Below are positions 1-33,942 of a stretch of 33,942 bases of DNA, piece by piece. The stretch comes from an uncultured Methylococcaceae bacterium (GTDB taxonomy: Bacteria; Pseudomonadota; Gammaproteobacteria; Methylococcales; Methylomonadaceae). Below the pieces are notes generated by a model, which made no database searches, was not told where the DNA came from, and was given only the letters and a program-made list of their open reading frames with translations. Made by a program: the position numbers and the translations under genes. Where the stretch lies: positions 1 through 33,942 of the forward strand of contig CAIMEB010000089.1 in the NCBI GenBank assembly GCA_903839855.1. Direction: 5' to 3'. How positions within the stretch are numbered: the stretch's first letter is position 1; each line of letters opens with the position of its first letter.

Positions 1-456
1 AATATCAATCCCTAACGGTTTTGATAAAACATAAGTATTTCTAACAATGGCATTCGTATCATAAGGGCACGCTACTTTAAGGGTATAAAACCAAGACGCA
101 ACTTTTTCTCTGATTGAATTAACATCAAAGCCAGCAATCTGACGTCCCAGCAATCTTGCTACAACCGCTGATTTTATTAACCCCTGTGCATCAATAACCA
201 AATCATAATGATTCAGCGCGTGCTGACGCAGCGTCTTAACTTGCTGGAACACACCTAACTTATTGGCTTTTAACGCCTTGAGGTTAACGGTAATGACATG
301 ATTAATGTCAGGATTATTATCGAGTAATCCAGCAAAGCGCTCTTCAACAAACCAATCGATCTGTAACGTCGGTAGAGCGGCTTTAATAAACTGAAGTGCC
401 ACCATGGAATGAACAAGATCACCCAACGCAGACAGCCTGACAATTGCAATCTTCAC
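1..456 (-). CDS. waaC: LPS heptosyltransferase I, N-terminal part (runs off the left edge)
   Basis: Translating the minus strand from the GTG at 454-456 gives about 152 open residues beginning MKIAIVRLSALGDLVHSMVA, continuing with IDWFVEERFAGLL and VIDAQGLIKSA. These are characteristic of the N-terminal half of glycosyltransferase family 9 heptosyltransferase I, which adds the first L-glycero-D-manno-heptose to Kdo on lipid A at the inner face of the cytoplasmic membrane. The start is a GTG three bases after the waaF stop codon, so it is probably translated by coupling to waaF. The C-terminal half lies outside the window. WaaF is the only close alternative, but the family-specific start and the waaF upstream favour WaaC. 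Confidence 0.88.
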   Translation of the reverse strand, partial: MKIAIVRLSALGDLVHSMVALQFIKAALPTLQIDWFVEERFAGLLDNNPDINHVITVNLKALKANKLGVFQQVKTLRQHALNHYDLVIDAQGLIKSAVVARLLGRQIAGFDVNSIREKVASWFYTLKVACPYDTNAIVRNTYVLSKPLGIDI

Positions 457-459
457 TCG

Positions 460-1494
460 CTATTCCTGAATGAGCTTTAATACCGCATCAGGCGTAATAC
501 CTGTCAAACAGTCGGTATGACCTAAGGGGCACACCCGTTTAAAACAGGGCGAACAAGCCAGTTTTAATGAAATAACTTTAGCCTTATTATTTAACGGTGG
601 GGTAAAACCAGGATCAGAAGAACCGTACAAAGCAATGATGTTTTTATCCAGTGCCGCCGCCACATGCATTAAGCCTGAATCATTGCTAACAACCGTATCG
701 ACTAATGACATTAAATCGACTGCTTCGGCTAAAGACGTCCGACTCGTAAAATCAACACAAGCGCCTGACACTTGAGTGTTAATTTGTTCAGCAGTCTCTT
801 TATCTTTCTCGGAACCCAACAGCCACACCTTCCAGCCTTCAGCTAATTTTTGTTTGGCAACTTCAGCATAATGATTGATCGGCCATCGTTTTGCTTCACC
901 GTATTCGGCCCCTGGACAAAGCGCCAGAATCTTTTGAAAGGATGGCTTATTTAAATCACGATCTTTGGATAACTGAAACTTTTCAATTACATTAGCCTGC
1001 TGATCCTGACTAATAACGAGCCGGGGTATTGAGTATTCAGGCGGTAAAGAAACACTTCTGGGCAAACCTAAGGCAACAAACCGTTGCACCGTCATTGTCA
1101 AAATGCTTTTATCCAGCTTTCTGGCATCATTAAGCAATCCCCAGCGACATTCACCTACATAGCCGGTACGCAGTGGAATATTTGCAAAATAAGGTGTTAA
1201 CCCAGACTTCCATGAATTAGGTAGCAAGATAGCTTGATCATACGCCTTAGCTCTTAGTGATTTACCCAACTTGACTCTAGCCAGGAAATTAAACTGACCA
1301 TGTGCCAAAGGCATCGCGATCGCCTGGGTTACTTCTGGCATTCTTTCCATCAGTGCCAATGACCATGCCGGCGCCAACACATCAATTTGACCTTCAGGAT
1401 AAGTATTTTTTAAGGTGATGAACAGGCTTTGTGCCATCACCATGTCGCCGACCCAGGAAGGGCCGACCACAAGAATCTTCGGTGATTTTTTCAA
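460..1494 (-). CDS. waaF: LPS heptosyltransferase II
   Basis: 344 residues, close to the 348 of E. coli WaaF. The N-terminus KILVVGPSWVGDMVMAQSLF is the family hallmark, the C-terminal part has the sugar-nucleotide site motif NDSGLMHVAAAL, and a cysteine-containing stretch (SPCFKRVCPLGHTDC) near the end is usual for WaaF. It transfers the second heptose of the LPS inner core. The start is a TTG (1492-1494) overlapping the TGA of ilvE by two bases, which suggests translational coupling; family alignment supports this start because the glycine-rich beginning follows directly. waaC follows after three bases. The odd point is the TTG codon, probably meaning low independent translation. Confidence 0.93.
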   Translation of the reverse strand: MKKSPKILVVGPSWVGDMVMAQSLFITLKNTYPEGQIDVLAPAWSLALMERMPEVTQAIAMPLAHGQFNFLARVKLGKSLRAKAYDQAILLPNSWKSGLTPYFANIPLRTGYVGECRWGLLNDARKLDKSILTMTVQRFVALGLPRSVSLPPEYSIPRLVISQDQQANVIEKFQLSKDRDLNKPSFQKILALCPGAEYGEAKRWPINHYAEVAKQKLAEGWKVWLLGSEKDKETAEQINTQVSGACVDFTSRTSLAEAVDLMSLVDTVVSNDSGLMHVAAALDKNIIALYGSSDPGFTPPLNNKAKVISLKLACSPCFKRVCPLGHTDCLTGITPDAVLKLIQE

Positions 1495-2420
1495 GACTGT
1501 GTAACGTACGTTAACCAGTCCGCATGATCATCTGCACGACCATGTACATAATCAAAATATAAGGATTGTAGTTTTTCTGTAATAACACCGCGACTACCAG
1601 AACCAATCTTACGGTTATCCAGTTCTCTAATCGGAGTCACTTCTGCCGCAGAACCGGTAAAGAAGGCTTCATCAGCCACATAGATTTCATCACGGGTAAT
1701 CCGTTTCTCAATCACTTCAAAGCCTTGCTCTCTGGCAATTGTAATGACCGTATCACGGGTAATGCCTTCTAAAGCAGATGTCGTTTCTGGAGTGTAAATT
1801 TTACCGTTACGCACCACAAACAGGTTTTCTGCACTGCCCTCTGCAGCAAAGCCTTCATGATCCAGCATTAAAGCTTCATCATAACCATTCGATAAGGCTT
1901 CTTGAAGAGCCAAAATAGAGTTAATGTAATTACCATTGGCTTTGGCTTTACACATGGTACTGTTGTGATGATTACGTGTATAAGACGAGGTACGGATACG
2001 AATACCGTGCTCGATACTTTCAGCACCCAGATAGGCACCCCAAGGCCAAGCCGCCACCATGACATGAACTTTTAAATTATCCGCACGTAAACCCATGCCT
2101 TCAGAGCCGAAAAAACACATGCTACGGATATAAGCGCTATCCAGATTATTTTTGGCCACCGCATCACGATGCGCTATATTAATTTCATCTTTGTTAAACG
2201 GCATCGGCATATTCATGATATGCGCAGACCGAAATAAACGGTCGGTATGCTCATGCATCCTGAAAATAGCCGTGCCTTTTTCTGCATGATAGGCTCTAAT
2301 ACCTTCAAACACACCCAAGCCATAATGCAAGGTATGCGTCAACACATGGACTTTTGCTTCGCGCCATTCAACCCAAGCGCCATCCAGCCAAATTACGCCA
2401 TCTCTATCGTCCATTGTCAT
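1491..2420 (-). CDS. ilvE: Branched-chain amino acid aminotransferase
   Basis: PLP-dependent fold-type IV aminotransferase that interconverts Val, Leu and Ile with their 2-oxo acids using glutamate/2-oxoglutarate. Visible motifs are HYGLGVFEGIRAY near the N-terminus, the PLP lysine in KAKANGNYINS (about residue 160), and EGSAENLFVV and LEGITRDTVI further on. I place the start at the ATG at 2418-2420, giving 309 residues, exactly the E. coli IlvE length, with a GAGG ribosome site nine bases upstream. A longer frame opens with TTG at 2435 but adds only five residues and would include that ribosome site. It is the first gene of a coupled ilvE-waaF-waaC unit. Confidence 0.95.
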   Translation of the reverse strand: MTMDDRDGVIWLDGAWVEWREAKVHVLTHTLHYGLGVFEGIRAYHAEKGTAIFRMHEHTDRLFRSAHIMNMPMPFNKDEINIAHRDAVAKNNLDSAYIRSMCFFGSEGMGLRADNLKVHVMVAAWPWGAYLGAESIEHGIRIRTSSYTRNHHNSTMCKAKANGNYINSILALQEALSNGYDEALMLDHEGFAAEGSAENLFVVRNGKIYTPETTSALEGITRDTVITIAREQGFEVIEKRITRDEIYVADEAFFTGSAAEVTPIRELDNRKIGSGSRGVITEKLQSLYFDYVHGRADDHADWLTYVTQS

Positions 2421-2634
2421 CTTTGTATTCCTCAAATCGATTTATAGTATCTAATCTCACAACTATTCAGCGCCTAGTTCTGATAGATTATATGAAATTT
2501 CGAATTGTACTATAAACTTAAGACCAGAAGTACCACCTTAAGAAGTTTGTCTACCGAATCATCAAGTACACAGCATATAAAATCATTGAGTTAACTGATA
2601 TCAACTAAATATTCCATAACAGTGAAAATGAATT

Positions 2635-2664
2635 GGACAGATCTTGTCTCGAATCATATATAAT
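2635..2664 (+). promoter_or_regulatory. Possible sigma-70 promoter for the hemerythrin/HD-GYP gene
   Basis: A perfect TATAAT lies at 2659-2664, about 54 bases before the TTG start. The upstream element is poor: GGACAG (2635-2640) at 18 bases, or TTGGAC (2633-2638) at a non-ideal distance. Only the -10 is convincing. Confidence 0.35.
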
Positions 2665-2717
2665 TTACTCACGAAACCTGCGACATTTTTACTATTTTTT
2701 CAGAATTAGGTTCTCAT

Positions 2718-3899
2718 TTGAGTGTAATCGATATTTTTCCATGGAACGATAATTTCAATACAGGTGTTCAAGTCATCGATGAGCAACACAAGGTACTGGT
2801 TAACATATTAAACCAACTGGCCAGCCATATTGCGTTCAAGACGGATATCCCGACATTAAACGTTATATTGGATGAATTAGTGAGCTATACTGTTTTCCAC
2901 TTTCAGGCGGAGGAAGATATTTGGCATCAGTATTTTCCAAATGACAGGCTTGAGCTTGAGCATAAGAAAACACATGATAGTTTTGTAGAAACGATTTCCA
3001 TAACCAGGAAACAGATTGCTTCAGAATCAAAGGACACTATTATCGAAGGCTTGCTTTCATTTCTCACCCGATGGCTTGCAACACATATCCTAGAAAATGA
3101 CCGCTATATGGCGGGAGTGGTTTCTTTTATTCTATCAGGGATGCCGATTGAAGAGGCAAAAACTAAAGCAAAGGAGCGCTTGGGTGGCGAGACAAAAGTT
3201 TTGGTAGACCTGATACTCACTCTCTATGAAAAACTTTCTGTCAATACACTCAACTTAATGCGGGAACTCAAGTATAGAAAAGAACAGGAAGAATTAATTA
3301 AGCAATATACAGCTCAATTGGAAATCATGTTCATGAAAACAGTGGGATTGGCTACCACTCTTAGTGAAATGCGCGATCCCTATACCGTAGGACATGAACA
3401 GAGGGTTTCTGAGATTTCGGTGGCGATTGGGACTGAAATGGGACTGGATGCGCATCGTATTGAAGGCTTAAAAGTAGGTGGGCACCTGCATGATTTGGGA
3501 AAGATGAGCATTCCACTTGAGATTCTAGGTAAACCAGGAAAGTTGGGTCCTATCGAATTCATGTTGATTAAGCAGCATCCGCAGGCAGGCTATGATGTTC
3601 TAAAAGATGTTGGATTTCCGTGGCCGGTTGAGCAAATTGCATTACAGCATCACGAGCGCATTGATGGCTCAGGCTACCCAAACGGATTAAAGGGCGATGA
3701 AATTCTTTTGGAAGCACGGATTGTCGCTGTAGCCGATGTTATTGAATCAATGTCAACTCATCGCCCCTATCGACCTGGAAGGGGACTTGAAGTAGCACTT
3801 GCTGAAATTGAAAGAGGCATTGATACCGCCTACGACCGAAATGTGGTTAATTGTTGTTTACAACTGTTCCGAAATAAAGGCTTCAAGTTACCAAGCTAA
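2718..3899 (+). CDS. Hemerythrin-like / HD-GYP domain protein (predicted c-di-GMP phosphodiesterase)
   Basis: 393 residues with two domains. Residues 1-135 are a bacteriohemerythrin with the complete diiron ligand set: H24 (in DEQH), H61 and E65 (HFQAE), H82 and H86 (HKKTH), H123 and D128 (HILEND). Residues 165-210 look like a helical linker. Residues 215-390 are an HD-GYP domain with H258-D259 in HLHDLGK, the HH pair at 311-312 and DGSGYPNGLKG with G319-Y320-P321. Such proteins are predicted to hydrolyse c-di-GMP in response to O2, NO or redox bound at the diiron site. The start is TTG at 2718 with AGG seven bases upstream; no in-frame ATG occurs before the HD-GYP region. It appears monocistronic and has no membrane segment, so it should be cytoplasmic. 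Confidence 0.93.
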   Translation: MSVIDIFPWNDNFNTGVQVIDEQHKVLVNILNQLASHIAFKTDIPTLNVILDELVSYTVFHFQAEEDIWHQYFPNDRLELEHKKTHDSFVETISITRKQIASESKDTIIEGLLSFLTRWLATHILENDRYMAGVVSFILSGMPIEEAKTKAKERLGGETKVLVDLILTLYEKLSVNTLNLMRELKYRKEQEELIKQYTAQLEIMFMKTVGLATTLSEMRDPYTVGHEQRVSEISVAIGTEMGLDAHRIEGLKVGGHLHDLGKMSIPLEILGKPGKLGPIEFMLIKQHPQAGYDVLKDVGFPWPVEQIALQHHERIDGSGYPNGLKGDEILLEARIVAVADVIESMSTHRPYRPGRGLEVALAEIERGIDTAYDRNVVNCCLQLFRNKGFKLPS

Positions 3900-3963
3900 T
3901 ATTGTAACTGTTCATGAACGTTAAGAGAGTGATGCACTGTCTTAATTCTCGCTAATATGTTGA

Positions 3964-3994
3964 GTGGTTTTTCACAGTAACGTTGAAAAACCAC
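3964..3994. terminator. Inverted repeat in the convergent intergenic region
   Basis: A perfect 10-bp stem GTGGTTTTTC / GAAAAACCAC with an 11-base loop lies between the convergent HD-GYP and phosphodiesterase genes. Location suggests transcription termination for both, but neither strand has a clear T-run immediately after the stem, so it is not a textbook intrinsic terminator. Confidence 0.45.
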
Positions 3995-4027
3995 CCGAAC
4001 AGTTCGTTTATTTCAGACTAAAAACTT

Positions 4028-5836
4028 TTACTTACCTATTAGGGCAGGTAATACCTGAGTGCCTTCTAACTTAACAGCTTTAAGGTCTTCTGGATGAAGT
4101 CCTAACAACGCCAAAATACTAGGTGCAATCTGTACGGTAGAAACCGCTGAGTCGATAACTGCACCACCTGTCAAATTAGCGCCCCATGCAACAATCGGCA
4201 CATGACGATCGTTGATAGAGTTGCCGCCATGTTCAGCTAGTTTGGATAATTTGCTACCGCCATAAACTGAGCCTACTGTAGCAATACCGATCACATCGGG
4301 AACTCGATGATCAGTTAACGGATTAACACCCATAAAATTAGCTGCGTTAACACCCGCGTAAATTGTACTTAAACCGGCATTTTTGAACGATTTAACGGTT
4401 GCATTACCTCTAGCGTCAGAACCTATGCCAGCTGGAACAACCTGATCATTGATTTTAGCCCCGGTGCTATAGCTGTTTAAAAAGTTCTTTACAAAGCTTG
4501 TTGCAGTTTCTGATCTATTATTCAACCATAACAAAACCCCATCGTCATCCATCGCGTGAGCAACCAAAGGCAACGTGTCGCTAGGAGTATTCTTAGCCCA
4601 GGCAGCGTTCAGAGCATTAATCATGTCGCCATCGTTAATTATAGTCAAATCAGTACGTTTTTGCGGTGATTGTCCATGCTTGGCTGAGAGAATAATCACT
4701 GTATTAGACTGGATAGCAGGGTTGTTTAGTATCGCATCGCTGATTTGTTTTAAGCTATCATCGATAAAATACAATGCACTTTGCAGAACCTGACCCGGAA
4801 CAGCAATGCCACCTACCGTTTTATAGCCACCTAATTGTGTTGGATCTGAGTTTTCAGGTGTGGCAGAGATTGGAAGTTTTTGCGCAGTTGAAACCGATTG
4901 GAAATTCAAACCAAAAACCGCAGGTGTACCATGCTTGTTTATACCTGCATGGTCATAACCTTTGATTTCATTAATAACCGCAGCAAGGTGAATTGTATCG
5001 TATTGCTGAGTACTAATATTGCTCTTAGTCCAGTCCTTACTAGAAGCTAGATCGATAACACTATTAATTTCTGGTGCAAACAAGTCATCAATACCGTAGC
5101 CAGAAGGTCCGTTCAGTATTTCGTAAGCAGGATGCTTATCAACCCATGCTGTGCGTAACCCCGCCGCTTTCGCAACTTCAAATACCGTATTGACTAAAAG
5201 ATATTGATGTGGATAAACAGGATTACAACTGATAGGATCAACTGGCAACTGAGCTGGATCAATCAAAATACTTCTTACGTCATCCGGACTACCGGCTAGC
5301 TTTAGGATTTTGGTAGCATTAACAGAATCTACAAAACCAGGAGTGATCTTTTTAACCGGATATAACCCAGTAATACCTTGAGTACCATCAAGCAAAATTT
5401 GACCCGCTGCATTGGTTGGCTCGATGTTTTCCGCATATTGGACTTCAGCCCCTAAACCAACGTTGCCCGATTTACAATCAGTTTTTGATGTACCTAGTGG
5501 TAACTCACTACGACTATAACCGTCATCATAATAAATACCGGCTGACTTAGGATTTCCACCAGTTAACTGACCTACTAAACCAGGGAACGAGTCAGAAGGA
5601 AACGGAGTCAGTGCATTTTTATAATAAACACCATTATTAATCATAGCCGCTAAAGTCGAATTTGGATTATTTTGCACAAACCAGTCCAGATCAGTTTGAT
5701 GTAAACCATCTACCGAAATCAACAAGACATGCTTTACTGGTGAACTGACAGCAGGTGCAGCATTTACAGAGGTCATCACGACAGCACTTAACGCCATACT
5801 AACAGCAAGTGAAATCAGGGTTTTGTCTATTTTCAT
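4028..5836 (-). CDS. Secreted alkaline-phosphatase-superfamily phosphodiesterase / nucleotide pyrophosphatase
   Basis: 602 residues. Residues 1-26 form a Sec signal peptide (MKIDKTL, a hydrophobic stretch, then a VNA|A type site), so the enzyme acts in the periplasm or outside. The family metal and catalytic elements are visible: ISVDGLH with D43, the segment PFPSDSFPGLVGQLTGG whose S83 occupies the usual Thr/Ser nucleophile position of NPP enzymes, SAKHGQSP in the middle, and EHGGNSINDRHVPIVAWG toward the C-terminus. The family hydrolyses phosphate mono- or diesters with two zinc ions; substrate cannot be read here. A Pho box upstream points to phosphate scavenging. It is a single gene, convergent with the HD-GYP gene. 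Serine in place of the more common threonine nucleophile is a modest variation. Confidence 0.85.
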   Translation of the reverse strand: MKIDKTLISLAVSMALSAVVMTSVNAAPAVSSPVKHVLLISVDGLHQTDLDWFVQNNPNSTLAAMINNGVYYKNALTPFPSDSFPGLVGQLTGGNPKSAGIYYDDGYSRSELPLGTSKTDCKSGNVGLGAEVQYAENIEPTNAAGQILLDGTQGITGLYPVKKITPGFVDSVNATKILKLAGSPDDVRSILIDPAQLPVDPISCNPVYPHQYLLVNTVFEVAKAAGLRTAWVDKHPAYEILNGPSGYGIDDLFAPEINSVIDLASSKDWTKSNISTQQYDTIHLAAVINEIKGYDHAGINKHGTPAVFGLNFQSVSTAQKLPISATPENSDPTQLGGYKTVGGIAVPGQVLQSALYFIDDSLKQISDAILNNPAIQSNTVIILSAKHGQSPQKRTDLTIINDGDMINALNAAWAKNTPSDTLPLVAHAMDDDGVLLWLNNRSETATSFVKNFLNSYSTGAKINDQVVPAGIGSDARGNATVKSFKNAGLSTIYAGVNAANFMGVNPLTDHRVPDVIGIATVGSVYGGSKLSKLAEHGGNSINDRHVPIVAWGANLTGGAVIDSAVSTVQIAPSILALLGLHPEDLKAVKLEGTQVLPALIGK

Positions 5837-5878
5837 AGGTTATGTCTCTCTACAGTATTAGGAAAGTTAAGGGTATGG

Positions 5879-5923
5879 ACAATAACAAAACAATGTGACT
5901 GCCCCATGACGACTGTATGACAA
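5879..5923 (-). promoter_or_regulatory. Predicted PhoB-binding Pho box and -10 element
   Basis: Read on the minus strand, 5923-5906 is TTGTCATACAGTCGTCAT, very close to the consensus of two CTGTCAT-type heptamers spaced at 11 bp. A third half-site, AGTCA at 5900-5896, continues the same 11-bp phase. A -10-like TATTGT (5884-5879) starts ten bases after the last half-site, the arrangement seen at PhoB-activated promoters, and the phosphodiesterase ATG is at 5836. Confidence 0.68.
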
Positions 5924-6067
5924 ATTAAGGTATTCCGCATTGTTTCACGCATTGCCCACATGAAGATATCGCGATACCTTTGCTAGCTTAAAAAAACCGT
6001 CTATAGCACAAGATTTCATTTTGGCATTATCTTAATATTTGTCGGCAAACCGTTTCTAGCTGGTTTT

Positions 6068-6217
6068 TCAAGTGGGATACCCAAGGCATAATTGGATTTC
6101 ATCGTCGGACAGTTTGGTCTCCATTTTCGCAATCATATCCCAAAACTCTTCAGCCGGAATACCTGTAAAAGCATGGATCAATGCGGGGTGTTTATGCAAT
6201 TTCGCCTCGGTGAACAT
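6068..6217 (-). pseudogene. Transposase N-terminal remnant (HTH of a DDE transposase)
   Basis: From the ATG at 6215-6217, preceded by a strong GAGGAGA ribosome site, the minus strand encodes 49 residues, MFTEAKLHKHPALIHAFTGI followed by PAEEFWDMIAKMETKLSDDE, then stops at 6068-6070. The pattern 'hPxLhxAFTGhxxxxFxxh' matches the N-terminal helix-turn-helix of IS5-type DDE transposases, which normally run 250 residues or more. No catalytic domain follows in any frame, so this is a decayed end of an insertion sequence. An independent short gene cannot be excluded, but the family resemblance makes a relic more likely. Confidence 0.55.
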
Positions 6218-6324
6218 AACAATCTCCTCATTTTATTTGGATGAGGTTACAGGGTATGCCTATTTTACTTATTGTGCATGAACTCTATTCAAATACTAAT
6301 ACGTATATCATCGTTAAATACTCT

Positions 6325-6354
6325 TTGACAAAATAAGACAAGCAGTCATATTAT
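6325..6354 (+). promoter_or_regulatory. Sigma-70 promoter for the DUF4242-TM2 operon
   Basis: A perfect -35 TTGACA (6325-6330) is followed after 18 bases by TATTAT (6349-6354, five of six matches). Initiation near 6361 would leave a leader of about 105 bases before the DUF4242 gene. Confidence 0.6.
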
Positions 6355-6465
6355 CCTCCGATGAGTGTATTTTATAGGGCAAAGCTATCAGTAAAGCTTA
6401 AAATAATTTCCACACATACTACAATAAGAACCAATTAAATTCATATTAACTCAGGAGATATTAGC

Positions 6466-6741
6466 ATGCCAAAGTACATTATAGAACGTGAAATTCCGGG
6501 TGCAGGCTCTTTAACAGCGCAAGATTTACAAGGTATATCGCAAAAATCATGCGGTATTTTAAGTGACATGGGGCCAAAAATTCAGTGGATTGAAAGCTAC
6601 GTAACAGACGACAAGATTTATTGCGTATACATAGCGCCTGATGAAGCTACTGTTAGAGCACATGCGGAACAGGGTGGATTTCCAGCTAATCGTATTTCTC
6701 AAATTAAAGGTGTGATTGATCCAACCACTGCAGAAGCATAG
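6466..6741 (+). CDS. DUF4242 family protein (SCO4226-like nickel-binding fold)
   Basis: 91 residues with the DUF4242 pattern: MPKYIIEREIPGAG at the start, WIESYVTDDKIYCVYIAPDE in the middle and HAEQGGFPANRISQI near the end. The family is a small dimeric ferredoxin-like fold; a Streptomyces member (SCO4226) binds nickel, but a role here is unknown. There is no signal peptide or membrane segment, so it is cytoplasmic. Start is ATG with AGGAGA nine bases upstream. It precedes the TM2 gene by 18 bases and probably shares its promoter and terminator. Confidence 0.8.
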   Translation: MPKYIIEREIPGAGSLTAQDLQGISQKSCGILSDMGPKIQWIESYVTDDKIYCVYIAPDEATVRAHAEQGGFPANRISQIKGVIDPTTAEA

Positions 6742-6759
6742 CCTGTATAAGGACTATAA

Positions 6760-7173
6760 ATGATCGGATATATTGAAAGTTATGACTCAACCACTCAAAC
6801 TGGGGTCATAACAAGCGAAGAAAAAAGTTACACGTTTCATTTAGATGACTGGGTTGCGCAAGTACTTCCAGATGTGGGTGATGATGTAAACTTTGAAGTA
6901 GAAGAGGCAATTGCACGCAAGATTAATTTGGTGGCGGCCTATTTGGGGCCTCCTAAAGCGGTTAAATATAAATATGTTGCTTCTGCTTTAGCATTGTTTT
7001 TTGGCTTTGCAGGATTACATAGATTCTATCTAGGCTTCTATTGGTTAGGCCTTGGTCAGTTAACTTTAACAGCAGCAACGGTAGGCTATGGTGCTCTGTG
7101 GGGATTTATAGAATTTGTTCTATTGCTGTCTGGACATATCAATAAGGATGCTAAAGGTAGACCCCTAAAATAG
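6760..7173 (+). CDS. Cold-shock-like / TM2 domain membrane protein
   Basis: 137 residues. Residues 1-60 resemble a cold-shock OB fold: GYIESYDSTTQTGVITSEEK parallels the 'G.VKWFN..KGFGFI' strand of CspA, though the RNA-binding aromatics are poorly kept. Residues 70-135 are a TM2 domain: two membrane helices with ALFFGFAGLHRFYLGFYWLG and a final WGFIEFVLLLSG. TM2 proteins are small inner-membrane proteins of mostly unknown function; fusion to a cold-shock-like domain recurs in bacteria and suggests a membrane-tethered nucleic-acid or stress role (inference). It follows the DUF4242 gene by 18 bases and ends at a strong terminator facing the cspA-type gene. Confidence 0.85.
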   Translation: MIGYIESYDSTTQTGVITSEEKSYTFHLDDWVAQVLPDVGDDVNFEVEEAIARKINLVAAYLGPPKAVKYKYVASALALFFGFAGLHRFYLGFYWLGLGQLTLTAATVGYGALWGFIEFVLLLSGHINKDAKGRPLK

Positions 7174-7210
7174 TTTTAAATTGATATGCAGATTAAATAG
7201 GGGGTCAATA

Positions 7211-7240
7211 AAAAGCTCTTGTTAAATAACAAGAGCTTTT
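7211..7240. terminator. Strong bidirectional intrinsic terminator
   Basis: A perfect 14-bp inverted repeat (AAAAGCTCTTGTTA, two bases, then its complement) gives A-runs and T-runs on both flanks. It sits between the convergent TM2 and cold-shock genes and should terminate both transcripts. Confidence 0.9.
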
Positions 7241-7261
7241 TCTGACGCTGAAAGTTATCGC

Positions 7262-7465
7262 TTATTTTGGATAAACATTAACGGCAGTCAAGCCTTTTGG
7301 TCCAGATTCGATGTCAAAAGTCACGGTTTGGCCTTCAGTTAAAGTTTTAAAGCCTTCTCCCTGAATAACTGAGTGATGAACGAAAACATCTTCGCCGCCA
7401 TCAGAAGGTGCTATAAAACCAAAACCTTTAGTGTTGTTAAACCACTTTACAGTGCCTGTTGCCAT
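7262..7465 (-). CDS. Cold shock protein, CspA family
   Basis: 67 residues, the normal CspA length. RNP1 is present as KGFGFI (residues 13-18) and RNP2 as VFVHH (27-31), with the aromatic W9/F10 surface of the OB fold. It binds single-stranded RNA/DNA and acts as an RNA chaperone; whether it is cold-induced or constitutive cannot be told. A ribosome site AGGAG precedes the ATG. The leader up to the CBS gene end is about 130 bases, room for a structured 5' UTR. It is convergent with a TM2 gene that itself carries a CSD-like domain. Confidence 0.95.
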
Positions 7466-7595
7466 TTTGAAAAACTCCTAAAATAAATACTTACGGTTAA
7501 CACAGAACTACAACATTGATAACCGGGTCATATCCTCGTTCAATATCTTTACTCTGCTGATGCAAATTGTACTTCTATTTTCGATTGGATGCTAT

Positions 7596-8006
7596 TTATT
7601 GAAAGGTTTTATACAATCCATCGAGAACTAATGAGTTAGGACTTACCATGCCAATGACCTTTTTATTTTCTAAAACAGGGGCTCTGACCAGGTTATAGTT
7701 GGCAAAAAGGCGCGAACAATAGCGGATATCCATATCTGGATGAACGGAAATGACTGGCTTACTCATAATTTCGTAGACATTAACCCTATCAGGAGCACGG
7801 TCTCTTGCAAGCACATGTCGGGCAATATCACCCGAGGTGACCATGCCGTATTCATCGTTTTCGTTGCGTTTGTTGACAATGAGCACAGCGGTTTTGAGAG
7901 TCTTCATTTTTATTAAGGCATCGGCAACTGTTGCAATACCGTCAATAGTACCAAAGTCTGTTTTCATGACATCTTTTACGCGTATTAGAGTATTTATAGG
8001 AGTCAT
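7596..8006 (-). CDS. Two-CBS-domain regulatory protein
   Basis: 136 residues forming a tandem CBS pair (Bateman module). The first CBS is about residues 11-66 (KDVMKTDFGTIDGIATVADA ... GMVTSGDIARHVL) and the second about 78-130 (EIMSKPVISVHPDMDI ... VIGMVSPNSLVLDGLY). Such modules bind adenine nucleotides and report energy state or c-di-AMP-type signals. There is no catalytic domain, so it likely acts on a partner. The ATG overlaps the stop of the PII-like gene (ATGA), so the two are translationally coupled. It is the last gene of the four-gene DUF1538 operon, suggesting control of the transporter-like proteins. Confidence 0.85.
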   Translation of the reverse strand: MTPINTLIRVKDVMKTDFGTIDGIATVADALIKMKTLKTAVLIVNKRNENDEYGMVTSGDIARHVLARDRAPDRVNVYEIMSKPVISVHPDMDIRYCSRLFANYNLVRAPVLENKKVIGMVSPNSLVLDGLYKTFQ

Positions 8007-8353
8007 ATTTTGTCTCCAATTTCATGGGTTAGCTCTTCAACCTGACGCATCACACCAATAGCATCTTCAACATCAATTTGAAATGCAATGCCAGTACCCG
8101 GTTGATTATCGAACTCTGCAACTTTAGCAATCTTTTCTAAAATGTGTCTACTGAGGTGCTCTTCTACCAAGAATAACAAAACATCTCTAGGTGATTCTAA
8201 AGTCAGTCCAAAAAACGTTTTCGATTGTACCAAGCCTTCGCCACGGGCATGGTTAATAACAGTGGCTCCTTTAGCACCGCTTTGGCGCGCGGCATCTAGT
8301 ACGATGTCGGTTTTATCGTCTTCGACAAAGGCAATAATTAATTTAAAATGCAT
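8003..8353 (-). CDS. PII-like nitrogen-regulator family protein
   Basis: 116 residues with the GlnB-type ferredoxin fold: DKTDIVLDAARQSGAKGATV matches the first helix and second strand of PII proteins, followed by NHARGEG. The T-loop region (about 44-58, SKTFFGLTLESPRDVL) is short and lacks the uridylylated tyrosine, so this is a PII-like rather than a canonical GlnB/GlnK protein. The C-terminus GTGIAFQIDVEDAIGV is typical of this branch. PII-like proteins bind ADP/ATP or cyclic nucleotides and gate membrane transporters. It lies eight bases after the second DUF1538 gene and overlaps the CBS gene by four bases. Confidence 0.85.
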   Translation of the reverse strand: MHFKLIIAFVEDDKTDIVLDAARQSGAKGATVINHARGEGLVQSKTFFGLTLESPRDVLLFLVEEHLSRHILEKIAKVAEFDNQPGTGIAFQIDVEDAIGVMRQVEELTHEIGDKI

Positions 8354-8361
8354 GACTTTCC

Positions 8362-9141
8362 TCAGGGTTTTGATGAGATTGATCGATTATTAATCCATTG
8401 CGCAATAAGAGCGTAACTCAAAACGGCAATGATAGGAAATAAGCTAGCAAATGCAAGTAAACCAAAACCATCCAGCAGTGGATTTCGGCCCGGAATGGCT
8501 TGAGCCAAGCCTTCACCTAATGCAGTAACCAAAGGCACAGTAACCATCGTTGTTGTTACTGTGCCAGAGTCAAAGGCAACACCAATGATTGATTTATGAA
8601 CAAATGCAGTTTGTACAATGGCGATTATAAAGCCACTGATAATAAAAAAATAAAGTTCTGTGCCTGTAATGATCCGGAAAACGCCTAAAGCCAAGCCAGA
8701 ACCTAAGCCTATGGCAACCGCTAAGCGTAAACCCAGTGCTCTAACAGTCCCCCCTGAAATTTGTTCAGCTTTAGTGGCAATGGCCAGTAAAGAGGGCTCA
8801 GCCAATGCTGCGGCAAAACCGATGCTTGCCGCAAAAACGTAGATCCAGGTATATACTTTCCAGGTTGTCGTCACTTCGAGAACATGAACACCTAAAAAGT
8901 CAGGCATCGTTAGTTGAGAAATCATCAGTTTTCCTAGTGGGAATAAAGCCATATTTAAACCTTCCAGAAAGAACACGATACCCAGTAAAACAAACATAAA
9001 ACCGACCAGGGTTTTACGAGGATTAGCCAGTGGTTTACGAATAATTAATAATTGAAAACCAATAAGAACAATAGCAATAGGGAAAAAATCCTGGAAAGTA
9101 CCAAGAAACTCAAGACGAAACTGAGATAACCATTCAATCAT
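8362..9141 (-). CDS. DUF1538 membrane protein, second copy
   Basis: 259 residues, hydrophobic, with about seven membrane segments and no signal peptide. It carries the DUF1538 signature set: FPLG (67-70), AEPS (114-117), FDSGT (190-194), TVPLVTALG (201-209) and PGRNP (217-221). These motifs recur in the same order in the upstream paralogue, so the two probably assemble as a heteromer. The family is annotated only as a putative transporter and its substrate is unknown. The ATG overlaps the stop of the first DUF1538 gene by four bases. In some genomes the two halves are reported as one longer protein (family knowledge), consistent with a two-half carrier. Confidence 0.85.
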   Translation of the reverse strand: MIEWLSQFRLEFLGTFQDFFPIAIVLIGFQLLIIRKPLANPRKTLVGFMFVLLGIVFFLEGLNMALFPLGKLMISQLTMPDFLGVHVLEVTTTWKVYTWIYVFAASIGFAAALAEPSLLAIATKAEQISGGTVRALGLRLAVAIGLGSGLALGVFRIITGTELYFFIISGFIIAIVQTAFVHKSIIGVAFDSGTVTTTMVTVPLVTALGEGLAQAIPGRNPLLDGFGLLAFASLFPIIAVLSYALIAQWINNRSISSKP

Positions 9142-9866
9142 ATCAGTATTCCATACAGCATTACAAATATAACGGGCATTAATGATGCCAAAACAACCAT
9201 TCCAAAGCCATCAGTCATCGGGTTTCTACCTTTGATTGCAGTTGCTAGGCCGACACCAAGCGCAGTCACTAAAGGCACCGTGATAGTCGAAGTAGCAAAG
9301 CTCCCGGAATCATAAGCGATGCCAACAATATGACACGGTGCAAAAGGCGTTATTAGAATAATGCCGCTATATGCACAGAAAATAGGGTAATAAACGGGCC
9401 AACCTCGAATAATTCTAAATACGCCAATTAAAAGAGCAAAACCGACTGATAGAGCCACGGTAATACGAAGGCCGAGCGCATAATAATTTTTAGCAGTATC
9501 CGTTTGTTCAATGGCATGTTGAACACTAGCAATGAGGGCTGCTTTTTTAGCCACAATCCCTATCGCAGGCTCAGCAATCGCGGCAGCAAATCCTAAGCAA
9601 AAAGCAAAAGCTAATAACCAAAATAGGCTACCTTTACGAGCAAAAGCGTAAGCCATTGACTCACCGAGTGGAAACAGGCTGAGTTCTAAACCTTGAATAA
9701 ACAGTGTAAGCCCCAAAATGACAAAGAATGTACCAGTGATTAATTGGACAGCATTCGGCACTGGCTGGCGAATAATAAGAACCTGAAAAATAAGGATGAC
9801 CGCAAGTATGGGCGATAAATCAAAAAAACTGCTTATTAATTGATTAATAAAGCGATTATTTAACAT
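9138..9866 (-). CDS. DUF1538 membrane protein, first copy
   Basis: 242 residues with about seven hydrophobic segments. Motifs shared with the downstream copy are FPLGES (65-70), AEPA (98-101), YDSGS (185-189), TVPLVTALG (196-204) and KGRNP (212-216). The small polar residues and acidic DSG inside membrane-like segments suggest an ion- or solute-conducting path (inference). It is the first gene of the operon DUF1538-DUF1538-PII-CBS, all overlapping or within eight bases, and is divergent from the EAL-like gene. The start is ATG with TGGA upstream. Confidence 0.85.
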   Translation of the reverse strand: MLNNRFINQLISSFFDLSPILAVILIFQVLIIRQPVPNAVQLITGTFFVILGLTLFIQGLELSLFPLGESMAYAFARKGSLFWLLAFAFCLGFAAAIAEPAIGIVAKKAALIASVQHAIEQTDTAKNYYALGLRITVALSVGFALLIGVFRIIRGWPVYYPIFCAYSGIILITPFAPCHIVGIAYDSGSFATSTITVPLVTALGVGLATAIKGRNPMTDGFGMVVLASLMPVIFVMLYGILI

Positions 9867-10262
9867 TAGTATTCCAATGTTGCAGGCATTAAAAGATTAT
9901 GTAATAAGTATGGCATTGATCCAGTCACTAAAGAGAACGTTTGTAGATTAAGTCTATCGCATTAACAATAAATGTATTTCATGTATCTATTCATCAGATA
10001 TAAACATCTATTTATATCGTTTTATCTATTAAAAAAACTACATTATGCTATCAAGCAGCCTGAAAAGAACTGTTGTTTGAGTTAGATTTTTTCATAAAGG
10101 ATTTATTGTGTCTCGTCTCCTATCGACAGGGATGTTTTTGTGGCGGGCTATAGGCCCGCTTTTTTATTAGTGAGATAAGGTAATCATAACTAATTATTGC
10201 TCAATAAGATCGTATTTTATGTCATTAAGTTATAATTAAACTTGGAATTTGGAATATTGTTT
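9867..10262. other. Intergenic region between the DUF1538 operon and the EAL-like gene
   Basis: About 395 bases without a supported protein gene. It must contain the leftward promoter of the DUF1538 operon and a rightward promoter; neither gives a convincing -35/-10 pair by eye. It contains one strong plus-strand terminator at 10143-10166, described separately, with no obvious gene upstream of it. Confidence 0.5.
10143..10166 (+). terminator. Orphan plus-strand intrinsic terminator
   Basis: GCGGGC(T) ATA (G)GCCCGC forms a six-base GC stem, extendable by a T-G wobble, with a three-base loop and seven Ts directly after (10160-10166). It points in the direction of the EAL-like gene, but no CDS ends upstream because the flanking operon is on the other strand. 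It therefore ends either a small RNA or an attenuated leader. Confidence 0.75.
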
Positions 10263-11147
10263 ATGCCATTACAACATTTAGTTGAATATTTTAATGATCG
10301 GCTTGGAAGAGAGCATCGCTCCAGTTTTCGGCCTTTTATTCTTGAAGAAGGTACTGTTAGCGGGCTTTTCGGGCCGATTCGAATCGGTAGTTCGCTGACG
10401 CCCCTACGACAAACTTTGATGCCTACATCAGTTGTGGGGCATTTGGCTCACATTACAGTAGCTCACAATAAAACCCAGCATTTATATGCCAATGAGATTG
10501 AAGTACTACTAGCGAATAAGAGTTTACCGGCAGCTGATTTTGAATCGATCATTAATTTTGATCGTTTATCTCGTACTGTACACATGCTAAATTATTTGGC
10601 TTTGATACATCTTAAAGGAACACTATTTTTAGAAGTCGATCCTAGGCATATACTGGGTGTTAAACAGGCTCATGGCGCATACTTTGAAGAAGTCATCACA
10701 CAATGTGGCCTAGAAACAAAGAGCGTTGCTATCGTTTTGTCGGTTAATAGTCAATATGCTCCTTATTATCAAGGACTGATTAATGGCTTAGATAATTATC
10801 ATCGTAGAGGCTATCAAACGGCGCTTAAATTTGATTATCTTGCCCCAGACAGTCAATCATTTAATTTAATAGAAAAAATATCCCCCAATTACATTAGCCT
10901 GTCCGCTCGAAATATGGAAAATGAGCATTATGATGATGCCTTATTTGAAAAATTGGCACGTTTGACGTCAAAGCTTTCAGCCTTTGGAAGCACGAGTATT
11001 TTACAACAGATTGATGGAAAAAAATCGGACTTATTAGCACGAAACTCTGGATTTAAACTGGTTGAGGGCGATTATTATCAGTCAATTGCTTTTGATTATT
11101 TAAGCAATCCAAACCCTGGTTATGTTAGCTTGAGCGTCGGCTATTAA
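10263..11147 (+). CDS. Degenerate EAL-domain-like protein
   Basis: I choose the ATG at 10263 (294 residues) because GGAA lies eight bases upstream; a longer frame would need a TTG at 10242 with no ribosome site. The C-terminal half follows the EAL fold: IVLSVNSQYAPYYQGLINGL, then GYQTALKFDY, then LIEKISPNYISLS, then SKLSAFGSTSILQQI and LARNSGFKLVEGDYYQS. Each parallels an EAL block (EIT, DDFG, IKID, EGVE, QGY), but the metal and catalytic acids are replaced. It probably does not hydrolyse c-di-GMP and may be a binding or scaffold protein (inference). The N-terminal 60 residues (HLVEYFNDRLGREHRSSFRP) match nothing I can name. No signal peptide. It is a single gene. Confidence 0.65.
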   Translation: MPLQHLVEYFNDRLGREHRSSFRPFILEEGTVSGLFGPIRIGSSLTPLRQTLMPTSVVGHLAHITVAHNKTQHLYANEIEVLLANKSLPAADFESIINFDRLSRTVHMLNYLALIHLKGTLFLEVDPRHILGVKQAHGAYFEEVITQCGLETKSVAIVLSVNSQYAPYYQGLINGLDNYHRRGYQTALKFDYLAPDSQSFNLIEKISPNYISLSARNMENEHYDDALFEKLARLTSKLSAFGSTSILQQIDGKKSDLLARNSGFKLVEGDYYQSIAFDYLSNPNPGYVSLSVGY

Positions 11148-11291
11148 TTAATAAAGGCTAAGACTGTCAAAATATAAATATAATGTTTAACCCGTTGATT
11201 AATCATGTTAAGCTCTACACATACAAGTAATACTTAGTTAATATCAGGCGCTTTTGCCAAAACATTAGATAATAACAATCTGGAGTTTAAT

Positions 11292-12404
11292 ATGCGAATC
11301 GGTCTACCTAAAGAAATTAAAGATAACGAAAATCGTGTTGGATTAACCCCAGGAGCAGTTAAAGCTTTAACAAAACGGGGACATCAGGTATTTGTTCAAT
11401 CGGGTGCAGGCATTGGGAGTGCTCTTTATGATGATGAATATGTCGCAGCAGGCGCAGAGATTGTTCTTTCTGCTGAAGAAGCCTGGACTCAGCAAATGGT
11501 GGTTAAGGTAAAAGAACCGATTGCTTCAGAGTATCACTATTTACGTTCAGATTTAATACTGTTTACTTATTTACATTTAGCCTCTGATAAACCTCTGACA
11601 GATGCTTTATTAGTGAGTGGTGCAACCGGTATTGCCTATGAAACGGTGCAAACAGAATCAGGGCAGTTACCATTATTAACACCCATGAGTGAGGTAGCAG
11701 GGCGAATGGCAACTCAAGTAGGTGCGACCTATTTACAAAAATCACACGGGGGTCGAGGTGTATTAATGGGTGGGGTTCCTGGTGTTGCGCCTGCCAATGT
11801 AGTTATTCTAGGCGCCGGTATTGTGGGTACAAATGCCGCACGCGTGGCTGTTGGCTTGGGTGCGCAAGTTACCGTACTAGATATAAGTCATGATCGATTA
11901 AAGTATCTTGATGATATTTATCGCGGACAACTACAAACCCGAATCAGCGATGAATATAATATCGAAGATGTCATTTACGAAGCGGATTTAGTGATTGGGG
12001 CGGTGTTAATTCCTGGCGGGCGAGCGCCTTGGCTAGTGACAAGAAGCATGTTGCCGACTATGCGCAATGGCTCGGTTATTGTCGATGTCGCTGTTGATCA
12101 AGGTGGCTGTGTAGAGACGACACGCGCGACAACGCACAGTCATCCAACCTATGAAATTGATGGTGTAGTGCATTATTGTGTGGCTAATATGCCGGGCGCT
12201 GTTCCTCGTACCAGTACTTTTGCTCTGAATAATCAAACAGCTGTTTATACGTTGCAACTAGCCAATGAGGGATTGGATGCAGTACGTAAAAATAAGGCAT
12301 TGCAACATGGACTGAATACTTATAACGGTTTGATAACTTACCCTGCAGTAGCAGACGCTTTCGGTTTAGAATCGATATCCGCTCTTAACGCATTGGCAAA
12401 TTAA
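11292..12404 (+). CDS. ald: Alanine dehydrogenase
   Basis: 370 residues, the usual length. [20 protein letters not shown] is the family start with R15 in the pyruvate site; VKVKEP (71-76) and LHLA with H95 supply catalytic residues; the NAD-binding glycine motif is [11 protein letters not shown]. It catalyses reversible NAD-dependent oxidative deamination of L-alanine to pyruvate and ammonia. In methanotrophs this enzyme can also assimilate ammonium (established for some species). ATG start with GGAG eight bases upstream. The gene stands alone, with the EAL-like gene 144 bases upstream. Confidence 0.96.
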
Positions 12405-12523
12405 CTATACTTTGCCTGTAAAAGCGATTAGGTTATATACTGTTACAGTGTTGGAGATTATTGAGTGGGAATGTTTCCTTGCTTATCCCTAAACACGGTT
12501 ACAGGTTCTTAAGGGAAAGGCTT

Positions 12524-13300
12524 ATGTTTGATAGAAATGACAACAGTTGTGTATTAAGATCTAAAGTGATATCTTCTAATTTTATAATTTTTACCTTTTT
12601 TATAACCTTTAGTCTGGTTAATCTATCAGGCTGTTCAAGCAGCAATTTTATTCAAAGTTCCTCTTCTGTTCCCCTGTCGGATGTAATCAGTGAGGTAAAG
12701 GATTCCCATCAGATAGCTGCAAAGAAGCAGCTTAGTTTGCCTGCATCGATTGGAATTGTTTTTGTTCACGGCACGGGATATCAACATCTACCTGATACCA
12801 CGCTCCACGTGGCTGCCGATAAATTAAAGGAGCAGCTACTCGCTAATCCCAAGTTCGTTAGATCCGTTTTTGTCGTTGCCAATGATGATATAAAAACAAA
12901 AACATCGCTTCTTGAGCGTATAAAATCCCTGTATGGTGTTGATATTATCGTTTTAGTTTCTTACCAGCAGGATCAAAGGACGTTGCAATCTGGAATGGGA
13001 AAGCTTGCAGACCTCACTGTCTTTGGTTCATTTTTAATCCCAGCAGTTGAAATTAAAACCGCGACTATTATAGATTGAAAAGTAATTCATGTTGCGGATA
13101 ACTCTCTGATGTTCAAAGCTAATGGCTCCGATGAACGTAGTGAAACCTCTACCAGTTATAGTATGGATGGTATTGTAATAGAAGAATCAATAAAAGGTTT
13201 ACTTGCGGCTACAGCTAACTTCGGCAAATCACTTTCACAGACCATTACAAGATTTGAAGCATATAACCGCGCTGTTTCTGCGCAGCCTGATCAGAAATAG
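12524..13300 (+). pseudogene. Rhombotail-type lipoprotein interrupted by one in-frame TGA
   Basis: From the ATG at 12524, with AGGGAAAGG upstream, the frame encodes a lipoprotein signal ending in the lipobox NLSGC, then SLPASIGIVFVHGTGY, SLYGVDIIVLVSYQQD and TVFGSFLIPAVEIKTATIID. A TGA follows at 13076-13078, and the same frame continues with KVIHVADNSLMFKANGSDER and about 50 more residues to TAG at 13298. Across the stop the sequence aligns with the rhombotail lipoprotein family pattern 'TMLDAAVYDIASRKLLFRAPG' without a gap, giving the usual length of about 255. So one nonsense codon, not a frameshift, breaks the gene. The first part may still be made as a truncated lipoprotein of about 184 residues. 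A sequencing error is possible. Confidence 0.72.
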
Positions 13301-13348
13301 AGGTGGCAACGGAAGCTGCTCTGATACAGCCACAACAGTTAGTCATTA

Positions 13349-15226
13349 CTATCGACGGTCGCCCACAGGTGCTGCAAACCCGTCTGATACCAAATCTTTA
13401 ACATTATTGCCTGTTAACGCTTTTAAAAAAGAAACCAGATCAGCCAGTTCTGATTCGGATAAATTCAATGGCTTTAATAGCGTTGAGAGGTTTTCATTGG
13501 CAATTCCACCCTGATTGTAAAAATGCACCACGGCTTCCAGAGTCGCCAGGGAACCGTTATGCATATACGGTGAGGTTAGCGCTATATTACGTAGAGAAGG
13601 CGTTTTGTAAGACCATCTGTCCTTAGGGTCTTGACTGATTTCGTAATACCCTAAATCATTGGGCTTTTCGGTATTCAAACCTGTTAAGTTTTGTTTAGGT
13701 ACCTCAACAAAGACTCCGGGTGCTACTTGTATCTTTTGCTGTTCAGGGGCTTTCTGCATAGAGGCTGCATAGCCGATACCCGTATTATGGCGCTGTTGAT
13801 CTGTGAACAGAGCTGAGGTCTTATCAATAGTATGGCAACCACTACAACCTGCTTTACCTTTAAATAAAGCCGCTCCCCGCTTAACGTCTTCATTTACACC
13901 TTGAGCTTGCTTACCGTAATACCATCTATCGAACGCTGAGTCAGCGGAATTAAGGGTGCGCTCATAACTGGCTATCGCTTGCCCTATGGTTTCCATGGTC
14001 GGATTTTTATTAAAGGCTTGCTCAAACAGGTGCTTATAATCTGTACTGTTTTTTATTTTATCCACGACATAGCCGATAGATGGATTAGCCATCTCATTAT
14101 TTGCTAGCAAAGGCCCCCAGACTTGTTGTTCTAAACTGTTTTCTCGCCCATCATGGAATAAAAGTTGTGCATAACCGACATTATAAAGACTCGGGCTATT
14201 ACGCCGCACACTCCGTCCTTCTATACCAACCGCCGTAGTCATTTCATTATTACTAAAACCCTGTTCAGGGATATGACACATTGCACAGGAAAAGGTGTTA
14301 TTTAAAGACAGGCGTCGATCGTAAAATAATTTGCGTCCCAAAGCAATCTTAAAGTTCGTCACTCGATTATCATTAGGTTGAGGTTGTTTAGGTAAACCTA
14401 ACGGCGGGTTATGGGTAAATTTAATTAGGTTAATGGGTTGACCCCGGCGCAGAGACAAGGCTATCGAACGGGTTTGATAAGCAATATCCTGATAATTTTG
14501 TTTATTGTCACCGGCCTCAAATAAACCCTTTGTTTTAGCGAGAGTCGGTAGGGTGGGCTGCTGAGCGCCCATTAACAGGGTTTTAATATCATTAATGACC
14601 GTATCAGCATGTAAAAAGTCAACACTATATATGTTGCGAATATTTTTATCGGTATCAATTAAATACACTCGCAGTAAATGTGAATAGGTACCGGTAAACC
14701 GACCTTTGTCATCAACTATTTTCTGGACATTTTGCTGATAAGCATTAAGTATGGGTTGTAAAGAGAATTCGTCACGCGTCGTTAGAAATTGCCAATCGAA
14801 ATGACCCGCTTTAAAGCTCTCGCCGTATTTACGCATTCTATCGGGCGTATCATAAGTCGGATTAAAACTTAAGGTTAACAAGCGTAATTTATCTGCCAGT
14901 TCCGGTTGTTTTTGCAATTGCTGGCTAATCTTGTGTAGCACTTGGGTTGCTAACGGGCAGCCATTAACATCATTGCAGGCTGCATAAATAAAACTCAGTA
15001 ACACGATTTTACTATCCATCAACTGATGCAGTCGTCTGGGCTGATTTTCGACGGTCAAAACCTCACCATCAGCCGCAGGATCAATGACAGGTAAGTGATA
15101 ACTACCAGGGGTTGCCGATTTAAAAGGCAGTTCGGAGTAACCCATTGCTAAGGGGTTGGATTCTTGTGATTGTGCTACCGTAGTTATCAGGATCAGTAAA
15201 AGACTGAAGCAATGAGGCGTTTTCAT
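13349..15226 (-). CDS. SCO-like domain fused to a di-haem cytochrome c peroxidase (CcpA/MauG family)
   Basis: 625 residues with a signal peptide (1-20), so periplasmic. Residues 30-220 are a SCO1/SenC thioredoxin-like domain: a Cys pair C84/C90 in CNDVNGCP and H183 in GTYSHLLRVYLID, the usual Cu-binding trio but with five rather than three residues between the cysteines. Residues 285-610 are a bacterial di-haem peroxidase with haem motifs CAMCH (314-318) and CSGCH (461-465), the ALGRKLFYDRRLS start and the C-terminal TPSLRNIALTSPYMHNGS. It should reduce peroxide using cytochrome c electrons, or modify a protein as MauG does. Fusion implies copper or thiol chemistry linked to haem maturation or redox sensing (inference). 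Convergent with the lipoprotein gene. Confidence 0.88.
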   Translation of the reverse strand: MKTPHCFSLLLILITTVAQSQESNPLAMGYSELPFKSATPGSYHLPVIDPAADGEVLTVENQPRRLHQLMDSKIVLLSFIYAACNDVNGCPLATQVLHKISQQLQKQPELADKLRLLTLSFNPTYDTPDRMRKYGESFKAGHFDWQFLTTRDEFSLQPILNAYQQNVQKIVDDKGRFTGTYSHLLRVYLIDTDKNIRNIYSVDFLHADTVINDIKTLLMGAQQPTLPTLAKTKGLFEAGDNKQNYQDIAYQTRSIALSLRRGQPINLIKFTHNPPLGLPKQPQPNDNRVTNFKIALGRKLFYDRRLSLNNTFSCAMCHIPEQGFSNNEMTTAVGIEGRSVRRNSPSLYNVGYAQLLFHDGRENSLEQQVWGPLLANNEMANPSIGYVVDKIKNSTDYKHLFEQAFNKNPTMETIGQAIASYERTLNSADSAFDRWYYGKQAQGVNEDVKRGAALFKGKAGCSGCHTIDKTSALFTDQQRHNTGIGYAASMQKAPEQQKIQVAPGVFVEVPKQNLTGLNTEKPNDLGYYEISQDPKDRWSYKTPSLRNIALTSPYMHNGSLATLEAVVHFYNQGGIANENLSTLLKPLNLSESELADLVSFLKALTGNNVKDLVSDGFAAPVGDRR

Positions 15227-15367
15227 CTTGGATATTCACTGTAAAAGAATCTATTTTTTATGCTCTTATGTTAAAATATTTCGATACATTTTATATTTAT
15301 CAGGGAATTTACGTCCCAATCCCCATCTAAAACTTAATAGCTTTTTTGACCTAATACCGGAAAATCA

Positions 15368-16390
15368 TTACACATGCTCCCTGGCAATATCCTTTTCCAG
15401 AAACTCTGCTATTTCCAGTTCGTCCGTAAAATTACCATAAGCCAGCATTAACTTAACATAAGCGGCTTCAATGGACGTATTCCAAATCATGTTGGCGCCC
15501 TGCTCTATTAAAACTCGTGTACTTTGATAGCTATCAGCTGACTTAATCGCAGGCGCCAGATAAACTTTTATATTTTGTCGGGTACAATACGCAATAAAAT
15601 TAAGCAATGAATGATTTTCACCCCATTGATTTGAGGCACAGGCAGTGCCAGAATGATATAAATCATGTAAAACTACTTCAACATGATCCAGATTGAAGTG
15701 ACTATAATCTAGCCCTGGATACGGTTTAATCATTAAGATCCGGTCAAAAAAGTCTGCCTTTAATTTAACAGGCGTTAACTTATCGGCTGACTCATTGACT
15801 GCTGAAGCCGATAGACTAAAAACCTGATTTTCATAGTCCATCAAGTGCTTGGATTGTACACTGAAGAAATCACCGGTCAATTGTAATGAACAGGTCAATC
15901 GCCCCCCCCTGTGAACTTGAGTGGTTTGCTGTTGATTGCAATAAGGTACAAAAACACCGTTTTCTAATTCTTGACGAATAAACTCAACCGCACACATAAA
16001 ATTACCTAAGCCATTCGCTCTAGAATCGTCTAAAGGACAATCACTAGATACCAGTAACATCGGAATTTTAAGCTCATTAAAGTAAAAGCTGAACGCTGCC
16101 GCCGTATAAGCCAAGGTATCAGTACCGTGGGTCACAATAATACCATCATACTGTTCAATGTGTTCCGCTTCTATAGCCTGAATCAATAGCTCCCAAGCCT
16201 TAGGTGCAAGATTCTCGCTTAACATCTGTAAGGGCTGGATAGATGTAAAATGAACGGGTTGATTACTGCTATCCTGCTGTTTGAATAGTTCAAATAGTTT
16301 ATAGGAGGCAGTCGTTGTCGTATTGATAGTGCCCTCGAAAGCCATTGAGCCAATGGTGCCTCCAGTAAATACAATCAAGATATTTTTCAT
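15368..16390 (-). CDS. L-asparaginase (type I-like)
   Basis: 340 residues without a signal peptide, so cytoplasmic like AnsA. The nucleophile loop is FTGGTIGS (T12) and the second catalytic block is VTHGTDTLAYTAAAF (T90, D91). It hydrolyses L-asparagine to aspartate and ammonia. The C-terminal part, GHTALS-like in some relatives, is divergent but the length agrees with the 330-340 residues of the family. It is divergent from folA across about 70 bases that must hold both promoters. The closest alternative is a glutaminase-asparaginase, which is usually exported. Confidence 0.9.
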   Translation of the reverse strand: MKNILIVFTGGTIGSMAFEGTINTTTTASYKLFELFKQQDSSNQPVHFTSIQPLQMLSENLAPKAWELLIQAIEAEHIEQYDGIIVTHGTDTLAYTAAAFSFYFNELKIPMLLVSSDCPLDDSRANGLGNFMCAVEFIRQELENGVFVPYCNQQQTTQVHRGGRLTCSLQLTGDFFSVQSKHLMDYENQVFSLSASAVNESADKLTPVKLKADFFDRILMIKPYPGLDYSHFNLDHVEVVLHDLYHSGTACASNQWGENHSLLNFIAYCTRQNIKVYLAPAIKSADSYQSTRVLIEQGANMIWNTSIEAAYVKLMLAYGNFTDELEIAEFLEKDIAREHV

Positions 16391-16460
16391 AGTCTGATTT
16401 TAATATGCTATATTTAAGTCGCTAATCGTTAAATAGTATCAAAGCGCTTCCTTAAAGAAA

Positions 16461-16961
16461 ATGAAAATATCTCTTATCGTCGCTATGGCGAGTAATCGAG
16501 TGATCGGCCTTAATAATAAAATGCCTTGGCATTTATCAGCGGATCTTAAAAAGTTTAAGCAAATCACCATGGGTTCACCTATTTTAATGGGTAGAAAAAC
16601 ATTTGAATCTATTGGCAGACCTTTACCAGGACGCACCAATATAATCATCAGCAGAAATACGGACTACCAGCAAGCGGGTTGCCTGGTCTTTAATAACCTT
16701 GAGACGGCATTACAATCAGCCAGTGAACTAACCCACGAACTGTTTGTTATTGGTGGTTCTGATCTCTATCAGACCCTATTACCCCTAGCCGATAATCTTT
16801 ATCTAACCCTCATTAATCAAGCCATTGCAGGTGACACTTATTTTCCTGAAATCAACTTGAATGAATGGATAGAAGTGGCTAGAGAGGATATTAATGATGA
16901 TACCAGCACCTCTTTTAGCTACAGTTTTTTAACCCTCGAAAAGACAAGCCAAGCAATTTAA
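16461..16961 (+). CDS. folA: Dihydrofolate reductase
   Basis: 166 residues, standard length. Start ISLIVAMASNRVIGLNNKMP followed by WHLSADLKKFK with catalytic D28; MGRKTFESIGRPLPGRTNII is the NADPH-binding block, and FVIGGSDLY the second. It reduces dihydrofolate to tetrahydrofolate with NADPH. A weak AAGAAAA precedes the ATG. aroG follows on the same strand after 89 bases. Confidence 0.97.
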   Translation: MKISLIVAMASNRVIGLNNKMPWHLSADLKKFKQITMGSPILMGRKTFESIGRPLPGRTNIIISRNTDYQQAGCLVFNNLETALQSASELTHELFVIGGSDLYQTLLPLADNLYLTLINQAIAGDTYFPEINLNEWIEVAREDINDDTSTSFSYSFLTLEKTSQAI

Positions 16962-17050
16962 TAGCAAAAACTCACAAGAAACTCCCGAAAACAGTTAAAA
17001 TGCTCCGATTTAACAATCATTGTTGTGACAGCAACAGCTTGGTAGCTAGC

Positions 17051-18136
17051 ATGCAAACTAAATATAACACTGATGACTTGAGAATTTGTGGTATTGAAGA
17101 AGTCATTCCACCTGCTCAAGTCCACGATGAAACGCCAATCAGCGAGGAAGCAGCACAAACAACACTTGCAGCAAGAGCAGAAATTCATAAGCTGTTAAGC
17201 GGTGAAGATGATCGCTTATTGGTCGTCGTTGGCCCTTGTTCAATTCATGATCCTAAAGCTGCACTCGAATATGCGGGTCGTTTAAAAGCCATTAAAGATG
17301 AGCTAAAAGATGACCTGATTATTGTTATGCGGGTTTATTTTGAGAAACCACGTACTACTGTGGGCTGGAAGGGTTTGATTAATGACCCTGATCTTGACTC
17401 AAGCTTTAATATCAATAAAGGCTTACGCATCGCTAGACAGGTTTTACTTGATATCAATACATTGGGCGTCCCTGCCGCCACTGAATATCTGGACTTGATT
17501 TCACCACAATATGTGTCTGATCTGATTGCTTGGGGTGCTATTGGCGCTAGAACGACAGAAAGCCAGGGTCATAGAGAACTGGCCTCGGGTGTTTCCTGCC
17601 CCATCGGCTTTAAAAACTCAACAGATGGCACCATCAAAATTGCTATTGATGCCATCAGAGCAGCCATGAGCCCACACCATTTCTTATCGTTAACTAAAGC
17701 CGGACATTCGGCCATTTTCTCAACGACCGGCAATGAAGACGTGCACATTATCTTAAGAGGTGGCAATGGTCGCCCTAACTATGACGCAGTGAGTGTTGAA
17801 CAAGTGGCTGAAGGCTTGATAGAAGCGGGTTTAAAACCTAATATCATGATAGATTTTAGCCATGCAAATAGTTTAAAACAGTGTCAACGACAACTCATCG
17901 TAGGTCATGACGTTTGCAACCAAATTACTAACGGTGATTATAGAGTGATGGGCGTTATGATTGAAAGTCACTTAAAAGCCGGCAATCAGGATGTTATTGA
18001 AGGCCAGGAATTAACCTATGGCCAAAGTATTACTGACGCCTGCTTATCTTGGGAAGACACTGCCCCTCTATTAAAAAATCTAGCTGCCGCTGTCAAAACG
18101 CGCAGGCAAATCAATACCAAAGGGAGTTTGAACTGA
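17051..18136 (+). CDS. aroG: 3-deoxy-7-phosphoheptulonate synthase (DAHP synthase, AroG/F/H type)
   Basis: First enzyme of the shikimate pathway, joining PEP and erythrose 4-phosphate. I start at the ATG at 17051 (361 residues) because it matches the E. coli AroG beginning (DDLRIKEIKELLPP versus [14 protein letters not shown] here); a frame starting at 17000 would add 17 unrelated residues. Family blocks include [58 protein letters not shown] and [10 protein letters not shown]. Which aromatic amino acid inhibits it cannot be told. The stop TGA overlaps the thiSG start by one base. Confidence 0.95.
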
Positions 18137-19113
18137 TGATTGTTTATGTTAATGGTGAAGCGCAGGAGTATGCTGAAAATATCACTGTTGCAAACGTTAT
18201 TGACAGCCTTGGACTCACCGGAAAAAAAATTGCCGTTGAGTTAAATAAAGAAATATTACCCTTTCAACAACACAGCACCCAAATGTTACACGCTCAAGAT
18301 TCTTTAGAAATTGTTCACGCGATTGGCGGTGGCCAAGAAGATACTTTCGTTCTTGCAGGAACCACTTATTACTCAAGATTATTGGTTGGGACAGGAAAAT
18401 ATAAAGATCTTGAAGAAACCCGTTTAGCGATAGAAGCCAGTGGCGCTCAAATTGTCACGGTGGCTATTCGACGCACTAACATTGGTCAAAACTCGGGTGA
18501 ACCCAATTTATTGGATGTTATTTCACCGGATAAATACACCATATTACCCAATACCGCCGGCTGCTACACCGCAGAAGATGCAGTAAGAACCTGTCGTTTG
18601 GGACGGGAATTATTGGGTGGCCATAACCTGGTCAAGCTAGAAGTCCTAGCTGATCAGAAAACGCTGTTTCCTGATGTCCAAGAAACTTATGCCGCTGCTA
18701 AATTATTGGTTAAAGACGGCTTTGATGTGATGGTTTATACCAATGACGATCCTATCGCCGCAAAAAAATTGGAAGACATTGGCTGTATTGCGGTCATGCC
18801 GTTAGCCGCTCCAATAGGTTCAGGTTTAGGCATCCGTAATCCATACAATATTTTAACTATTATAGAAAATGCTAAGGTGCCTATTCTCGTTGATGCAGGC
18901 GTGGGTACGGCTTCAGATGCGGCGATTGCGATGGAATTAGGCTGTGCCGGTGTACTGATGAATACCGCGATTGCTGAAGCTAAAAATCCAATACTCATGG
19001 CTTCAGCCATGCGTAAAGGTATTGAAGCCGGTCGGGAAGCCTTTTTAGCAGGTCGTATGCCTAGAAAGCGCTTTGCCTCTGCTTCTTCCCCTATCGATGG
19101 TATGTTTTTTTAA
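18136..19113 (+). CDS. thiG: ThiS-ThiG fusion: sulfur carrier and thiazole synthase
   Basis: 325 residues from the ATG at 18136, with AGGGAG nine bases before it; earlier in-frame starts lie inside aroG. Residues 1-66 are ThiS ([20 protein letters not shown] ... [11 protein letters not shown]) and residues about 70-325 are ThiG ([37 protein letters not shown], the active-site region [27 protein letters not shown]). ThiG makes the thiazole phosphate of thiamin from DXP, dehydroglycine or glycine, and sulfide carried by ThiS. In free ThiS the terminal Gly-Gly is thiocarboxylated; here the glycines (64-66) are internal, so cleavage or another mechanism is needed. The fusion is known in other proteobacteria. 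Confidence 0.93.
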
Positions 19114-19118
19114 CCTGC

Positions 19119-19808
19119 ATGAGCGATGCTGAACAAACTCTGCCGCAAAGGATTCGAAGCTTTATCCGAAGGCAAGGACGCCTCACACCCGGCCAGCAAC
19201 AGGCGATAGATCATTACTGGGATACGTTTTGTTTAGACCCTAAGCTGGATTATGATTTTACCCAGGTATTTGGTCGTCAAGCGCCTCTCTTTCTTGAGAT
19301 AGGCTTTGGTAATGGTGATAGCCTAGCTAAAATGGCTGCCGCTAATCCAGACAAAGATTATATTGGCATTGAAGTACATAAGCCGGGCGTGGGTCATTTA
19401 CTGATACTGTTGAATGAACAAAATATCAGTAATGTCAGAATCTATTGTCACGATGCCATTGATATTCTGGAACACAAACTGCCTGATCACAGCCTGGCCG
19501 GTCTACATCTCTTCTTTCCTGATCCTTGGCACAAAAAGAAGCATCATAAAAGACGTATCGTTAGACCCAGCTTTGTTGAACTATTAAACAAGAAACTAAA
19601 AATCGGTGGCTATTTCCATGCCGCAACTGACTGGCAGGATTATGCTGAATCGATGCTAGCGGTGTTATCGGAAGATTCTGGCTTAAGCAATGCCAGTCCA
19701 ACGCAGGATTATTGCACTTGCCCAGAATACCGCCCTCTCACCAAATTTGAGCAGCGGGGTATCCGCTTAGGTCACGGTGTTTGGGATTTAATCTTTACCA
19801 AAACCTAG
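19119..19808 (+). CDS. trmB: tRNA (guanine-N7)-methyltransferase
   Basis: 229 residues, typical for TrmB. The SAM site is LFLEIGFGNGDSLAKMA, and FFPDPWHKKKHHKRRIV is the family motif for tRNA binding and catalysis. The C-terminus TKFEQRGIRLGHGVWDL is also diagnostic. It methylates G46 of tRNA at N7. The start lies five bases after the thiSG stop, making aroG-thiSG-trmB a likely transcription unit. Convergent with the GH5 gene at a spacing of only 19 bases. Confidence 0.96.
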   Translation: MSDAEQTLPQRIRSFIRRQGRLTPGQQQAIDHYWDTFCLDPKLDYDFTQVFGRQAPLFLEIGFGNGDSLAKMAAANPDKDYIGIEVHKPGVGHLLILLNEQNISNVRIYCHDAIDILEHKLPDHSLAGLHLFFPDPWHKKKHHKRRIVRPSFVELLNKKLKIGGYFHAATDWQDYAESMLAVLSEDSGLSNASPTQDYCTCPEYRPLTKFEQRGIRLGHGVWDLIFTKT

Positions 19809-19827
19809 TTCAACGTAGGTATTCTGT

Positions 19828-20946
19828 TCAGAAGCGTTCAGGTAACCAGCCTTTCTCCACGCAATCACGAAAACTCCATTGCGGCATAGTTTCAGTCTTA
19901 TAACTCCAGAAAAACCATCCCAAGTATTTTTCAAAGGTCAGTAACTGTGCCGCCGCATAGCCTTTGTAGAAAAGGGACTGCTGAAATGCGTCGATGGTCT
20001 GCACGGGATCATCAAAAGATCCTTGTAGCCACTGTGTTTCCATTTTTAAATCCAGACCTAAACTCCATTCACCAACATAAGTTGCATGTCCCAGGTTTTG
20101 AATAATAGCATCCGCCTCTTGCTTCCACTCAACGACAGAATGCACGATATGGGTATAAATATCGGCTTCCTGATCCTTCGGATCAAAACATTGATAACGA
20201 TGAATGTCGAATAGGACATGACTATATTCTGGCTCTGCTAAAAACCCCTCATACTCATGAAATGACCGGAACCCATCATGAAAAACAATAGCCACTTGAT
20301 CCGCTTTACAGTAGCGGCGAATACGATGATAAGCCGCCGTGGTATAAGCTTTTAATACATCAGTATCAATATCCCAGCGCGGTTCATTCAATACTTCAAT
20401 CGCATGTAAGACCGAGCGATCTTGGTAACGCTCGGCAAGACGCTCCAATACCTCTAACGAATAATTGATATAATTGGCATTGTTAGGCCAGTCACAGACA
20501 TTTTGAATACCCCCATTATCAAAGCCATTCTGACATCCCGGTGCGGCATGTAAATCTAAGACCACCTGCAATTGATACTGTTCCGCCCAATCGAAGGCGT
20601 GATCAAGTATCTCTATCCCGCCTTCTACATAAGGGCTTAAGAACTCACCATAAGCAGAATGATAAGGATAGCCTGCGCCAAAAATCCAATGACCGACGGG
20701 AATCCTGACCGCATTAATACCGATGCTAGCCAGCCAGGCAAAATCGTCAACGGTAATAAAGGTATCCCAATGTGTTTTTAGCGATTGCCGAGCCTGCTTA
20801 CCTAACTCAACACAATAAGAGGTTTCATCAAGGGCTTGCAGACCTTCAAACAAACTGGGCGTCATCCATTTCTCAAGTACTAGCCAGCCGCCTAAATTAA
20901 CGCCACGCAGCTTTTTAATACCCGTATTGTGTGATGTTAGTTTCAT
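19828..20946 (-). CDS. Glycoside hydrolase family 5, exo-1,3-beta-glucanase-like (BglC type)
   Basis: 372 residues from the ATG at 20944-20946; a longer frame would start with TTG inside the upstream ABC gene. KKLRGVNLGGWLVLEKWMTP is the hallmark of the exo-beta-1,3-glucanase branch of GH5. The acid/base is E188 in EVLNEPRWD and the nucleophile E293 in YVGEWSLGLD; LDLHAAPGCQNG supplies sugar-site residues. No signal peptide is visible, so it should be cytoplasmic, which is unusual for a polysaccharide hydrolase and suggests action on imported or intracellular glucan or glucoside. It follows the ABC-type gene by 25 bases in the same direction, so the pair is likely co-transcribed. Confidence 0.85.
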   Translation of the reverse strand: MKLTSHNTGIKKLRGVNLGGWLVLEKWMTPSLFEGLQALDETSYCVELGKQARQSLKTHWDTFITVDDFAWLASIGINAVRIPVGHWIFGAGYPYHSAYGEFLSPYVEGGIEILDHAFDWAEQYQLQVVLDLHAAPGCQNGFDNGGIQNVCDWPNNANYINYSLEVLERLAERYQDRSVLHAIEVLNEPRWDIDTDVLKAYTTAAYHRIRRYCKADQVAIVFHDGFRSFHEYEGFLAEPEYSHVLFDIHRYQCFDPKDQEADIYTHIVHSVVEWKQEADAIIQNLGHATYVGEWSLGLDLKMETQWLQGSFDDPVQTIDAFQQSLFYKGYAAAQLLTFEKYLGWFFWSYKTETMPQWSFRDCVEKGWLPERF

Positions 20947-20971
20947 AAAGCCCAAGCATCTATTACTTGTT

Positions 20972-22666
20972 TTATAAGATAATTCGTCGTGAACGAAAGG
21001 CTTCGGCAACCGGTTGGTTTGAAAGAATGATTAAAGTTGCATCAGGTAATTGCTGACATATCAGACGTAACATAACCTCTTCTGCCTCAGGACTTAATGA
21101 GTCAAACGCTTCTTCTATCAACACCCATTTAGGTGCGTATAACAATAAACGCACAAAACCTAAGCGCTGCTGCTGTTCGCGAGTCAGGATCTTATCCCAT
21201 TCATCCACCTGTTCAAGTTGCTCCAGTAAATCCCCAATGCCAGCTACCTTAAACAACTCATCCAGTGAAGCTAAACTGCAACCCTCGGGTAAACAAGGAT
21301 AGCAAATAGCAGCTCGTAATGTCCCATCAGGCAAGTAAGGTCGAGGCGACATAAAGAACATAGGTTCGCCATCAGGCAACTCAATACGTCCAGAACCCCA
21401 AGGCCAAAGACCGGCAATGGCTTTAAACAGTTTTGATCCTGAGGCCATATCCCCCTTAATCAATAAGTGCGCACCCTGGTGAATTTTTTCATTAATATCA
21501 GACACGAGCACTTCGCCACTGAGCTTAGAGATGCATAAGTTATCAAACACCAAGATATTCTGTTCAGGTTTTTCTACTGAAATTCTTTGCGGATCGGGAC
21601 GGGCGATTTCTAACTCCAATTCATTTAAAGCATTAACCAGACTATTAACCCGCTCAACCGAAGCACGCCATTGAGCAATGGCAGGCATATTATTCGCTGG
21701 CCAGGACAAGGCGCTGGACATTTGTTGAAAAGCTTGTACTGATTGCATCAATGCACCCAGGGTAATATTTCCCAAGATGTAACGCGGTGCCGCAATAAGA
21801 ATGGGAAACGCCATGGACAAGACTGAATAACCCGAGTTAAAAACAAGTATGTTAGACCAGGCATTAGTTTGATGATTATAAACTTTAATAATTTCTTGAA
21901 AGAAATGCTGAAAACGCCTTTGCTCATTGCTTTCACCATGAATAAGCGCAATGGCTTGCGAATGTTCTCTGGCTTTTACCAAGCTGAATCTAAAATTAGC
22001 TTCAGCCGTTTGCATGGCATTCGTCGCTATGGTTAATGGCTTTCCAACCCACCAACCTAAAACTGAAGCGACAGAGGCGTAAATGATAGCAACCCACACC
22101 AAATAGCCATAAACAGAAAAGCTAAATAACCCTAAATCTAGAACTACCTCGCCCGAAAGATGCCAAAGAATATCGGTAAAGCTAATGAGTAGTAACAAAC
22201 TATAAAACAGGGAATGCAATAAAGTAATCGCTTCATCGGTTGCAATTCGAATGTCTTCGGCTATTCGACCATCGGGATTATCATGCTCTGCGGTCTGAAT
22301 GTGAGTGACTTGATAATGACGCCCCTTACTCATCCACTGACCAATAACACGCTCTGTTAACCAGGCTCTCCAACCGACTTGCAAACCTCGCTTAACTTTT
22401 AGATGTATCGCCGTCACAACGATACTGGCGACAAAGATCAAAATGAGGTAGCCAATCTGAGTCAATAATCCAGACATAGAGCGTTGTTCAATCGCATCAA
22501 ATAACGCCGCACTCCATTGGGTTACAATCACGGCAAGCGCCATCTGTAAGATAGTAAGAACAATTAAAAATAAGGTTTGTTGACGGATAATGACCTTGTT
22601 TTCGGAACACCAAAAAGGCCCAGCCAACTTTAAGAATTGCATAAAAAATCCGCGTTGCGCTTGCAT
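20972..22666 (-). CDS. YddA/SbmA-type ABC protein with degenerate nucleotide-binding domain
   Basis: 564 residues: an ABC_membrane_2 domain of about six membrane helices (1-345) followed by an ABC domain (370-564). The fold is recognisable from AIAGLWPWGSGRI and RPYLPDGTL, but every ATPase motif is altered. Walker A reads GDMASGSK (405-412), with Ser-Lys where Lys-Ser is expected. The Q-loop has no Gln (FMSPRPYLP). The signature reads LTREQQQR instead of LSGGEQQR. Walker B reads VLIEEA instead of LLDEA. The H-loop reads LSNQP instead of GHRP. The frame is intact and begins with a strong AAGGAGA site, so it is maintained as a protein, perhaps not as a pump. It pairs with the GH5 gene. Confidence 0.8.
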   Translation of the reverse strand: MQAQRGFFMQFLKLAGPFWCSENKVIIRQQTLFLIVLTILQMALAVIVTQWSAALFDAIEQRSMSGLLTQIGYLILIFVASIVVTAIHLKVKRGLQVGWRAWLTERVIGQWMSKGRHYQVTHIQTAEHDNPDGRIAEDIRIATDEAITLLHSLFYSLLLLISFTDILWHLSGEVVLDLGLFSFSVYGYLVWVAIIYASVASVLGWWVGKPLTIATNAMQTAEANFRFSLVKAREHSQAIALIHGESNEQRRFQHFFQEIIKVYNHQTNAWSNILVFNSGYSVLSMAFPILIAAPRYILGNITLGALMQSVQAFQQMSSALSWPANNMPAIAQWRASVERVNSLVNALNELELEIARPDPQRISVEKPEQNILVFDNLCISKLSGEVLVSDINEKIHQGAHLLIKGDMASGSKLFKAIAGLWPWGSGRIELPDGEPMFFMSPRPYLPDGTLRAAICYPCLPEGCSLASLDELFKVAGIGDLLEQLEQVDEWDKILTREQQQRLGFVRLLLYAPKWVLIEEAFDSLSPEAEEVMLRLICQQLPDATLIILSNQPVAEAFRSRRIIL

Positions 22667-22761
22667 AACTAATTCTCCTTGCGATGAGTTAATACCTCAA
22701 ACACCGCGTTGTTATTATTATAATTTTTTACCTGTATTTTGCTCTTCTACCCTACTAACGA

Positions 22762-23052
22762 CTAATCTTCTTTATCTACCCATTCTTCTAAAGCAGCAAT
22801 AATACTTTTTGCCTGATCTTTACTGGATATATTAAACTTCGACTTTTGTTGATACTCACCATTACGTTTTTGGTAACGACGAATAGTGTATTTATCAGGG
22901 CCATATTCTTCTTTAGCACGATTCCAATCCTGATAACGATACATTATTGTCGCCCATGCCCCCTTAGTCAGCACTTTCTTATCCAGTTCTTTAACGGTCT
23001 GAATGCCGCCATCTTCATAGGTTACTGTTAACTCATCTACCGTTTCAGCCAT
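22762..23052 (-). CDS. Conserved small protein of unknown function
   Basis: 96 residues, cytoplasmic by sequence (no signal or membrane segment), rich in charged residues: MAETVDELTVTYEDGGIQTV, then TKGAWATIMYRYQDWNRAKE, then YTIRRYQKRNGEYQQKSKF and a terminal helix. It resembles short hypothetical proteins of gammaproteobacteria, from memory, but no function is known. The even composition, ATG start and position between a terminator and the ABC-GH5 pair support a real gene. Whether it is cotranscribed with the downstream pair (95-base gap) is unclear. Confidence 0.75.
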   Translation of the reverse strand: MAETVDELTVTYEDGGIQTVKELDKKVLTKGAWATIMYRYQDWNRAKEEYGPDKYTIRRYQKRNGEYQQKSKFNISSKDQAKSIIAALEEWVDKED

Positions 23053-23107
23053 GTCATTCTCACTTTATTCATTTTAACTAGCAATTTACACAATGACCCA
23101 ACCGATA

Positions 23108-23143
23108 AAAAAGCGAGGTCTCCTAATGTCAAACTCGCTTTTT
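23108..23143 (-). terminator. Intrinsic terminator after the YVTN gene
   Basis: A 10-bp inverted repeat AAAAAGCGAG / CTCGCTTTTT with a 16-base loop. Read on the minus strand it gives a GC-containing stem followed by a run of Ts, 37 bases past the stop of the beta-propeller gene and before the 96-residue gene. Confidence 0.75.
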
Positions 23144-23179
23144 AGGATAACTTATAGTGTACGAACCCTACAAACTTAA

Positions 23180-24139
23180 TCACTTACCCAAAAACTGTCC
23201 AAACGCTCGACTACCTTGACCCGTTTTAATTGTCTCAACTACTTTAAGCACTTTGGCATCAATCACTGATACGGTATTATCAAACCAATTAGCCACATAA
23301 ACATGCCGATCATCAGGGTGAGTATTAATACCCTCAGGTTTACTACCGACTTCGATTAAAGCAATTTCTTTTAATGTTTCCGTGTCAACAACTGAAACAG
23401 AACCATCATCTTGATTCGTCACCAGTAAACGTGAATCATTAAGTGCTAAGGCGGTAGCGTAAGGCAAGGTACTGACCTTAACTGTCGCAATAGGCAATAA
23501 TCGACTAGCTTCCAAAACTGTTACATCATCACTTTTTACATTGGCAACATAAATACGCTCGCCTCTGCTATCAATCGTCAATCCAAAGGGATGAGAACCC
23601 ACGAGGGTAGTCTTAGTCACTATTAAGGTTGACAGGTCAATCTTGGAAACTGAATCACTTAGTCTATTAGCAACGTACAGCCAACGGTTATCTGGGCTAA
23701 CAATCAAGCCAGAAGGGGATTTACCGACACCAATAGTTTTAATAACCTTAAAACTATCAGCATCCACCACATCAACTTTATTGTTGTACCAATCGGCAAC
23801 ATAGATTCGCTTACCATCTGTGCCCACTGCTATGCCCAAAGCCCCTTCACTCACCGGCACTTCAGCAATAATAGTTCTTTTTTTAACGTCTAACACTGCA
23901 AAGCCTTTTGCTTCTGGAGTGCTGATATACACTTTATCGCCTGCAGGAGCGACTGCAACACCTGCAGGTTTGCCCTGCACACTGATAGTGTCAACAACTT
24001 TACCCAGCTCAGTATCAATAATAGAGACACTATTGCCCAGCTGATTACTGATATAAGCAAAAGGAGCTGCCGCTAAGGAGCCTACAAAAAAAGTTGTAGC
24101 GATCAACATCGCTACAACATGGCATTTAGGTAAAAACAC
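23180..24139 (-). CDS. Periplasmic YVTN-family beta-propeller protein (YncE-like)
   Basis: 319 residues: an N-terminal signal segment (ending about SLAAA), then about seven repeats of 40-45 residues each carrying a version of 'YVANxxxNxVSVID...VGxxPxGIAV'. Examples are YISNQLGNSVSIID, YVADWYNNKVDVVD, YVANRLSDSVSKID and YVANWFDNTVSVID. This predicts a seven-bladed propeller in the periplasm, probably a binding or scaffold protein. The start is GTG at 24137-24139 with AGGA seven bases upstream; an ATG ten codons in is possible. It begins ten bases after the MxaD-like gene, so the two form an operon. In methylotrophs such propellers occur near PQQ and methanol dehydrogenase genes (family knowledge). 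Confidence 0.88.
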   Translation of the reverse strand: MFLPKCHVVAMLIATTFFVGSLAAAPFAYISNQLGNSVSIIDTELGKVVDTISVQGKPAGVAVAPAGDKVYISTPEAKGFAVLDVKKRTIIAEVPVSEGALGIAVGTDGKRIYVADWYNNKVDVVDADSFKVIKTIGVGKSPSGLIVSPDNRWLYVANRLSDSVSKIDLSTLIVTKTTLVGSHPFGLTIDSRGERIYVANVKSDDVTVLEASRLLPIATVKVSTLPYATALALNDSRLLVTNQDDGSVSVVDTETLKEIALIEVGSKPEGINTHPDDRHVYVANWFDNTVSVIDAKVLKVVETIKTGQGSRAFGQFLGK

Positions 24140-24149
24140 CCGATCAATC

Positions 24150-24713
24150 CTACTTTTCAGCCAAAGACTTCAAGTTGAACAAACCTGTTTTAATAACGGC
24201 GCCTACCGCAGCGTTCGCAGTTTCTTCGTTCATTTCAACTGGGGGATTGTTATTGGTGTAAGCACGGTAGTAACCTGCAGTCCATGAAACCACTGAGGTA
24301 TCTCCTTTTGCTTCGACTTCTATGCTGGCTGAATAGTTATCAACTGGCAGCGCAGGCACCTTTTCTTCAACACCTGCATGTACAATAGTTTTTGCTGTAC
24401 TAATGTCAGTGATTTTATAAGCATAAGTCTTCTTAGCTTCATCATATTTTTTTAATTCTTCGGTGATAGTGCCACCGTCTTTTAAGGTCAATACACGTGT
24501 TGCACCTTTAACGTTTCCACCATTGACCGTGGTGTTAAAAATATCTGGGTGCCAAGACATATCACCAAAATTTTTAATAATGCCCCATACTTTATCAGCG
24601 GATGCATTAATAGTAATTTGTTCTTCGGTCTTTTGACGTACTGGACCGTGAGCATTGACAACCGCTGAGAACAAAAATAAAGCGATTGAGCCAACAAACA
24701 TAACTTTCTTCAT
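24150..24713 (-). CDS. MxaD-like periplasmic SRPBCC-family protein
   Basis: 187 residues from the ATG at 24711-24713, chosen because GGAG lies just upstream and a signal peptide (MKKVMFVGSIALFLFSAVVNA) follows; the longer frame has no ribosome site. The mature protein would begin HGPVRQK, then ASADKVWGIIKNFGDMSWHP, GATRVLTLKDGGTITEELKK, and YRAYTNNNPPVEMNEETA. These features match MxaD, a periplasmic START-like protein that in methylotrophs promotes interaction of methanol dehydrogenase with cytochrome cL. The symbol is withheld because no mxa cluster is nearby, so it may be a paralogue serving another PQQ dehydrogenase. The beta-propeller gene follows by ten bases. Confidence 0.8.
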   Translation of the reverse strand: MKKVMFVGSIALFLFSAVVNAHGPVRQKTEEQITINASADKVWGIIKNFGDMSWHPDIFNTTVNGGNVKGATRVLTLKDGGTITEELKKYDEAKKTYAYKITDISTAKTIVHAGVEEKVPALPVDNYSASIEVEAKGDTSVVSWTAGYYRAYTNNNPPVEMNEETANAAVGAVIKTGLFNLKSLAEK

Positions 24714-25129
24714 GATAACTCCAAATGTAAACTTAAAAACTGAGGCTGGCATTATATGATAAGTAATTGATGCAAGCATCAGTTGACGCATTTAAATTGT
24801 CATTGATGATCAAAACTCAGGTGTGCTGCCAACTACGACTAATTGCAATTGTATATTTCCGTGTCATAGTGCCAAGCTTGTGTAATTAAAATTAACCTAT
24901 AAATTACAGTCAGATACAAAAAAATAAGATGAAGATAATAGTTGTTCTGGTAAAATTCAGATCATTGCACAGTCCGGTTAATAAGTTAACAATGTTACAA
25001 TTGGATGGCATCAACTGGCAACGTGTGCCCCGCTTCAGCGGGTAGCACGGTATGGCAACACCTTTACAAATTATTGCCAGACAAACTGATGAACTGGCTA
25101 CCAAAATGTACGAATCGTGAGTTAACTTT
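24714..25129. other. Intergenic region between the MxaD-like gene and the SDR gene
   Basis: About 415 bases. A perfect minus-strand -10 TATAAT (24756-24751) lies 38 bases before the MxaD-like ATG, with no good -35. At 25025-25048 a hairpin forms (GTGC CCCGC loop GCGGG ta GCAC). On the plus strand 24993-25120 reads, through one TAG, as MLQLDGINWQRVPRFSG then MATPLQIIARQTDELATKM and a stop before the SDR; this looks like a scrap of former coding sequence but I cannot identify it. Confidence 0.45.
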
Positions 25130-25960
25130 ATGGGATTATCAAAAACAATTTTAATTACTGGCTGTTCTACTGGTATAGGGTATAGCGCAGCATTGCACTT
25201 AAAAGAAAGGGGACATCATGTGATTGCTACCGCAAGGTCACTAGACGATGTTCAACGTTTGACAAATGAAGGATTTACTGCACTACAATTAGATTTGGCT
25301 GATAGCCCAAGTATTCATCGAGCTGTTAAGGAGGTAGTGGCGTTAACTGATGGTAAGATTGATGCCCTGTTTAACAATGGTGCTTTTGGTCAACCGGGTG
25401 CTGTTGAAGATTTAACAAGAGATGTGCTTAGGTTCCAATTTGAAACTAATTTATTTGGCACACATGAGCTAACCAATTTGATCATACCGTTGATGCGCAA
25501 ACAAGGTCATGGTCGAATAATCTATAACAGCTCTATCTTGGGATTAGTGGCTATGCGTTATCGTGGCGCCTATAACGCTAGCAAATTTGCTTTAGAAGGA
25601 TTGGCTGATACTTTACGCCTTGAGCTTGATGGCACATCTATTTATATCTCACTAATAGAACCCGGTCCCATTCTAAGCAACTTTAGAACAAACTCGTATA
25701 CCCTATATAAGAAAAATATAGCTTTTGAACAGAGTTTTCATAAACCTGCATACGAAGCGATGGAAGCGCGGCTGCAAAAAGAAGGTGCTGCCGTAGCATT
25801 TACGTTACCAGCCAAAGCGGTTGTTGATAAAGTAATTCATGCTTTGGAAGCGAAACAACCTAAAATACGTTATTACGTTACATTTCCAACTTATTTGTTT
25901 GCGTTTCTTAAGCGCATTCTGCCTATGTCTTGGCTGGATGTTTTAGCTAAAAAGGTTTAA
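25130..25960 (+). CDS. Short-chain dehydrogenase/reductase
   Basis: 276 residues, classical SDR. The cofactor motif TGCSTGIG (10-17) at the end of strand 1 with R36 favours NADP; NNGAFG (82-87) stabilises the fold; the catalytic set is S135, Y148 and K152 (YNASK). EPGPILSNF follows as the usual substrate-loop start. The C-terminal YYVTFPTYLFAFLKRILPMS is hydrophobic and may associate with membrane or lipid substrates, as in the DltE/SDR family members acting on fatty or ketone groups; the substrate cannot be read. It stands alone, convergent with pgi. Confidence 0.88.
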   Translation: MGLSKTILITGCSTGIGYSAALHLKERGHHVIATARSLDDVQRLTNEGFTALQLDLADSPSIHRAVKEVVALTDGKIDALFNNGAFGQPGAVEDLTRDVLRFQFETNLFGTHELTNLIIPLMRKQGHGRIIYNSSILGLVAMRYRGAYNASKFALEGLADTLRLELDGTSIYISLIEPGPILSNFRTNSYTLYKKNIAFEQSFHKPAYEAMEARLQKEGAAVAFTLPAKAVVDKVIHALEAKQPKIRYYVTFPTYLFAFLKRILPMSWLDVLAKKV

Positions 25961-26017
25961 ATCTGTTCTCATTTGTCCCAGCTTTATTGGCTGCAACGAT
26001 TGATACCTTGATAGCAA

Positions 26018-26059
26018 GGAATGACTTTGGCTACAAAAACGGGCTGCCAAAGTCACTCC
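26018..26059. terminator. Convergent-region inverted repeat, probable bidirectional terminator
   Basis: TGACTTTGGC (26022-26031) pairs with GCCAAAGTCA (26046-26055), extended by GGA/TCC after a one-base mismatch. It lies midway between the convergent SDR and pgi genes. It has no clear T-run, so activity is less sure than for 7211-7240. Confidence 0.5.
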
Positions 26060-26080
26060 TCTATAACTAATAACCAATCA

Positions 26081-27715
26081 CTATTCGCGTAATGCTTTGT
26101 ATTTATTAATTAGCGCATTGGTGGAACTGTCGTGACTCGTTATCACGTCATCATTTTTAAGCTCCGGTAAAATGACACCGGCCAATACCTTGCCTAACTC
26201 AACACCCATCTGATCGAAGGAATTTATGTTCCAAATAGCGCCTTGAACGAATATTTTGTGTTCATAAAAAGCGAGTAGTGAACCCAAAGTTCTAGGCGTC
26301 ATTTTCTTAAAAAGAAATGAATTTGATGGCTTATTACCTTCAAATACCTTAGAAGCAATTAACAAGGCATCGTTTTGTTCTTCTGGGGATAACTTTTGTT
26401 TGACTTCTTCAGCCGTTAAACCATTCATTAAAGCTTCTGGTTGCGCCAGAAAGTTTGAAATTAAAATATCGTGGTGTTCAGGTAATTTATAATGACTGTT
26501 AGCCGCAGCTAAAAAATCACACGGGATCAGCTTAGTACCTTGATGAATTAACTGAAAAAACGCATGCTGACCATTGGTACCGGGCTGTCCCCAAATGATA
26601 GGACCGGTATTGTAATCAACCTTCTCACCTTGAAAATCAATGCCCTTGCCATTACTTTCCATGTCACCCTGTTGAAAATAATCAGCAAAGTAGCGCATGG
26701 ATTGATCATAGGGTAATAAGGCGTGGGATTCTGCGTTGTAGAAGTTATTATACCAAATGCCGAGTAATCCCATAATGACCGGGATATTTTGCTCATAAGG
26801 TGTCTCAAAGAAGTGACAATCCGCTTCATACGCGCCTTGTAAGAGCTCTTCAAAGTTATCCATACCAATATACAAGGCTATCGATAAACCCACCGCTGAC
26901 CACAAAGAATAGCGGCCACCGACCCAATCCCAGAATTCAAACATATTGTCGGTGTCGATCCCGAAGTCGGAGACATTTTTTGCATGGGTGGAAATAGCGA
27001 CAAAATGTTTAGCCACTGTTTCATTGTCTTTAGCGGTCTCAAGAAACCAGCGTTTTGCTGATTTTGCATTCATCATGGTTTCTTGGGTGTTAAATACTTT
27101 TGATGCAATGATAAACAAAGTCGTTTCGGGTGATAATGACTTTAAGACCTCAATGATATTAGTCTGATCAATATTAGACACATAATGAACTTTTAGTGAG
27201 CTAGAACTATAGGGTGTGAGCGCCATAGAAACCATTTTTGGACCTAAACCTGAGCCACCAATACCCACGTTAACCACATCTGTTATCGCCTTGCCAGTAT
27301 AGCCTTTCCATTGGCCTGAACGGACTGATTCGCAAAATGTACGCATTTTGCTTAAAACCTTATTAATATCAGGCATCACATCCTGCCCATCAACATAAAT
27401 GGCCTGGTTGCTTCGATTACGTAAGGCGGTATGTAAGACGGCTCTATGTTCGGTGGTATTTATTTTTTCGCCGGAGAAGAGTGCTTTAGTTTTTGTTTTT
27501 AGATCCGCATGATTTGCAAGTTCCAATAATAAGGTTACAGTGTCTTCTGATATTCGGTTTTTTGAATAATCAAAAAGTATTTCATTAAAGTTAATAGAAA
27601 ACTTATTAAATCGCTCGGGGTCTTGCTTGAAGGCTTCACGTATTGAATAGTTTCTAGTTTCATTATAATGGTTTTGTAAAGCGATCCATGCTTTTGAGGT
27701 AGTCAACGATGACAT
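26081..27715 (-). CDS. pgi: Glucose-6-phosphate isomerase
   Basis: 544 residues from the ATG at 27713-27715 (E. coli 549); a TTG 21 codons earlier would add an unrelated leader. Family motifs: [18 protein letters not shown] for substrate phosphate binding, [20 protein letters not shown], and [19 protein letters not shown] followed by [11 protein letters not shown], with the catalytic Glu, then [15 protein letters not shown] with the catalytic His. It interconverts glucose 6-phosphate and fructose 6-phosphate in glycolysis and gluconeogenesis; in gammaproteobacterial methanotrophs it also serves the RuMP cycle (family knowledge). Confidence 0.97.
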
Positions 27716-27996
27716 GTTTTTCGGGCTCCGTTTAAAATAAGTTAGCTTAAGTCTACGAAAAGTAGGGTTGGATAGCAAGAGCGCAATGAATGGATTGTCA
27801 CTTTCTTAATTAAATGCCTGTTTTAGATTAGATTCCTATCAATCCCTTTATTTAGATGGGGGGGTGTGCTAGAGTTGGCACTGCTGTAAGTGGATCTATA
27901 GCAAATGCGGCTTTTTTCGATGAAATCAAAAATAAAAAGAGCATTAAAAATTTCATTCATATAATAATAATCATATAGCAATAATGGGAAGGTATT

Positions 27997-28611
27997 ATGA
28001 ACAGAGTACAACTAATTAGAAAGAGTTTCCTAGGACTTTTAGGATTGATGTTTTCTGCATCGCTATGGGCACATGGTGGAGCGGCTGGAACGGATACAGA
28101 CCAATGTAAGTTTGAATTACAGCCAACCCATTGGATTCATTACACTGCTTATCAGCCTAGCGCATACCCAGCGGAAGAATTTTGCGGTAATTTGCCTGGC
28201 ATTAATACGCTAACACAATTAGTTTTTGACTACCAGGATATGAAATACCGAAATATGTTGGTTGAGTTTGAAGTGACTAAAGAACCAGAAGGTAAACAGG
28301 TATTTTTCTTACCCAGTGCAAAACATAAAAAAGGTTCAGTTAATCTAGAATTGCCAAATGGCGTGGCAGAAGCAGGCCAGTATTTAATTCACATTACATT
28401 AGTACCCGATCCAGCAGATACTGAGAATCGTACACAAGGTGAGCGTTTAGACGTTCACATGGGTTTTAAAGCGGGTGGCGGGCAGCCAGTCAGCAAAAAT
28501 AATTTATTACTTTACGCATTCTTTGCTTTAGCTGGTATATACGTATTGTATTTATCCAATGCAGGTTTTAAACGTAAAGTTGATGAAGTAATTATAAAAA
28601 TCAAAAGTTAA
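27997..28611 (+). CDS. Membrane-anchored periplasmic protein with predicted mature N-terminal His
   Basis: 204 residues. A clear signal peptide (1-25, ending ASLWA) would leave a mature protein starting HGGAAGTDTDQC. A soluble periplasmic domain follows (26-165) with a likely disulfide pair C37/C63 and histidines at 45, 48, 110, 132 and 154; residues 70-157 look like a beta-sandwich. A single membrane helix (about 169-187) and a short basic tail anchor it in the inner membrane. I cannot assign a family. An N-terminal histidine after signal cleavage occurs in copper proteins such as PmoB, CopC and LPMOs, and the next gene encodes a cupredoxin, so a copper role is possible (inference). ATG with GGGAAGG upstream. 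Confidence 0.82.
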   Translation: MNRVQLIRKSFLGLLGLMFSASLWAHGGAAGTDTDQCKFELQPTHWIHYTAYQPSAYPAEEFCGNLPGINTLTQLVFDYQDMKYRNMLVEFEVTKEPEGKQVFFLPSAKHKKGSVNLELPNGVAEAGQYLIHITLVPDPADTENRTQGERLDVHMGFKAGGGQPVSKNNLLLYAFFALAGIYVLYLSNAGFKRKVDEVIIKIKS

Positions 28612-28621
28612 TTAATGAGCA

Positions 28622-28688
28622 GATGTTACGCATTTATCAAGAATATCTATAAACCCGGTTTATTAAATTAAAGATATTGCGTAACATC
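28622..28688. repeat. Nested inverted repeats between the His-start protein and the cupredoxin gene
   Basis: Outer arms GATGTTACGCA (28622-28632) and TGCGTAACATC (28678-28688) are perfect complements. Inside them ATATCT (28643-28648) pairs with AGATAT (28672-28677), and ATAAACC-C-GGTTTAT (28649-28663) forms a tight central hairpin. No T-run follows. It may be an mRNA processing structure or a small mobile repeat. Confidence 0.65.
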
Positions 28689-28803
28689 AATCTGATTCGA
28701 TATAAGAATCTGTTTAGTTTAATTATTTGAGCTTTTAGCGCACTAACTGGTAATTGAGCTAAAATTGCTTTAATTTATGTCAAGCACAAAGAGGAAGTAA
28801 ATA

Positions 28804-29715
28804 ATGGTGAAGTTTTTATCAGTTGGAGTACTGATTGCTTTGTTTTCAGTGCCCGTTATGGCGGTGGACTATGAAGAGCATGATGGTATGCTGATGGATC
28901 ACGGAGATGGCCACTTGATGGACATGGCCGGTGGTATGGTGATGGGACAAAATACCAGTACGTTACCGGGTGGTTGTGAGCGTATTTCTGAAACCAAAGA
29001 AATTACGGTTCATGCGGGGCATAAATATGCTGAAAAATTTCCAGGTAGAATGTTTGCCTTTGATACGCAAGAATTTAATTTTAAACCGTGTACCAAGTTG
29101 ACAGTTCATTTTGTCAACGAAGACAATATTCGACATCAATGGATGATGCATGGCTTGCCAAAATATTTATACCCTAAAGGGATGTTTCATATAGAGGCTT
29201 CAGGCCCATCTAAAATTTCAGGGACTTTGATCTTACCGCCGGGGGATAAAACCTATTTAGTCCATTGCGATATTGCACAGCACATGGAAAAAGGCATGAA
29301 AGCCCAGCTAAAAGTAGGCAAGGGTGATGGTGATTTACCAAGTATTCCAGGCGTGACTGCCTTTGTAGTTGCTGACGATTATAAGGTTACTTTGCCAGAT
29401 CTGGAAGCTAAGGCCGAAAAAGCCGAAGCAGCGGCTTTAATTGCCCCTCCTGTTATCGTAGCACCGATTGTTAAGGCGTCTGTTCAACCACCTCAAGATG
29501 ATTCTCTTCTTTCGGGTGTCACCGTCATTGGTTTAGCGCTGGGTTTACTGGTTGCACCTTTCTTAGCACGTAAATTTAAAGGCATGAGTCCATCGGAAGT
29601 GGTTGCTTATGTCTTTGATGCAATACGAACCCTGCTTGACTGGCTGGTAAAACAAGTGTCTCGTTTAGTCAAACTGACTGGATCAAATAAAGACAAGGTA
29701 TTGCCAGAAAAATAA
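28804..29715 (+). CDS. Membrane-anchored Met/His-rich cupredoxin
   Basis: 303 residues. Signal peptide 1-20 (ending PVMA); a Met/His-rich segment at 26-47 (HDGMLMDHGDGHLMDMAGG) suited to Cu(I)/Cu(II) capture; a cupredoxin domain at about 60-172; an Ala/Pro-rich linker (200-232); a membrane helix (about 235-255) and an amphipathic, basic tail. The type 1 copper ligands are visible as H111 in IRHQWMMHG and C155, H160, M165 in HCDIAQHMEKGM, the C-x4-H-x4-M spacing of plastocyanin/nitrite-reductase-like sites. It should transfer electrons or copper at the periplasmic face. AGAGGAAG lies six bases before the ATG. The YqaA-like gene starts at the base after its stop. Confidence 0.88.
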   Translation: MVKFLSVGVLIALFSVPVMAVDYEEHDGMLMDHGDGHLMDMAGGMVMGQNTSTLPGGCERISETKEITVHAGHKYAEKFPGRMFAFDTQEFNFKPCTKLTVHFVNEDNIRHQWMMHGLPKYLYPKGMFHIEASGPSKISGTLILPPGDKTYLVHCDIAQHMEKGMKAQLKVGKGDGDLPSIPGVTAFVVADDYKVTLPDLEAKAEKAEAAALIAPPVIVAPIVKASVQPPQDDSLLSGVTVIGLALGLLVAPFLARKFKGMSPSEVVAYVFDAIRTLLDWLVKQVSRLVKLTGSNKDKVLPEK

Positions 29716-30141
29716 ATGCAAGAGATATTCAGTGCAATTTGGGGGCTTTTTTTAAGCGCTTTTATTTCCTCAACCATAGCACCGGGTGGCTCTGAAGCTG
29801 TTTTAGCTTACATGGTATCTCAAGGTCATTATGATGTTGGTTATTTAGTTACCGTAGCGTCAATCGGCAACACCTTAGGTGCAATGACTACATGGGCTTT
29901 AGGTTTACTGGCAGCAAAAAAATTTCCGGTGGCAAGCCTTTTACCAGAAAACAAGCAAAAAGCGCTTAATGTCATAGAAAAAAGAGGTATCTGGGTATTA
30001 TTTTTTTCATGGTTACCCATTATAGGTGATGCTTTTTGTTTTGCAGGAGGTTGGTTAAAATTACCACTGTTGCCTGCTTGCTTAATTATCTGGGTAGGAA
30101 AACTCAGTCGTTATGCAATAATAGCCTGGTTGTTTGTATGA
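29716..30141 (+). CDS. YqaA/DedA-type small inner-membrane protein
   Basis: 141 residues with about four hydrophobic segments. Features of the YqaA branch of the SNARE-associated/DedA group are FISSTIAPGGSEAVLAYMVS near the start, SIGNTLGAMTTWALG in the middle and FFSWLPIIGDAFCFAGGW later. The family is implicated in lipid or proton-linked membrane homeostasis, but the biochemical activity of YqaA is unknown. It starts directly after the cupredoxin stop codon, so the two are translated from one message. The pairing suggests a role in export, folding or metal delivery for the cupredoxin (inference). Confidence 0.82.
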   Translation: MQEIFSAIWGLFLSAFISSTIAPGGSEAVLAYMVSQGHYDVGYLVTVASIGNTLGAMTTWALGLLAAKKFPVASLLPENKQKALNVIEKRGIWVLFFSWLPIIGDAFCFAGGWLKLPLLPACLIIWVGKLSRYAIIAWLFV

Positions 30142-30218
30142 AAGAGATGATTTTCTTAACAACTTGTTTCATGTTTATGTTGTTTTTTAGCGGATAATAG
30201 AATTCTAAAGAGGTCATT

Positions 30219-30971
30219 GTGCTACGCCATTTCCCACGCCCTAATACTGTCTACACCCATCGAAAACGGGATTATTTTATTGCAGTGTTTACTTTTGTAT
30301 GTGTGGCCGTTTGTTTAATATCTGATGCAAATGCTTCTATAGAAAAACAAAACGCATTGGGCGTAAGTGGTTGGGTATTCTTGATTGGTCTTTTGTTGGG
30401 TGAAAATAGAGAGGTTAGAGTACAGGTAGTAATTGCCGTAATATTTGCAACTGTTGGTGAACATTTTGCTTCACCTTTTATGGGCGGTTATACCTATCGA
30501 TTTGGTAATGTACCGGCTTATGTGCCTCCAGGTCATGGTATGGTGTATTTAACCGCCGTTGCTTTATCACGATCGGGTTTATTTTTGACTTATGCGAAAG
30601 AAATTACCGCATTGGTTATCGTGGTCTGTGGATTATGGTCTTTATGGGGAATTAGTGGTATTCCTGATCAAGGCGATTACGTAGGCGCTTTATTATTTTG
30701 CGTATTTTTGATTTATTTATTTAAAGGCCGCTCTCCCATGGTTTATTTAGCGGCTTTTTTTATTACCACTTGGCTAGAATTGATTGGTACAGCAGTGGGT
30801 ACCTGGAAATGGGCGGCTATTGATCCCGTATTGCACTTGCCACAGGGTAATCCTCCGAGTGGTGTAGCGGCTTGGTATTGTTTGGTTGATGCTGTTGCAA
30901 TTGGAGGTGCGCCTTTAGTGTTGCAGGGATTTACAAAGCTTCTAACTATGCAAAAAATAAAAGAAATCTAA
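30219..30971 (+). CDS. Multi-pass membrane protein of unknown function
   Basis: 250 residues with about seven hydrophobic segments, start GTG at 30219 with AGG six bases before. Recognisable pieces are FATVGEHFASPFMGGYTYRF, VPAYVPPGHGMVYLTAVALS and TAVGTWKWAAIDPVLHLPQG; the last resembles segments in carotenoid-synthesis-like or related integral membrane proteins, but I do not recognise the family with confidence. It follows the YqaA-like gene by 77 bases and may belong to the same cluster. Confidence 0.75.
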   Translation: MLRHFPRPNTVYTHRKRDYFIAVFTFVCVAVCLISDANASIEKQNALGVSGWVFLIGLLLGENREVRVQVVIAVIFATVGEHFASPFMGGYTYRFGNVPAYVPPGHGMVYLTAVALSRSGLFLTYAKEITALVIVVCGLWSLWGISGIPDQGDYVGALLFCVFLIYLFKGRSPMVYLAAFFITTWLELIGTAVGTWKWAAIDPVLHLPQGNPPSGVAAWYCLVDAVAIGGAPLVLQGFTKLLTMQKIKEI

Positions 30972-30989
30972 TACCTTAGGGGTACGTTC

Positions 30990-32903
30990 ATGAAAGCTAA
31001 AAAGATAGTCAGCTTCTTATTTGTCATAGTTGTTCTTTGTGCTACCGTGATAGCATACATAAATCCCACACCTACTTTAACTATTACAGCAACCCCTACA
31101 ACCATTATGTATGGTTTAACAGGAACGATTAACTGGTCTTCCGAAAATACCCTTAAATGTGATGCATCAGAAGGGTGGACTGGAGCAGAGGCATTATCAG
31201 GCACTTTTACCACTCCGGCGTTGACCCGTTCGACTGCTTATACACTTACATGCACTGGCTTGCTCGGAATCGTCACCCAAACAACTAACATAACTGTAAC
31301 ACCTCCCGTTGGTAAGGCGGGTTCTAAGATGGGTATCAATATAGGTTATGTCAATGATTGGGGTGATAGACAGCACACGTTTATTGATGTAATGAAGCAG
31401 GCACGTGGTTTTGCTTCTTTAAAATGTCCATGGGATCCTGTTAATTGTCCAGTGCCTTTGGATACCAACGGTTGGCCAACAACGGATTTTGGGGTATATT
31501 TTATTACCAATGCTGCAGATCCGCTAAAGCGCCCGCTAAACACTACGTACCCCAGCATGTTTGGTACTTATAAACTGAGCTTTACGGGTCAGGCAAATGT
31601 AAGAGGATACAACTTCGGCTTAGTCCAAAATATGGTCTATAATCCTTCAACCAATACGACGACGGCTGAGGTGCTTGTACAACCTACTGATCAACAAATT
31701 GCGCTTGTATTCACAAACACTACAAATGGCGTACAGAATTTGCAATTATTACGTCCTGGTTACGAGCTAGGCACCAAGCAGGTATTTAGTTCAGAGTTTT
31801 TAAACGCACTCGCTCCTTTTAGTACCATCCGCGCAATGGAGACACTGGGAACAAACTCTAATCCGGCAACGAGTTGGGCGACTCGAAAGTCGGTCACCGA
31901 TCCGTCGCAACAAGGTGCAATGGGTATTGCTTGGGAATACATTATCCAGCTTGCCAATGCCACCGGTAAAGACATCTGGATTAATATCCCTGATCAAGTG
32001 GATTTAAATGATCCAACCGCTAATAATTATGTGATTCAGTTAGCCACCTTAATTAAGAACACACTCAATCCCGGCATCCATGTTTATGTGGAGTACAGCA
32101 ATGAGTTATGGAACGGAATATTTACTCAGGCACATACTCTTACTTCAGCAGCAGTAGCGGATGTCAATTCAGGCGCAGATTCAACCTTAAATTACGATAA
32201 AATAAATAACCAGTGGTATTGGGGATACCGAAGAGCCGCTCATCAAACCTTGAAAATAAGTCAATTATTTGCAGGGGTTTTTGGTCCATCAGCGATCAAT
32301 GACACGATTAGACCTGTTTATATGTCTCAATATGTACAGCCCTATTTGACTGAGGATTCGCTCAGGTATCTAAGTGCGAATTTTGGCCCCCCTAGTCAAT
32401 ATCTCTATGGTATCGGTGGAGCGCCCTATTTTTCACCACAAACCCCTTATTCTGATATGGATGGTTTATTTGCTGCGCTACAAACCGGTTTAAACCTTAT
32501 ACTACCAGGTTTTTCTGGACTCCCTGCGTACAATGGTGGAGTCGTCTATAGTGGAGTGCAATTCAAGAACATGGCTAATTATTACGGACTCAAAACATTA
32601 ATGTATGAGGGAGGGCCTGATTTAACAGTTAATAAAGCTAATCCGGCTCTCGTCCAGTCGTCTGTAAGCGATATTCGAATAAACCAGATGGTTCAAGCAG
32701 AGTTAGCAGACTTTTTAGGCTGTGGTAATGATCTGTTTGTCTATTATAAATTGGCGGCTCCTACTAGCGATCCTTTTGGTGCCTACGAAGACTTAACGTT
32801 ACCCACACCCAAAAGCATAGCGCTCAACACGGTGGCAGAAACTCCATTATCAAATTATACCGTTTGTACACCAACCATGACAGATCAGTTATCTATTCAA
32901 TAA
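30990..32903 (+). CDS. Anchored Ig-like / glycosidase-like surface protein
   Basis: 637 residues, ATG with AGGGG seven bases upstream. Residues 5-25 form an uncleaved or cleaved membrane segment. Residues 28-105 are an Ig-like domain of the 'WSSENTLKCDASEGW ... ALTRSTAYTLTCTG' type, with C57 and C88 able to form a disulfide. Residues 115-630 resemble a (beta/alpha)8 glycoside hydrolase: VYVEYSNELWNG with E372 as candidate acid/base and LKTLMYEGGPDL with E540 as candidate nucleophile. Similar proteins are annotated as cellulose-binding or GH-A-like; the substrate is unknown. It follows the multi-pass gene by 18 bases. No T-run terminator follows; an inverted repeat lies 50 bases downstream. 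Confidence 0.72.
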   Translation: MKAKKIVSFLFVIVVLCATVIAYINPTPTLTITATPTTIMYGLTGTINWSSENTLKCDASEGWTGAEALSGTFTTPALTRSTAYTLTCTGLLGIVTQTTNITVTPPVGKAGSKMGINIGYVNDWGDRQHTFIDVMKQARGFASLKCPWDPVNCPVPLDTNGWPTTDFGVYFITNAADPLKRPLNTTYPSMFGTYKLSFTGQANVRGYNFGLVQNMVYNPSTNTTTAEVLVQPTDQQIALVFTNTTNGVQNLQLLRPGYELGTKQVFSSEFLNALAPFSTIRAMETLGTNSNPATSWATRKSVTDPSQQGAMGIAWEYIIQLANATGKDIWINIPDQVDLNDPTANNYVIQLATLIKNTLNPGIHVYVEYSNELWNGIFTQAHTLTSAAVADVNSGADSTLNYDKINNQWYWGYRRAAHQTLKISQLFAGVFGPSAINDTIRPVYMSQYVQPYLTEDSLRYLSANFGPPSQYLYGIGGAPYFSPQTPYSDMDGLFAALQTGLNLILPGFSGLPAYNGGVVYSGVQFKNMANYYGLKTLMYEGGPDLTVNKANPALVQSSVSDIRINQMVQAELADFLGCGNDLFVYYKLAAPTSDPFGAYEDLTLPTPKSIALNTVAETPLSNYTVCTPTMTDQLSIQ

Positions 32904-32952
32904 CCATTTTTTGTACTGAATTCGTAAGAATGCCGATGACAAAAAATAACGG

Positions 32953-32994
32953 GTCACGCTACTGAATTGCCAGAGTATTTTAGGTTAGCGTGAC
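32953..32994. repeat. Inverted repeat downstream of the glycosidase-like gene
   Basis: GTCACGCTA (32953-32961) and TAGCGTGAC (32986-32994) are perfect 9-bp complements with a 24-base spacer. It lies between the surface-protein gene and the transposase remnant, so it may be a terminator or part of the old insertion-sequence end; no T-run favours the former. Confidence 0.5.
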
Positions 32995-33040
32995 TGGTGC
33001 GTTGGGGTGTGATTAAAAGTGTGGGGATTTTAAAGTAACA

Positions 33041-33506
33041 TTATGCCGCCATTGCGGTATTCTGATGATCCCAATATTTACACCAGTCATCATTTGCTCT
33101 TACGACGCGTAGTGCTAACATCGACCCGACATGAGTCACTTTCCACCAAGCACCAGACAGCTTAAGCCGTTTCTGAATAACATAACGGTGTGCACTTTCA
33201 ATCTCGCCTGAGCCAATCGAAAAGATTTTTCTGTGTTTCCATCCAGGATTGGGTGCTATCCTTAGCAATGATTTTTGAGACGGCAGTCAAATATTCACAA
33301 ACATGGAAAAAATCGATAAGATAGCTGGCCTGTACACCAAACTGAGCATTGACTTGATCTGCAATCCATCGAGCACCGTCACCCACGCCATGCCAATGGG
33401 TTTGCGTCCCAAAACCAGCGGCAACGGCAACGGCACAGTTTACCAGTGCTTGTCCCGCATCATCGACACGGCTTCCAAAGGTGGCGTCGAACTTAGGTAC
33501 ACGTGT
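33041..33506 (-). pseudogene. ISKra4-family transposase remnant with internal deletion
   Basis: Minus-strand translation from 33506 gives TRVPKFDATFGSRVDDAGQA, then THWHGVGDGARWIADQ, SYLIDFFHVCEYLTAVS and STQSWMETQKNLF; the frame then shifts and resumes as SIGSGEIESAHRYVIQKRLK and LSGAWWKVTHVGSMLALR to the stop at 33041. GDGAxWI, FHVCEYL and IGSGxIESAHRYVIQKRLKL are hallmarks of ISKra4-type transposases. Upstream of 33506 the frame is closed by TAG, so the N-terminal part is gone, and the segment normally between QKN and the IGSG motif is missing at a frameshifting deletion. It cannot encode an active enzyme. Confidence 0.78.
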
Positions 33507-33551
33507 CTACTTTGTTATTAATTCTAAATTTTAGATCGTTAGAGAATAGTC

Positions 33552-33827
33552 TCAATTTAACGAATCCAAAGCCGCCTTCATCTGCATTAATGCTTGGGTT
33601 AATGTAGCTCGTGAACAACCAAAATTTAGCCTGACAAAATCTTTACCGCCCTGACCGAATCGTTGTCCATCATTTAACGCCACCTTAGCTTGGCGCAAAA
33701 AAAACTCATATGGGTTTCCAGTAATGCCTGTTGCACTGCAATCCAACCAGGCTAAAAAAGTACCTTCTGGAACCGTGGTACGCAGCATGGGCAAATGCTC
33801 TTGTACATAGTGCCTGAACGAAAAAGC
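33552..33827 (-). pseudogene. C-terminal fragment of a MalY/PatB cystathionine beta-lyase
   Basis: The minus strand reads RHYVQEHLPMLRTTVPEGTF, LAWLDC, then VALNDGQRFGQGGKDFVRLN and FGCSRATLTQALMQMKAALD to a TGA at 33552-33554. This is the C-terminal quarter of fold-type I PLP enzymes of the MalY/PatB group (about 390 residues in full). Upstream of the FRHYV segment similarity stops and the frame is closed by TAA in an A/T tract near 33833-33840. The PLP lysine and all N-terminal parts are absent. An insertion or deletion near 33830 has cut the gene. Confidence 0.72.
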
Positions 33828-33830
33828 CGT

Positions 33831-33942
33831 TTTTTAAAAAAATATCAGCATCAAAACGATGTGATTAATATTTGGTTGTAGTCTGGCAGGCTAAAAAATG
33901 AGTTATCTCCTGAGGTGTCACCCGTAAATTAGAATGATCTCT
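33831..33942. other. Right edge after the patB breakpoint
   Basis: About 110 bases with no coding frame I can support. It starts with an A/T tract and ends inside the window edge; it could be the end of a mobile element that disrupted patB, but no transposase is visible here. Confidence 0.3.

Follow-up and report, generated by a model that had tools for sequence, protein, structure and literature searches.

A gene cluster with conserved copper-ligand patterns and links to pmo genes in an uncultured Methylococcaceae bacterium

We analyzed a window of 33,942 nucleotides, contig CAIMEB010000089.1 of an uncultured Methylococcaceae bacterium, and within it a four-gene cluster that probably helps to supply the copper methane-oxidizing enzyme with copper or electrons, because its copper-ligand genes are kept together and lie beside pmo in several families. 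The reading we favor, at a probability of about 0.55, is that these four genes make up a split-off accessory operon for pMMO, encoding a periplasmic copper relay that would capture copper, set its redox state and deliver it. This operon reading is based on family identity, ligand conservation, gene order, pmo linkage and phylogenetic profile. From these we infer copper binding by the proteins, the direction of copper flow and, through guilt by association, contact with pMMO.

Genes of the cluster

All four genes lie on the + strand and were present as a sequence-only reading had described them. The first, HGG (27997..28611; 204 aa), encodes a PmoD/AmoD-family periplasmic protein with a C-terminal TM helix, as judged from sequence, homologues, structural model and fold match; its candidate ligands are H26, C37, H45, H48, C63, H132, D152 and H154. 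The second, CUP (28804..29715; 303 aa), encodes a membrane-anchored type-1 cupredoxin with a C-terminal hydrophobic anchor and a Met/His-rich head at residues 26-47. Its predicted type-1 (blue) ligand set of His, Cys, His and Met is complete, and among 122 homologues C155 and H160 occur in all and H111 and M165 in 121. A VTT/YqaA-like small membrane protein follows (29716..30141; 141 aa), identified by its conserved neighborhood and a Pfam match that does not reach the curated VTT cut-off (27.3 bits versus 33.9; 30.7 for a relative in family f8). MP4 (30219..30971; 250 aa), 77 bp 3' of the VTT gene, is an unnamed multi-pass membrane protein of no Pfam or NCBIfam family; its low-confidence model (pLDDT 62) matched nothing in the PDB at E up to 0.001, and no clear function emerged from its relatives elsewhere in the phylum. 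PHROGs gave no match for HGG, CUP or MP4.

The zero spacing between the CUP stop codon and the VTT start, also part of the earlier description, was confirmed. It is common to the near-identical locus L005; in the other relatives compared, the two genes lie about 30 to 280 bp apart. A promoter scan for operon structure returned 10 promoter-like sites versus 10.2 expected; terminator-like sites numbered 5 versus 3.1 expected (sd 1.6), with none in the gaps between cluster genes.

A multicopper oxidase (MCO) sits between PmoD and CUP in 16/16 loci of six other families. The window locus is without one, and the MCO of the same genome is on contig C178. The four His-x-His pairs and the Cys-containing domain are kept in 8/8 aligned MCOs. 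The best PDB sequence matches are the two-domain multicopper oxidases 3g5w and 2zwn, with which it shares copper ligands that include a Cys in cupredoxin domain one and, in the last domain, HDH in place of the HCH of other oxidases; the MCO differs from them in an extra N-terminal region and a C-terminal hydrophobic anchor.

Under the copper-relay reading, HGG would be tethered at the periplasmic face of the inner membrane as the pMMO-facing copper carrier. CUP would be a tethered type-1 copper protein whose Met/His head catches copper and, together with the tethered MCO where present (most other families), would serve as the redox element of the relay, of which VTT and MP4 may be the membrane parts.

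A PmoD-family protein with a predicted N-terminal histidine

HGG belongs to the PmoD/AmoD family. The top Foldseek match of its AlphaFold2 model is the PmoD crystal structure 6cpd (E 2.3e-7; TM 0.71 by target length and 0.52 by query length), and phmmer against 6cpd gave E 0.001 for the window protein and 5.1e-12 for an orthologue. With the characterized family (Fisher et al. 2018, PMC6189053; 6cpd) it shares a leader, read from sequence only, a cupredoxin-like periplasmic domain, two invariant Cys (C37 and C63, in 106/106 cluster-linked homologues), a C-terminal TM helix, with C-terminal helices visible in the model, and presence in CuMMO organisms. HGG is the sole PmoD homologue found in the window's genome, in which pmoA was also found; the genome G053 is without pmoA, CUP and PmoD alike.

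The CuA motif of characterized PmoD, Cx7MxHxnC, is missing from HGG in sequence and alignment. HGG instead has C37, H45, W46, H48 and C63 with no Met and, unlike CuA-type PmoD, a predicted N-terminal His and a D-x-H; in the genome G449, a 6cpd-like gene (L181) encodes Glu in place of that His. Fisher et al. (PMC6189053) describe a Cx9HxnC class that binds copper yet has no CuA site and often lies near copC, and note PmoDs near multicopper oxidases. Outside families f1, f6 and f7, the majority of cluster-linked PmoDs have C-x9-H; the window's family has one residue more (C-x10-H). The neighbors of the cluster-linked PmoDs are, in contrast to those of the Cx9HxnC class, MCO, a type-1 cupredoxin, VTT and MP4. 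In the same paper (PMC6189053), deletion of an in-operon pmoD of Methylosinus trichosporium caused a growth defect only with copper.

The HGG leader ends in SLWA and is followed by HGG. A predicted signal peptide of residues 1-25 (27997..28071, +), drawn from sequence, the conservation of A25-H26-G27-G28 and the -3/-1 residues, would place the mature start at H26, nucleotide 28072. Among 118 PmoDs with [ASG][HD]GG, position -1 is A in 114, and position -3 carries one of L, V, I and A, again in 114, most often L (63). His follows the predicted cleavage site in 102/106 cluster-linked PmoDs; D-x-H is always accompanied by the N-terminal His (110/110), which occurs without a full D-x-H in 18 PmoDs. 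H26 and its partner histidines are conserved, as the sequence-only reading would require.

An exposed N-terminal His makes the histidine-brace copper site in PmoB, CopC and LPMOs. Like brace proteins (CopC, PmoB, methanotroph PCuAC and LPMOs), HGG has a leader followed by a His that is predicted to be the first mature residue, and its conserved D-x-H lies in the last strand, as in CopC. It differs in its conserved Cys pair and in matching no Pfam family, CopC included, at E up to 1; identity as CopC, LPMO or PCuAC was rejected, there being no Pfam or NCBIfam match. The brace as proposed is unproven, since Pfam is negative, residues 1-8 of the model are of low confidence (pLDDT under 50), and the two invariant Cys and H45/H48, in the PmoD copper-site region, compete as ligands. 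What holds of the earlier proposal, that the set may load copper or move electrons, is a periplasmic copper-ligand set that is linked to a membrane copper enzyme and in which the predicted N-terminal His is conserved; the PmoD identity of HGG and the adjacency to pmo in related families had been missed.

Conservation, distribution and alternative roles

Of 492 CUP relatives found, the best 80 loci were examined. An HGG homologue is present in 79, the exception (L078) starting inside CUP. By a stricter positional script, and counting loci with room, PmoD lies upstream of CUP in 76/78, VTT downstream in 68/77, and MP4 is present in 65/70, so the co-occurrence of the genes stands. In four families the cluster adjoins pmo genes of the same strand: the order pmoC-pmoA-pmoB-pmoD-MCO-CUP-VTT occurs in 2/3 loci of f7 and 2/2 of f8, and MCO-CUP-VTT-MP4 followed by pmoC-pmoA in 1/2 of f2 and 1/1 of f3. 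No pmo gene was found in 18 of the 25 loci examined in the methanotroph order, and pmoCAB of the window's genome is on another contig. At the six ammonia-oxidizer loci, PmoD does not adjoin MCO-CUP. In the literature searched, the gene order pmoCAB-D-MCO-cupredoxin-VTT did not turn up.

In one draw of 251 genomes of the order, CUP was found in 242 and PmoA/AMO in 207. A comparison of the two tables by hand gives 207 genomes with both, none with PmoA only, 9 with neither and 35 with CUP only, where PmoA is either truly absent or lost to assembly fragmentation. Restricting the count to the 54 assemblies of 10 contigs or fewer leaves 53 with both genes and one, G053, lacking both; genus g9 has 12 with both, 1 with CUP only and 5 with neither. 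In a phylum draw (349, including the window's genome), full-length CUP occurs in only one other genome, the AMO-bearing G364. CUP is absent from G449 (the draw's single alphaproteobacterium-like genome with a CuMMO), from all 23 genomes of the ammonia-oxidizer genus g234 (16 AMO-positive) and from 7 AMO-positive g70 genomes, including the single-contig G682. The AMO-positive g234 and g70 genomes rule out a cluster required wherever CuMMO exists.

This distribution bears on a possible though unlikely alternative, in which CUP, with PmoD and MCO, passes respiratory-chain electrons rather than copper to pMMO or, in an equally unlikely variant, diverts them to O2 for redox balancing. The near-invariant, complete type-1 ligand set is typical of electron carriers, and pmo genes adjoin the cluster; the absence of CUP from many CuMMO-bearing ammonia oxidizers and from G449 means, however, that it is not an obligatory donor, and its Met/His head suggests metal capture. 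In the ammonia oxidizer G364, MP4 lies 275 bp beyond a row of haoA-like, haoB, cycA and cycB-like genes, a linkage seen in one genome only. The haoA-haoB-cycA-cycB row is the hydroxylamine electron relay. Reductant supply is among the possible PmoD roles named by Fisher et al. (PMC6189053).

Copper detoxification, with MCO and cupredoxin oxidizing periplasmic Cu(I) like CueO/CopA, PmoD buffering it, and the pMMO link reflecting only a high demand for copper, strikes us as distinctly improbable. It would fit the conserved MCO ligands, the His- and Met-rich heads and the genes adjoining MCO-CUP in L140, L201 and L210, which by eye are of efflux type (MFP and RND subunits). It fits poorly with the lack of an MCO at the window locus, with clusters directly following pmoCAB in f7 and f8, and with the phylum-wide rarity of CUP; general copper-resistance genes are not known to be so narrowly distributed.

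A role in nitrogen-oxide handling, with MCO-CUP serving nitric-oxide or heme-copper oxidases and the methanotroph clusters an adaptation, is very improbable: three of the six ammonia-oxidizer loci have NorC/NorB-like genes near MCO-CUP (L140; L201, at 5 kb) or COX2-COX1-SCO (L204), but NorB and NorC queries matched 0/25 methanotroph-order loci, and in a midpoint-rooted CUP tree the ammonia-oxidizer genes (100/100) join f2 (98/94) inside those of the methanotroph order, so the nor context looks derived.

Implications for methane oxidation

The source of the electrons and copper of pMMO is an open question in the field, and whole cells are more active than isolated pMMO (PMC6189053). It is rather doubtful that PmoD, with its N-terminal His and D-x-H, forms with CUP and MCO a dedicated partner complex of pMMO in which a brace-type site replaces CuA; if true, such a complex would be the physiological partner for electrons or copper that has long been sought for pMMO and is lost on purification. 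The analysis names a compact gene set, kept across the order, of which three products (PmoD, CUP and MCO) have copper-ligand patterns; given this compactness and the single PmoD copy in the window's genome, deletion and reconstitution tests are simple. The pmo operon of Methylomonas DH-1 was described without pmoD (PMC8764830). Our data suggest that methanotrophs described in this way may carry PmoD elsewhere in the genome.

Gene order and identity of the cluster

The four genes that the sequence-only reading had singled out as a copper-handling cluster (27997-30971) are present as described: HGG (27997-28611), whose leader ends SLWA immediately before HGG; CUP, a membrane-anchored type-1 cupredoxin (28804-29715), 192 bp further on; a VTT/YqaA-like small membrane protein (VTT, 29716-30141), whose first base directly follows CUP; and the multi-pass membrane protein MP4 (30219-30971), 77 bp after VTT. 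The host genome, G000, carries pmoA on contig C3, the window being contig C89, and the host is therefore a methanotroph. By eye, the HGG-CUP gap contains an imperfect inverted repeat (28622-28690) with 10-base arms, ATGTTACGCA / TGCGTAACAT, given which the two genes may be separate transcripts. Directly past MP4, 30990-32903 encodes an apparently secreted 637-aa protein with no Pfam or NCBIfam match. Also by eye, 13349-15226 apparently fuses a SCO1-type domain to a di-haem cytochrome c peroxidase, possibly another copper/redox protein; an MxaD-like SRPBCC protein adjoins a YVTN-repeat protein (23180-24791), plausibly methanol-oxidation accessories; and pieces resembling a broken transposase lie near the contig end (33041-33386).

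HGG has no family match in Pfam, NCBIfam or PHROGs. Its best PDB sequence match is the PmoD crystal structure 6cpd (E 0.001; 5.1e-12 for the L039 orthologue), which is also the top Foldseek match (E 2.3e-7; TM 0.71 by target length, 0.52 by query length) of an AlphaFold2 model of mature HGG (79-row alignment A4, pLDDT 79, pTM 0.62). A PmoD profile search over 16 genomes returned one protein in G000 (HGG itself), one in G115, four in the ammonia oxidiser G364 and ten in G449, presumably an alphaproteobacterial methanotroph, partly because its PmoD matches 6cpd; G053, in which pmoA and CUP are likewise missing, gave none. HGG thus belongs to the PmoD family and is, at the sensitivity of the profile used, the sole PmoD of its genome. 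Fisher et al. (PMC6189053) give a range from one copy per genome (e.g., Methylovulum) up to 11.

Linkage to pmo genes and distribution

A search of the named collection gave 492 relatives of CUP; the best 80, kept as loci, belong to Methylobacter, Methylovulum, Crenothrix and to uncultured bins labelled Methylococcaceae, Methylococcales or proteobacterium. Co-occurrence of the genes is borne out here, an HGG homologue being present in 79 of these 80 loci (L078 begins inside CUP). Genus-level relatives keep the HGG-CUP-VTT order as far as their short loci reach, and a stricter positional script found an upstream PmoD in 76/78 of the best-80 loci, VTT in 68/77, MP4 in 65/70 and a multicopper oxidase (MCO) in 0/78. 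Across 25 methanotroph-order loci from eight families (f1-f8), MCO sits between PmoD and CUP in 16/16 loci of f3-f8 and 2/7 of f1. G000 has a second, shorter CUP on contig C178, overlapped by the genome's own MCO.

Seven of the 25 loci contain pmo genes, or 4/21 when L227-L230, chosen after L205 had been seen, are left out. The one-strand order pmoC-pmoA-pmoB-pmoD-MCO-CUP-VTT occurs in f7 (2/3 loci) and f8 (2/2); MCO-CUP-VTT-MP4 is followed 1.3 kb further by pmoC-pmoA-pmoB in f2 (1/2), and PmoD-MCO-CUP-VTT-MP4 is followed 1.2 kb further by pmoC-pmoA, up to the contig end, in f3 (1/1). One f1 locus of seven has pmoB on the opposite strand, 5.1 kb from CUP. PmoC, PmoA and PmoB of L205 are backed by Pfam (E 7e-94 to 5e-146). 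No pmo genes were found in loci of f4 (0/6), f5 (0/1) or f6 (0/3), misses that are not proof of absence with unequal flanks of 1.8 to 11 kb per side; L229 (f2) stops 2.1 kb past CUP. We judge the adjacency to be far above chance because pmo genes are a tiny share of a 2-5 Mb genome, though the f7-f8 and f2-f3 arrangements may each reflect a single event.

Within Methylococcales, one draw of 251 genomes gave CUP in 242 and AMO/PmoA (PF02461) in 207; matched by hand, both occur in 207, CUP only in 35, PmoA only in none and neither in 9. The 54 order genomes with ≤10 contigs comprise 53 with both genes and one, G053, with neither. Genus g9 (n = 18), which we guess resembles Cycloclasticus, as g17 would Methylomonas, has both in 12, CUP only in G097 (78% complete) and neither in 5. 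In a phylum draw of 349 genomes including G000, the AMO cut-off is passed by G000, G364 and G449, with G582 scoring below it, and CUP is full length in G000 and G364, with a weak partial match in G563 (5.8e-5). The family of G364 (n = 81) has CUP in 33 and AMO in 53, all 33 CUPs being in genus g70 (33/41); by hand count, AMO without CUP occurs in 7 g70 genomes, and g234 (n = 23) has AMO in 16 and CUP in none. We take g70 and g234 to resemble Nitrosomonas and Nitrosospira. These family counts run counter to a simple pairing of CUP with AMO. CUP is not needed by all organisms with pMMO or AMO; outside the order it is found, within the samples taken, only where the genus bears AMO. A 50-row midpoint-rooted tree clusters ammonia-oxidiser CUPs with f2 (98/94), which suggests transfer.

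Candidate copper sites

The CuA-type PmoD that has been characterised uses the motif Cx7MxHxnC (PMC6189053). HGG departs from it, as the Met is missing among C37, H45, W46, H48 and C63. The histidine brace proposed earlier depends on the predicted mature N terminus, and conservation of H26 is upheld: among 146 distinct PmoD ORFs of the collected loci, the 106 with CUP ≤3.5 kb away have His in 102 and Asp in 4, all of family f6, and the other 40 have His in 26, gaps in 8 and other residues in 6. D152-x-H154 occurs in 110 of the 146, N-terminal His in 110/110 of those, and the full D-x-H in none of 10 PmoDs with a different N-terminal residue; against strict coupling, 18 have the His without the full D-x-H. 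This pairing fits a brace, yet is confounded by ancestry, as a single family supplies most rows. Residues 1-8 of the mature HGG model have pLDDT under 50, so the model speaks neither for nor against a brace. The protein constructs studied in PMC6189053 had two vector-derived residues at their N terminus, placing the native terminus outside what that work tested. The 6cpd-like gene of G449 (L181) has Glu at this position. In f6 loci L048, L053 and L054, PmoD paralogues adjoining MCO-CUP have a mature N-terminal Asp, not His, and Met replacing H48.

The type-1 set of CUP (H111, C155, H160, M165; Pfam Cu-oxidase_2, 5.3e-5) is nearly invariant among the 122 distinct homologues collected: C155 and H160 in all, H111 in 121 (one gap) and M165 in 121 (one Leu). 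Its head retains M39 in 120, M45 in 119 and M47 in 122, and is long and His-rich in ammonia oxidisers.

Role of the cluster

Of 398 genomes from the phylum, 20 carry MP4, namely G000, G364, G506 and 17 weaker cases from one family. Its predicted model is poor; by eye, the window MP4 appears internally duplicated (GEHFAS..GGYTYR..VPPGHG vs LELIGT..GTWKW..PQGNPPSG). In G364 (L222, 5175-10476), MP4 directly follows haoA-like (a multihaem cytochrome, Pfam Multi-haem_cyto), haoB (TIGR04392, E 9e-111), cycA (cytochrome c554, NF043010) and cycB-like (NapC/NirT cytochrome) genes, a neighborhood from which MP4 may be tied to a quinone/hydroxylamine electron relay. Electron supply as the role of the whole cluster is a possible but rather unlikely reading; Fisher et al. 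(PMC6189053) weigh three roles for PmoD, namely supply of reductant, loading of copper and structural support, and do not choose among them. There, loss of an in-operon pmoD harmed growth only with copper. Copper detoxification as the cluster's role seems to us doubtful. At another ammonia-oxidiser locus (L204, 5820-10084), MCO-CUP is followed by COX2-like, COX1-like and SCO1 genes, a row similar to the sNOR set. N-oxide handling as the role of the cluster is very improbable.

The PmoD family itself is already known, and PMC6189053 remarks on some PmoDs near multicopper oxidases. In the portions of the literature searched, we came across no description of the type-1 cupredoxin, VTT and MP4 as a set, of the position of this set beside pmoCAB, or of an N-terminal His paired with D-x-H; the main text, as available, of a signal-strapping paper on N-terminal-His proteins (PMC12537917) has no HGG, Methylo or Nitroso. 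The best supported reading, to which we give a probability of roughly 0.55, is that the cluster is an accessory copper-redox operon of pMMO. PmoD (HGG) would be the carrier, tethered to the membrane, and the redox element would be CUP, joined by MCO at loci that have it; copper binding, the direction of transfer and contact with pMMO are what we infer for these proteins.
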